A program made the translations under genes and the position numbers. The notes beneath the pieces are model-generated. The model searched no databases. It saw only the letters and a program-made list of their open reading frames with translations, and was not told the origin of the DNA. Shown here piece by piece: positions 1 to 64,000 of a DNA stretch of 64,000 nt (position 1 is its first letter; each line of letters starts with the position of its first letter). The stretch is from Cadophora sp. MPI-SDFR-AT-0126. Taxonomy: Eukaryota; Ascomycota; Leotiomycetes; Helotiales; Ploettnerulaceae. The stretch spans positions 310,001-374,000 of the forward strand of contig JAGMVK010000004.1 of NCBI GenBank assembly GCA_020747065.1. The letters are read 5' to 3'.

Positions 1-3000
1 AGGTCACAAGGGAGAGGGTAGGGTAAGGTCGTATCTCGCAAGTATCGTCGGCCATTTCGTAGAGTGAATGGTCGCGTGAGGGCTTCGTTGTTCGAGGTAG
101 GATCACTAGATGTTACCGCTGTGAGACCACTCGAGCCAGTCGTACTGGAGCGACTGTCTGATCGGCCAAGAGGCTCTCCCCTCGCAACACGCGACTCCGC
201 GCTCTGGAGTGCATGTCTGCGATCAGCGCTATTATCTGAGGTTGTTGATGATGTTCGATTGTTCTTCGCGGCTTGAGCAACCGCTCTTGATTTATTGGTC
301 TGGTTCGCGGTATGTTTGTAGTCAGGTAAAGGTGTGGAGAGCATGGGATCGTGCCTTTGCTCGGCGTCCCAGGAAGAAAATCTCGTTAAATGTGAAGAGT
401 GACTATTGACGGATGTTGAGAGAGAGGATGATTTGGTGCGCGTCGTGTGCTTTGAGCTTTTTGAACCTCGCCGTGACCGTTGGAAAAGGGGCTTTAGTGG
501 TTGAGGATTGGGAGGTTCGGAAGCGTCTGCATTTGCAGAAAGAGTTTTCGTTCGGTCCTCGCGAAGTATAGGTGAAGAGAGAAATAATGCAGAATGCATT
601 TCGGCCATATCGTGTCGGCCTTCTCACGGGCTAGCATTCGGAAGTGTGTGTGCTGTGCTGTGCCACGAGGCACCTTTGTTTTGGTACAGACCCAGCAAAC
701 TAGTGATTTTGCCTAATGGAAAAGCTGGAGAAGGCGTTCCGCATACCACGATAGGATGGTATGGGGTTGAAGGTGTCAGCGGGGTAACCAACTGCACTGG
801 AGAATCATGATCGTGGCAAAGTGACGGTAGTAAGAGATGTTCGGCCCACGTATTGGACAGACGCGACAAGTAGTGCGAAGCCCAGACCACGGATGAGAAG
901 TACACAAGACAACCCCGTCCATGTCCACGGGTTAACAGGGTCCGTAATGAACTGAATAATGGAATGGATAGAGGACTTTCGCCTGAGGCAAATACTTCTG
1001 AGAACAAATTGGAAATTTGAGAATCTCGAATTGTTCTTCCCCTGATTCTGTTGATAAGGAAACGTCAGTGTGGTTGTATCTTACTGCACTGTCTTGAACT
1101 TACTTGGTACGGATCATGCGAAATGAATTCAGGGAGAAAATGCACCCTCAAGTTCATGGAACCCCTGGGAATGCTCTCGCGGAACTACTCACAACTGCTT
1201 CCAGAATTTCAGAAGTTCCAGAAGCCTTGAAACTCCGATGAATTCGCTCATAATGCAGATTGACCGAGAACTGCACTGCCCGACGACCACGATTGCCGAC
1301 CGAGCCGAGCCCCTTTTTTATTCAGTCCCGGACACAGGCGAGCAGCTTTTCCGCAAATTGTCAACCGATCCAAATGGGTAATTGTGATAAGATAAGACTG
1401 ATGAGCTAAGCGAGTGTGAAGGCCTTAGGGTTCAGGATGGCCGAACCTACAACTTGATTGTACATACACCTGCTCGCGGAGAAGAGATGGGCCTCAAGTC
1501 CTCCAAAGGGAATATAAAGGCTCATGCTGAAAGGTACCATGGATCTTTATTGACATGGCTAAAAATTATCTGTGTTATGAATTGATGCAGACTGAGAGTC
1601 AGAGTAGCTGGTGATGCATTGGCTTTTCTTTTCGTTCCTTTCCGGCTTCAATTGTGGAGCTTTGTAAATCTTACAACCTCTTTCCTCCATCTTCCGACCA
1701 TGCAACCTGGCATGCTCTCGTCTTCATGAAATAATATACCTACCTGCATTTGGAATTTTTTGATGCTCGTGATGCTGCACAAGGTTTGTACCTAAGGTTA
1801 AAAATAAGAGTCTCCACCCGCTATGTTCATCTGCATGTGCTTGAGGTGCACTCTGCGTCGGCCAATCAGCAGCTGTATCGAAGCGCTCGCGGCACAACTT
1901 CAAGGTCTCAAAATAGCATTCGCATCGTGACAATCGCGGTTCCTGCACAGTTGAGCGGTATCACACTTTCCAGCGTCTTTTATCGATTGTGATTGTGACA
2001 GTGATGTGACCAAGCATTTGTACATAATAAGTCGGCCCCCAGCTGTCGACTGACTGAGTGGATGTGCATCGTGAGACGGCACGCTCTCTTCTTCATACTG
2101 CTTCTGGCGAGTACCCCGCGGTGATGGCTTGATAAAGGCGTGGCAGAGCACCAGTCGGAGTTGCGTCTGAATTTTGTGGCCATTGTGCAACTCTACGCGC
2201 CATCATCGGACTCTTAAACAGTCGGGCGGTTTGAGTTATTCCTCACCAAGCCTCCCGCTGTCGTGGCTGCCACTGGCAGTGTGACAGAGGTCAGAAAGGC
2301 CTGAAGAATTAAGCAGAGTTCAGTCAATGCAGATGACAGTTCATGTGGTCATGGTAGACCGAATTGAGGCTGTCCGCCGTTTCTCTGACATTCGGAGTTT
2401 GAGGGTCGGGATCAAACTCAGGCGAAGTCGAAGCGCTGTCTCATCCCCTGTCCCTTTTGATCGGATGGCAGGTTGTTCACAGGCTAGCACGCAGAGATGG
2501 GACTCTTGAGTTCATGCGTTGTTGCAGCCAGGGCCGCCACGATGGATGATGAGACGGACAGTACGAAGGATGATACGGATGAAGTTTTCAAGACTGGGTG
2601 ATCGCACACTGGGCGAGATGCGATGATGATGGATGGAAGGACGAAGGCATCGCGGGGAGAACAGTGCAACCTGGAATGCAGGGGTAAGCGAGGGCAAAAG
2701 GACTCTATTTACAGTTAGCGGCCGACGACGGGCCATGCCACTCAACTACAGGGTGCAGTTGCAGTGCTTTGCAGGTGCATGACCCTGGTTAAGTCTCTAA
2801 TCCCTGTGCACCACTCCTAACCGCCCATGTTATGCGTCTCGCCAATCACATTGCGTATACAACCTCGATTTTACTGTTACCGCCAACCTCCACAGCTACT
2901 TTCTTGCTCCTTGTGCTCGCTCACAGCTCTCATAGGCTGCTCTCCCACTCTTCTAGATCTACTGGATCTTTCTCGGAATTGCCCTGACCAGACCGCCTTT

Positions 3001-4046
3001 ACGCTGTCCAGCCATTTCCGCCTGCTTTCCTGACTTAACCATGTCCTCTTCATGTAGCTCCAAGCAACTCCCTGCTTCTCTCTTTTCCCCTCCCGTCCTG
3101 GCGGCATCAAGATGCATGCCCAGCATCCCACCATGTCACCAATGCTGCCACATCCTGGCATCATTCGTCGGTCACAACCGGACGACCAGTCTCGAATATT
3201 GCTAGCTTACTGGACCCCACAGTCCCTGTCGTCCTTAAACTTGGGATCCCGCTGCATACATGACCATCTGGCAGATCATAGTCGCCTACCCAGATATCCG
3301 TAACATCAAACCTCCTCACGACGTCTCATATTGGAGATCGTACAACTCCTTGCTGCTACCCATCATCTCATCATACCGTCCTGACCAGACCCAAACCATC
3401 ACCACTCTCCACCACGAATCCTCCGATTCAGACCGGATCAGACGAAGCCCGTCCAAAGCTTGACACAATAGCTCCACATGTCCCATTGCAAGCCATAGCC
3501 GGCAGTGCAAATCGTCCTTATTCTGCTCCCTGCCTGTCATCTCCCTGTCCTTCAAAGCTCCATCGCTCGGATGTCCGCTGTCATAGAAGATCAGATATCC
3601 AGTTCATGGTCTGTTCCTCTGGAAACGCCCCATCTCAAGCCGCAATCAGGGAGGAGTCCCAGGTCTGATACAGCAATCAAAGCGGATCATACACTCTCGC
3701 CCAGTGACTCTGATCCTGGTGCCCTGAGATATAGAGTTCCTCACCCCCAGATACATTTTCGTTTGCAACCAGCGCTGTGCACTCGTCGTTGTCGATAGCA
3801 TTCTTTCACGTCGACTTCACTTCACTTTCGTTCCTCCCTGTCCGCCGGTTCGGATCCTTTACCCAACCACTTACTTCACTTGCTTCATTCGTCTTTTTCG
3901 CCAACCCTTACAACCTTTAATCCGTTCGATTCTTTCGCCACATTCTTTGATAGGATAGGAGCAAATTTTGGAAAGGGAAATCGAATTCGATAAGGGAAGG
4001 AAAGGAATTGTTGGACGACTCGACGAGAAGAAATCTTTAGAAGAAA
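1..4046. other. Gene-poor stretch, no gene assigned
   Basis: Open frames here are short and overlap on both strands, with no recognisable domain, transmembrane pattern or splice-joined family match. The pyrimidine-rich part from about 3780 to 4046 probably includes the promoter and 5' leader of the gene that starts at 4047. The rest could hold untranslated or non-coding transcripts, but nothing in the sequence shows this. Confidence 0.5.
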
Positions 4047-4583
4047 ATGGGAAAACTCATCAAGAACCACTGGGCTCGATTGATCGTCATCACGGCGGCT
4101 ATCTGTAAGGATATCCTTCGTTGATCCAAGCTTCCATATACTAACAAAATAAAGACCAAATTGCAGCTGGAATACATGGATTCTTCTGGCCCAAGATCTT
4201 CTGGGACTTCATGACGAAAAACCTCGATGTAGCAGTCAAGCCGCTTCCGATCTTGCAAACGATCAACTTAGTCCTTGGCATCATCATGTTGGCTTGGGAA
4301 TGGCCACTGGGCTTTTTGGCTGGTTCAGCAATGCACAGGAGCATTGAAGCGAGACTTGTGATCTTGCCACTGGCAGCACTGTCCGCGGCCCTCATCTACC
4401 AAGGAACGAATCCAGCGATCTACTACACGATCGCGATGGGCGTGTACTTTTGGGCATACAGTGAAGGCGAGGTACGTTCAAGATCTAATTCATGCAAGCA
4501 AGTACACAAAGCTAACAGAAACTCAGACTGTCGTAGCAAAACCATGGTCTCTCCCCCAACGAACACGTCCAGGAAAGGTCTAA
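4047..4583 (+). CDS. DUF7727-like small fungal multi-pass membrane protein
   Basis: Three exons, 4047-4104, 4155-4471 and 4527-4583, give 143 aa. Both introns have GT...AG borders and a CTAAC branch site. The start MGKLIKNHWARLIVITAA, the HGFFWPKIFWDF segment and the LPILQTINLVLG stretch are a pattern I recall from a small conserved ascomycete membrane protein family (DUF7727). About four hydrophobic segments can be seen: near residues 10-30, 48-68, 80-100 and 105-122. The third exon adds a short basic tail ending RPGKV. The frame stays open only if the 4105-4154 intron is removed, which supports the model. The molecular function of the family is unknown to me. The family name is from memory; the gene structure is read directly. 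Confidence 0.82.
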
Positions 4584-5626
4584 AAGACCCATTTGTCCAT
4601 CGCCATCTCTTTCAGCAAATTTTCTAGATCGCAGGTCTGATTCATCAATGCTAGAGATCTACCAGACCGACTCGCCACTTGGCAACCTATACATGTCCCA
4701 TCAATCACACAACATCAAATCAACAACCTCTTCCGTCTCTCAGAGGAACGGTCCCTTCGAGGACGGCATCAGCATCGGCGTTGCTCTGCATATTTTCCTA
4801 TTTATATTTTAGTGCTGTGTTTCCGTTCGTGGCTTCTCCAGCGTCGTGCGTGGAGTAGAGAGTGCTGGATGAAGCAGTATGTGGTGAGGGGAGATAAAGT
4901 AATCGAGACTACGCTTGAAAGTCTCTTGGGAGGAACCCTGGATCACACTCTTGTATGTAAACAGAGTGGGTGTTTGCGAAGAGCTGGTTCTTGTAGGGGA
5001 ATCTGGCCTTTGCGTCATTTAATGAAATGAAATGGATGTTGATGAAGCATTTGATGATTTACTGCGCGTTTCAAGTGATCCCATCAATTGATCGTGACGA
5101 CGTGATTGCTCAAGCCTGTAGTCTAGTAGCTCACCACCTGTCATCCCGCTCCTCCACATTCTTTCATAGAGACTTAAAGTACCGTGAATCCAAAAATATA
5201 CAAACAGTTTCTCTCGATCGACACTCCAGCACGAAACACCAACTCAAATCACCTTCTCATAGTCAACGACATAACTCAGAAAATCAATAACAACAACAGC
5301 CAAGCGATCAGCCCCTCATGTTGTCGTCGTGCTTTTAAGTTTATTTAAATTAAATTTTGCGTCAAGAATCCTCCGTGTATATATTAATGATCCTCCTGTT
5401 GTGGATTCTGAATCTGGGGAACCAATCTCCCCGGTCCTTCGTTGTTCCGCTGCAGATGTATGCTGTCTCGGGGCACAATTTCCCGAGCGTGCTTCAGTGT
5501 TGGACCTCAACACCAACATCTTGACTGTACTGCTTCAATCAAACTTTTCACCATACCATTCCAAGGTACACCAGGTTTACTCCTGCATTATACTTACAGA
5601 AGGCAAAAGTCGGAATACTCTACAAA
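4584..5626. other. Intergenic, 3' and 5' flanks
   Basis: No gene seen. Overlapping frames of 60-110 codons show no family resemblance. It probably contains the 3' UTR of the upstream membrane-protein gene and the leader of the amidohydrolase gene. An AT-rich patch lies near 5336-5360. Confidence 0.5.
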
Positions 5627-6745
5627 ATGGCAGAAGCACCCGCCCAATACCCCATAATTGACTCGCACATCCACCTTTACCCCTCTAACGAACTCTCCAC
5701 CCTCGCCTGGTGCGCACCCACCAATCCCCTCCACAGCCAACACTCTCTCGACGAATACACCACTGCGACCGGCTCACCCCCGTCCCTCGAAGGTTTTATC
5801 TTCCTCGAAACAGACCGCAAGCACGATCTTGTATCCGGTGAGAAAGATGGCTCTGGGTGGGAGATGCCGCTTATGGAAGTCGAGTGGCTGAAGCGCATAG
5901 CGCTCGGTACACCACGCGAAGGAGAGGGCCATACAGAAGAGCAGAAGAAGTTGTGTTTGGCGATTATACCGTGGGCGCCGGTGCCGAGTGGAGGTGAGGT
6001 GTTGGAGCGGTACGTGAAGGAGGTGGAGAGGTGTGCGGAGGGGAGTTTTGGGAAGGTGAAGGGATTTAGGTACTTGGTGCAGGATAAGGAGAGAGGGACG
6101 ATGTTGAAGCCTGTGTTTGTGGATGGGTTGAAGTGGTTGGGGAGGAAGGGTTACGTGTTTGATCTGGGGGTCGATCAGCATAGTGGTGGGAAGTGGCAGT
6201 TGGAGGAGGCGGTGGAGATGATTGAGAAGGCTCATGAGGGTGTGCCGGAGGAGGAGAAAGTGACTTTTATCATAAGTGAGTTATCCTCGTTCTACAACCA
6301 TGCTTCTCCGCTCGATGAGAGATTAAGTGCTAACGAATCCTAAGATCACCTCTGTAAACCAGACCTCTCAGTCTACAACCAAACAGATCCAGCCTTCATC
6401 GCCTGGCGAACAGCCATGTTCCGCCTCAGCAAATGCAGTAAGACATTTATGAAGCTCAGCGGGTGCTTCTCCGAAATGCCAGAGTCTCTCAAGAAGGCAC
6501 CAGTGGACGAAGTTCTCCTGGCCCTTCAACCCTACTTAGTAGTCATCTTAGCGACGTTTGGGTCGTTCCGAATCATGTTCGGCTCGGATTGGCCGGTGTG
6601 TACTATTGGTGTGGATGATGCGTGGAAGAAGTGGAGGCAGGTTGTCCAACGGTTTTGCGATCTTGCAAGCTTGAGTCAGGAGGATCAGATTATGATTTGG
6701 AGTGGGACTGCTATTAAGGCGTATGGGCTGAAGGAACTGATGTGA
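5627..6745 (+). CDS. Amidohydrolase 2 family metal-dependent hydrolase
   Basis: Two exons, 5627-6275 and 6345-6745, give 349 aa. The 69-nt intron has a GTGAGT donor and a GCTAACG branch site. The protein starts with the metal-binding DSHIHLYP motif at about residues 12-19. Right after the splice it has the NHLCKPD strand, which corresponds to the family's DH(M)GKP. Near the C-terminus it has FGSDWPVC, carrying the conserved metal-site Asp. This set is typical of the TIM-barrel amidohydrolases related to lactonases (COG3618, PF04909), which usually hydrolyse sugar lactones or related carboxylates. The length is normal for the family and all key motifs are present, so I expect a working enzyme. 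The substrate cannot be read from the sequence. No signal peptide, so probably cytosolic. Confidence 0.88.
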
Positions 6746-7152
6746 TATGATGGATTGCTTTGAGAAGCGTCGAGACGATGCCCAAATTGCATATCCTCTG
6801 GAAAGCTCCTGGCTTTCTTTTCTTTCTACGAATTTTGGTCTGCCCAAACCGCCTCCAGTCTCATGTTGTGCTCACAGTCTAGTTCATGCATATTCGCATT
6901 GAAGTTGGCTTGGCTCATGCTGGGGCACCGACACATCCTGCGAAATCATCGGTACTGCTCGCTTAATATTTACAGAGACAGAAACATACTACAGCGAACT
7001 TGTAGAGCTTATGAGAATTTGTGCAGTGCTTCAAACTTATCCACGATCCTTTACATAATTTCTGTTTCGACAATCAGATTTAGACTTCCACTTCACATGA
7101 GCCGATAGGGAAGCTTAGAAAGGCTGTGTAGGCATATAATTCTTCACCGTCA
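6746..7152. other. Intergenic between convergent genes
   Basis: Lies between the 3' ends of the amidohydrolase (+) and EOS1 (-). No gene seen; probably 3' UTRs of both. Confidence 0.5.
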
Positions 7153-8208
7153 TCATCTACCTACCATTCCCAACATACCAATACCAACCTTGAAATAATC
7201 CCAGCACAACCTCGCAATCCAGAAGAGCGGTACTGGAGGGTCATTCTCCCTTGTCAAGTGCAACTGTAAAAGCAAACTAACCATGCTGATGAAGCTGGCT
7301 ATGGAGAAAACGGAAATAGAAAGAGATGTCTCTTTCAAAATGGCAAGACGTGGATGTGTAAGGTGGTACAGAAATGTTAGTGTCTGATGCTTGGTTAGCT
7401 GCGAGTTTCAAGCTAGGATAATGGACGTACACTGGCAATACTTATCCACGCTGGAAGTAGAAGTCGTGGGTCTTCAGAGCCGCCTGACAGGTACAGCACC
7501 CAGGATGTTATGTAGGCATTCATAGAGTTTATCGTGAGGAGTCGGACAAGCGTTGCTTGAGAAGTCAGAAGGGATTCCAAGACTTGTAGAGACTACTACC
7601 TTGAGGCGTATAGTTCAGTAGCCTAGTATTTCCATTAGCTTAGAGTCTCGACGAAGAGCTTCAAGAAATCATACCACCGGGACATCAGACAGTCCGTAAA
7701 GTAGAAGCTAAGCCATGCAGATGAACAGCACTTCCCCACAATCAGCTTTCTTTCTCTCAAGTATCATTCATATTTCCCTTCCAACAGTGTATCCTATCCA
7801 TCGCTCCCCAACAAAGAAGATATTCCCTACCCAAAGCACCGCCAAAAACACCTCTGTAACCCTAAACCTCTTCTCCACACTCCAAACCGCCTCAATCTCC
7901 TCCTTACCCTCCACCAGCAGCAACTCTCCCATAAACGTAAGCGCACATCTCAACCCCCACCACACCGCCGGCGCGGTGCTCAGCGCCCGGCAGAAGAGGA
8001 GGGGGAAGTGCCAATGCCTCTCGACGCCCAGCAGGACGGCAACGCGCGGGTGCAGCACGGAATTCTTGTGGTCTGGCTGCGCAGGGTGCCGGTTCGGCGG
8101 CGACGTCGGGGGCGCGTAGTCGGGAGGTGGCGGGAGAGGTCCACGAGGTGTGCTGGCGCTGGCTCGTGAGGGTCGGTGGGTAGCCAGAATGAGGGGCTAG
8201 GAGGGCAT
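7153..8208 (-). CDS. EOS1: EOS1-like ER membrane protein linked to N-glycosylation; TAG at codon 4
   Basis: Five exons on the minus strand, 8208-7831, 7730-7675, 7622-7600, 7555-7431 and 7383-7153, give about 270 codons. The splices rebuild a continuous EOS1-like product (PF12326 from memory): VLHPRVAVLLG, WWGLRCALTF, LSFYFTDCLMSRW, INSMNAYITSWVLYLSG, DPRLLLPAW, and SISVFSIASFISMVSLLLQ then LTRENDPPVP. Four or so hydrophobic segments suit an ER membrane protein; yeast Eos1 affects N-glycosylation and oxidative-stress tolerance. The N-terminus is rich in Pro, as in relatives. The odd point is the start. The only nearby in-frame ATG (8208-8206) is followed by CCC TCC and then TAG at 8199-8197. 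Either translation starts elsewhere, an upstream exon joins at this TAG as an acceptor, or the base is a mutation or error. Exon 3 is only 23 nt. Confidence 0.8.
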
Positions 8209-10604
8209 ATGCTCCCAGCTGCACTCGGGGGGGTTTTAACTGAGGGACGAACGAACCACGCTGCAGAGGGGGGAAGAAGGGGAGGAATGAGGGTGGAGAA
8301 ATAACAGTGGAGCTGGCTGTATTTTTTGTCCTGGGGGAATCGAAAGGAAGGGAAGCTACAAAGATGTTCGAGTAGAGCTAGAGCTAAGGCAAGGGGTTTT
8401 GGACGCGGCGCGGCTCGCCTCGTGCCAAGATCTTGATCATTATGTCATCCGTCAATCTTGACTTTGTACTGATTGATTGCAGTATCGCAACATCTTGGTG
8501 TAGGCAAAATCTATTCGGAGTTCTGGATACATACAACTATTAATTTAGCTCTCGCCTGTCCTAAAATGTGCACTTTATTGCTATTGGTAGCAAGAGATTT
8601 CTGTAACTGAAGTCGCAAGAATCCATGGCTGATGTACCCCACATTTCGCTTATGTGACAGGGGATTGTTGACAAAGTATTATTTCAGGACATGCGAGCAA
8701 CAACTGTATCTAGTTGGACCAGTCTAATTGCTTTTCTTTAGTTACCTTAGTGGCTCTTTTCCAAAGCTCATCTGAAGCTCAAGAAGGCGATTATGAGGAA
8801 CATAGAGGTGATGAAGTTGAGGCAGACCCGCAAGCTTGAAGGCATTGCAAGAGCGGACCGTCAGTACGCATCATACAAATAGTTAAGAGATTCTCAAATG
8901 GTTCTTTGTCGATGGCCATTTCCAACTCCGCTTCCAGGGGGGTACATCGAAGTCCTACATAGGAATGTAGTAGCTTTTGCTTACGTATTGTTGTGAAATC
9001 ACTGTCGCATACTCACTGAATATCCCAGCCAAAGTGCTTGACACCATTAGGTAGAACAATTTTCATTAATTCCTTCATTGACGTGCGGCAAAGGGCAAAT
9101 AATAATTGAAGCGATAGGTCATCAATTTATCTCATGTCCTTACGTAGACAGGATGCACACTTGCAATAATACTGGCAACGCTGCACTACTGGTGGATGAA
9201 TGGAGCAACGCCAGTATCTCAAATTATCAACCAAATCAAAATCTAAAAGTCATCATCCAATCAAACACTATTCCAATTATCATGAATAAGTAGCCCGTAT
9301 TTGATTTCGGCCGTGAAGTGGTCCTCGTAGAAGTATATTGACTCTAATTACATCTTGACCGTGCCGGCGCGTGGGGTGGGTTAGAGGGTCCGGTTTAAGC
9401 GCTGAACTCAGGTCACAAGGGCAGTCAAATTTACTTAACAAAATTAAGAAGAAATTTTCGCCAGTACCAGGAAAATCAAATTCGAGTCATCTCTCCAATA
9501 CTTGTAGTGGATGTTGCATTCTAACATTCAATTATACAAGTATTCTAAATGATGGTCTGTTGACTTATATCTCAGATCGCGATCGGTGGCGGTGGCGTAG
9601 TTAAGCGAGCGAGGGTCCGACACCTCAGTTTCAGGGGAACCTCGACTGGCCACACGCTAAGCATATTCAAGCACATGAGACGCGATGGGCTTCAACCTTG
9701 TTTCCACGACCACAACCGTTTGGTGATTTCTCTTCCCAAGCCCATCCTGAGCCTCTCCCTCTTCCATTATCCCTCCTCCTCTCGAACACCCAAGCCGTTC
9801 CCCTGTCACAGCCAAGGCCAAAAATACTTCATCTGCCCCATTATTCTGCCCCATTTGACCAGTTGCGGAGCATACTTGCGTTTAGAGTTGGATTTCTCTT
9901 CCTTGCTATCCCCCGTGCGCGGCTCTTAGTCAAAGCTTGGCCTCGTACACAGCCAGGGTTGACGAGTCCATTTCCAGTCCCTTTTTGTCTCATTCCCCCG
10001 TCGAGACCCAGTTTCATCAATGCCCTCACCGTGAAATCTCCGCCTCAGGACCCTCTCTCTCGCCATGTTCTATGCTTTTCTCCCCTTCCGGCCGTTGTAT
10101 CCGACAAGTTCTGTCTGGGATGACGCCCAGGTCGTACCACGCGGGCTCGAGTCGTATCAGACCTCGTGCAAGATGGCTCCTCCGTGTCTGGAGCACAGCC
10201 ATCTCCCCATCCGCTGATTTTGACGGGTTTGATCACGGTAATATTTCGTTTGCGTGCGAATCCTCAGCTAATTCCTTCCCTTTGGTATCCTCCCGCATAA
10301 TCTTACTGTCGAAACTTCTCCAGGACTCGTCGTCCACCTGTCAACTCTATCCTTACCTTCATTCTTTAATCGATACTACTTCCTATTAGGCCGCTGCTTG
10401 GTGCAAACAAAACATCACCACCTCGCGCCTTCCCTTCGATTCTTGGGCAGGCCCCTTCTTACCCTCTTTCCTGTGTGTGGCTTTTACTTGGTGTGGACTT
10501 TGCCATCGAGGCAACTACGACACTCACACTCTTTACCTAGACCGCCGGACGGAAACTCTCATCTTCTTCAATTCAAGTACTCTTTCGACTCGACAAAGTT
10601 CGCA
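8209..10604. other. Long intergenic region and leader
   Basis: No gene supported. 8209-8460 is presumably the EOS1 promoter. 8460-9600 is AT-rich with no coding signal. 9650-10604 is C/T-rich and reads like a long promoter and 5' leader for the glycoprotein gene at 10605; it contains several short upstream open frames. I looked for tRNA A and B boxes near 9370-9650 and found none convincing. Confidence 0.5.
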
Positions 10605-11604
10605 ATGTTGGCTTTGGTGTCTCTTCTTTTTACTGGCCAGGTTGCGGCAGGTGTTTTGGGGGATGTGTCGCGATTGGGACGAAGGGTTGATCCGGAGGAG
10701 GTAATGAGGAGATATGTGGACACGATCGTGGAACCGATTGAGAAGAGGCAGACGACTACTGCCGGGATGAATGTCACGCAATGGAATGCCGAGACGGCAG
10801 CACTGTGTACAGCACAACTGGAGGCTTTAAATGGTGTGGCAAGCAACCCTTCAGGAATGGCTGTTTGCTACAATCTACCTGCTTTGGACAACTCGACCGG
10901 AGTCTTCATGGCGGATCTACGACTGTACATGATCGCAGCACCGACCGGAGCCTTTGCCAATATCGCGAGTACAAATGTTCAAGTTGGACTATCATATAAT
11001 GGAGCGACGGTATCGGCAGTTGATTCTTCGACGTTGTCAAGGCGAGCGGACGAGACATCGCTGATCTCGTGGCCGAGGAGCGAGTTGATCGAGACTCAGA
11101 AGCGAGCGGCCATGATTCCAATGCTGATCCAGTCATACGCATTTGTTGGACAGGTCAATAAGGATCTCTTAGTTGCCAACATGGGAACGTGAGTAAGAAT
11201 CGTGCATTTGTAAGATCCATGCTGACAATTGCAGTACTGCCCTCCAAAAGGTCCTCGTTCCAACCGTCACCCTGACTGGTCAAACCTCCACCGGCGCTGC
11301 TGTCAACACATCCCTCTCCTCGGATGAGGCGACTTTCGTGAATGGTGTCTTCGCGAAACAGCTCGTCCCGACAAAGTCTAAAGTAGTGCCACCGATTCAA
11401 ACTCTTGTCGTCGCTAAGGGGGAAAAATTCGTCGTTCCTGGTCTTAAGATCATGATCTTCCCAATTGGTCTCATCATCACCAGTGTTTGGACGGTACTCT
11501 TCGTCGGTACCATTGCCTACGGTACTGTTGGACGCATGCAATTCCGGGACCAGTTCCGCAGGAGATCAGCACGACAACAGAAGGGTGACCTTGCTAGAAT
11601 ATGA
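10605..11604 (+). CDS. Conserved single-pass cell-surface glycoprotein, function unknown
   Basis: Two exons, 10605-11188 and 11235-11604, give 317 aa. The intron has a GTGAGT donor, a GCTGACA branch site and a TTGCAG acceptor. The start at 10605 is chosen because it gives a clear signal peptide (LALVSLLFTGQVAAG). The frame is open upstream, but the upstream translation has no such feature. Downstream are dibasic sites (RLGRR, IEKRQ, LSRRA) that Kex2-type proteases could cut, and several N-glycosylation sequons (for example NVTQ, NSTG, NTSL). A strong transmembrane segment, IMIFPIGLIITSVWTVLFVG, lies near residue 270 and is followed by a basic tail. So I infer a type I plasma-membrane or wall-facing protein. 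I do not recognise a named family. Confidence 0.75.
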
Positions 11605-12217
11605 TTCTAGTCTGGGGGAATAAATAAAGATTGAATGACAGCGCTTCGATTCGTATACCATATAGAATTTTTCCTTAAACTTTTCTTCGCTCGTTCTTCA
11701 TAATGCTTGATTTCTGGAGAGCGAGCTGCTTTCACATCGGTATTCCATATTGTATTTACGTGGTGGATGGAATGGCAGGGGTATTGAATTAGAGTGTGTT
11801 GGTAGAGCGCTTTTCTGGCGATGATGGAAGTTGGAGCGGAATGAGGATTGAGACAATTAAACAATGTAACAAAGACTTATGTAATTTTGTTTGTGTCTTG
11901 CCATCTGTTGAGACAACAAGTCATGTCACACAAAACGTCTTTGAAAGAGCGGTGCTTCGCTTCCAACGAGAGGATAAAGGGACGCCGGTTTCCAAGTGGA
12001 CTCTTGCCAGTGTAGGTTGTTCCTAGAGATATGGCAATGGCGCTTGTTACTTCTGTTTGCTGAAAGAATTGTCTGAACAGCACAAACACCTTCAGATATA
12101 GAGCAATGTCCAGTAACATGGATACTCTCTTGCAACTCAGAAGTCCTGGTTGCTAAGATTGGATATCAGGAATACTGTTTGATCATTGTCGATAGCAAGC
12201 AGCAAATACCTGTCACT
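11605..12217. other. Intergenic, tandem + genes
   Basis: Contains the 3' end of the glycoprotein gene and the upstream region of the next + strand gene. No coding signal seen. Confidence 0.5.
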
Positions 12218-13786
12218 ATGGCTCCACCTCCAATCAGCCTCATCGAGGACCTGAGTCGCAATGAAATCGAGAAATTAACCCAACTCCTTATCCTACCACC
12301 CATGACAGCACCGGACCAAGTTTGGCTTCAACAGCAGTCTCACTTCATTCCTACACTACCCCTAAAGCTCAAGAGACCCGAATCACTCCTTCCCCGCATT
12401 GCCATGTCCTTCCCCTTTGGCAAACAAAAGGCTCATCTCTGCCCCTCCCACAAACCTCTCAATCCACATCTCATCCGCCGCATCTTCTTGCAAGTCTCCG
12501 CGGAATGTACGACGCGGCTTGGTCGTCTCGTCTCAAACCCTTACCTTCCCACTGACATAGCTGTCCATGTCAAGGCTCTGCAAAAAGCGAACAGCCTCTG
12601 GATGTCGCCAGATATATACCGCTGGACCTTCCAGTGCCAGCCACACGAAGAGCGCTACGACCGTATTGCTTCGGACTGCGAGGCTTGTATCCTCGCGGCT
12701 GTAGGCGGGAATATCTGTATCCTGCAGCAGTTACGAGCTTCAATGTTAGGGCGGAAGAAGAACAGAGGAGTATTTCCAAGGCTCTTGCCGCTGGTTGAGA
12801 GTTGGATCAAGTGGATGGGAGCAGAAACAGTGGTGCGTGAGGAGAGTGATCAGCTTGCCAGGGAAATTCGCAACTGTAGAAAGCAGATGCGGGAGGCGAG
12901 GAGGCAGAAGAGGAGGAATGAGGAGGAAGGTATTTTGGATCCTCCTCCTGAGATGTCTCCGACGACGTGTTCTAATGCCCAGAACCCATTTGTAGACCCA
13001 ACGTATGATCACATAGGTACACCACTTCCCAATCACCAGAGCGCTGCCCACGGACCTAAGAATCCCTTCGCAGACCCAGTATATGATCATGGACCATTCC
13101 AAAATAAGGTTTACGGGCACGAAGATCGCGACGAACATGAGCAGGACAATGAACCCGAAGGTTCCATCATCGACTTCTACGCGCGTCGTCTCTCCTCAGC
13201 TAACCTCACCAACCGCAACAACAACACACGAACCCAAAACGAAGCCAAAATCCACCCCGCATTCAAAGACTCCATGGTCTTCCAATTCCAGACTAATGCC
13301 ACTACTTACACCCTCCCACAGAACAACCCATTCAACGATCAGGATGACCAGGAGTCTGATTCCCTACCACCCAGACCAGGGAATCCAACCGCCTACTACG
13401 ATCCAGAAGCCCTTCCCAATGGCGGCGGAGGACCAACGCATCGCGGAGCAAGCGCTCGCGTGCACCAACCTCCTCCGCTAGCTTACCACAATCGCACGAC
13501 TGTCAAGCAGATGCAAAATTCATGGAAGCGCGCAACGGGATACTCGGAGAGCGTATACAGTCGGGATGTAGACGAGGGGATGCCGCCTCCGTCTTCGTTT
13601 GCACAACAGAATGGTGGGAATCAGACAACGGTGGGAGGGAGGATCGAGGAGGAGGAGGGAGAGTATGTGCCGCCGAGGCGGGGGTGGAAGAAAGCTGACG
13701 GTGAGGAGGGGAGGGGGGATGGAGATGGAGATGAGAGGGGGAGAAGGAGGGATACGAAGGTTACGATTTTTGGGGATTTTATCTAG
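12218..13786 (+). CDS. Hypothetical fungal protein with NPF motifs and disordered tail
   Basis: A single exon of 522 aa if translation starts at the ATG at 12218 (MAPPPISLIEDLSRNEIE); the frame is open 13 codons further up, to 12179. Residues 1-200 look folded, with Cys and His clusters such as LCPSHKPLNPHL and SDCEACILAAVGG. A very basic coiled segment follows near 230-250 (REIRNCRKQMREARRQKRR). The rest is low complexity and rich in Pro, Gln and Asp. Three Asn-Pro-Phe motifs stand out in repeated settings: NPFVDPTYDH, NPFADPVYDH and NPFNDQ. NPF tripeptides are known ligands of EH domains in endocytosis, so a link to membrane traffic is possible, but that is inference. I recognise no named family. 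Confidence 0.75.
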   Translation: MAPPPISLIEDLSRNEIEKLTQLLILPPMTAPDQVWLQQQSHFIPTLPLKLKRPESLLPRIAMSFPFGKQKAHLCPSHKPLNPHLIRRIFLQVSAECTTRLGRLVSNPYLPTDIAVHVKALQKANSLWMSPDIYRWTFQCQPHEERYDRIASDCEACILAAVGGNICILQQLRASMLGRKKNRGVFPRLLPLVESWIKWMGAETVVREESDQLAREIRNCRKQMREARRQKRRNEEEGILDPPPEMSPTTCSNAQNPFVDPTYDHIGTPLPNHQSAAHGPKNPFADPVYDHGPFQNKVYGHEDRDEHEQDNEPEGSIIDFYARRLSSANLTNRNNNTRTQNEAKIHPAFKDSMVFQFQTNATTYTLPQNNPFNDQDDQESDSLPPRPGNPTAYYDPEALPNGGGGPTHRGASARVHQPPPLAYHNRTTVKQMQNSWKRATGYSESVYSRDVDEGMPPPSSFAQQNGGNQTTVGGRIEEEEGEYVPPRRGWKKADGEEGRGDGDGDERGRRRDTKVTIFGDFI

Positions 13787-14879
13787 ACTCATCCGTATCT
13801 TTAACCCCAACCTCAGAGTTCTCAGGACATTTAGATGTCTCATTGACGTCCCATTTGACATAGTAAATTTGGTAGCTTTATTTAACTTGTCTCATTTTCG
13901 CTTCATTGACTTCTTAGTAATATGTCCGATGTGTGAGGAAGGAAGGATATCTCGAAGAGGCGGTTGCAGAGACTTGATTCCTAAATTCTATAGGACGATG
14001 AAGCTTGTGTAGTGCCAACTTTTTAGCTCCCAAAGGGGCTCGTTCTGGCTCCCTTAATACTCGGTTAAACTTTCCTCGTTATTTCTCCAGGCACAGATCC
14101 TATTTTGGCTCCCTTTCAACCGAGGCCTCCGGAACCATTTTTTGGACCAAGAGAGGCACACAAAGGGGACTGCCCAGCAGACGATGTTTTGCAGGACTTT
14201 TGGAATTCGTAGCAGAACGTTGGCAGCGATGCTTTGGATGCATGAGAATGGTGGAACGTCCAGTGGGGTGCGATCACATAACGTAAGGAGAATGTGTTGT
14301 GGTCTGTGGAGTAATTTGTTGACCACCATCTCAATTGCAAATTGACGCAGAGTTCTGTTACAGATGTGGTGCTGTGTGGAAGGAATGCTCTTGCGGTGAC
14401 TGGAACCGGAGTTACTGGAGCTACGAGCGCAGCTTCTTCTGCCAGTTGCTGAACGGCAGTTGGGTGTGAGAGCCATTACGCAGAGGCTAGAGCGGAATCA
14501 CGAGTGTGGACATCATGGGAAGTGGCAACGAAGGGATAATTATCGCCGGAGAGGTTATGTTTGTGATTACTGTGACGACCGACACTGGAAATATATCCTG
14601 GCATGCCGTCACTGCCATCTCATAGCTCGTGAAAGCTGCGTCGCCATCGGGTTTAGCTGCTGCCACTGGCTTTGCAGGCTTCATCATCTGAGCGTTTGGC
14701 GACAGACAAGAGCGAGACATCATGAGGAAAAAGTGGTATTACGAAAGGGGCTGATAGGGCAGTGGAGTGAAAGACGTACGGAGACACCCTATTTGAGGAA
14801 GTGGGGCCATGGATTAGAACTATGGACAAAGAATGGAACCTTTAATAACCATCAGGACCGATCTAGGTCAAGTGCACTA
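13787..14879. other. Intergenic between convergent genes
   Basis: Lies between a + gene and the 3' end of a minus gene. Several overlapping frames up to 140 codons exist on both strands (for example 14054-14476 minus), but none joins into a recognisable protein. No gene assigned. Confidence 0.4.
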
Positions 14880-15860
14880 TCATGCAACACTGCCTTGCAT
14901 AAAAACCATAAGAACTGCGGAATACCTAAACGCAATCATCAGCACAACCAATCTTTAAGCCCGATAAAGAGGACTTACGCAGCAGTAGCAGCCAGCGTCT
15001 CAAACGGCTTGGCAATGGTCACAGATTGTATCAACCCCAAAAACACAACAATGAAAGCAGTGATGATAGCCAGTCTCGCAGCAGACAGATGAACATACGT
15101 CAAGATCCAAAGCGGAGCAACAAGCATGGCGAGACCAACGAGACATATCGTTACCGTCACGAACCCTTCGAGTCGTTCATTCCGTTCGTAATACATGGTC
15201 TTCGGGTCGTAGTAGGTCTGATCCTGTGGCTCTCGGCGAAAGAATGGCAGCCAGCCGAAGCGTGTCGACCTCTCGAGCAAGCGTCTCAAAGGGGTTCGAA
15301 AGCGAGGGTTAACCTGAAAAAGGTCGTCGGTTTGGTTGAGGTAGGCTTGCTCGTGTTCATCGATGGCATCTTCGTTCGTGATATGCCAGTTCTTGACATG
15401 TTGGACGTCTTTTGCTGAGACTTGAGGCCGCGAGCGAATGTTGGAGTGATTCACGATGAACTCATCTGCTTGGAAGTCAGTGTTCTGAAGTATCTTGATC
15501 CGCCCAGGGCGTACTATATTCTTTCAGCTTCTCCTTGATTTCAAGAAGAAGATTTTTCCGCTCTGCCTGCTGTACACTCTCTTTCCGGAAAGAGCCATTG
15601 TGTTGTCTTGGTGCGGTCTTCTGACTGTATTCTTCATCTAATGATTTCAGTTTTGCTTCGGCCACACATATCTCATCTTGTAGTAGTAACAAGATTCTTG
15701 CGTTCAAAGTTCCAAAGCGGCGGAAGATGAGGAAGTCGTCGTCGCTAGCAAGAAACCAAGCGTATTTCTTGTAGCCGGTGTACTTCCACGGTTGGTCAAA
15801 TATGTCGTTATCAGTTATCCCGTTTACTGTACCAGGAACCTGGCTCATTGCGTATGCCAT
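14880..15860 (-). pseudogene. DUF6594 membrane protein gene with a 1-nt frameshift
   Basis: The minus strand encodes a fungal DUF6594 protein. The start at 15860 leads into KYAWFLASDDDFLIFRRFGTLNARILLLLQDE, then LKSLDEEYS, NNGSFR-like HNGSFRKES and KEKLKEY. After a frame change near 15495-15500 come VSAKDVQHVKNWH, RRLLERSTRFG, PKTMYYERNERLE and two transmembrane helices (TVTICLVGLAMLVAPLWIL; IITAFIVVFLGLIQSV), then KPFETLAATAA. A 53-nt intron (14978-14926) joins the last exon, 14925-14880, giving YSAVLMVFMQ, the family's usual end. The frames meet at CAAG. One extra base (CAAAG) would restore them, and no intron fits there. So this is either a one-base deletion in a real gene or an assembly error; everything else is intact. 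Role of the family: unknown. Confidence 0.8.
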
Positions 15861-18214
15861 GATTGAGGGACGACTGTACTTCTTTGTCGACGATGAGGCG
15901 ATGGGTGTGGCTCGAGTGGCTGGAATTCACGATAATTATGATTGGCTCCAGGCTCTGAGACATGAAGCCACACGAGGGCAGAAAATACCGCACTGTGGAT
16001 TTTGCACAATCGTGAGGACATCTGAGTTTACGATGTTCTAGGACCAAGCAGGCAGAAATCGAGTGCGGGAGGGACAGGTTGTTAGCGCGATTACTATCCT
16101 CGACACATTGCGATTGAAATTCGAGAAGACCGCGGTGGGGATGACTCAAACAGCGAAGCATCGAAGCAGCGAAAGGGAAAGCCAGCAAAATTGAAGTGCA
16201 TGGAGGGAGGCATGGCTTCAGCTCAGGACGCAAATTCGACACAGGCAAATGATGGAGATGCTCAAGGAGATCGATCGACTTCTTCGCGCGATAAACACGA
16301 AAGAGAAGGCGGGCCAGAGACAATGTTAGAGAGATATCTGTTGGACACACAGAAGCATGAACAAGTAGCCATGGGTGTGAGTTCAAGCGTGGGAGACGAA
16401 GTTGGAAAGACAAAGGCGGATCCGCCACCCGTTAAACCATCGAAGTTCTAGAGAAGAACCCGCACAGAGATAACGCCAGTCAATGTTTGAGAGCACTCTA
16501 CAATCCATCGAGAACCGCTTTGCTCAAACTACACTGTTCTTGATATATTTTGATTGTCTAAAGAGTATTCTGATTCAACCAGAGTGCCACGAGTATACAC
16601 AACTTCTCCTGTTCTAAGGTGTCAGTCACATGTGGACTACTGCCTAGTGGGTATCGAATCACAATTCAGCAACAAACCTTATGTCTCGAATCACTGGAAC
16701 TCATTCAGCAATCAACAAAAAGCAGGTCCCGTATCCTATTGCTGATGTTGTCCTTACTCTTCCTTCAAACACAGATCGTCAAATGAGAGAAATGAGCCTA
16801 GCCGGCAATTCATCAAACCAGTATTCCACCGAAGTGACCCCCAGTCCAACTCTCTGGTACTCGACTGCGCCCTCGGGGCCGGGGGACAGTGGCAGCAGCA
16901 CATAATAAAATTCGACAAGGACGACTTGATCAAGACTCTAAAGATAGAGCTTGTGGAACCAGCTGCCACTGTCGCCCACCCCTCATTCGCCGTGAGGTCT
17001 TCATCCTTCCTTGCAATGACATGTTTCTTCAATTGCAAGCTCAAGTATAGTATTTTAATCACACCCTCCCTATCACTTGACACTACCTTAAGCATCCTTT
17101 CGCTTATCATATTGCCTTCTGGGTCTGGGTGCATTCTCGGCTCGACTGACGCGTCAAACTTGCGCCCCCCACTACCGATCTTGACTACTACCAGACTTGA
17201 TGCTGGATGAACAATTCTCCCAAACCCAAGGGTTCAAATCACCATAATCGAATCGAATCCTATATCAGCCCCGGGGCTACAAGTAGAACTATCGCAAATC
17301 TACCACCTACAACACCAAAGTACCAGTAAGAGGACGAAGTTCTGGAGCTATTGGGGGTATGGAAAGAGCATGACGGCGACTGGCTCTGTCCGTCTCTCTC
17401 GCAAGAAGCTTTAGAATTATCACAGACAAGTGCAAAATCCTGCTTGTCAACCACGACGAAGGTGAAGGCAAGGTAATGATTTGCAGGTCTTTTCAGTTGG
17501 GTATTAGACCAAATAAATCCTGCTAAGGACATTATATGCGTCGTATGGAACGTTAGTTGGACTTAGTCTTTCAAGTTAGGCGTTCCACTCGGCTTGCTTC
17601 TGGATAAACACATTTTAATAGAAAGAAATTGGAATTATTACAACATGACCTCGGCGTTTGAAATCCCAAGGTGGTTTCCAATCAGATTCTCAAAGGTAGG
17701 CTTTGCGCCATGTGTCCTCCCAGTCATCGCATGGTTCGGTCGTGGGAAAAGCTGTGGTTCTGGCGAGTCTTGGTCCAAGATGTAGCACTCCATACTCACT
17801 AAAGTCGTCAAGTTGGAAGGAACCCAGCATAAATGAAGATACCGGCTCAAGTTAGAGCACACTATTAGAACTTTTTCATAATTATTATGGTATAAGTAAA
17901 GGAAATCGCACAAGCCTTCTATGAAGCGTTGTTTGTAAAAGCATACGAAAGATAGTTTCGAGAATTTCGCGGCTGGACACTGGCTAAAAAGCTTGAAAAT
18001 ATATGTCAATGAGCTTTTTGAGCCTCATTTCCCCCCTTCCTTTCAACGATTTGTATAGTACAATACTATACAGGGGCTAAATATCAATACTGTAGCATTA
18101 TAGTAATAGAATAAGAAATATGATATGGGAGAGGTTAAGAAGTGTTGCCTTCCCAGTTAGCTTTTCAGATTTTAAATGTAGAGAATGAAGTGGCTGGGTG
18201 TTATATGTAATAGA
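15861..18214. other. Gene-poor stretch with unassigned open frames
   Basis: No gene supported. A small + frame at 16191-16451 (86 codons, hydrophilic, ending VKPSKF) and minus frames at 16754-17134 and 17260-17532 have plausible composition but no family match. 17560-18214 is AT-rich and contains the inverted repeat GTATAGTA-caa-TACTATAC near 18054-18073. Such AT-rich DNA next to damaged genes suggests an accessory or decaying segment. Confidence 0.4.
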
Positions 18215-20190
18215 CCGACAGGTGGGTGCGCTGCAATCCGGGCTCGAAAGTATCGAGACGAAACCTGGACGGGTGCGCGAGCTATTTCGAAAGCCTGTCA
18301 AGGCTGTCAAGATCAATCTGAAGACAAAAGATATCGAGTTTATCCGCCATCAGATTCGTAGTTATAGCAGTGCAGTGCAAATGACCCTACATATGGTTGG
18401 AATGTAGGTACTCTTTATTGAAGGTCATACAGCTGTTGATATTTTTTAGATGTCTTTCGATCGACGGCAACAAGCAGGTTGAAACGCTAGGGGCAGGTCT
18501 GGGCTAGCAGTTGGCAACTCTGGCAGCGCAGATTACAGATGTGCAGACTAAAGTTTCAGAGATCAATGATAAGGAAAATGACGAGGGGGAAACTCTTGTC
18601 ATGGATGAGCCAGAGAATAAGCAGCACGTTCAGCATATGGAGGAATATATACAATCCGCCAAAACAATTTTCTCTAACGCCACCGTCTATAATGGAAGTG
18701 TTTCTGGAACCGTTATCGGAGATTCTGACGATGTAGCATATATGGCTGGGAAATTTGGTTCTGTTCTTAGGCTCAATGACGATCAGAGAAATCGGGTTAA
18801 TCAATGGCTCCCTGGCGAGCTAGAAAAGGAAGGTATGGCGTGACACACTATTTCTCCATTACATAGATACTGACGGTCCCGTCAGAAAGCGACACAGACG
18901 ACGACGACGACGACGTGGACGTCTCGCTGTTCGAAGCAAGACTTGCAGTTGCGAAGAAGAGCTTGAAAGCCAAAGATTACAAAGCAGCCGAAGCTCAGTT
19001 TAAATTATGCGTGGCAAACACTGCGGTTATGAAAACACTACCTACACACGCTGTCATCGACCTAAAGCTCGACTTGGCTTCGGCTTGTCAGGGGTTTGGG
19101 AATAATGCTGGACAACGGGCAATCCTCTTGGAGCTGTTGCAACACGATGACCTATCAAAGGTTCAAACGCTACATTTACAGCACCTCCTAGCAGTGGCCT
19201 ATCTAGATGGCATGCAGTTTGACCTAGCTCACAATTATGCGAAAGAGGCAATGAGAGGTCGCAAGAAGCTTTGGCCGACATCATGAATCCTACTACGAAA
19301 GCGTGAGTCTGCTTGTTGACATCTGCGAGGCCCAGTCCAATATTGAAGATGCCGATGTCTATCGACATCTTCTCCCGGAAGGCTACCAGAAAGAAACGGC
19401 ATCATCCCTTGCGGCTCCATCCAAGGATACTGCTACGACTAAGCTACTTGCTGAAAATAGATATGATATCAATAACAAGAAGACCTATTTCGAAGCTCTT
19501 CAGTGGGCCTCTAATGAAAAACAGCAGGAAATCGTGAGATTGTTGCTAAAGCGAGAACCAGACATTGTAGGGAAAGATGAAGACTGGGGACAGATGCTTT
19601 GGGAGGCAGTAAGAGGAGGACATGAGGATATGGTTCAATACTTGCTGGACCAAGGAGCCATAATCGATGCAACTCCTAAGAAGGGAGAAGCGGCACTTGG
19701 TTACGCAGCCGAACTTGGCAAAGAGTCGATCACACGCTTATTGCTCGACCGAGGGGCCAAACCAAACCCGCCTGGACACAGTTATGATATCGATACCGGT
19801 TATAGTGGTGCTGCTCTTTTCCGCGCAGCCGGGAATGGACATGAGAGCATCGTAAGGCTGCTGCTCGACCGGGGCGCTCTCATTGACGGGAAAGGGTATA
19901 TTGGAATGTCTCCACTGCAGCTAGCAGCTTCCCGAGGTCACTTGGCTATCGTACGTCTGCTGCTAGACCGTGGCGCCAATGTTAACGCCACCAGCTCGAC
20001 GGGAAGCACCGCGCTGATGGATGCTGCGTTCAACGGGCGGCCGGAAATCGTTCGCTTGCTTCTCGATCATGGGGCAGATGCTGATATGAAGACTAAGAGC
20101 ACCGCTATGAGTTACGCCAAGGAGAAGCATCATGACGATGTAGTGAGGGTGTTGAAATCATATCGGAGTGGGCTACGTAAGTTATGGTAA
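18215..20190 (+). pseudogene. STAND-type N-domain / TPR / ankyrin protein, truncated and broken
   Basis: The parts follow the order of a fungal NLR-like protein without the NTPase. First comes the end of a fungal STAND N-terminal domain (LESIETKPGRVRELFRKP, then IRSYSSAVQMTLHM), spliced at 18404-18449 to LSIDGNKQVETLGAGLG. A TAG follows in frame at 18505-18507, and then QLATLAAQITDVQTKVSEI. A second intron (18833-18885) leads to a poly-Asp stretch and TPR-like helices (AKDYKAAEAQFKLC, LHLQHLLAVAYLDG). Near 19261-19275 the frame shifts to GRHHESYYESVSLLVDI, and six or so ankyrin repeats run to 20190 (for example SPLQLAASRGHLAIVRLLL). The first part of the N-domain, including a start codon, is missing upstream. 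One nonsense codon, one frameshift and a lost 5' end suggest a pseudogene. In fungi, intact relatives act in non-self recognition. Confidence 0.8.
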
Positions 20191-20710
20191 GCCATAAGCT
20201 GTTATAAAGGGCCTCTCTCACCCAGAGAGATGTTATCTGGGAAATACGCTGTAGTGTGCTGCCATAGGTTAGCAACCGTCGATCTATGATTTCCAATCTG
20301 TCTCAGCTCCACCGGCTGCTCGTGAAAAAGGGGGGCAGGGATAAGGTACTAGAAGTAAAATAAACACGGATTGTGAATTATTCTCTAGTGATTGAAATGC
20401 CCTGATCTGTGTTTTCAGCCTCGCCGTTCATGCACCAAACCAAATCCTACGATGAGCTCCTTCCGACTTCAAACGGAACAGTGTATTTATTTCCACCCGA
20501 AGGAAAGACCTCTTGTCTCGTTCCTGGAGGCGTCTCGGCACGAAGGGGATAGACGTTAGAATATAATATAAACAACAATGTGTTCTTTCCGAAAATGAAT
20601 GGTGCACACTTGTAAACATAGAGTCGAAAGTTGACACTGAAGTCTCGCTTAGAATGCCGAGCTTGCCATTATTTGTTTCCAAGCTTTTGATTCACCATTC
20701 TATTTCACGC
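20191..20710. other. Intergenic between convergent loci
   Basis: Between the ankyrin pseudogene (+) and the 3' end of fumarylacetoacetase (-). No gene seen. Confidence 0.5.
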
Positions 20711-22074
20711 TTAAAAAGTAACTGCACTTTCTATCTGGCCTTCACACACGCCAAAACCAACTCTCTCACCATCCTCACCACATACCCCTCGAATAGTAAC
20801 TACATCGCCATCCTTCAAAAACTTCCGCGTATCCATGCCAGCTAGCATAATATCCTTCTTGCCTCCCCAGTTCATCTCAAGCATACTTCCAACGTCCCCA
20901 CCTCCCTCACTCTTCCCACTGATTGTTCCACTACCCAGCAGGTCTCCTACAGCCATCGGACATCCACCCGAAGTATGATGCGCTATCATCTGCGGGAAGC
21001 TCCACAGCAGATTCTTCCCACTGGTCTTCGAGATAGTAGTCGTAGCGCCATCCGGCGTCGTGAGATCAACTTCCAATCTAATATCATAAATGCTATCCTC
21101 TCTCTTCTCCTGCAAATGCGGCAGGATCTTCGTCTCGTTCGGCAATTTCGTCGTCCGGAAAGGCTCCAACGCATCGGCAAGCACAACCCACGCGCTGATA
21201 CTCGTTCCGAAGTTCTTTGCATTGAAAGGACCGAGCGGGACGTACTCCCAAGTCTGGATGTCGCGCGCGCTCCAGTCGTTCATGAGGACGTAGCCGAATA
21301 TGTGTTGGTCTGCGTCTGCGATCTTGATGGGCTCTCCGAGAGCGTTGGGTTTGCAGAGGAAGCAGCCAAGTTCGAGTTCGATGTCGAGACGGCGGCAGGG
21401 ACCGAAGGTGGGTATTTTTGGGTCGGCTGTGGGATCGAGGAGAATTTGGCCGTTTGGACGACGGATGGGAGTACCTGAAATTACGACGGAGGAGGCACGC
21501 CCGTGGTAGCCGACTGGGAGATGGGTGTAGTTTGGTTGGAGGGCGTTGGCTGGACCCCGGAACATAGTACTGGAAGAGGAGGTCAGCTCCCTGTTACTAG
21601 AAGCTTTGTGCTGGTGATAGGTACATACCCAACATTGAAAGCATGATTGATACCAGCGAAGAAATCCGTGTAGTCTCCTATTTGCATAGGCAGATGTGTC
21701 TTGGTATCCTCCTTTTTCAACAAAGCACTCTGTTTCAATTCCTCATTATCTTTCAAGATGCTGGCATGTTTCCCGCTCTCTGAAAACACTTCCTGCAAGT
21801 AGGCCCTCACTTCTCTGTGAAATGGTCTTCCCAAAGCTGCGAAAGCATTCAGTGTAGGTTGTGCAAAGACATCGATATGTTTCTCAATTGAGGGACTTCC
21901 AGAAAATCCCTTGCCCTGTGAGAAAGCCAGCAGATCCAAGACATGGTCGCCAATTGCTACCGCAGGCCGCTTTTGATCTCGAGAATTTCTTGAGGTTATG
22001 ATGCCGAAAGGAATGTTAGAAAGGGAGAAATCACTTTCTGCGGGGATCGCGAGCCAGGACTTGAGAGGAGCCAT
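20711..22074 (-). CDS. fahA: Fumarylacetoacetase
   Basis: Two minus-strand exons, 22074-21629 and 21569-20711, joined over a 59-nt intron, give 434 aa, the usual length. It hydrolyses 4-fumarylacetoacetate to fumarate and acetoacetate, the last step of tyrosine, phenylalanine and phenylacetate breakdown. The N-domain has SDFSLSNIPFGI. The splice rebuilds HAFNVGTMFRGP. The catalytic domain has LPVGYHGRASSVVISGT, LDIELELGCFL, FGYVLMNDWSARDIQTWEYVPLG and MAVGDLLGSGTISG, all canonical. I chose the ATG at 22074 (MAPLKSWLAIP) because homologues start there. The frame is open up to an ATG at 22179, which would add 35 residues with some mitochondrial-targeting character. It lies head-to-head with a CYP504 gene whose product feeds the same pathway. 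Confidence 0.95.
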
Positions 22075-22706
22075 GTTCGTTGATGTTGTGGTGAAGAGGC
22101 GAACAGAGAATCGTATTTTACAGCCTGTAGGTTTCTTTTGAGTCGAGAACGGGAAAGAACGGATAGTAGTCCGGAACATAGAGGTAGGATCTAGAGAATC
22201 TAGAGCCGAAGGATATTTCTTGAAGCTATCCTGAGCTGCATGGGCATGCCATGCTTTGGCTCTCAGCGCGGGGTACGCGGCGCCAGTTCCGCCCTCGGTT
22301 GGACCTCCTTTCCACTCTTCAACGTGCCATTCCGCTTCGCCTCAAACCTTCTTTTCCCCCTGTCACAAGCGATCGACCAGCTCCTGGATAGCTTCACCAA
22401 CAGATTTCTTCCCCAGTATCCCCACGGGGATATGCATGCAGCCCAGTGTGCGGAAAGTAGCCGCAGATTCTCTGGCTTCGGAGCAATGTATCCAATGAGA
22501 ACACTGCTTATTCTCTACCAAATGCAGCTGCGACGCTGTAGAGGAGGGGGTGACTGCAGATGAGTGAGAGCTTGAGGGACGAGAGCGTGACTTCGCCGTC
22601 TTAATATGTCTCGTCGTTTATTAGTACAAGACGTCAAGAATATATATCCTCCCTCGCAGTTATTGTTTGCTTCTTCAACCATGAGCTCGCATGTCACTCT
22701 TCAACC
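22075..22706. promoter_or_regulatory. Shared divergent promoter of fahA and CYP504
   Basis: This 632-bp gap separates the starts of two genes from one catabolic route, so it probably carries both promoters. No specific binding site could be identified with confidence. 22075-22179 could instead be coding if fahA starts at the upstream ATG. Confidence 0.5.
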
Positions 22707-24445
22707 ATGACTTTACAAACAACAGGAATCGCACTGATAGCTTTTGTCTATTTCTTCATTCGTTACCTCAACCGCACTGATACCCCCAAGATCAAGAATC
22801 TTCCTGAGATCCCCGGCGTACCGCTTTTCGGAAACCTCCTTCAGTTCGGAGACAAGCACGCGAAGGTCGCCGGGCAATTGGCAAAGAAATACGGGCCTGT
22901 CTTCCAAGTGCGGCTGGGAAACAGAGTGAGCATTCCTGTCCATTCCGAGCGGATATCAGGGCTGACGCCGGAAACCAGCGGATTGTATTTGCAAACTCTT
23001 TTGACTCTGTCCGCCATCTCTGGATCACCAACCAATCGGCACTGATCTCTCGCCCTACACTCCATACATTTCACACTGTTGTTTCCAGCTCACAGGGCTT
23101 CACGATTGGTACTTCACCATGGGACGAATCATGCAAGCAACGCCGCAAAGCGGCTGCTACGGCACTTAACCGACCATCTACTCAGAGTTATATGCCAATC
23201 ATCGACCTCGAGTCATGCGTTTCTATCAAAGAGCTACTAGATGACAGCGGCAATGGCAAGAAGGACATTGATCCCATCGCGTACTTCCAGCGCTTCGCAC
23301 TTAACACTTCCCTCACTCTGAATTACGGGACCAGAATTGATGGCAATGTCAACAATGAGCTTCTCGTTGAGATCTGTGACGTTGAAAGGGCAATCTCGAA
23401 TTTCAGGAGCACGAGCAACAACTGGCAAGATTACATCCCGCTCATGAGATTATGGCCGAGTCAGAGCTCGGATGCAAAGCAATGGAGAGACAGGAGGGAT
23501 AAGTACTTGACATTCTTGTTGAATAAGTTGAAGAAGAATATCGAGGATGGAACCGATAAGCCTTGCATCACGGGAAACATCTTGAAGGACCCAGAAGCTA
23601 AGCTAAACGAATGTGAGTTTCCCCTCTCGGTACGGTAAATACTTGTTGTACACTTTGGTATTGACTTTATAACAGTCGAAATCAAATCCATCTGCCTCAC
23701 CATGGTCTCAGCCGGTCTTGATACCGTCCCAGGCAACCTCATCATGGGCATCGCATATCTCTCCTCCGCACACGGACAGGAGATCCAAAAGCGCGCTTAC
23801 GAAGAGATCATGAAAGTGTATCCAGACGGCGACGCATGGGAAAAGTGCATCCAGGAGGAGAAAGTACCCTACGTGACGGCATTCGTGCGAGAAGTGCTGC
23901 GTTTCTTCACTGTGATCCCGATCTGCCTGCCCAGAACCAGTATCAAGGATATCAAGTACGAGGAAGCGGTTATCCCTGCTGGGACGACGTTTTATATGGT
24001 ACGTTCTCCCTCTTCACTACTCTGACTTGACTCTGAATGAAATTCATATTCTAACATCCCCCACCAGAACGCCTGGGCAGCCGACTTCGACCCAACACAC
24101 TTCAAGTCCCCCGAAGAATTCTCCGTCGACCGCTACCTCGACAACCTCGAAGGCACAGGCGGAACGCCGCACTACGCCTACGGCGCCGGGTCCCGCATGT
24201 GCGCCGGCTCTCACCTCGCAAACCGCGAACTGTACACGGCATTCATCCGTCTGATCACGGCATTCCATATCGATCCTCCGAGGGACGAGAAGGATCTGCC
24301 GATTCTGGATGCGCTGGAGTGTAATGCTATTCCGACGGGGCTGACGACGGATCCGAAGCCGTTTAAGGTCGGGTTTAGGTGTAGGGATGAGGAGAAGGTT
24401 AGGCTGTGGATGAGGGAGAGTGAGGAGAGGACGAAGGATCTGTAG
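22707..24445 (+). CDS. phacA: CYP504-type cytochrome P450, phenylacetate hydroxylase
   Basis: Four exons, 22707-22925, 22979-23612, 23676-23998 and 24068-24445, give 517 aa. An N-terminal membrane anchor (IALIAFVYFFIRYL) is followed by the proline-rich hinge LPEIPGVPLFGN. The I-helix AGLDT lies at about 297-301, the K-helix ExxR as EVLR at about 357-360, and the haem loop YGAGSRMCAG has its Cys at about 437. The stretches SSSQGFTIGTSPWDESCK and FRSTSNNWQDYIPL are, from memory, characteristic of CYP504, the family that hydroxylates phenylacetate or 3-hydroxyphenylacetate towards homogentisate. Its neighbour is fumarylacetoacetase, at the end of the same pathway, which strengthens the call. Whether it is the 2-hydroxylase (A type) or 6-hydroxylase (B type) is not settled. 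All catalytic motifs are intact. Confidence 0.9.
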
Positions 24446-25022
24446 GTTTGGAAGTAGTCGATGAGTGGATTTGGAGGGTAGTTTGAAAATTGTCATTTTT
24501 GGAAATTCTCAATATTGGAATTGGCGTTTTGGGACGGAGCTGCATGGCTATATTTTGGGTATGAAAGCCTCTCGCGTATTTTCATTTCTTCCAGGACAAC
24601 CGAAAGAAAGCATAGAGCAGAGAAATAGTGTCATCTGATAATGTCTTGAGATCTGTAAGCCAATTTGGAGTAAAGAGCACATAGCATAAAGAAGTCTTTG
24701 GCTGCTTCATCTCAGTACTCATCTTGCTCTTTCGGCTCCTGTATCAAGGTAAAATTGATAAATCCATCTCAGTTCCCTGATTATAATCAGAAAACTATAG
24801 AAAACCTTCGTTTGATCATTAAATGCGTTAGATTACCATCCTACTCCCTAATGTCTGTCTATACTACATATATATCATATGCAGGTTGAATATATACTAA
24901 AAGTACACTCGTCGTGCCGAGTCATTCAAAGGGACTTTTATCCAAGGTCCCATATTACATCTCAGGAACTTCTCTCGCATATACACCTTCTGGTAAATTC
25001 CACCCTCTCGTCACCTGGCCTT
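24446..25022. other. Intergenic between convergent genes
   Basis: 3' flanks of CYP504 (+) and the GT90 gene (-). AT-rich, no gene seen. Confidence 0.5.
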
Positions 25023-27163
25023 TCAACTCCACCAACTCTCCTCATCTTCCTCCTCCTTCCATCCCAACACCTCCCTCTTCGGATCCATGATTCTCGCATA
25101 CTCCAACAACAGCCTATAAGTATAGACCCTCATGTCCTCCTTCCTGAGAACCTTCTGCGCCCATTCTCTACCGTCCGCACCAATTTTCTGCGCGAGATGA
25201 TCGCGACCTCCCTTTTTTGGCGTGGACTTGCCATTCACGCCATCGTCAGGATTATATGTATATGAGCTACCAGGCGTCTCGCCTTCGACACCCTTCCCCG
25301 TATCTACTTCATCTGAAGGATCCGCGTCTGATCCGATGAAGAACTCCATCACGCCATAGATGTCCATGAACCGATTGTCGATAGGGACGAAGTGTTTCCA
25401 GGCTACGAGCCTGCTGTCGTGCCATTCCTTGAACAGAGTCGCTTTCAATGGCACGCTGAGACTACTCAAGAAATCTCGGTAGCGGCCAGAAAAGGAGTTC
25501 CCGTCCACGTCGGGTAAGTATTTGTGGCCATGTTGGCCAACTAGGTTGATGGATGGCGTTGGCGCGAATAGGTGGTCGGTGTAGGAGCAGCCCCCGAGCC
25601 AGGTGCCATTGACGGGCTCTTGCTTGGGGAAGCAGGCGAGGTCGTTGAAGGCGGCGTTGGTGAAAGATGTGAGCCAATTACCCATCGCTTTGGCCTTGGA
25701 CGTGACGTCTGTTAGGTCTGGGGACGAGAAGGCGGTCAGATTGTAGATCTCTAGCGGTAGTGTGGCAATGTCGATGAATCCGGAGTTGTCAGGCATTAGA
25801 AGTGCTTGTGTCCCATTTAGCATAGACACGAGTCTATGTCTATGAAAGCCTTTCCAATTCTCGGCTTTGTTGCGGCCCCCTGAAGCGAGGCCGCGCCAGA
25901 CGATGGTATCTGTTTTCTTGTCCCAAGGCACGGGTGCCTCTTTTACTTGGAAGCGATCGTCTCCCTTGTAATACATGGTTGGTGGGAGTAAGATCTCGGA
26001 ATTTGTGGTTAGCTTACTGCTGCCAAACATGGGGAAGAGGCGGTCCGTCGAGGCAAAGCTAATGCTTTCGATGAAAAAGCCATGCAGACCCTGGAGGTCA
26101 GGCTGATGGCAGAAGGAGGTCGACAGAGTATAATTGGATACGAATCCTTGGTAGGTGTGCGGTCCAGTATACTGAAGTGTCATATTTGGTGGTTGCGAGT
26201 AGTCGGTTTGAACGGGATATGTACGTGCTGCACTATCTGGTGGACAAGGACTGGCAACTCGATCCCAGTAGGGACGAGAGCTATCCCAAGTGAATTCTGG
26301 TACCGTCTCATTGACACCCAGTGCGACAAGATCTATCAAATGTTAATCCTCTTTGCTTCATCTCAGCCTCCGGCATATATTAGCTCACCACTATACCTAT
26401 CCACCAACTCCCCTTTAGGCACAAGCCTTCTCTCGCTGTTCTCGATTCTCATGTACTCGGTCATTTTCTCCCATGGCACCCACATGCGCGGCTCATCCAT
26501 GCTATTCATAGCAATATCCATATCTGGAAGATCACCGTCGTCCGCAATAGTCTGGATCATTTCCTGCCAAATCGGCATCCAAAAGTGGTCCTGCTCAGTC
26601 GTAACATTCCCTTTCCTGATTTTGATCTGCCGTATCTGGCCCCTCACATCTCTCAACATATCATTGGGATCCAGCGCCCACAGCGGATTTAAATCATGGT
26701 ATATCTGATCCCAAAAATCCTCTACCATAACCACTTTATTCTTCCGCGCATATCTCCACCACTTGTCGAATCCAGGCGGTGGCTGGCGCCCTCGTCGTTG
26801 TCGGTACGCTTCCGCAGACGCAGACAGATTGAACGTCTCTTTCGAGAGGAGGTCGTCGAAGGTCTTCTCTGCGCGACCTAAGAGTTCGATAATGGGATGC
26901 GCATCTTCTGCCGGCGTGGGCAGCTCGATAGATGGCTCATCGTCCAAAAAAGGAATCCAGTCTGGTGTCGAGAGGTGCGGTATCCTCACTGTCTCGCGAC
27001 TGTAGAGATATGAGGAAAGAAGGAAGAGAGAGAGCAAGCAGGCCACGTATGGCAAGAGCCTCAGGAGGCGTATGTTCATTCCCATTCCCAGTCCGATTCC
27101 ACCTCCCATCCCATCCAATCCAATAAATAAGAGTCCAGTCCCCAGGCAATTGGAGATGTGCAA
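25023..27163 (-). CDS. GT90 (CAP10/CAP64-like) glycosyltransferase, type II membrane protein
   Basis: Two minus-strand exons, 27163-26389 and 26332-25023, give 694 aa. The 56-nt intron has a GTGAGC donor. A single N-terminal anchor (LRLLPYVACLLSLFLLSSYLY) suggests a Golgi type II protein. The catalytic part has the GT90 signatures: TIVWRGLASGGR, ENWKGFHRHRLVSM, HKYLPDVDGNSFSGRYRDFL and LFKEWHDSRLVAWKHFVP, then FMDIYGVMEFF. Relatives in Cryptococcus (CAP10, Cxt1) transfer xylose in capsule and glycolipid synthesis. In filamentous ascomycetes the donor and acceptor are mostly unproved. Several in-frame ATGs occur before the anchor (27163 and others such as that of MNIRLLRLL), so the exact start is open. 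N-glycosylation sequons are frequent in the lumenal part. Confidence 0.88.
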
Positions 27164-27595
27164 ATCTCAGCTAAGGGATATCGAGAAAGATATCGAGGCC
27201 GACAGGGCAAGACATTGGGCGCAATTGCAATTATTGAAAAATCGTGGCGAGCGCTGGTGAGGGAAGGCTGGAAGGGGAGGTATCAGGTAACCCACCCACC
27301 TCGTAACTTTCATGTGGAGAACCCGCCCACGCCGCACGCACTTGCGAAATCCCTGCAGGTATCCGGCTTTTTTTAACCCGTCATTTTAGAACGAGCTTGA
27401 AAATGATAGTCGACGCCAGTCGACAATGTTCAGAAGACTCCTAGGAACACGGAAGTCTGCGTTTAAGAAAATATTTCATTTTTGTTCAAGTCCATCCACA
27501 GACATGCAATCGAGTCATCATGTACTCGAGATCCCCGAAAACATTTGTCCTCGAGCTCTCCTTTCTCGCTCGTGAGCCCCCTTTCCTCGCCTCAC
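27164..27595. other. Intergenic between tandem minus-strand genes
   Basis: Holds the 5' flank of the GT90 gene and the 3' flank of the DET1-like gene. No gene seen. Confidence 0.5.
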
Positions 27596-29347
27596 TTAAT
27601 AAACACTCCCCTTGACGCTCTTGTCCTGCATCTCCTCCCTTTTCAATTCCTCCAAGATATCTGGCTCAGCCTCGCTGCCAGCATCACTACCAACATCACT
27701 CTGATCACCCAGTGCATCTGCCATTGCCCCACGTGCCATACTGCTCTCCTCCCTCAACTTTCTCAACTGACTCAAAGAAACCTCGCCCTTGCTCTCCCCA
27801 TTGCCCAAAGCACTTCCATGTCTTGTGCTGGCACTCGTACCTCTGAAGCCAATATTCTTTCCCTTCGCCAAGCGCTTCCTCGTGTCCTCTTCAGCCGAGA
27901 ACTCAGTGTCGCTTCCTGCTTGCGATGTATTCCCGCTTGCTGAGCCGCCGAAGTCACGCCCTGCTGCGACGAGCAAACGATCGTTGTGGGGTGATCTGAT
28001 GGCATTACGCATCCTATCTTCCACAGATATAAAGGACGGCGTGCCATCAGGACTTGAGACGACATCGTCCAAACTCTTCTTCACGTCCACTTGAAACGGT
28101 GGTCCAACCCTTCCTCTTGGATCATCCTCGTCCTCCTCGCTTGAGCTCTGCCAGCGTCTGGCTGCCGGGCGACGGAACTGGAGGGTATCGTTCGAGGGAG
28201 CGATTGGGGAGTTGGCTGGCGAGGGCCTCCCATTGAGTTGCATGGCGTGCATGCTATTCTCTTTTTTGTAATAGTGCTTGCCGTGGTCGCAGCCGTTAGG
28301 GCAGCCTCCCCATTTCTTCCTCACTGGAACGGTGGTTAGAGGGCTCGCTGTTGCTGACACTCCATCAGTACTTGCCGCAAGAAGTTTCTTCTCCTTCTCC
28401 TTGTCCTTCTCTGATACGGGTGTGCTGGCTGTAGCTGTAATCAAGGGTGCGGCCTTCTCTTTTGCTGCTGCAGCAGCGGCGAGACGCTCGCGCTTGAGTT
28501 CTGACCAGGTTCTCAGGTTGTTTTCCAGAATGTACTTCCCAGAATCCTCCTTCTTGCGCATGATAAGAAATTCGCAGTGGTTGACATTCCGCAGATCTTC
28601 AAAGTACTCGACACTGAAGTGATACCACTTCATGAGGAAGACTCTGCTCATGAGACCGTGAGTTACTGGTTAAAATTAGCAATTGGTCGTCCGAGAGAAA
28701 TGCAAACAGCCATACCCAATATGCAAACCGAGGCAAAATCATCCTCCCCAAACTGTCTCCAAAGACTCTCGTTGAACCCACTAACACGATCATATGCGTC
28801 CGCAGCACTCTCTCCATTCGGGATTCTGTAGAAAAAATGTCCATAATCCGCTCTTTCCTGCCACATCCTCTCCATCTCTGCTGAACATGGCTGAAAGTTT
28901 CCAAAATCTTGCTCTCGTAACCGCGGCTCCTCGTATACCTTTATAGAATGTCTGGGAAACGGACTCGGAGAGGGCTCATCGGATGTCAGGGTTGAGAGGA
29001 TGCCCTCCGTGGTCTCCCGCGTTCGGCGGTAAGGGGATGTGAAGAAGTGTAGAGTATCGTCTGCGCGCAACAGGGTTCGTAGGCGTCGGCCGGCATCGTG
29101 AGCTTGTGTCCAGCCGTCAGGTGTGAGCTTTACTCTGTGGTCGGGGATTGTTTGGTGGATGTCGCGGTTTTCTGTTGGCGTCAGTGGGGGTCGGTGTACA
29201 GGGCACAGTGGAGATGGGTGGGCAAGACACGGAATTCCGCAGAGGAGAGAGGGTTGGAGAGCGCTAGATACATAGACAATGGAAAGACTTACTGTTGCCT
29301 TCAGATTGCGCATGGCGGATCAGTATTATCATACGGGGTTTACCCAT
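27596..29347 (-). CDS. DET1: Histidine phosphatase superfamily protein, DET1-like, with long disordered tail
   Basis: Three minus-strand exons, 29347-29293, 29171-28716 and 28665-27596, give 526 aa. The first exon encodes only MGKPRMIILIRHAQSEGN, carrying the catalytic RHAQ/RHG motif. The splice leads to NRDIHQTIPDHRVKLTPDG, then FFTSPYRRTRETTEGIL, and the second catalytic His lies in VTHGLMSRVFLMKW. This arrangement matches the yeast acid phosphatase Det1, linked to sterol transport. After residue 230 the protein becomes a long disordered tail with KEKEKK runs, acidic patches and a small Cys/His group (GGCPNGCDHGKHYYK). The tail is typical of filamentous-fungal orthologues in my recollection. 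The frame break at each intron makes the exon model firm. Cytosolic location is inferred from the lack of a signal peptide. Confidence 0.85.
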
Positions 29348-29898
29348 CTTGGTCTCGTGCGGTTCTTTCTGATGTAGTGGGGTGGCAAGACGCGGAATAT
29401 ATAGATCTAGTACTTCCTGAAAAGTAATCTAATATAGGTCTAGGATCGGTAAATGATATATTATGGGAGAGAAGAGATTTAGGGTCTCTCTTGCGTGTTA
29501 TTTGTTTTCTCGTTTTCGTTTGGGTTTGTAAAGGGTTCGTTTGTGAGATAATGTATCTTGGAGGGGTACCCCACTCAGCTGGAACACAGATAGCGTTTCA
29601 AGGGTGCAAATCAACCTAATAATAAAGAGGTGTTCCTAATGTGCCGTGAATCTGGCATAATATTGATTGACTATATGTCCCGATGACGAAATATGGCATT
29701 TGTCAACAAGCTTGTGGCGACATTTTGCCAGTTGCGATTTCGGAATGCATGAGTCCCTGGGACATCTATCGTATCAAATACCACTCGGGCATCGATGAAA
29801 TTCTTTTCCGTCTGCAAAATTAGATAGAGGCATAGGACAGAGAGCTCTCAGAATCAGTGGCTTCATTTTTACAGTTTCTATGTTGTGATACACCACGT
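29348..29898. other. Intergenic
   Basis: Promoter side of the DET1-like gene and the 3' flank of ETF-beta. AT-rich, no gene seen. Confidence 0.5.
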
Positions 29899-30875
29899 CT
29901 AAATAGCGCCCAGCTCCTTGAGCTTTGCAATCATACCGTCAACATCTTCGACCTTTCCACCGCCTTGCCTTGGAGGAGGTTCTATAGTCACATGTTAGCA
30001 AAAATTCACAGTGCCTACAACCATGACCCATCTCAGGAAGATATTCAACATACCAATGACCTTCAGAGTCTTCAGCCGTCTCCCAACGTCCACCCCAAGA
30101 TCCCCCGCGGCCATCTTCTCAATCTTCTTCTTCTTTGCCTTCATAATATTCGGTAGACTCGCATACCGTGGCTCATTCAATCTCAAGTCCGCAGTGATGA
30201 TCATAGGCAATACACCCTTCACCGTCTCCGTTCCACCATCCACCTCCTTCTCAACCGTAACACCCTTCCCATCCCCATCAAAAGTAACCTTACTCGCCTG
30301 TGTCGCCTGTCCCCAGCCTAACAGTCCCGCGAGCATCTGTCCCGTCTGTCCAGCATCATCGTCAATACTCTGCTTGCCGAGGAAAACCAGATTGATCTTC
30401 TCCTTCTCCACAACAGCCTTCAGCATCTTGGCCACGCCTAGCGGCTCTGGCTCCTCCCCTTCTTTTACTTCGACATGTATACTGCGATCAGCGCCCATAG
30501 CCATAGCTGTGCGGAGAATGTCGGCGCTTTTGGGAGGGCCGCATGAGAAGGCAAGGATGTCTTCGACGCCGGAGGGGTAGGTCTTCTTTTCGCGGATGCG
30601 TACTGATTCTTCGATTGAGAGTTCGTCGAAGGGGTTCATGCTGTGTTTTACGCCTGCGGTCTCGACTGCCGTTTGGGCTTTATTGACCCGAGGTTTGACC
30701 TGATAATACATTAGCTATGGTTCTTGCTAAAGCTTGTAACTTGGTTGTCAAAGGAGGAAATGGTTGGAGGAGCTTTGTAGGTCCAGCTTCAATTGAATAG
30801 AGAGGGAAGGTGTGGAACACGAACAGCATAGTCAATAACCCTCTTCACGGGTACCAGAATCCTTAAACCAGACAT
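29899..30875 (-). CDS. etfB: Electron transfer flavoprotein subunit beta
   Basis: Three minus-strand exons, 30875-30825, 30699-30054 and 29981-29899, give 259 aa. The N-terminus is [23 protein letters not shown], followed by [20 protein letters not shown]. The AMP/FAD-binding region has [24 protein letters not shown] and the C-terminal domain has [26 protein letters not shown], a canonical ETF-beta signature. The short third exon encodes the end [23 protein letters not shown] passes electrons from mitochondrial acyl-CoA dehydrogenases to the quinone pool. The first intron uses a GTTCGT donor. The length is normal. A mitochondrial thiolase and a thioesterase lie within 5 kb, although fungal gene order is weak evidence of joint function. 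Confidence 0.95.
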
Positions 30876-31645
30876 CTTGCGTAGAGTATTGTTGTGGAGA
30901 TACAATGAAGCTCCAATGTTGACGCAGTCGATGCTAGAGAGAGCGGCTCTCCCCACATTTTCAACCGAGGTTACTCACGTGGCTCCGATGGAAGCCGGCC
31001 AGGGAAATCAATTTGATCGTAGAGCAGTTTGAAGCCATATTTACCATGTAGAAGTTGCTGTTAAGAGAAGTGGGTGTATATTTTCTCAAGTCTATAATAC
31101 TGTCATTTCCACCTGCGCCTTTCATGTGTAAATTGCCTGTAGTTGCGTTGCACTTCAAGGCGGACCAGCGTATTTCTCTTGCTAACCGAGCATTTATTGA
31201 TGCCAATCACATACCCGAAAGGAAGTGAACCTAGAGGACACATGACAATTGTATAGAAACATGCTGGCACAGCAGTCTCACTCGTTAAATGCATGATGAA
31301 TTGAAGGAGGGAAAAATTAAAAGTATAGCAGCTTACTTATGGTCGGTGAACACGGGAAAGTTCATGTCGTGAAAACTGTGGCAACTCTAGATATCTTGTG
31401 AACAATTATGGAAGGCCACTCCAAAATTGTACTGAATTCTTTAGTGTCCCCTCAATCAATTCTGGATTGGGGTTTAGGTTCATATTTCAGCTGGTCATCA
31501 AGTGCAAGACTTTCCGAAACTGCAAAATATCCACTCAATTACCACCAGTTCGCTCCAGAACCAAAGTAATTAGGCGCCCAATCCTTCCAATTACCAGCAA
31601 TTCCCATTTTCATTCAGAATCAACGCCCACCCGGAGATTTGCTTC
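30876..31645. other. Intergenic
   Basis: Between the start of etfB and the 3' end of the Dap1-like gene, both minus. A minus open frame of 81 codons at 30961-31206 has no recognisable feature. No gene assigned. Confidence 0.45.
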
Positions 31646-32308
31646 TCAGCCCTCAACGACCTTCCCCTCCTCCTTCACAGGCTTCCCCTCATCACCAACC
31701 TTCACCAGCCTTCCCACCACCAAATACTTCTCCTCAAATCTCTCCTCCCACCCTCTCAACGCCTCCATCTCCTCATCTCCAAGCCCATTCAAATCATCCA
31801 ACTCGCCTTGTAGATCCTTCGTCAACATATCCTCATCAAAACTCCCACATGCTAGACCCCTCGTCGCATCTCTGCCTGCGAAGTTCGCATACGGACCTCC
31901 GGGACCGTAAAAGTTCCTACCGGGCGTTACGTCGAAAACTTTGCCGCGGACCGCGAGGTAGACGGGCATGTTGTTCAGGCCGTTGTAGGGGAGGAGGGTT
32001 GGGGGCGTGAAGGTCCGGAAGACGATAGGTGCTGGCGCGGAAGGAAGGGTGATAGGTGGGGAGGGACGGAGGCGGTAATAAAGAGTTAAGACGAGGAGGG
32101 AGAAGAGGATGAGGTTGAGAGGTGTGAAGAGGGTTTGACTGGAGATAGTATTAGCTAGGGTTGAGACGAAGACGAGGAGGAGCAATCGAGGCTTACACTT
32201 CAGGTGAAGGTGTGGGTTTTGCGGCTTCTGTGGAGGAGAAGTTAGTTTATCATATCTGTTTCTTGCAAGTTACTTGATTGGAAAAAGAGCCTTCATACCT
32301 TGCGCCAT
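31646..32308 (-). CDS. DAP1: Cytochrome b5-like haem/steroid-binding protein (MAPR, Dap1-type)
   Basis: Three minus-strand exons, 32308-32299 (10 nt), 32227-32197 (31 nt) and 32138-31646, give 177 aa. The spliced start is MAQEAAKPTPSPEVQTLFTPLN, followed by one membrane helix (LILFSLLVLTLYYRLRP). The MAPR core comes next: FTPPTLLPYNGLNN, PVYLAVRGKVFDVTPGRNFYGPGGPYANFAGRDATRGL, then LTKDLQGELDDLNGL. In yeast Dap1 this ER protein binds haem and supports P450 enzymes such as Erg11. The haem-ligand tyrosine region (FYGPGGPYANFAGRD) is intact. An in-frame ATG at 32329 (MDYVEQR) lies just upstream and could be the start instead. Two tiny coding exons make this gene easy to mispredict. Confidence 0.92.
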
Positions 32309-32329
32309 TCTCTGCTCGACGTAATCCAT

Positions 32330-32731
32330 AATGTGTGTTGGGATTTGTACCAGCCTTGTGTCCTCCTCAGTTCTTCAGGATATCTCCGGGGTGTCCGTCG
32401 TACTGCAAGAACAGATGGCGAATTTGTTGAGAGATTGCAGAATCTTCTCCGGAAAGATCGATAGTCCCTATGTATTCTAACCTTGTTGCGATGTCGTGCT
32501 GTTGAAAGGTCGTGAGGCTGTTTTTGAAGTGAGACGTTACGTGAGCCTAATCGGAACAGCTTCGATTGGAAGCTCAATCAATCTGCCGGGTCAGCTTCGG
32601 GCTGAAGACAGCGGGAATGATGCAACCGGACCCCTCGGTGGAGAAAAAGGGGGCCTCGGCAATATTTTGGGGATCTATCAGCAACAACAAATCCTCTGAC
32701 TTGCTCTACACCAATCACTAAATACTCAAAG
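32330..32731. promoter_or_regulatory. Divergent promoter region
   Basis: Separates the starts of the Dap1-like gene (-) and the thioesterase (+). It probably contains both promoters; no clear motif identified. Confidence 0.45.
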
Positions 32732-33379
32732 ATGGCACCAAAACCACCTCCGCCTTCTGCTCTCTCACCTTTCATATTCGAACCAATATCTGCTACTACA
32801 AAGGCGCATTTCGACGGCATTCCTTGGACAAGACACTACACATCAGACCCCACCTTACAGCCTTACACAACCGCAGCTCGCATCCCAAAGGTAGACAGTA
32901 CGGCCGATACCTTCTGTGCTATTACATTAAACAGCAAAGATACCGTCACGGTGTGGCAAAGCTGGTGGAAACCTGCTCCTGCATCAACTCCTTCTAGCTC
33001 AGACGACAAGGAAGTTGAGAAGAAATTTGGCGAGAGCATTGCACTTCTCTCCTTCTCTAGCGGCTTAAACGGCCACCCAGACACGATACACGGAGGCTTC
33101 CTAGGCGTCATCCTGGATGAACTCATTGGAAATGCAGCGGAATATGAAAGACCTCATGACAAAAGTACAATGACGGCGTATCTCAAGGTCGATTATAAAC
33201 GTCCCGTCGCGACGCCTGGAACGCTTGCCGTGAAGACTTGGGTTGAGAAAGTGCAGGGGAGGAAGATATGGGGTAGGGGTGAGGTGTTTGATAAGGAGGG
33301 TAAGGTATGTGCGACGGGTGAGGCGCTTTTCATTGTTGTGGAGAGGGTAAAGGGAGCTGGGGACGGGAGCAAGTTATGA
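32732..33379 (+). CDS. Hotdog-fold thioesterase (PaaI/4HBT superfamily)
   Basis: A single exon of 215 aa. The C-terminal half reads as a hotdog domain: GFLGVILDELIGNAAEYE after the DTIHGG turn, then TMTAYLKVDYKRPVATPGTLAVKTWVEKVQGRKIWGRGEVFDKEGKVCATGEALFIVV, the helix-strand pattern of acyl-CoA thioesterases. The IHGGF motif matches the family's HGG active-site turn. The N-terminal 60 residues are less conserved, with PRTRHY-like IPWTRHYTSD. It probably hydrolyses an acyl-CoA, but the substrate is unknown. No targeting signal is clear. It is convergent with the thiolase gene and divergent from the Dap1-like gene. Confidence 0.82.
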   Translation: MAPKPPPPSALSPFIFEPISATTKAHFDGIPWTRHYTSDPTLQPYTTAARIPKVDSTADTFCAITLNSKDTVTVWQSWWKPAPASTPSSSDDKEVEKKFGESIALLSFSSGLNGHPDTIHGGFLGVILDELIGNAAEYERPHDKSTMTAYLKVDYKRPVATPGTLAVKTWVEKVQGRKIWGRGEVFDKEGKVCATGEALFIVVERVKGAGDGSKL

Positions 33380-33823
33380 AAGATGTGGTAGAGGAGGCGT
33401 CTGCATGATGTGGGTTCCTGTTGAACTTACAGCAGCGAGCCCATGGAGGCTTCTTCCTGCCAAAAAGGTTTAAGTCATGAAGGTTATGATTCAGTAGAGG
33501 AGTTTGGAGTTGGCTCTGGGGCAGTCAACATGTTCCTTTTGAAGAACTCTATCTCGACACAATATGGCTTACTGGAAAGCTTGCGGAAGATTGTAGACTA
33601 GAGTAGATTTAGAGTTATATACGGAATTAAATAGCACCGTACCTGCTCACTCACATCTGAGATGCCACACGGATAGCAATCTCCACCAGTGATTGAGTGG
33701 TGAAATCATCTACACCAAGGCAAAACAGGAAGTACCAAAAATGGTCTGCGATTAACACAAACTCTTGCAGCAATTAGTCCGGAGGTACTGTATTCCCATC
33801 ACACTCATACTTTTTATCATTAT
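33380..33823. other. Intergenic between convergent genes
   Basis: 3' flanks of the thioesterase (+) and thiolase (-). No gene seen. Confidence 0.5.
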
Positions 33824-35274
<1,451 letters not shown>

Positions 35275-36240
35275 GATGAATCAAGAATAAGAACCACAGA
35301 TTATCGACAGAAAGAAAGATGTCAGAGGAACAGCTAGAGGACGTGGAAGATGGGTTGAGGGAGAGACGGAAAGATGCCGCCTCTATCCACCTAAGCTCGG
35401 CTTGTGATAGAGCTCGGCTATGCAGGGGTGAGATGGCCGATGGCGGGGGGAGATTCTGGGGTGAAAAGCCCGAAGAATTGCCACGCGAGAGGTCACTGAT
35501 CTTCTGTTTACCTAACGAATGTGCTGTGTATCAAATGTCGAAGAGGATGATCAATCTTAGTCAGAAGACGACCCAAATCGTGTGCCGTGGTTGTATCTCA
35601 GAGAGCACAGAGGTGCCAAATAGAAAGGAGTCTCACAAGTGCAGATGTATCAAATTCTTGGGCTGAAAGTGAAAGCTGTCATTTGAGAAGAAAGGGCAAA
35701 AAATGGAATCCGTATCACAAACCCGAGAAAGTGAGCAAGCTTCAAAAGAAGGAGTTGATAGTGCCAGAGATGACAAACTGCATTGAAATTGCCAGACTAG
35801 CCATTTGGGATTTTGAAGTGGATAGTCAAGAGGAGCCACTTGAATGCTTGTTGCTGGTTTCTGGAGTTATTTGATACCATAGAAGGCGACCAAATGTTCT
35901 GACAGTTCCAGCTTGTCTGCTTATATACAATAGATCCCCATGTAATCATATCAACCATCTAATGATTTTCCTGCCCAGCTCCAACAGAAGAAGTTATGTG
36001 GCTTTTGTCTATCTCCAAACAAATCCCAGATCAACGAGGATAAAAGACTATGCTACAAGCCATGAAAGTCTAGTTTGCACACCCCATGATCTCCAATGCA
36101 AAAAACGCCACTTCAAGCCCACCAATTTTGAAAAAGAATGTCGTCTGATACTCATCCAAGCGCCCGTACGCCCTTCCCTTGAAAGCTTGATCTGCAGATT
36201 CTGAGAATAATCGTCATTGATGGACACGAATCCACCGCCA
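35275..36240. other. Intergenic
   Basis: Leader side of the thiolase gene and 3' flank of the Rap-like GTPase gene. Several 60-115 codon frames on both strands carry no family signal. No gene assigned. Confidence 0.45.
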
Positions 36241-37419
36241 TCATAAGATGATGCAATTCTTTCGGGACCGATGATGCCGGCCTCGCTCCCGCTCTCTGTC
36301 TCTGTCTCTTCTCCGGTCTCCTTTGCTACCATGCTTGTGGTGCCGATAAGTCTCCTCTAAATTCGAGCTCGTCGTGTTGTCTTTCCTTATGATCTGTCTA
36401 CATAGATCAACAAAGACTTCATCCACATTGGCTATCACTCGTTAATATTTGCACTTCGAAGCTGTCCTGGACCAACTTACCCCTCCTCCTTGCCGACGTC
36501 TCATAATATGGTGCATTTCCCCAGCTCTGCGATACAGCAAACGCTCGCGATCTAGTCACTACACGATCTTCCTCTAAATCCGACTTGTTTCCTACGATGA
36601 CAATGGGGACATTCTCATCGTCTTTGATTCGTATGATCTGGTCCCGAAGTTCCGAAAGTTCGGCTAGACTGCTCTGGCTGGTGATGGAGAAGACGAGGAG
36701 GAATCCTTGTCCGGTCTTCATGTATAACTCCCTATCGATATCGATATCAGTGTTATGTATGATCGTCTTGTCTAGGACTGATCCTACCTCATCGCAGCTA
36801 GCGGAATGTTAGCTGTTGTAGCCATCACGTGATGTGCCATATTTGGAAAGTGAACGTACTAAATTGCTCTGTGCCAGCGGTATCTAATCTGAAGTAATTC
36901 GTGAGTCTACCTACTCTCATGGCATTGCGATGGGGTATCCTACATCTCTAGCATGCATTGGCGGCCCTGCAGCGGAAGTCAGTCTCAAGATCTCCGACCC
37001 ACTTCTTGGCAATCGCATCACTCACGTCAACCTCAATCTGTTTCCGGTACGAGTCCTCAATAGTCGGATCATAGCTCTCGATCCACACATTTTGGACGAA
37101 TTGGGCTACATGGTATTAGGTCATTTCTCGTATCTTTGTTGTTGACCTGGGGTCGGGGCATTACCTGTGAGGCAACTTTTGCCCACCCCGCCTAGAATTG
37201 CAGAGATTGCCGTCAGCCGCTGCTACGAGCACCTCCCGAAATTCCAAAAATAAAGGGGGGAGGGTCACACACCCGCGCCTAAGACGACAATATGATAATC
37301 TCTCCTATATCGAATGATGCACAGTTAGCTTATATGCATCTCACAGAACCAGAGATGGGATGGGATCGCCAGGAAGGACCCGAGTTGCGTGCATACCTTT
37401 GGGACGTCCTAGTTGACAT
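36241..37419 (-). CDS. RSR1: Rap/Rsr1-like Ras GTPase, nine exons
   Basis: Nine minus-strand exons, 37419-37397, 37304-37273, 37191-37165, 37105-37026, 36966-36944, 36888-36860, 36797-36788, 36731-36481 and 36431-36241, give 221 aa. Assembled motifs are the P-loop GAGGVGKS (17-24), the effector region [12 protein letters not shown], the switch II start DTAGTEQF, then [24 protein letters not shown] and ETSA. The tail is very basic ([19 protein letters not shown]) and ends in the CAAX box CIIL, suggesting geranylgeranylation. The Rap-like core suits the Krev-1/Rsr1/Bud1 group, which sets polarity at the plasma membrane. Exon 7 is only 10 nt. The gene is unusually cut up: eight introns in about 1.2 kb. 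Every splice restores Ras-family sequence, so I trust the model despite the many short exons. Confidence 0.92.
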
Positions 37420-37883
37420 TCTTGCGCCTAGAGATATAGGTGAAGTTGAGTTGAGTCTACTGCAGCAGCAGCAAACTCTGAAGTCTCCTAAGCACTGCCC
37501 CAAGCCCAATCTGTGACCTCTAGCACCAGGAAGCTCACGCTCGCTTCTCCTTTCTTTTTTCTCATGGACGCGCTCTCACGCACTCTCTCGCACTCAGCAC
37601 CCCTCGATTACCAACGCAATTGTTTGTTTGCGGAGTGCGATGTACATGTACATGTAGGATTTAAGACTTAAACAGCAGGCGAAGGGGCCGCTGGTTTGGG
37701 TCGGGCTGTTTAGTCTGCCAGTCGTCCGGTCTGGGTCGGCGCGGTGGCGGAAAAACTCAAGCCCGAACTGACTGAACCGACAGTTGCGGGGAAAGCTCAT
37801 GAGCTCGAGCTGACACTGCCTTAAACCGCAAAGAAGTTCAACTTCCTACTTGCGAAGCTGCTTATTTATCTAACTCTTCAACC
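37420..37883. promoter_or_regulatory. Divergent promoter of the Rap-like GTPase and VTA1
   Basis: The starts of the two genes face away from each other across this gap. There is a CATGTACATGTACATG-like palindromic stretch near 37640-37656. No specific regulator can be named. Confidence 0.4.
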
Positions 37884-39411
37884 ATGGCTGTCCATATCCC
37901 CGCCAAACTGAAGGCGGCAGATCTTTCGAGATTCATTATCAGAGCTTCCCAGTTAGAGACTGCGAAGCCTGTGATAGCTTACTGGTGTAAGGTTGCCTCT
38001 GACCCCGCGACCGATTGAAGCTGATGAAGCAAGGCGAATACTGGATCGTCAATCAAATATTATCGAAAGGACTCCATAATGGCGACGCAGAGACGCTACA
38101 ATATACAACGACGTTGATGGACAAGCTCGAACAGGTGGGACTGAACTGATGGTACTGGTTGGCAGATGTTGACGGCCTTCAGATCAAAGCCAACAATGCT
38201 ACGAACGATGCGATTGTAGATGATACAGCTGGCCAGGCATATGTTGAACACTTTGGCTTGGAAACTTTCTTTCGAGCAGATAGGACTGTCAAGGCGAATG
38301 CAGTCACAAAGTAGGCAATTCACGGAACAGTGGGGTTCATTCTAACATCATCAGGCAAACCGCAGATACATTTCAAGCGGCTGCCACCTTCCTCGAGCTT
38401 GTAAATATATGGGGATCACCAGACGCAGATACGACGGCTAAGATCAAGTATGCGAAATGGAATGCGATCAGGATAATGAAGGCACTGAAGGAAGGAAAAG
38501 ATCCCAATGAATCGAATCCAAAGATCGAGCCTGCGGAGGAGACCTTACCAGCACTCGACCCTAATGACCCAGAGGTTTTGTCACTTGGAGGGGAATCTTC
38601 AAAGCAACCATCTGTCGAGGATGTACCAGACGAGCAATTCCAGGTCGAGTCAAGGCTCGCTAGGCAGTCTTCGATCGACCAGTCTCTGCATCCTTCCGCC
38701 CAACCATCTGCTCAAGTGTCTGCTCGTGGATCACCAGGACCAAATCCCACCTTTGACCCATACCCCAAGGATGGATTTCCTTACTCTGCTGTCAAGGATG
38801 ATAATGTTTCTCCGTTGGAGCCTTCACCTAACGAGAGGGACGGATCCGTTGGTGGAGGCTACTTCCCAGAAGTACCTACCTTCACATCTGAAACTCAAGA
38901 TTCAACTCTTGGAACAGCCCCACCCGCAGATGCACTTGATTTAGGTCTTCCTGATCACCCATCAGCTCCTCCGGGTGGGGACCTAGGTCTACCAGAGCAG
39001 CCAAAAAGTCAACCAGGCGTCCAACGCTCTCCAGATTTTGAATCTTTCCCACCCCCAACCCTTCCTGATGAGCCATCAAATCCACCTCAAGATTTCTACC
39101 GCCAGGCTCCCACCCAACCCCCTCCCCCGCAATTCTCACATCCCCGTGCCCAACAACCGGCAAACTACGCACCTCCGCCAGTCCAGCCCCAACAGCCAAT
39201 ATACCAAGCACCTCCTCCCCAAGCGCAAAGATACAACCCACTGCCACCAGACCCCCCAGCACCAAAGAAGACAGAATTAATCACGGACGACCAATCGATT
39301 GCCAAGGCACAGAAACATTGTCGTTGGGCCATCTCGGCGTTGAATTTTGAGGATGCGAATACGGCTGTGAGGGAATTGAGGGAGGCCTTGAAGACGTTGG
39401 GTGCGTTGTGA
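37884..39411 (+). CDS. VTA1: Vacuolar sorting protein VTA1 (LIP5 homologue)
   Basis: Four exons, 37884-37986, 38034-38134, 38183-38310 and 38355-39411, give 462 aa. VTA1 activates the Vps4 ATPase during ESCRT-III disassembly in the multivesicular body pathway. The N-terminal MIT pair reads IPAKLKAADLSRFIIRASQLE, KPVIAYWCEYWIVNQIL, LQYTTTLMDKLEQ and AYVEHFGLETFFRADRTVKANAVTKQTADTFQAAATFLELVNIWG, all family-typical. A long Pro, Gln and Ser-rich linker follows. The C-terminal Vps4-binding helices are QSIAKAQKHCRWAISALNFEDANTAVRELREALKTLG. The length is normal for filamentous fungi. All introns are 44-48 nt with good borders. Cytosolic and endosomal location is inferred from the family. Confidence 0.94.
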
Positions 39412-40151
39412 GTGGGATTTGTGCTTGGACCTGGAGGGAGTACATATTGTTTGTGCATGTATGCAATAGTTTAGTCTTAGTTGCGACCCAAAATGCGAAT
39501 ACCCATCCTTGTACAATAGACAGTCCAACGTATCTATCATGCGCTACTAAGTGGAGAGGTGAAATGTCACATAAGGTTGCCGCGGATAGGTAAAGGAGGT
39601 AACTATGTAATGTTTGACTAGATGATTCATGCAGCCGCTAAGATATTTGGCAGAACATAGCGAGAGCTGCCTGCTAATGAGCAGTCTGTAAGAACTCTCT
39701 GACCATAAGATTCAGATTTCACCCACCAGAAAATAAGTATGAGAACGTTTCTAATCAGCAAATTTGATAATTGTGTAAAGTGATTTGTTCACCTCATGAG
39801 TAACAGCAACCGGGGTTGGTTGCTGGGGAGTCTCGCTTATTTTAGCACCACTGTTTGTTTATCTCTACAACTACAACCGAAGACAATTCTTATCAAAGAC
39901 CGTGCAATTGAAAATTTCTAATGTAATACCGGGTATCTTTTCTCTAATCCACTCTCAAGTATCCCTTGTAAAAGCAACGCCGATCCAGAATCGCCAAAGG
40001 AAAAAGTGTGCGCAAGAAACTATTTTACAGAAAAGTGAAGTTTTCCCCCAACCGACCGAGCAACTCTTAACGTCTGCGAACTTCTCCGCTGGCGCGTCTG
40101 CGATCCAGTCGCTTTACCACGGCTCCTAAGACGGCTTTTAGGACGCCCATA
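39412..40151. other. Intergenic, left flank of mobile element
   Basis: 3' flank of VTA1 and the DNA on the left of the recombinase element. No gene seen. Confidence 0.5.
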
Positions 40152-40174
40152 GCCAGCGAGCGGTTTTGTCGGGA
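40152..40174. repeat. Left arm of a 23-bp inverted repeat
   Basis: Pairs with 40678-40700 in inverted orientation. The inner 17 bases match exactly (GAGCGGTTTTGTCGGGA against TCCCGACAAAACCGCTC) and the outer six match in four of six. The arms enclose the left 41-bp repeat and the first copies of both palindromic motifs. Confidence 0.85.
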
Positions 40175-40240
40175 ATGACCAACAATACTTGATGCTAGCC
40201 GTTCTAGGTGGGGATGTCAATCAAAGGAGAATAACGGAAC

Positions 40241-40281
40241 GCCTCCACGGCAGTGGCCCCCGGAGGGCCAGCGGAGCGTCA
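40241..40281 (+). repeat. Left copy of the 41-bp direct repeat
   Basis: Begins GCCTCCACGG and ends GCGGAGCGTCA. Identical over 41 bases to 44622-44662. It contains an internal inverted repeat, TGGCCC-ccgga-GGGCCA, so it could form a hairpin or serve as a recombination site. Confidence 0.95.
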
Positions 40282-40402
40282 CGCACTATCATTCGCGCTT
40301 TATCCTTACCAGTAATTTGGATGACGCTCCATTGGTCACCATTTGTAAATATGCTCCGCTTATACGAGCGATGTGTTGGAAATCCTAGTTATTTGTGAGA
40401 AT

Positions 40403-40415
40403 CGACTGTGTCGAT
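40403..40415 (+). promoter_or_regulatory. Palindrome P2 copy 1 (about 40401-40415)
   Basis: ATCGAC-TGT-GTCGAT with perfect 6-base arms, upstream of the recombinase gene. The full context is AATCGACTGTGTCGATTTG. Confidence 0.85.
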
Positions 40416-40494
40416 TTGAGTCATACATAACCCAACCGGGGGGGCTTGGCGGCAGTATGTAAATCATGCAATGGTGGTGGTCCTTGACCGGGGC

Positions 40495-40515
40495 GGGGGG
40501 GGGGGGGGGGGGGGG
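40495..40515 (+). repeat. 21-base G run
   Basis: An uninterrupted run of G within the element's 5' region, preceded by GGGGC. Run length from sequencing is unreliable. It can stack as G-quadruplexes. Confidence 0.85.
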
Positions 40516-40578
40516 AACAGCAAAATAAACACACTGCCCTTACGACCAACAGAACTTCTAAGATCTGAGCATTATTAA

Positions 40579-40590
40579 AAAAGTACTTTT
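40579..40590 (+). promoter_or_regulatory. Palindrome P1 copy 1
   Basis: AAAAGTACTTTT, a perfect 12-base palindrome, upstream of the recombinase gene. Confidence 0.9.
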
Positions 40591-40644
40591 GAAAAGATGA
40601 AGGCTGGCTGGGAGAGAGAAAGGAGAAGCGGATGGAGGACAGGA

Positions 40645-40668
40645 GGAGGAGGAGGAGGAGGAGGAAGG
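40645..40668 (+). repeat. GGA trinucleotide repeat
   Basis: About seven GGA units in the element's 5' region, in a purine-rich tract. Confidence 0.8.
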
Positions 40669-40677
40669 AGTTAAAGG

Positions 40678-40700
40678 TCCCGACAAAACCGCTCGGTAGC
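40678..40700. repeat. Right arm of the 23-bp inverted repeat
   Basis: Inverted partner of 40152-40174; lies inside the element, about 480 bp before the recombinase start codon. Confidence 0.85.
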
Positions 40701-41175
40701 TATGAGAAGAAGAATCTGTGTGGAGCTTGGACGATGCAATGGTACGGGAACCCCCATCTTGGTCGATCTATATGATTTTCACACACACTGCGTGTCCTCG
40801 ATATTGGATGCATGTTTTTTGCTTATTGTCCGTGAAGTGAATGGTGATACTTGCTCGAGGTCTTTCTTCATCGCTGCGACTCGCTTAAGCGAAGTCGTTC
40901 CTTCCCGATTTGGAAGAAGAGACGAACAAACTCCTTCCCTATATTTTCACACAATGACGCCAGAGCAATTTAGGCACCGCTTCCCATTTCTTCAACCTCT
41001 TCCCCTCTTCCTCTCCTTCTCTTAACTTCATCAACTTCCTCTACTTTTCAATTCCTCCACAAGGTTCATACAGAGGCCGGGGTTCGTACAGGGGCTGGGC
41101 ATTCTTACGAAGCTCGAAGATAATTGTCCTCAACTTGTTTCCGTACTTTCCACATCCAAAACAAGTCGAGGCACG

Positions 41176-44088
41176 ATGGACGACGACGACATCAACTCTT
41201 CCGATATCGAAGTTGAGCTACCTGTCGATCCATTTGCGTCCGCAGGCACCAGATCCATTCAGGAAATGCTTGAGGTCCGTCCGCCCATATCTTCGTACTC
41301 GTTCCAACTGGGCTAATGGGAAAAACAGTTCTCTGTAGTTGACAGACTTGAGTCTAAGAAGCGATCCAAGCAACTGCGATTCTCCCATGGCAGCAAAAAG
41401 ACCCAGTATATCAATCACCTGTGGTACGTAGAATCGACACCGTCGATTAACCTGGAACCGCTCGCTGGCTACGGGAGTGTCCGATTCAGCCTGGTTGCAA
41501 AAGTACTTTTTGCCAGGCAGCGACATGCACAAGCTACCTGTGGAACTCGTATCTATAGAACATTTTCGCTGACTTCTTCAAGGTACAATAGGTTCCAGGG
41601 CTTCCGTTCGGGAGTTCTTCGAGTTGACATCGACACCAGCCCAAAGGGCGAGCAATTGGAGCGATTCCTCACATCCATCGTCGCACGCGTCGTTCCCAGG
41701 GGTGCACACGCAGTTCCATCGTATAAATGGTTGCAACATGTAAGTTTGTCTAGTTGATCTTTCAGTCCCCAATTTGAACTATAGTAGTGATTGGCTAACT
41801 CTATCATTCTGCCAGGGTCTTGGACATCTCGTCAATGCAATCGTGTTCTACCACAAGGACTTCACTCTGAGCAAGCATGAGAGATCTCGTATTGAGACCA
41901 CCATTCAGGAACTGTTCCACGAGGGCAAGATAACCAGGGATCCTTCTATCGAACGGAATCACATCGGGGTCTACTTGGTCCGTAAACTCTCGACTGGAAT
42001 CCTCAGAGATGCTCTTGCGAATGGCACGCTCAATTGGGATGTTACACTGGCAAAGGCCCTGTCCATTGTGCTGACTGCTGGGCTTGCATCTCGCACTGGA
42101 GACATCACCGTTGCTCCAATGGACGTGCAGGAGCTTCCATACCTCTGTTACAAGGACATCACACTGAAGTTGGTTGGTGGAGATGGTCTTACCAGTCTAG
42201 TCGCAGAAGTTTTGATTCGCAATGAGAAGGGTGACAAGTAAGTTGCTCATTTTCCAAAGAGTACTTTTCACATGAAGCTCATCGGCACTGTCGATTCGTA
42301 CTGCGCAATTGCTGAGCTCATACTGATGATTGCGCAGGGGAAATGGCCGGAAGAATCGAAAGGTCAAGCTCGAAACCTTGAAAAGCCCTTCGAACAATGT
42401 CATCTGCCCTATCAAACTACTGCTGGTGGTGGCTTTGAGGCACGGAAATGTCCAGGAAACAAATGTTGATGAGTTTCTGCGCGTGCTTTCGACCCGGCGT
42501 GACAAGACTGTGCAGTGGGTTCATCCAAAGCGCCCTGTACTCTGTGCTTTTGGCAACGTTGGCTCTTCTGTTCAGGCGGATAAGCCCGCTGGCAATCACC
42601 AACTCTCAAACAACATGGCTCAAGCAGCTCCTGTTGCAGGATTTCTTGCGAAGAGAGTTCGATCTCACGATCTGCGCCGTGGTGCGGCTCGAGATGCCGC
42701 AAATTTGAACAGCAAGATCAAGGGATTCGCCACCGAGGCTGTTGCTGCGACACTTGGACATAGCGATCCCAGCATTACCAAGGCATATGTAGGAGACATC
42801 AGAGACTCAGTCTACACCATGAGAGTTGAGGAAGACTTCAAGGACCCGTTTGGTGTTGAGACAACCGATAAACACTTTGTGAAGCGGCGAAAGCTTTCAA
42901 AAGCAGCCATTACAGACCTCTGTGAAGAGGACGGCGTCGATGCGAAGGATGCCAAGGCTAGGAAGAGAGTAGGTCGAAATGCTTTGAACAAGACAGTGCA
43001 GGACTGGTCAGAAGCAGCTCGTGAGGAGGACGTTCCATCAGGTATCTTGCATCTACTTCCATGAGACATACTTGACTACTGACTCCTGAAAAGTACTTTT
43101 GGAACAGTCTTCAAGTGAGGTTAACGCCAATATGAGCAAGCTTGCCACCATCAATCGTGTCCCAGTCAAACAGCAAGGACCAGTTCAACAAGACTCAACA
43201 ACGTTGTTCATTGACCCACGCTTGCTCACCGGAGACATCGGTTTTGAGGATTTGGTCGAAGATGACACAGAGGAGCCGACCGCTGCTGTGGAAGAGGCAT
43301 ACTTCGATGAAGTCGTCTCTCAAACCACCCAGACTAGTTCGCCAGAGCTGCTTATCGACGGTGTCGATTTTGTGCGCTACTTCTCCAAGATCAATATGTC
43401 CAACAATCAAGTCCTGGCACAATTTGGCCATCATGAGGCCAAGGCTGCTTTGATCGCCTCGAACTACGCCGGCTACAGCAAAGACCCAGTCGCCCTATGG
43501 ATCTTCTCATGTGAGAATGCGATGTTTGGCTGTCAGTACAAAAACTCTCTCTACGCCCAAGTGCTCGAGCACCAGCGTACCTGTAAGTTCACTTCAGCAG
43601 AAGCTTACAACGAGTCCATCAAAGTCAAGGCCTTTCCATGCGATCGTGAAGGCTGTGGAAAGAGCTTTGATAGCAAGGGTCGCCTTACAAATCACATTAA
43701 TGAGGTCCACGACTGGAAGAAGCGTGGATGCGACAAGGATGGCTGCGATCCAAAAGTACTTTTCGAGACGAGGAAAGAGTTCCTGAAGCATGGACAGACT
43801 GCTCACTCACCATATACACCATCTCGCTGCTTGTTCCCAGGCTGCCCCTCCACAATCGAGTTCAAGTCTTCTAAGACCTATCGCAGTCACTTGAGTACCC
43901 ATGGAATCACCGATCGAAAGGAGAAAGATAAGTATATGCCGGGAAAGAAAGCTGCTTTTGTCCCTCAGCTGTGTCGAGTACCCAAGTGTACGAGCACCAT
44001 GACTTTTGCACAGCCAAATCGTCTGCGAACCCATCTTGCAGACAAGCATGGCTTCACAGAGGATGAGATAGAAGACTATCTTTTCTAG
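41176..44088 (+). CDS. Tyrosine recombinase with C-terminal C2H2 zinc fingers
   Basis: Six exons, 41176-41274, 41329-41423, 41583-41739, 41816-42237, 42338-43041 and 43094-44088, give 823 aa. The catalytic set is complete: Arg in LASRTGD (about 210), HxxR in SHDLRRGAARD (368-371), His in ATLGHSDPSITKAYVGD (399) and the nucleophile Tyr in the same motif (408). After a charged linker come four C-x4-C type fingers (CDREGCGKSF...HINEVH, CDKDGCDPKV...HGQTAH, CLFPGCPSTI...HLSTH, CRVPKCTSTM...HLADKH), with one weaker finger before them. Introns 2 and 4 each contain both palindromic motifs. The last intron (43042-43093) ends inside a palindrome copy, at AAAAG|TACTTTT, and that choice of acceptor is what joins the recombinase and zinc-finger frames. 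If the splice is wrong, they are two genes. Expected role: cutting and joining the element's ends in the nucleus. Confidence 0.85.
41433..41447 (-). promoter_or_regulatory. Palindrome P2 copy 2
   Basis: ATCGAC-ACC-GTCGAT, perfect arms, inside intron 2 of the recombinase gene. On the minus strand the spacer is GGT, as in copies 4 to 6. Confidence 0.88.
41499..41510 (+). promoter_or_regulatory. Palindrome P1 copy 2
   Basis: AAAAGTACTTTT inside intron 2; the symmetry extends to GCAAAAGTACTTTTTGC. Confidence 0.9.
42257..42268 (+). promoter_or_regulatory. Palindrome P1 copy 3, one mismatch
   Basis: AAGAGTACTTTT inside intron 4 of the recombinase gene. Confidence 0.8.
42281..42295 (-). promoter_or_regulatory. 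Palindrome P2 copy 3, one mismatch
   Basis: ATCGGC-ACT-GTCGAT inside intron 4, 13 bases after P1 copy 3. Confidence 0.82.
43089..43100 (+). promoter_or_regulatory. Palindrome P1 copy 4, contains a splice acceptor
   Basis: AAAAGTACTTTT at the end of intron 5. The acceptor AG (43092-43093) that keeps the frame lies at the centre of the palindrome. Confidence 0.88.
43354..43368 (+). promoter_or_regulatory. Palindrome P2 copy 4, within coding sequence
   Basis: ATCGAC-GGT-GTCGAT, perfect arms, in codons for IDGVD of the linker between recombinase and fingers. Confidence 0.88.
43752..43763 (+). promoter_or_regulatory. Palindrome P1 copy 5, within coding sequence
   Basis: AAAAGTACTTTT in codons for KVLF inside the second zinc finger. 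Confidence 0.9.
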
Positions 44089-44113
44089 TCTCTTGATTGT
44101 ACAGAATGAGCAA

Positions 44114-44128
44114 ATCGATGGTGCCGAT
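44114..44128 (+). promoter_or_regulatory. Palindrome P2 copy 5, two mismatches
   Basis: ATCGAT-GGT-GCCGAT, just after the stop codon; the changes are symmetric-like (C to T in one arm, T to C in the other). Confidence 0.72.
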
Positions 44129-44378
44129 TTGCTCTGCCATGTCGTAGAAGTCCCGCGGCTGTTAAGGTATCATCAGCACTTATCATTTGGAGCATGGCAA
44201 AAGGACTGGGAAGATGTGCATGTTTAGAAACTTTGCATGAATGTTGCTATGAGAGGAGAGGAAATTTTGGGACTGTAGTGCGGTAATATCTGATTTAGCA
44301 GTGCCATCTGCTTGCTACTGGAGGATGCTGAGGGACATATGTATCTAGCTGGAGGGTCCTTCGTTATGCACGGGACGA

Positions 44379-44393
44379 ATCGACGGTGTCGAT
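44379..44393 (+). promoter_or_regulatory. Palindrome P2 copy 6
   Basis: ATCGAC-GGT-GTCGAT, perfect arms, in the 3' non-coding part of the element. Confidence 0.88.
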
Positions 44394-44585
44394 AAGCTCG
44401 ATGTTGATATAGTTACCACACGCTCAAATTACATTAGCAATATGTTCCGCTCGGACCACTTTTCGAGCACCTTTCCCCGTGGCGACTTTACTCTCAAGTC
44501 AAACCTCGACCCCTGTTTGTTGTTCCAGGTAATTAAGCGAATTGACTACAAAACAGCAGACGTCGTCCGTCACGCATGCATCTGC

Positions 44586-44597
44586 AAAAGTACTTTT
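44586..44597 (+). promoter_or_regulatory. Palindrome P1 copy 6
   Basis: AAAAGTACTTTT, preceded by GC as in copy 2, and 25 bases before the right 41-bp repeat. Confidence 0.9.
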
Positions 44598-44621
44598 TCA
44601 AGAAAGCCGAAAAACTGAACA

Positions 44622-44662
44622 GCCTCCACGGCAGTGGCCCCCGGAGGGCCAGCGGAGCGTCA
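44622..44662 (+). repeat. Right copy of the 41-bp direct repeat
   Basis: Identical to 40241-40281. It ends about 140 bp from the stop codon of the neighbouring vWA gene, so the element may sit in or near that gene's 3' UTR. Confidence 0.95.
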
Positions 44663-44802
44663 ATCTCCAAACGCTCTCGACAAGACGTGTTGCAATGTAC
44701 AGTCAACTACGAAAAAAAAATTGGCATCATTTGTCTATCGCCGAGCACATCTAAGTAACGCCAACCTGGATGAAAAATACTGTACAAGGCCAACACCACG
44801 GA

Positions 44803-45963
44803 CTATCTTCTTCTACGATCAAGTCTGCGGTTCACAGCACCGAGCACGCATTTCAGAATGGACATGCCAGTCAGACTTACGCCACCTTCAGTTGAATTCC
44901 AGGTCATCGTATCGACGATGTCACGGACACCACCCTCAACTAACTCGCTCAACCCATCATCCAGCTCCTCCAATGCCTCTTTGGCACCCTCCTCGTTGCC
45001 AACCTGGAAGAACTGCACACCAACCTGGAAAGGTGGCGCATCAAGCTTATCCAGCTTCTTCGCCGCTGACAACAATACGGACTCCACATCATCCGACGGA
45101 ACGCCATCCGTCAAAACAATCAAGTTCAGTGGCTTGAGCTCCCGTCCAGCAGCCATCTCGCTCTCAAGCTTCGCAAGATACGGCTTGAGGATATTGTGGA
45201 CACGGATTCCAGTGGGCGTTCCACCCTGCGGTCTCACCCGCTCGAAGATCTCGTGCACGGTAGCGGCGCGCTTGATACCTCTGTAGCCGCCTGGAGCGAT
45301 ACCCTCCGACGGCGCACCGGGGTTCGAGGACTTGTGGTTCATGAAGTAGACGTCTATGCCGTCTTCGTCGTGCTTGGTGACTATGGGGGCGATGGTTGAG
45401 ATTGCTTGGCTGACTTCGCGCCAGGAGCGGCCCGCCATGGAGCCGGAGTCGTCGATGAGCAGAGTGGTGTCGAAGGTACTGAGGAAAGAGTATGGGTCTT
45501 CGCCGCTGCTGGTTGTGGGGGCGGGGGTAGATGCTTGTGGTGGAATTGGGGCTGCAAGTTCTGGGACTTGGGAGTCGATAGTTGGCCCTGATTGAACTGT
45601 TGGGGATGGGGTGTACGCTGGCGGCGGTTCGTTTGAGGGAACTGTGAAGGCGTTCATGCCGGGGCGATCTGGACGTCTTGTTGCTGGCGAGGGGTTGGTG
45701 AGCGGACTTGGACTTCTCCGTCTTGCGGCATCGTCTCTATCTGAGAGAGGGTTCAAGTCGGCTGGACCTCTGAATGTGGGGGTTGTAGGGGTGTTGAGAT
45801 CTGAGTTGGCACTGTGAGTCGAGTTTGTGGATCGTTGGGAGACGTTGCTTGATCTGCGGCCGAGTTTGCGGATGGAGCCAAAGAGGGAGCGAGATGGAGC
45901 TGGCTCTGGCTGGAGACCCCATGCTGATCCTGTAGGCATGACGATAGTTGAGCGATGTGACAT
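44803..45963 (-). CDS. von Willebrand factor A domain protein
   Basis: A single minus-strand exon of 386 aa from the ATG at 45963 (MSHRSTIVMPTGSAWG); an ATG eight codons later is also possible. The first 150 residues are disordered and rich in Ser and Pro. The vWA domain follows, with the metal-ion-dependent adhesion motif DDSGSMAG in TFDTTLLIDDSGSMAGRSW, then GIDVYFMNHKS, PQGGTPTGIRVHNIL, LNLIVLTDGVPSDD and QVGVQFFQVGN. It ends SILKCVLGAVNRRLDRRRR, a tail common in this fungal group. vWA proteins without membrane segments usually mediate intracellular protein binding; no specific partner is evident. The end of the gene lies close to the recombinase element's right border. Confidence 0.87.
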   Translation of the reverse strand: MSHRSTIVMPTGSAWGLQPEPAPSRSLFGSIRKLGRRSSNVSQRSTNSTHSANSDLNTPTTPTFRGPADLNPLSDRDDAARRRSPSPLTNPSPATRRPDRPGMNAFTVPSNEPPPAYTPSPTVQSGPTIDSQVPELAAPIPPQASTPAPTTSSGEDPYSFLSTFDTTLLIDDSGSMAGRSWREVSQAISTIAPIVTKHDEDGIDVYFMNHKSSNPGAPSEGIAPGGYRGIKRAATVHEIFERVRPQGGTPTGIRVHNILKPYLAKLESEMAAGRELKPLNLIVLTDGVPSDDVESVLLSAAKKLDKLDAPPFQVGVQFFQVGNEEGAKEALEELDDGLSELVEGGVRDIVDTMTWNSTEGGVSLTGMSILKCVLGAVNRRLDRRRR

Positions 45964-46919
45964 GTGATGTGGGTGTATCTGTATTGGTAGAGTCACAAAC
46001 AAGTTGTAGTGTGGAATGTTTATGTGTATGGTTGTATGAAGAGGCGACCCGGTGAGAAAGGTGAGCTCTTATACCGAGCGAGCTGTTCAGAAGTGTTTTC
46101 CGAACAGTACCAGTGAATGATCTGAAAGACGACCTTATGAGTCTGCCGAGGGCTGTGGAGTCACGCCAATGATACGCCACCTCTTTGTGATGTGATGTGA
46201 TGTTCGACTTCGGCTTTGGAATCTAACAAACGGCTCAACAGCCTTCAAAGAAGATGAGGTTCGCGAATCCCGACTAAGTGATGTTTATTGGTCATTAAGC
46301 GACTCAGCCTCGGCTGAGTCTCACACAGCCTCAGCCCAACGAAAGCTGCGCTTTTTGGAACGAGGCAAAGTTTGCCTTGGAAACTCAACCGCGTGATGTT
46401 TCACAGGCTGTGTGAATCTGCCTAAGAAACTGCCTGTCACGTTCGCCCCCATCTCAAACAGCTCAGCCTGACCCCCTTTTCAGTCAGAGTTTACCTTTAA
46501 GCGAATCACGGACATTGTGAAGGTACCGAGATATCCATCCTCAAACGCTCTTGCAAAATACTCAATGACAAAAGTATAATGTACATAATGCCACAGTCAT
46601 CTTGAATGAATGTAGAGCTCTTAAATGATCCACTGGTTGTGGTCTACTGTTGGTGCTCGAGTGTCTGGGAACCTCGAACATCCTGCGGGTTTCGGGCTTT
46701 ACTCTGGACCGTACTCACTTCAAGACCCCATATTTATCTATTGTAATTCTCACCTACTAGTGGACAGCGGTTGAGGTACCGTACTCTCCTGGGGTTTACA
46801 CGCGTTGTTGCTAAGAGAAAATAAAGAGACAGCTTGTGTAACTGAACGGATATGTGCAGCCGCCTTGTATTAAATATTTACGACGCCAACTTTTGGTATA
46901 CAAATCGTAACGGCATCAA
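45964..46919. other. Intergenic with hairpin-rich core
   Basis: Upstream of the vWA gene and downstream of the GH114 gene, both minus. No coding signal, but 46301-46415 holds several inverted repeats, listed separately. Confidence 0.55.
46301..46415. repeat. Cluster of nested inverted repeats
   Basis: Four perfect stems lie together. GACTCAGCC-tc-GGCTGAGTC is at 46301-46320. TCACACAGCCT (46321-46331) pairs with AGGCTGTGTGA (46405-46415). Inside that stem are AAAGC-tgc-GCTTT (46342-46354) and AGGCAAA-g-TTTGCCT (46363-46377). This gives a branched fold in RNA or single-stranded DNA. It might be a structured RNA, a small transposon remnant or a chance cluster. Confidence 0.75.
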
Positions 46920-47891
46920 TTAACAATCCTGATACCAGTTGTCCAGATTCATGTTTTTCAATAGCGTAGAGAACCCTGCATCAGTCGACCGATCACAAAA
47001 TGTCGCATTGTCGGAGGAGCTGATCCTCGGGGCCGAGTTGGGATATTCGATGTGGAAGACTGGCTTGTTGTTCTCGATGAATGGCGTGAATGAGTCGCAT
47101 TCGTCGTACTGTACGCACTGCTCGTTGACTTGCCATTGCATCATAGGTAGGGTCGAGTTGACGATTCCACCAGAGTTCTTCAGACCAATCGACATGTTCC
47201 GGCTGTGAGCCTCGATGGCCATGAATGTCATGAAGTCGACAGCTTGCTCCTTTGTGAGATCGAAGCCAGTATCATTGTCATATCCATCCACGTTATCCGG
47301 GTCCACACCGTCACAGCCCTTGGACTTTGCGAGTTCGATCCGGGTAGTCATGATATCTCGAACATTGGCCGAGCTGACGTTGAGCCACCACTCTCCCGGC
47401 CATCCGTCTAGCGGCTTCCCATAATCACTTTTCTTGAAAGAATCCGCATCAGGTCGGAAATCCTCGTAACTTCCAGCAGAGAAGTAGCAGATAACCTTGC
47501 GGCCTAGGGAGTGGAGGTTGTCGATTGTGGATTTAGGGTTGGTGAAAAGATCGATGTCATAGACGGATACGTCGGGAGTAGTATCGTTCAGGGCATATTC
47601 GAGGACGATCTGCCAGGAGGTACCGGCTTCGGGCCGCCAGAACGCGCCCTCAGTGGCGTTGGTGTTGTTGACTGGTGGTGGTTGAGGGCTGTCGTCTCCT
47701 CCTCCCCCTCCGCCACTGTTGCGCGTCAGGCCCACCCCGAGACCGACTCCGAGTGCGATGGCTATTACAAGAATGACAGAGCCGAGAATGATCCAAAAGC
47801 GTTTCCCGAAACGGGACTTTTGAGGAATCGACATTTCGTGTTCGGGCTTGAGTTGCTGGTGTTGCGAGAACCACGGCCAAGAGGGTGACAT
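46920..47891 (-). CDS. GH114 family glycosidase, type II membrane form
   Basis: A single minus-strand exon of 323 aa. An N-terminal cytosolic segment is followed by one transmembrane helix (FWIILGSVILVIAIALGVGLGVGL, about residues 32-55) and a Gly and Pro-rich stalk. The TIM-barrel domain then reads WQIVLEYALNDTTPDVSVYDIDLF, KVICYFSAGSYEDFRPDADSF, GWPGEWWLNVSSANV, KGCDGVDPDNVDGY and MSIGLKNSGG, the signatures of GH114 endo-alpha-1,4-polygalactosaminidase. The acid residues of YDIDLF and GVDPDNVD are intact. Many family members are secreted and act on fungal galactosaminogalactan; this one is probably tethered in the membrane facing outward. Several N-glycosylation sites (NNTNAT, NDTT, NVSS) agree with that. 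Confidence 0.9.
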   Translation of the reverse strand: MSPSWPWFSQHQQLKPEHEMSIPQKSRFGKRFWIILGSVILVIAIALGVGLGVGLTRNSGGGGGGDDSPQPPPVNNTNATEGAFWRPEAGTSWQIVLEYALNDTTPDVSVYDIDLFTNPKSTIDNLHSLGRKVICYFSAGSYEDFRPDADSFKKSDYGKPLDGWPGEWWLNVSSANVRDIMTTRIELAKSKGCDGVDPDNVDGYDNDTGFDLTKEQAVDFMTFMAIEAHSRNMSIGLKNSGGIVNSTLPMMQWQVNEQCVQYDECDSFTPFIENNKPVFHIEYPNSAPRISSSDNATFCDRSTDAGFSTLLKNMNLDNWYQDC

Positions 47892-48219
47892 GATATTAAC
47901 GAAGGACGTGTCAGTTCAAATTAAGCGGTTGGGCGAAAAGGGAAAAAGAAGAAGAGCTGTCAGATGCGGGGGAGCAGCTGAAATAAGAAAGAAAGAGAAG
48001 GGAGGGAGATGCAGAGTAACTGCAGCTGAGCTGAGCTGAGCTGTTTATTGCTCAATAGGAGTGGATGTCAGGTCAGGTCAGAGCAAAAGCAGACCAAAGC
48101 CGAGCAAAGCAAAGCACAGCCAGCACAGCGATGCAAATACGAGCCCGAGCGGCCTTCCGTGCGAGCACCACTGGTTCCATTATTCCAGACTCCACGAAAG
48201 TCAGGAACATCCGGGCTCA

Positions 48220-48251
48220 GGGACTGGGACTGGGACTGGGACTGGGACTGG
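48220..48251 (+). repeat. GGGACT tandem array, G-quadruplex motif
   Basis: Five GGG runs separated by ACT triplets, followed by a run of GGGA units at about 48256-48270. This is a textbook intramolecular G-quadruplex pattern on the + strand. Confidence 0.9.
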
Positions 48252-48610
48252 TTCAGGGAGGGAGGGAGGGATGTTTTCAGGTCGTCAGGGAGTTAGGCAG
48301 TTGTGGTGTGGAGTCGGAGATAATCATGCCAGCACTAAAATGGGCGAGTGTAACCCCAACTATCAGTAATTGGTGTCTTGGGAGGTCTTAGCCTGAAGGT
48401 TCTGTACGAGGAAGATTCTATCGCTTGTCCAATAATAGACAGCCCTTGTCCTTATTCTGCAGCACAGCCTTGTGAAAATCGTCACTCTTCTGTCCCGACA
48501 TGCCCGGACAGCAAAGGCGGGGCAATGGGAACACCCAGTCCACTCAATCACTCCCCTCCACTCAATAATCAACCAGACTTTCTGAGCCTGCGTCAGAGCC
48601 AGAAAGCTAG

Positions 48611-48644
48611 AGAGCCAGAGCCAGAGCCAGAGCCAGAGCCAGAG
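48611..48644 (+). repeat. GAGCCA hexamer array
   Basis: About five and a half units of AGAGCC; a minisatellite in the same intergenic region. Confidence 0.9.
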
Positions 48645-48996
48645 TCAGGCCAGGGCAGGCCGTCGACGTCGATGCAAGCCAGGATGACCAGGATTACCAG
48701 GATAATCGCCCGCCTTTCAAGCAGGTCGTGATAGCGCCCGGCTGCCTGCCTACTTTCCCGTACACAGTTAACGCTGATGCTGATACAAAATCTCTACCTC
48801 TAAGCAATACCAGCCTACTCATTCACAGCTAGCCAGGAAACAGAGACACAGTCATCATTGCAGAATACCGGTCACCACGGCGCGCCTGAATTTTCTGTCA
48901 GCTCCTGGAGCAAGCACATCGCAGAGAAGAAGGAGCCGTTTCTCAGCGACTGTGGATTTTGACGGCACCGCGCAACAATCAACCTCCATATCCACC

Positions 48997-50924
48997 ATGG
49001 AAAACAATCGCGCAATGCGGCGGAAGGACACCACGAAGGGTCCTCCACTTCGCATCCTATCTCTAGGTAAGAAATGACCAGCCTAGTTGACTGTATCGAG
49101 TACTGACATGGCGCAGATGGAGGTGGCGTGCGGGGTTACTCGATGCTCATTATCATTCAAGAGCTCATGCACCGAACATATGTCGAGATGGAAGGGAAGG
49201 CGCCTCGGAGAGATCAGATCCCAAAGCCCGCAGACCATTTCGACCTTATTATCGGCACCGGAACTGGAGGTTTAATCGCGATCATGCTGGGAAGGCTGCG
49301 GCTGGATCTGGAGACGTGCAAAGAAGTCTATGTGCAAATGACGAGGAAGGTCTTCGAGACAGACAAAACTATCGCTGGAATACCTTATCGCTCCACACTA
49401 TTCAAGGCTTCGAAGTTGGAGGAGGCTATCCGGGAGTGCGTGAGGGAGCATACCATACTCGAACGTGAAGGCAATGATGGGGAGGAGCCTGAAGGACTTG
49501 GCAACCTTAACAGCCCGATTAGTCCTCTCAACAGAAGTGGTGGCCCTCGTCGTCACGCCAGCAATGCCAGTGTGGCAAGCTTTAGTGCAAGGAGTCCTAC
49601 AAGTTATGCCAGCAGACCATTGATGGGGTTACGATATGGGAACGCAAATGCGCTTCTGTACGATAATCGAGAGAACAGAACCAAGACGTGAGTGGCGATC
49701 TCTACACGCATCCTTCAAAGCTGACCGAAAATTAGTGCGGTTACCGCAATCTACCAAGGTACTCCAAAGGGTGGTCTGCCAGCCATTTTAAGATCCTACG
49801 ATTCAAGAAAAGAGCCTTCGCCAGAATTCGATTGTACAATTTGGCAGGCTGGAAGAGCGACCAGCGCGACTGGCCTAGCATTCAAACCCATCCAAGTCGG
49901 ACAATCTGTGTTCATCGATGAAGGTGCAGGACAATACAACCCTGCGCCATTTGCACTCGATGAGGCATGCGTGAATGAATGGCCAGGAAGAGATATTGGT
50001 GTGTTTGTGAGCATCGGGACTGGAAAGCGACCTTCTGGAAGCGATAACAATTCTCATCTCTGGTATGAAGGATTCATGGGCGAATTTGCGGAGGCCAGAA
50101 GGCGGCTTATTTCAAAGATTGAAGGTTGCGAAGAGACGCATCAGTATATGGTGCGGGAAGGTCTCGCTAAACGCCAAGTCAATATCGAAAACTATTATCG
50201 ATTCAACGTAGAGATAGGTGTTGGAGAGTTTGGTATGAACGAGTGGAATCGCCTTGCGGATATCAGCACTGGCACGAGACGATATCTAGGCAAGAGTGAA
50301 GTCCAGAGAATGAACATCGAGGCCGCAGCGAAGCTAGCCAAGATCCTCCGGGCAAAGGCACGATTCGAGAACGAAAAGAAGGGCGGCACGATGGGAAGCT
50401 ATCAAGACATGTCTCTTTCAGACGTACCAGAAGCGTACCCCAACGCTGTGGAATTGCCCGCCGATATTCCCATCCAACCAGCACGGAGCCCACCGCCTCG
50501 TCCGTCATACGAGTCGGGCCACCACGACACTCTTGAAGTACCTGGGTACAGACAAAGCCCGTCGCCCCGTTCCTCGGCAGAGAACCAAACGCGCCATTCG
50601 CCTCACAATTCCAACTCCAACATCCAAGATGCCAATGTAGACCGTCTAGTCTTCCACGCCCCAACACCAAGCGAATACCGCACCGCAGGCGGAGCGGACA
50701 AAATTGCTATCACGAGCATAGACGAACAACCTCATCCACCCGTGAAGAAGCAGCCAATACGTGTGGAACCTCCACCTTTACCACCCAAGACACCTATCCA
50801 GGATCTGAACGGTAATGGATTACCCATGGGCGGCAGACCTAGACCACCGCTTCCGTACCCGACTGATGATAGACCACCACCCGTGGCGAATATGGCCAGG
50901 AAACCGGAATACAAAGGTAGATAA
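48997..50924 (+). CDS. Patatin-like protein lacking the nucleophile serine
   Basis: Three exons, 48997-49066, 49117-49687 and 49736-50924, give 609 aa. The first splice creates the oxyanion-hole motif DGGGVRGYS (24-32). The next block, DLIIGTGTGGLIAIMLG, is where patatins have GxSxG; here residue 72 is Gly (GTGTGG), so the usual Ser nucleophile is absent. The region ETDKTIAGIPYRSTLFKASKLEEAIRE, the FVSIGTGKRPS strand and a DEGAGQYNPAP box in place of DGG/DGA follow. The last 170 residues are disordered and Pro-rich (PPPLPPKTP). I recall this GTGTGG form in other filamentous fungi, so the change may be a feature of the clade and the protein may be a non-catalytic patatin-fold member. Probably cytosolic. 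Confidence 0.86.
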
Positions 50925-51970
50925 ACGAAACGAAAACGAGAAAAAGATAAAACCAGGAAATGATTTTTTGAAGGAATTGAATGGCGTTTCAAGGATTGGA
51001 TTTGGATACCAGTGGATGGTGTGGTGTGGCATATTCGATGCCTGCCTTGCCTTTGAAATTCCCGGAGTTCGGTTGCGTTGGGTATACCTCTTCAGTTTAG
51101 TCTTTTTTGGGAGGCTACTTTGCCATGTGCATTCACGATTGGAAAGGAGGGAGAGAATATTGGATAGAGTTGGGGCGGAATAGAATATAACATGACAAGA
51201 TAGGCTGGGTAGGATAGGACACCATAGGATTAGATGAAGCATGTAAATCCTTCTTCTCCTTTCTGCTGGGATGGTCTCCTTGCACTCTTTAGATGTGCCT
51301 CGCTTAAATCAGGGGTGATCTGAAAATGACGTCTAGAGTGGGGGAATAAGTAAATAAAGCTGCGTGGATGTGCTCTCATACTCTGTTCCGCTTTCTGGGG
51401 AGGATGCAGAGCATGGAATGGGACAGAGGAAGAATTGAAGGGAGCACAGATGAAGATATAGTTGCGGAAAAGGAAACAATGGTAGAAAGACGATCAAACA
51501 AAAGGCCTAATTCGATTTTCCCTCTCACTCAGGTCAACGTCCATTCATGGTGGCATAACTTTCATCATGGTGTACTTGAACCCCCCAAACAACAAATCGT
51601 AGGTCACTTTGAGATCTTATGATCTCAAGGCGGCTGACAGGTCCCCTGTTTCGCTTGCCGCTGGTCCTGCACAATATCGTAACATAAACCCCTGAGTGTG
51701 GCACAGCCAGGCTGAATACGATAAACAAAATGTGAGACATGGGATCCGCGAGCTCGACGACTTTCGACTCCACCTCCACTCCCAATATCGCTCTGGATAG
51801 CTGTAGTTTATCACTATACTATCGTCGAGGAGCTCTTTCAGCTTTGTAAACCCATTACACGACCCGCGCGCGACCTGTTGCGCGACTTCTCTTGTCTCTC
51901 TATCGCGTCCCCTGAATTACATCACCTCGAAGCTCCGCATTCCACTCCCGAATCCAGACCTCCTCCAAGC
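50925..51970. other. Intergenic, tandem + genes
   Basis: 3' flank of the patatin-like gene and promoter of the NIPA gene. Frames on both strands show no family signal. Confidence 0.5.
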
Positions 51971-53286
51971 ATGCGCGACGAGTACATCGGCGTCCTCCTC
52001 GCCGTCTGCGGCTCCTTCATCATAGGATCCAGCTACGTGATAACCAAGATCGGGCTGGGAGACGCGAATAAGAAGCATGGGTTCAAGGGGGATGGCTTTG
52101 AGTATTTCAAGAGCCCGCTTTGGTGGAGCGGAGTAAGTCCGTTTGATTATTCTTCTTTTTGCCAGTTTTCTTATAATCTGTATGTGGGAATGTAATGCTG
52201 AGTGTTTGGATAGATGATCATGCTCGTCGTCGGTGAACTCTTCAACTTTGCAGCTTATGCCTTTGCGCCTGCGGTGCTCGTTACACCTCTCGGCGCATTG
52301 AGCGTCCTCACGGGCACCGTCTTGGGCGCATACTTCCTCAACGAGAGGTTGAGTAATCTGGGGAAGATGGGATGTGCACTGTGTATAGTTGGGTCTATTG
52401 TGATCGTGGCGAATGCGCCGGCGGATAAGGATATACAGACTGTGGATGAGATTCTAGAGTATGCTGTGCAACCTGGTAAGTCGCGGGGACATGCTATATC
52501 AAGTAATCTTGAAATTTTGAGTAGTTGCTGACCGATTGCTTGATAGGATTTCTCATATTCTGCTTCGTCACTACTGTCTTCTCTGTTGTGATGATCTACG
52601 TCGTCAGCCCAAAATACGGCACCACGAACCCACTACATTACCTATCAATCTGCGCCGCAACAGGAGCCGTCTCTGTCATGGCCTTGAAAGCATTCGGCAT
52701 TGCTCTCAAATTGACCTTTGCTGGCTCAAATCAATTCACCCGTCCTTCGACGTATCTTTTCGCCGTAGTAGCCGGCCTCTGCATTGCTATACAGATGAAC
52801 TACTTCAACAAGGCGTTGAATACATTTCCTCAGTCCGTGTAAGTCTTTCGCCCCCCCCCCCCCCCCCCCCCCCCCCCCCCACCCCAAACCCAAAAAAAAA
52901 ACACGGCACCTCAGCTTGATCTTCCTGCAATTGGTAACTGACAATTGTGCGCTGTACACAGAGTGAGCCCAATCTACTACGTAACATTCACCACCGCAGT
53001 CCTTACCGCCTCATTCGTCCTCTTCCAAGGCTTCAACATGACCAACGCCATCGAGACCGCACGACTCCTCTGCGGCTTCCTCATCATCTTCTGTGGCGTC
53101 TACATGCTCAACTATCCTTCGAGCTCCAGCAATCCGTATGAGTTTGAGCTGTTGTCTGGTGGAGCACGGTCAGAAGGGTCTGTGACGAGGTTCAGTGTGC
53201 AGAGTTTGCGGGTGTCTGAAGAACGGAGGAGATCTGTGCAGATGGATGAAGAAAGAGACGGCCTTCGGCAGCAGAGTTTGACTTGA
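51971..53286 (+). CDS. NIPA-type magnesium transporter
   Basis: Four exons, 51971-52132, 52214-52475, 52547-52838 and 52962-53286, give 346 aa. It is a multi-pass membrane protein of the drug/metabolite-transporter fold. MRDEYIGVLLAVCGSFIIGSSYVITKIGL opens it, followed by [109 protein letters not shown] and a final helix ending VYMLNYPS. This is the NIPA (PF05653) order with about nine helices. A cytosolic tail of 60 residues ends the protein. The start at 51971 matches homologues, although the frame is open further upstream. Intron 3 contains a 30-base C run. Confidence 0.92.
52851..52880 (+). repeat. 30-base C run in an intron, then an A run
   Basis: Within NIPA intron 3 (52839-52961), about 12 bases after the donor. 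CCCC, AAA and CCC blocks and about ten A follow. Its length is not reliable from assembly. Confidence 0.9.
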
Positions 53287-54276
53287 GAATGTGGGGTTAT
53301 GAAAAAGGCACTGTTTGAAATCGTGTGGACTGACATTCGTCCAAATAATGGTTGGAGAGGAAATATAGGCGGGAACTTCATATAATATGAAAGGATCTCG
53401 CAGCAATGGGGCCCGAAATGAGACTATGGCGACAAAAAGGGCAGAGAAGCACACAGCGCGCTCAAGATAGAGCAGAAGCTCATACTCAGTTGAGTGGTGT
53501 TATGAGATCTGCGGCCAGAAACGGGAAGGCTGAAGTGCAGACTTCACGGTTGAGCTGGGCAGCACAGAAGGATTCCTGTGTCGTGAAGCAGCTTCAGCTT
53601 TTGCTATGGTGGTAGTGATGTCTTCAGAGCTGGATACTCTAAGTCGACAACGTCAAGGTCATGTCCTGGCATCAATACAATACTTATGTTTCATGCAAGG
53701 CTCTCAAACACGCATAGAATCATGCACTGTAAACATTTAAAGCGTCTGTGGCCGCGCGGATAACTGTCTCAGCAACACCGCCGTTTGATATACTCCTGTA
53801 GCGTTCCTACGGCCCAATTCAATGTTCACGTCTGCCATGTGCCCGTGGTTTACTCGCTTATTGCTAGCCGCCCCCTTTTCTCCTACAGATGCGAGCCAGC
53901 TTTTAAACTTTGGCGCCACTGTAAATTACGTGAATTTGTAGACAGATCTCTTTGCTGCTCCCAGATTGAAGTAAGATTGACTTTTGTATTATCAACAGTC
54001 ACTTCCAGCCGGTGAAAGTGAGGAGAAATCTATATACCTGACGCGCGCCCAAACCCATTCCATGAATACCAGTACTGTTTCCCTAGACCCAAATGTACGC
54101 AAGAATTTCAATTATTTCATCCGGGTATCATGCATTCGATCCGCCTCCAAACCGAGGATGTTTCCCATACTTTGTCCCATGAAACCCACCCAAAATGTCG
54201 TTTTCATCCCTGAGCACATTTCCTAACATTTGGACCTCTACACTTGGTCCTGCTCAAGATAGTCCCCGGTTTCGTT
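53287..54276. other. Intergenic between convergent genes
   Basis: Between NIPA (+) and OXR1 (-). No gene seen; many short frames only. Confidence 0.5.
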
Positions 54277-55440
54277 TCAAAAATTCCCAATGCTCCAAAC
54301 CTCCACTCCCAGGATCTCAAACTTCTCCCCCTCCTCGCTCAGAGGCTCGTTTCCAAACGTCAGACAATGACTACTAATTCCCTTCTCAAAGGTATCATCT
54401 AGCCATAACCCGTAATGGCCATCTCCTCCCCCAACGCTCAAGAAGCCCGTCTCGCAGAGCATCATGTAGTCGTTCACACCAGAATAAGGGAAAGCCTTGA
54501 AGCGGATGCGTTCTGGGGTCGAGAGACCGGAGGGGAAGTGTAGATTTTGCGGAGAGAGGAGGGAGGATGTTGAATGTGCGGGGGAAGTAGGGTTCTGGTT
54601 TTGAGGAGGGAAGGTTGGAGAGAGGAGATTTGGAGGAGCTCGTGAGGAGCCGGTTCCGACTGTTGTGCTGCGGACGGCATTGGTGGTGTCTGCTGATGGA
54701 GGAGGAGGGAGGTTCGTCGGCATGGAGGTTGATGTGAGGATTGAGGCGCGCCAGAGGAAACATTCGCCCGTGCCGAAGTAGTGCGGTGCTGGGTGTGGTG
54801 CTTCTGTTAGATAGGCGCCAAATAACTGTTTATTTCCAGTTAGCATGAGACAGTCCTGTGCTTCAAATATCTGCCTGGCAGTGCCGAAGACGAGAGCAAG
54901 AAGGGTGGTCCTAATAGACTGGGGGACTCATACCCCGCCCTCCCCATCCTTCACAACTAACACGAATCCATTCCTTAATCCTCGCAGCTCATCACATTTC
55001 TTATACAGCGTCCCTAGACTGACGCCATCCTCCTCGAGACTGTATACCAGGTTCCACTCTTCGCATAGCTGCAATCTTGCTGGTACTAGTAATCGAATCT
55101 CCTCCGCCAAAGCTTTGCTCAGCAATTTTGCTGATTGGGGCGTACTTGTATGATAGCCCTTCAAATTGACAGGGTACAGAGGCGGTGGCTGGAATGGGGA
55201 GGCTGTCCGGTACGGAGGCGTGTACACGCCGTCCATGCCATTTTGGTGGTTATTTGTTCTCGTAGCACCGAATGTAGGAGAATGTACAGGAGAACCATTC
55301 TTAGAAGATGAAGGCTCGGTCGAGAATCGTCGTAGCAGGCCGGTCACAGCATGAGATACTGTGGATGGCACTGCCCAGGATGAAGAGGCGGGCAGTGAGG
55401 GGGGTCTGGATGACGTATTTTCTGGGTAGTTTCGTGACAT
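54277..55440 (-). CDS. OXR1: TLDc domain protein, OXR1-like
   Basis: Two minus-strand exons, 55440-54934 and 54825-54277, give 351 aa. The N-terminus is disordered (Ser/Pro-rich). The TLDc domain begins near LLSKALAEEIRLLVPARLQLCEEWNLVYSLEEDGVSLGTLYKKC. It continues across the intron (GFVLVVKDGEGG to LFGAYLTEAPHPAPHYFGTGECFLWRA), then RIRFKAFPYSGVNDYMMLCETGFLSVGGGDGHYGLWLDDTFEKGISSHCLTFGNEPLSEE and KFEILGVEVWSIG, all typical. Yeast Oxr1 protects against oxidative damage and acts on the vacuolar proton ATPase. A 75-residue low-complexity insert (PPPPSADTTNAV to SPQNLHFPSG) splits the domain, as in other filamentous fungi. All core motifs are present. Confidence 0.93.
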
Positions 55441-56025
55441 GCTCGTTGAGGGTTTCGTTATTGGTTCGAAAAGCGAATTCAGCTGTAAGGTTTCGTTGAG
55501 TTTGACATGAGGTTATGTTCTTCAAAAGGCTAGGCTGGGTGATGTTGTCTCAACTGCGATTATTAAGGTGGTTGAGGGTCGTGGCCTGATGGGATCTGGG
55601 AATGTTCGGAAGCCTCGCCTTAGCGTGTTGTAGGGGAGAATGATTGGCTGTTGAGTGGGTTGTGTGTATTGTGGAGGACGAGGCTGCACTTCCGCTACAT
55701 ATGCTGCCAAGTGTATTCAGCTGATCAATTTGTTTTACTTCAATTTTCACTTGAAAGAACTCATGGAAACTGTGAGTTTGTGTTGATGGGATTGGTGTCT
55801 GAGAGGGAGCTCACGCTCTACCTAGCTCTACCTGTTGCTACATTTTACTACTGAGTAAGAGAGCCGACCAGCCAGGCCAATAATGCATTTTCGGTGAGAT
55901 ATGATCCCGTACTCCAATTCCACTCTGCCCGCAATAAACTTTTTGTTGCCATAAGAACGGATCCCTCAATCCCAGCATTTTCAATAGATGTCGAGCGCCA
56001 GCCAGAAGCAATTGGGTATCTTTCT
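55441..56025. other. Intergenic
   Basis: 5' flank of OXR1 and 3' flank of ornithine aminotransferase, both minus. No gene seen. Confidence 0.5.
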
Positions 56026-57550
56026 TTACAGATCAAGTCCAATGTGGACGCCCTTCTCGGAGGCTGGGATGATCTCATCTTCCTTTTGTCCCGTTAGATT
56101 TGGCAATTCCGTGATGGCATCGCCAATGATCTTCAGAGATTGCTTGATCTGCTCTTCACTGATGACCAAAGGTGGTGCAAATCGAATAATATTTTGGTGC
56201 GTTGGTTTAGCCTAGGAAAATCAGTCTCTGTTTACAGTTCAAGTCGAAAGTACTCACCAGAAGACCTTTGCTCTTCATCAACATGCACAGATCCCATGCA
56301 GAGTGACCACCGGTTTTCGACTCGTCGATGACAATGGCATTCAACAAACCCTTTCCTCGGACAGTTGCGATCATGGGAGACTTCAAATCCTCTAGTCCCT
56401 GGCGCAGGATCTTGCCGAGAGCCTCAGCACGGGCAGTCAGGTCCTCCTCTTCCATAATCTCCAAAGCACGGATGGATACGGCACAGCCCAAAGGATTGCC
56501 TCCATAAGTCGAACCATGGGTTCCGGGCTCAACAACAAGCATGATCTCCTTGGAACCGAGAACACATGACACGGGGTACATTCCACCAGAAATGGCCTTG
56601 CCGAGTGTAACCATATCGGGTTTGATATTAGCCCATTGGGAGCACAACATACGCCCTGTACGACCGATACCCGTCTGGATCTCATCGCAGATCAACAAAA
56701 CATTGTGCTTCTTGCAAAGCTCTTGGACCTTGGTCAGGTAATCGTCATCTGGCACAACAACGCCAGCTTCGCCTTGGATAGGCTCTACAATGAAAGCTGC
56801 GGTCTCCTTTCCATGTGCCTCCAATGCTTCTTCCAGGTCCGCAACATTGTTGAATCGGATAGGCTTCTTTGTAGATGGGCAGATTGCTCCAATTCCTGGA
56901 ACGTACGGGCCATAGTTGTCGCGAGATTCAGGGTCGGTAGAGAGAGTGATGGCAGTCATCTGAAATATTATTAGCACCGAGTCAGGTCATCAAGAGAACC
57001 AGAGCCTTACCGTACGTCCGTGGAAGTTCTCAGCAGCACCAAAGACCAGAGCCTTGCCTTGTGGGACGCCCTTGACTTTGTATGCCCACTTCCTCGCAAT
57101 TTTTATGGCTGTCTCAACTGCTTCTGCGCCAGTATTCATAGGCAGAACCATGTCATAGCCAAAGACATCCTTGACCTTTTCTGCCCATTTGGGGAAGACA
57201 TCGTTGTGGAATGCCCTCGAAGACAGAGTCAGGCGTCCTGCCTGTTCGCACAGAGCCTTCACCAATTCAGGATGGCAATGCCCTTGGTTGACCGCACTGT
57301 ATGCTGAAAGGAAGTCGATGTATTGCTTTCCTTCGGGATCCCAAACATTGCAACCCTCGGCGCGAGCAAAGACTATTGGGAGAGGATGGTAATTGTGTGC
57401 TGCGTATTTGTGCTCGGTTTCAATTGCACCTGCACTCGATGTGGCATGGTACTTAGATTCTGCCAGGGCTGCAACTGGTTGGAAAGTTGAGGCTGTGGGT
57501 TTGAGGGTGCTGGCACTGGTGTCAACACTTCCGTTTGCGTGGGGTGCCAT
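56026..57550 (-). CDS. OAT: Ornithine aminotransferase
   Basis: Three minus-strand exons, 57550-57011, 56959-56258 and 56211-56026, give 475 aa. The enzyme converts ornithine and 2-oxoglutarate to glutamate semialdehyde and glutamate, with PLP, in arginine use. Class III aminotransferase motifs are clear: [95 protein letters not shown], and [14 protein letters not shown] with the PLP lysine at about residue 301, followed by [12 protein letters not shown]. The splice at GRT-MTAIT restores a conserved stretch. The N-terminal 35 residues have no clear mitochondrial signal, matching the cytosolic fungal enzyme. Start at 57550 (MAPHANGS) is the only good ATG. Confidence 0.96.
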
Positions 57551-58094
57551 GATTACTGATATCTGATTGTCGATTGTAGAGTGAAATTGGTTATTCCAGT
57601 TGACTTGTCTTGTCTAGGTCGGAGTAGGTTCTTATATGCCTGTCCGAAGTTTCTGTGTGTCAAGATAGAGGGATGGAGGGGTGTGGCGGGGATGCCCAAG
57701 TTGAGCGCCAAAGGACCGCTTTTTTGTGGTCATTCAGACCAACAGATACCAGCAGATTACCACGCGACTCCGACATGGTCACTGGCGCACGGGAAGTAAC
57801 CTGAACAAGTAAGAATAAGCCAAAGAGTGGATAAGAGATCAGGATTGATGTCGCCAAACGCAGTTTTGACAAATAGATTGCCTGGATCTGGTAGATGACA
57901 CTCCTTAGTTGGACGGTGTTCGCGTAGGAGAAATATTCCGATTACAGGGGTGTGGGTAGAGTCGGCTGTCAAAGTACTGAGTAAATTCAAACACATTTGC
58001 GACCAAGCAACGCAGCAACCATTCTACACCACACCGACTTCGGCACTGCACCATGATACTACGGTCCCGGTACTGTGGATAAACGAAAGTAAAC
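57551..58094. promoter_or_regulatory. Divergent promoter of OAT and the ZIP transporter
   Basis: The two starts face away from each other over 544 bp. No definite regulator site recognised. Confidence 0.45.
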
Positions 58095-59552
58095 ATGATC
58101 GTTGACGATAGGTCGATAGGAGGTAAGACAAGTCCTACCCCGACCCCGACTATTCCGTGCTGTACGTTGTTCTGACATACATTTCAGTTCCGTCGTGGTC
58201 AGGCATATCAACAGAACTCTTGCGAGCAGAGTTGGCGCGACGAGATGACGATCCACCAAAGCCAGCATGCGGATCCGGGACCAAGGGGACATATAATACA
58301 TCCGCGCATGTGTTTGCGCTGATATTGATCCTGGCCCTGAGCACAATAGGTCTTTGCCCCAATCAATTGTTGCTGGAAGGGGGTTGTGCTGACTGGATTG
58401 GCAGCATGTGGATTTCCTCTGATATCTCGACGGACGTCCAAGGAGAGCGCAGGGCCAAATAGATTCATATTTATCTCGCAACATTTCGGGACCGGTGTCC
58501 TCATTGCTACAGCTTTTGTACATCTTCTCCCAACAGCCTTCATCTCACTGACGGATCCGTGTCTCCCGGCGTTCTTCAACGAGGGATACAATGCGCTGGC
58601 AGGACTGGTCGCCATGTTCTCTGCATTGGTAGTTGTGGGATTGGAGATGTTCTTGACGACGAGGGGTGCTGGACATTCACACTCGCATGGAGGAGCCTGG
58701 GATGCTGTTCCGGCTGGAGAGGACGGCCATAATCATGTAGGCAATGGGTCAGCAGAGACATCGAGGCCGAAATCGAATGGGAGGATAGGGAAGCTGGGCC
58801 TGAATCATAGGCCAACAGATATTGCCCTGGATGATCTAGATGCTTCCGAAGGGCTTGTAGCAGGTGTATCTCCTCTACCGATTTCGACACCAACACCTGC
58901 AAGTCAGTTAAACAAGTACCGCGACGAGAACGACGATGACAACGATTCGGATCTGGACTTGGACGAGCTTGATCCTACAGCAGAAGCATTCTCACGCTCT
59001 CAAACAGAGATAGAACCTCTCCCACCCGGACGCCAGTCCGCCTTAACTGCCGAAGAGCAGCAGAAACGACAGATCCTCCAATGTCTCATGCTCGAAGCTG
59101 GTATACTGTTCCACAGCATATTCATTGGTATGGCTGTCTCAGTGGCCACGGGACCACCATTCATAGTATTCTTGGTGGCCATTGCATTCCACCAGTCATT
59201 CGAAGGACTAGCCCTAGGTTCTCGAATCGCAGCCATCAATTTCCCCACCCACTCTCCCAGACCATGGATCATGGTCTTAGCATATGGGACGACCACACCG
59301 ATAGGACAAGCTATCGGATTGGTAGTGCACAATCTGTATGATCCTCAGAGTGCGGCGGGGCTGTTGATGGTCGGTTTCATGAACGCCATTTCAAGTGGGC
59401 TTTTGCTGTTCGCTGGGCTGGTTCAACTGCTGGCCGAGGACTTTTTGAGTGACAAGAGCTATGTTATCTTGAAAGGGAGGAGGAGATGGGAGGCTTTCAG
59501 TGCGGTTCTTGCAGGCGCATCGCTAATGGCATTGGTGGGAGCATGGGCGTAG
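58095..59552 (+). CDS. ZIP family zinc/iron transporter
   Basis: Three exons, 58095-58122, 58188-58349 and 58405-59552, give 445 aa. The first exon is only 28 nt. The protein has PACGSGTKGTYNTSAHVFALILILALSTIACGFPLISRR, then RHFGTGVLIATAFVHLLPTAF as QHFGTGVLIATAFVHLLPTAF, the ZIP helix II/IV region. A His-rich cytosolic loop (GHSHSHGG, GHNH) and a long acidic loop (DENDDDNDSDLDLDELD) come next. The signature helices LEAGILFHSIFIGMAVSV and IAFHQSFEGLALGSRI with their metal-binding His and Glu are intact. It imports Zn or Fe across the plasma membrane. Intron 2 uses an uncommon GTCTTT donor. The His loop is typical of metal-sensing ZIPs. The start is inferred from splicing and is less sure than the rest. 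Confidence 0.9.
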
Positions 59553-59932
59553 ATTGATACCATGGACTGTGTACGAAAGAAACGAATTCGAGGGCATGGT
59601 TAGGATGCTCTAATCATCTGAATGTGGCAAATCGGCATCTGGACTTTGGAAAGAACGGAACAATAGACCTATTTCTCTGTTGCCATAGGGGGCGAAATTG
59701 TAAAAATATACTAATGTATTTTATCACGAAGCATTCATCAATACGCAAAACTGGAAAGACAAATGCAGAAAATGTGCGTAGTGATGTTGAATTCGTGTCA
59801 CCGCCATGACATAGAAGACGCTGTTGACGCCATCCACCTTTAGAAAGATAACCACAAGTCAACCCCAGGAAAATGCTTCACTTTTGATATACTTAGAAAC
59901 ATTAATACATGCAACCATCGCTAACCATCCCC
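59553..59932. other. Intergenic between convergent genes
   Basis: 3' flanks of the ZIP (+) and phosphoserine aminotransferase (-) genes. No gene seen. Confidence 0.5.
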
Positions 59933-61343
59933 CTACTTTGGGCTCTTCGCAAAGCTCTCAATATACGCCGCCAACTTCTTTGCCCCCTCAACAGATATCG
60001 AGTTGTAATTGCTAGCACGAATACCGCCCACACTTCGATGGCCCTTCAAGCCAGTGAGACCTTGCTCAGTAGCGCCTTTTAGGAAGGCTTTCTCGGAGTC
60101 ATCAATACCGCTGGCGAGCTAAGCGAAAATCAGTAAACATGTTCGTAGGAAATGTGAAGTTGATGAGGGAAAAGAGCTCACATGGATCACTCTGAAGCAG
60201 ATGTTCATTCTTGAACGAGCGCTTTTGTCTGGTACGATCTTGTATGATTCGGGATACTTCTCCAGTGCTTGGTAAATGGTCGCAGCCTTCTCATTTGCGA
60301 TCTTCTCTTGGTCGTCGACTTTGTTGGGGAAGTTGGCGAGTGAGTTCTTTAGGACTTGGCCGGCGACGTATACACTTTGAAAGTTAGCATCAACTAATTG
60401 AGCGTGGTAAGATTACTCACTCGAATATGCTCAACGTGTTGTACAAGCTGTTGTTCTTCGCGATGGTCTCATAGGACAGAACAATGGGACCAATGGGTAG
60501 CCCGAGTTTCCTGAGCAATGTTGGAGGAGGTGTAGCTACAGCTGGGGGAAGGAGACTCTTCTTGATAATCACGACTGTGATACCAGTGCTTCCAAGATTC
60601 TTCTGGGCGCCGAAGAAGATCACTGAGAAATTCTTGATCGGTATCCGACGGGAGAGGATATTTGAAGACATATCTGCTACGACGATCGGATCATCATCGT
60701 TGCCTTTTGGCTTCAGGACTTCAGGGAAGCCAGGGAATTCCACACCATCGACGGTCTCGTTGTCGCAGTAGTACACCATAGCCGGGTTCTTGGACAGCTT
60801 CCATGAAGACTCCTCTGGTATCTTTCCGAACTTTCCATCGTTGACCTTCCTCGCATCTGCAACCACATTGACATATTCTGGTCCAACCAGTCTCGCTGCC
60901 TCCTGACTAGCCTTCAGAGACCAGGATCCAGTAACCAGGTAATCGATCTTGAGTTCTTCCTGAACAGCCTTCTCCAATTCCTTCACAATGACATCCTCTG
61001 CGATATCTTTCCCATCTTTGATACCCAGCTCTTTCAAAATCTTCTGCTTCCGTCGCTCAACCCAGACGCCAACCAGGTTATATACAGTTGCTGAGAACTC
61101 CCCACTGCCACCTCCCTGCATGAACAGGACTTCGTAGTCATCTGGTATGTCGAGGAATGTGGCGAGGTCCGCTTTCGCTTCATTGAGGATCTTGGTAGCA
61201 ATCTCGGAGCGATGAGAGTGTTCTGCTAGGCCAAGTCCAGTTCCATTGTAGTTCACCAGTGACTCTGCGGCTTTCTCTAGGACGTTCGTTGGGAGAAATG
61301 CTGGACCAGCGCCGAAGTAAGTGATTTCCGCACGAGAAGGCAT
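59933..61343 (-). CDS. SER1: Phosphoserine aminotransferase
   Basis: Three minus-strand exons, 61343-60421, 60374-60182 and 60118-59933, give 433 aa. It makes 3-phosphoserine from 3-phosphohydroxypyruvate with PLP in serine synthesis. Class V aminotransferase motifs: TYFGAGPAFLPTNVLEKAAESLVNYNGTGLGLAEHSHRS, LFMQGGGSGEFSATVYNL, VADMSSNILSRRI, and VIFFGAQKNLGSTGITVVII with the PLP lysine at about residue 248, then LSYETIAKNNSLYNTLSIF. The later exons give VYVAGQVLKNSLANFP, SRMNICFRVIH and GLTGLKGHRSVGGIRASNYNSISVEG, the family's conserved end. Introns of 46 and 63 nt restore frame exactly. Probably cytosolic and functional. Confidence 0.96.
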
Positions 61344-62093
61344 GTTTAATGAATGCTGGATGAGGATTGATTGGTGAAAGAGGGGGAGTAATTGTAGTGA
61401 AGGGACAATTGGGCACGCCGAGGAGTGCTTCTTCGAACTGATCGGATTCGGCGACTTTTACTGATCGTACAATGACAATCAGTATCGTTCTGAGATTACT
61501 TGCGTCAATAAAGGCTGTGTTAATTACTCCAGACTGTGCCTACCACTTTTTTGCAGATAATTGGAAGTTCTGTGGAAATGCAAATGAATGGATTTTGGAA
61601 ATGTCAAAATAAACCAAAGTGACTCAAGACTTTCTCAGTCTTCCGTTCCTGGCCTATCCAACAGTCATCTGGTGAGGTGCATTTTTCTGCCTCCCACCCC
61701 GCACCCGGAATCGGAGTGAATTGCCATCCACCGCTTTTCTGGCAACCTTAATTCTGCTCTGCCCAGGGCTGGTGCTGTACAGTACTGAAGTAGCCTCACC
61801 TATGCTTGGCTTTGTGGCTGAAGCTTCAGCTCCAGGCAACTAATACATTCGCCATCTACCCCGCCAACATTCCCAGTGGTCCATAAAAGTACAACTCAAC
61901 TTCACATCGACATTGCATTCAAATTTTACTTGTTCACCAACGGGAATCCTGCAATATTCGACTACCAAGCACTCACCAGACTTGGTACTGACACTGTGAT
62001 CAAAGAGCAACCAAAACCTTACCCCGCCATCAGGAGTCTGTCTGTCCGCCTTTATTTTGAGCAGACAACAGCTTGTCAACATCCAACAACAAA
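61344..62093. promoter_or_regulatory. Divergent promoter of SER1 and PI31-like genes
   Basis: The starts lie 750 bp apart and point away. Nothing specific identified. Confidence 0.45.
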
Positions 62094-63299
62094 ATGGCGA
62101 ACAACCCATTAAGTACGGAGAATATTCTGAAACATATGGCAGATGCCATTACTACGCACACCAAAGGCGATACTGGTTCCGATGTCAGTAGCTCACTCGA
62201 TGCTATCGCACTCTTCTGCCATGCCTGTATGACAGCAGTTGGATTCCGAATTCTTGGATTTGGTGAAGGACAGAAGAATGGTAAGCTTCTGACCAACAGC
62301 TCATCGCCAAAGCTAACATCAAAATAGAAGCAGAATTAGCAAAAATCGCTCCTCGTCTATCCGAAAAATGGAATGCTTCTGCTTCATCACATTCCTTCTT
62401 ATACGCACACTCCCAATCTTCCATGGAATATGTCATCAAGGTTGATCGGCTGGGAGGTAAAATAGAGATCAGAGGGATTGGATTAGGTGACGAGAGGATC
62501 AGTAGATTCGAAATCACAGCTAGGGATTACATCTCAAATTCCGCCCTCCCATTACGAATCACTCTTACAGCGGCCGGGGAAGAAGATAGATCAGATTTGG
62601 AACAAAAACTGAAAGATCTCTTCATATCTCCCCATAGAATTCAAGGTCAGAAACTTCCTCTTTTTCCAGAAACGTCACTAATAACGTATAGACCTTGCTG
62701 CCGAATTCAAGGCTACGATAATACAAAAGCTCATGCCGAATCTTCACAAAGAAGGGTATGAAGAGTCAGCTGCTGCTCAGGACGCCCATAATGAGAGAGA
62801 AGAGGGCCGCGCTCGTAGACAGCCCCGTCAAGATCCTTTACGAGACCCAGGCCTTCCTGAACCGGCTCGTCCATATCCATTTGACGACCCTCTTGCCGCA
62901 CCTCGACGCCCTCCTGTTCCAGCAGGCGATTTCCCACCTCCCGGATTCGACGATGAGTATGACCTCAACAGACCACTTCGAGGCATGGCACCGCAATTTC
63001 CCGGACCTGGAGCTCCGTTCGGAATTGGTCATGATGACCTGAACCCGCCAGGACTAGGACCTAATGATCCTCTCAGAGGAAGCTTTGTGGGTGGTGGACC
63101 GGGTGGCTTTGGAGGCGGCATGCATCCTACCTTTGATGACCCTTTGTTTGGAGGTCAAGGTCAGGGACGTGGCGGAAATGGTAGAGCCCCGCCAGGAGCG
63201 AGATATGATCCAGTTGGACCGGGCGATGGACCACAGAGAGGTGCTGGAGGAAGACCTCCTAATCCATTTGGTGGTTTTGGAAACAACGATTTTATTTAA
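62094..63299 (+). CDS. PI31-like proteasome regulator
   Basis: Three exons, 62094-62280, 62328-62645 and 62692-63299, give 370 aa. The N-terminal FP domain (residues 1-170) reads SSLDAIALFCHACMTAVGFRILGFGEG, LAKIAPRLSEKWNASASSHSFLYAHSQSSMEYVIKVDRLGGKIEIRGIGLGDERISRFEI. After a helical link (KATIIQKLMPNLHKEGYEES) the C-terminus is Pro, Gly and Asp-rich with DPLR and NPFGGFGNNDFI, the flexible tail that in PI31/PSMF1 binds the 20S proteasome. GNNDFI with its terminal hydrophobic residue is typical. PI31 both inhibits 20S activity in vitro and helps move proteasomes in cells. Introns are 46-47 nt. The start ATG follows a short AC-rich leader. Confidence 0.9.
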
Positions 63300-63589
63300 G
63301 CGAAGGGACGAAGGACTGTATTTTTATGGCATTATCGGATGACGGCGCATTTGGGCAGGCGTTGGGATTTTGAAGTAAAGAGCTCCCCGTCTTGTGTTCA
63401 CGGAACAGGAGAGGAAGATATGACACCTTCTCCTGGTTGACCAAAATCACACTTTAGACAGGATCGAAGGGTGTTAATGAAGGTGGGATTCTTTCTCACC
63501 CCAAAGCACGATCTTTATGTAGTATATCTATGCGTATTATACAAAAGCATTCTCATATTTTTCGAGACCCAAACCCAAAATCTAATCTA

Positions 63590-64000
63590 TCACTCCTCTT
63601 CCTCGTCCTCCCCACTCTCATCCCCTCCTTGATTCATCACCGCCCTCTCAATCAACCCCAACGTAACCCTCACCGGCAAGCCCACCACATTATCCCAACT
63701 CCCCTCGATCTTGTCCACCAACAAACTCCCCATGCCCTGTATCCCATACCCACCCGCCTTATCCACCCCCTCCCTCGTCCTAACATACGCCTCCACCAAC
63801 CCATCACTAACCTCACTCGCGAAATAAACCCTCGTCTCCTCGACAGCAGTCTCAAGATTATACCCGGGGAACTTCGCATCGTCCCTGGGCGCCAGCACCG
63901 CCACAGCCGTAAACACCTTGTGCACCTTCTGATCCCGCAGCATCTTCAGCATGCCGATATGTTCCTTCTCGTTGCGCGGCTTCTCCAGTATGCGGCCGGA
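63590..64000 (-). CDS. Maf-like nucleotide pyrophosphatase, partial (5' end beyond window)
   Basis: The minus frame is open to the window edge at 64000 and gives the last 136 or so residues: SGRILEKPRNEKEHIGMLKMLRDQKVHKVFTAVAVLAP, then VEETRVYFASEVSDGLVEAYVRTREGVDKAGGYGIQGMGSLLVDKIEGSWDNVVGLPV. The EAYVRTREGVDKAGGYGIQG box and EGSWDNVVGLPV are the Maf/ASMTL signature (house-cleaning NTP pyrophosphatase). It hydrolyses non-canonical or modified nucleotides. The C-terminus ends in an acidic run (DESGEDEEEE). The N-terminal substrate-binding segment lies outside the window, so nothing can be said about completeness there. No intron seen in this part. Confidence 0.9.
   Translation of the reverse strand, partial: SGRILEKPRNEKEHIGMLKMLRDQKVHKVFTAVAVLAPRDDAKFPGYNLETAVEETRVYFASEVSDGLVEAYVRTREGVDKAGGYGIQGMGSLLVDKIEGSWDNVVGLPVRVTLGLIERAVMNQGGDESGEDEEEE

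Follow-up and report, generated by a model that had tools for sequence, protein, structure and literature searches.

The window, by which we mean the whole 64-kb stretch of DNA analysed here, contains a recombinase element of about 4.4 kb that is studded with short palindromes, and this locus raises the question of whether such sites serve the element's own recombination machinery or mark something shared more widely in the genome.

Two palindrome families in one recombinase element

The original prediction described six copies of ATCGAC-N3-GTCGAT (motif B) as a second family beside motif A (TYSAAAAGTACTTTTSRA), whose AAAAGTACTTTT palindrome is also present six times in the element. Both families were recovered as distinct sets of six in a single 4.4-kb unit, and every B site lies where it had been placed, with 0, 0, 1, 0, 2 and 0 mismatches (Table 1). 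The proposed orientation of the B sites holds as well, with spacers that read TGT, GGT, AGT, GGT, GGT and GGT on one chosen strand (sites 2 and 3 being on the minus strand), so that four of the six are GGT and all six NGT, and so does their division among predicted introns, exon codons and DNA outside the coding region.

Table 1. Coordinates of motif sites, gene parts and flanking features, numbered from the first letter of the window.
Feature	Position	Strand	Details
Motif A site 1 (AAAAGTACTTTT)	40579..40590		5' non-coding
Motif A site 2	41499..41510		predicted intron 2
Motif A site 3	42257..42268		predicted intron 4; one change; B site 3 lies 12 bp away
Motif A site 4	43089..43100		predicted intron 5
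Motif A site 5	43752..43763		exon 6, KVLF codons
Motif A site 6	44586..44597		3' non-coding
Motif B site 1	40401..40415	+	ATCGAC-TGT-GTCGAT, 0 mismatches; 5' non-coding
Motif B site 2	41433..41447	-	GGT spacer, 0 mismatches; predicted intron 2
Motif B site 3	42281..42295	-	AGT spacer, one change; predicted intron 4
Motif B site 4	43354..43368	+	GGT spacer, 0 mismatches; exon 6 codons (L)IDGVD
Motif B site 5	44114..44128	+	GGT spacer, two changes; directly 3' of stop codon
Motif B site 6	44379..44393	+	GGT spacer, 0 mismatches; 3' non-coding
Recombinase/zinc-finger gene	41176..44088	+	six predicted exons; donor of exon 1 not placed, spliced frame incomplete there
C-terminal recombinase part	42338-43041	+	HDLRRG, GH and Y unchanged across four paralogs
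Exon 6	43108-44088	+	contains C2H2 zinc fingers (Pfam)
41-bp direct repeat, left copy	40241..40281	+	also dispersed repeat elsewhere
41-bp direct repeat, right copy	44622..44662	+	
Displaced homologue of right-hand neighbour gene's 3' end	40094..40150	-	14/19 aa identical, tblastx E 7e-6
3' end codons of right-hand neighbour gene	44809..44865	-	

With up to two mismatches allowed, ATCGAC-N3-GTCGAT matched ten places in the window, six of them in the element, compared to 2.43 +/- 1.44 in shuffled sequence, and none of 100 shuffles reached ten. A survey of exact palindromes with six-base arms and gaps of 0-8 bases yielded 156 types in the 64-kb window, of which only three occur more than once: A with five perfect copies, B with four (its AATCGA-N5 form with two), and one type, found twice, within the 41-bp flanking repeat. 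The A palindrome extends into its flanks, with T at position -2 in 22 of 28 sites and A at +15 in 17 of 28; these positions played no part in selecting the sites. The core is constant only among A sites picked at no more than one mismatch, and decayed sites found by profile vary.

Only one recognisable gene lies between the flanking repeats. Its product shows the R-H-R-Y set of a tyrosine recombinase, with the H-x-x-R, GH and Y residues invariant in four paralogs and the first catalytic Arg (SRTGD) recognised by eye within the exon before the H-x-x-R part. The protein matched PF00589 weakly (E 7.7e-5, 23 bits, below the cut-off of 27.1) and did not match PF11917, either in the genome scan or in the three segments scanned. 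The element showed no long terminal inverted repeats, and no relatives of its recombinase were found among the viral contigs.

Each of the four recombinase elements (that of the window and those of the three closest paralogs) lies at the 3' end of a gene, and its opposite flank has a gene tail that was displaced or duplicated, although the case is weak for one of them. Near their approximate borders are 41-bp or 21-bp direct repeats or displaced gene 3' ends, and repeats as short as 4-6 bp could escape notice there. The 41-bp repeat was considered as a clean attachment site and rejected, as relatives L006 and L007 match the flank of the left copy and not that of the right.

Both motifs cluster at a few loci across unrelated genes

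Searched genome-wide against a reversed control, B is not a background motif: its perfect form occurs at 12 places compared to 3 for the control. Four of the 12 are those of the window element, and three of the other eight fall in tag clusters on C8, C36 and C23. The refined motif AATCGRCNGTGYCGATT, at no more than one mismatch, was found at 18 places in 54 Mb, 16 of them in five clusters, with 0 and 1 matches for the reversed patterns. For perfect A, 22 of 32 sites fall in six clusters (control, 3). By these matches, A and B are concentrated at few loci of about 2-5 kb. Lone B sites, with no neighbour at one mismatch or fewer in the stretches examined, were those at C37:2071562, C18:486295, C35:723739, C2:351451, C10:42947 and C23:488429. 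The ten A sites that stand alone, away from clusters, were viewed in stretches of 3-4 kb; the DNA around four of them has 15-27% GC, and at one of these four, on C21, there is one more A site with one change. Each of ten viral contigs contained one match to B.

The three closest paralogs of the window recombinase (C2, C4 and C33b) are 32-37% identical to it, and motif A is present on all four of these elements. The expectation that B would be conserved in homologous elements was borne out only in part. In the three closest paralogs B does not exceed background (best score 10.0, in C2), but it recurs on a distant recombinase and on other genes, with clusters on the DUF3435 recombinase of C36 (probably a distant relative), on two GIY-YIG-like/zinc-finger genes and on one orphan gene on C8. 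V-ATPase A and carbamoyl-phosphate-synthase-like genes harbour the two GIY-YIG-like genes, which are 41% identical across 143 aa; the GIY-YIG label was assigned by eye (AIY ... LYIGSGT), as Pfam detected no nuclease domain in them and PHROG gave nothing meaningful. The orphan matched no Pfam family at E<=1, and predicted structures of the GIY-YIG-like and orphan proteins (mean pLDDT 36.8 and 34.3) were not usable.

In total, three recombinase elements carry A alone, the two GIY-YIG-like genes carry B alone, and three loci carry both. The link to Cryptons made in the original prediction holds in part: A marks all four recombinase elements, but the idea that B belongs to a Crypton's recombination or zinc-finger machinery found no support, and we rejected B as a recombinase-specific site because it is missing from the three closest paralogs and present on genes not recognisable as recombinases. 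As B is missing from these paralogs and found on genes of other kinds, the two motifs behave, as far as sequence can tell, as independent tags shared by selfish-looking genes of three or more unrelated kinds. Whatever the mechanism, the tags reveal small selfish-looking elements overlooked by domain searches; PF11917 misses three of the four recombinase elements, its cut-off of 25.8 bits being exceeded by the C4 element (30.0 bits), as it also is at the C36 locus.

Placement, spacing and origin of the sites

When sites known from the profile alone are included, all eight loci have sites inside the open-frame span as well as below and above it, although on C23 this depends on one weak site. Within the span are 28 of the 58 sites, the others lying on both sides. 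They are single sites, some in exons, mostly 0.1-1.4 kb apart. A sites are evenly spaced in two elements (P 2.6e-4 and 7e-4), the evenness in C33b weakening to P 0.002 once a decayed site is added; those of C4, C8, C20 and C36 are not (P 0.4-0.94), and C2 gave P 0.05.

Site conservation was compared between loci of one genome. A-site offsets between paralogs average about 250 bp for C2, 207 for C4 and 106 for C33b, and those of C2 and C4 equal the random expectation for a spacing of about 800 bp. Two of the seven C33b A sites are no more than 50 bp from where the window element would place them, and some positional inheritance is possible there. Since most positions differ between paralogs, the comparison suggests that selection favours the presence of sites. 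Segmental duplication as the means of spread was mostly rejected, with three exceptions: B sites 42281 and 44379, which have a partly common flank (38 nt, 79% complementary); one A site common to C4 and C33b, with 21 exact bp; and one A site common to the recombinase element of C4 and the orphan locus of C8, where 32 of 36 surrounding bp are alike, as if tags can pass between elements.

What the sites may be for

Our preferred reading, offered tentatively, is that A and B are putative docking sites, read as double-stranded DNA, at which a factor acting in trans would hold element chromatin open in the manner of VANC from Arabidopsis. One or more shared proteins would dock at A and B and act in trans across element types, with an effect of anti-silencing or activation rather than recombination, and the docked factor would keep element chromatin open and expressed, helping the elements stay active. 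The divergent zinc fingers of the recombinases (26-28% identical to those of the window) seem unlikely readers of one A core. A broader version, which we hold to be somewhat unlikely, is a two-letter genome-wide code, in which unrelated elements (tyrosine recombinases including the DUF3435 type, GIY-YIG-like intron genes and orphan hitch-hikers) would have gained either or both palindromes, tiled across coding and non-coding sequence, and shared trans-acting proteins would treat them as one protected class. If true, one sequence code in unrelated mobile elements would be read by a common factor, sequence-specific anti-silencing would reach beyond one plant transposon family, and the two palindromes would offer a direct handle to isolate the factor.

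Ordinary host transcription-factor sites, borrowed by the elements as promoter, enhancer or downstream enhancer for timing expression, are an unlikely explanation that nonetheless carries some weight. Dimeric transcription-factor sites resemble short palindromes, each gene has some sites upstream, and B sites tend to lie near A sites, as in composite regulatory sites (4 of 14 within 15 bp, P 0.011; 0.046 at 30 bp and 0.076 at 130 bp). That nearly half of the sites are inside the open-frame span, with the others flanking it on either side, speaks against it, as do perfect-A and strict-B places outside clusters, which are more than 5 kb apart, and the lack, among the matches listed, of any cluster on an ordinary host gene. 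It is less likely again that the motifs are accessory sites of the elements' own enzymes, A for the recombinase and B for the GIY-YIG-like nuclease, acting in synapsis or cis preference. The presence of A on every recombinase element and of B on both GIY-YIG-like genes would fit this, as would C2H2 fingers in both protein types and the bracketing of genes by the outermost sites; however, the window element has B without a GIY-YIG-like gene, the C8 orphan has both motifs without either enzyme, the finger regions diverge though the A motif is common, and recombination at copies in the interior would break the element apart.

A host surveillance protein that reads the tags and silences the elements could account for one code over unrelated elements, but one would then expect the elements to shed their sites, and the window element matches the rest of the window in GC (0.49) and RIP indices (TpA/ApT 0.62 vs 0.66), leaving no trace of RIP-type attack; we consider this improbable. 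RNA hairpins in introns or transcripts are a very remote prospect. B is able to form a stem of 6-7 bp with a 3-nt loop, but A is limited to a 4-bp A-U stem, several sites lie far outside reading frames, and B substitutions show no preference for sense-strand pairing, stem pairing being alike on both strands (9 Watson-Crick, 5 G-U and 9 mismatched of 23 each); because hairpin quality is equal on both strands, double-stranded DNA is favoured over RNA. Chance or base composition has next to no probability and was ruled out: the CpG-rich, self-complementary halves of B can recur randomly, but the shuffles, reversed-pattern controls and palindrome-type survey all stand against it.

Comparison with known systems

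Some bacterial integrative elements sit at gene 3' ends, and the window element resembles them in lying at a gene end with the gene tail displaced to its far side; here, unlike in bacteria, the affected genes are eukaryotic and protein-coding, two with predicted introns near the affected end. Starship captains are DUF3435 recombinases, and the PF11917 matches of the C4 element and the C36 locus recall them. Starships carry large cargo, whereas none was seen in the one-gene window element, and clusters of perfect A or strict B are missing from 19 of the genome's 21 DUF3435 loci.

Like CryptonF, the window element is small and its sole recognisable gene is tyrosine-recombinase-like (PMC3212892). 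CryptonF proteins have a GCR1_C C-terminal domain and the elements 4-6-bp direct repeats, whereas the window protein has C2H2 fingers and no GCR1_C in three segments scanned with Pfam, and its element and relatives are bordered by the longer repeats or displaced gene ends described above; the portions of that account drawn on here do not mention two internal palindrome families for Cryptons (PMC3212892). Membership in classical CryptonF is doubtful, because no GCR1_C was found in the segments scanned and no arrangement of 4-6-bp repeats was established.

The closest likeness to the docking reading is with VANDALs, which are plant elements, whereas the genome here is not that of a plant and the genes are recombinase- and nuclease-like. 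No candidate for a VANC-like protein was found for the tagged elements. In the part of the VANDAL account used here, VANC recognises and binds short motifs at several non-coding places along VANDALs, and whole elements are demethylated by it (PMC5735166). Those motifs are nine- and eight-base, tandemly repeated and non-coding (PMC5735166), whereas A and B are single palindromes found also in exons. In both systems a short element-specific motif is repeated along the element, and related elements differ in their motif codes while one code extends to an unrelated element, as VANC6 motifs do to AT9TSD1 (PMC5735166).

Motif B exceeds background in the window and the genome

The original prediction placed six copies of an ATCGAC-N3-GTCGAT palindrome (motif B) in the window element, a recombinase/zinc-finger unit of about 4.4 kb that also carries six copies of another palindrome (motif A), and all six were found at the positions and with the number of changes claimed. 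At up to two mismatches, motif B matched 10 times in the 64-kb window, six of them inside the element, compared to 2.43 expected from 100 shuffles, none of which reached 10. Among 156 palindrome types compared, only A, B and one within a flanking 41-bp repeat were repeated in the window. Motif B also stood above background genome-wide, with the perfect palindrome at 12 places in 54 Mb, four of them in the window element, and its reversed pattern, searched as a control, at three.

After sites from elsewhere were added, the motifs were refined to AATCGRC-NGT-GYCGATT (motif B; 14 sites from three loci, chosen at up to two mismatches) and TYSAAAAGTACTTTTSRA (motif A; 28 sites from six loci, chosen at up to one mismatch), site choice making no use of motif A's outer T and A. 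The strict 15-bp B form, ATCGRCNNNGYCGAT, was found at 35 places versus 4 in the control. The 17-bp form marked 18 distinct places at up to one mismatch, of which five clusters account for 16 (0 and 1 for the control), and at up to two mismatches gave 84 forward and 75 reverse genome matches versus 23 and 12 in the control, with no further cluster among the matches listed. The 17-mer AGTCGACAGGGTCGATT, exact at at least seven places (C1:907023, C1:4180783, C6:679148, C12:89422, C12:320083, C12:1429289, C17:204531), is probably a separate dispersed repeat.

Tag clusters accompany unrelated genes

Clusters of motif A and motif B sites (tags). Loci are named by contig, numbered C1 to C38, and the window is C33:310001-374000; C33b is a second recombinase locus on the window's contig, outside the window.
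Motif	Locus	Coordinates	Sites
A	window element		6
A	C33b	C33:1481999-1485603	6, plus one decayed
A	C4	C4:849928-853294	5
A	C2	C2:1873296-1877265	3 perfect, 3 decayed
A	C36	C36:1219906-1223783	3, plus one decayed
A	C8	C8:289639-291953	5
B	window element		6
B	C36	C36:1220090-1223684	5, plus one by profile
B	C8	C8:289855-291826	3
B	C20 (L041)	C20:172840-174816	5 at up to one mismatch, 7 by profile
B	C23 (L049)	C23:1272892-1274391	2 exact R/Y forms, one at one mismatch
A and B	C12 (fragment)	C12:2389044-2389486	two A (one change each), one B

Conservation of motif B among element copies, on which the original prediction depended, held in part: B is missing from the recombinase paralogs at C2, C4 and C33b, inside which profile scoring found nothing above 10.0, and recurs at C36, C8, C20 and C23. 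A B score of 13.7 near C33b lies in the neighbouring host gene, outside the element, and motif A had no profile score above 8 at C20 or C23. Profile training drew on sites from the first six loci, leaving C20, C23 and C12 outside the training set; because control loci were partly picked for carrying single sites, the informative part of the control scores is limited to their drop to about 7.

The window element, C33b, C4 and C2 each encode a recombinase, and those of the last three share 32-37% identity with the window element's. In all four, HxxR, GH and Y are invariant and the C-terminus carries C2H2-type fingers. The C36 product is a DUF3435 protein (PF11917; E 3.9e-14) and, since the C4 recombinase matches DUF3435 too, is probably a distant relative. 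Of the 21 DUF3435 loci in the genome (our grouping of 42 matches), C36 and C4 fall within tag clusters and 19 lack a perfect-A or strict-B cluster, criteria that do not reach weaker clusters. Within a predicted intron (C20:172733-175230) of the V-ATPase subunit A gene, the one host gene named with Pfam support rather than by eye, the C20 locus has a gene for a 433-aa protein that combines two C2H2 fingers with a stretch that is, by eye, GIY-YIG-like. A broken relative of it (41% over 143 aa, with stops) is encoded at C23, where portions of a carbamoyl-phosphate-synthase-like large-subunit gene lie on either side. C8, with both tags, encodes a 370-aa orphan protein (C8:289892-291001) matching no Pfam family at E<=1. 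The orphan weakly resembles thymidylate synthases over 50 aa (E 5e-4); a weak relative at C38:1035308 is broken and has no tags at up to two mismatches.

Sites are spread along the elements and differ in position

Of the 58 sites at eight loci, profile-only sites included, 28 fall inside the open-frame span, 16 below it and 14 above it; every locus has sites on both sides, C23 only through one weak site. A sites in the window element are spaced at 920, 758, 832, 663 and 834 bp, and the evenness P values against uniform placement, twelve in all and uncorrected, include 2.6e-4 for these sites, 7e-4 for A at C33b (0.002 with the seventh, decayed site), 0.019 for B at C36 (0.004 with the profile site), 0.037 for B in the window element and, marginally, 0.05 for A at C2; A sites at C4, C8 and C36 and the sites at C20 were not even (0.4-0.94). 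For four of the 14 B sites the nearest A site is no more than 15 bp away (P 0.011; with limits of 30 and 130 bp, P is 0.046 and 0.076).

Mean offsets of A sites from the nearest interpolated window A site are about 250 bp at C2, 207 at C4 and 106 at C33b, against a random expectation of about 200. As positions mostly do not coincide between paralogs, most sites appear to have shifted with the motif itself retained; a few may be inherited by position, two of seven at C33b lying within 50 bp of an interpolated position. In addition, the C4 recombinase element (C4:849916-849951) and the unrelated C8 orphan locus (C8:291282-291317) have an A site in common, flanking bases included, with 32 of 36 bp alike.

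Recombinase elements lie at gene ends

Each of the four recombinase elements is located at a protein-coding gene's 3' end, and its other flank carries a displaced or duplicated gene tail, weak in C2. In the window, the right neighbour's last codons (44809-44865) have a diverged copy across the element at 40094-40150 (14 of 19 aa; tblastx E 7e-6). At C33b, a glutaryl-CoA-dehydrogenase-like 3' end recurs in diverged form past the element (C33:1486125-1486259); at C4, a 21-bp exact direct repeat (849601-849621, 853350-853370) covers the final codons of a gene resembling SEC61; and at C2 a DENR-like tail has a weak copy (1877524-1877574; E 0.064, not far from chance hits at 0.33). These displaced tails make it likely that the elements insert at the 3' ends of genes and bring a substitute tail with them, as bacterial integrative elements do; in this they resemble phage-type gene-end integration.

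The 41-bp GC-rich direct repeat flanking the window element (40241-40281, 44622-44662) belongs to a dispersed family with 11 further matches, including inverted pairs on C22 and C37, 57 and 168 bp apart. A left-flank stretch of 20-27 bp (40148-40174) recurs inverted inside the element (40678-40704, 41456-41478; 91-93%).

Putative role of the tags

Either tag can occur without the other; they mark three or more kinds of gene that are unrelated, in coding as well as non-coding parts, and as palindromes they are double-stranded in character, hairpin potential showing no strand preference. Together, these features point to putative docking sites for one or more proteins acting in trans. One main alternative is that the elements' own enzymes use the tags as accessory sites; the zinc-finger parts of the four recombinases are only 26-28% identical, yet the A motif is the same on all four elements, which argues that the fingers are poor candidates for its reader. 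The other is use of the tags by a host transcription factor. Given docking sites read in trans, the A site common to C4 and C8, and the VANC precedent, we tentatively favour, at well below even confidence, an anti-silencing or activating role, in which a predicted protein at the tags would relieve silencing of the element or activate it.

Among titles and abstract openings, mostly of papers free of subscription, so that absence from print is not implied, no description of either motif on mobile elements was found. In that literature the A string occurs in four papers only, all unrelated by title, and the B strings searched occur in none. The nearest precedent is VANC, the Arabidopsis anti-silencing proteins of VANDAL elements: through short motifs these proteins lift silencing from an element's full length, and the same motif also lies on one unrelated element (PMC5735166; PMC10398659).
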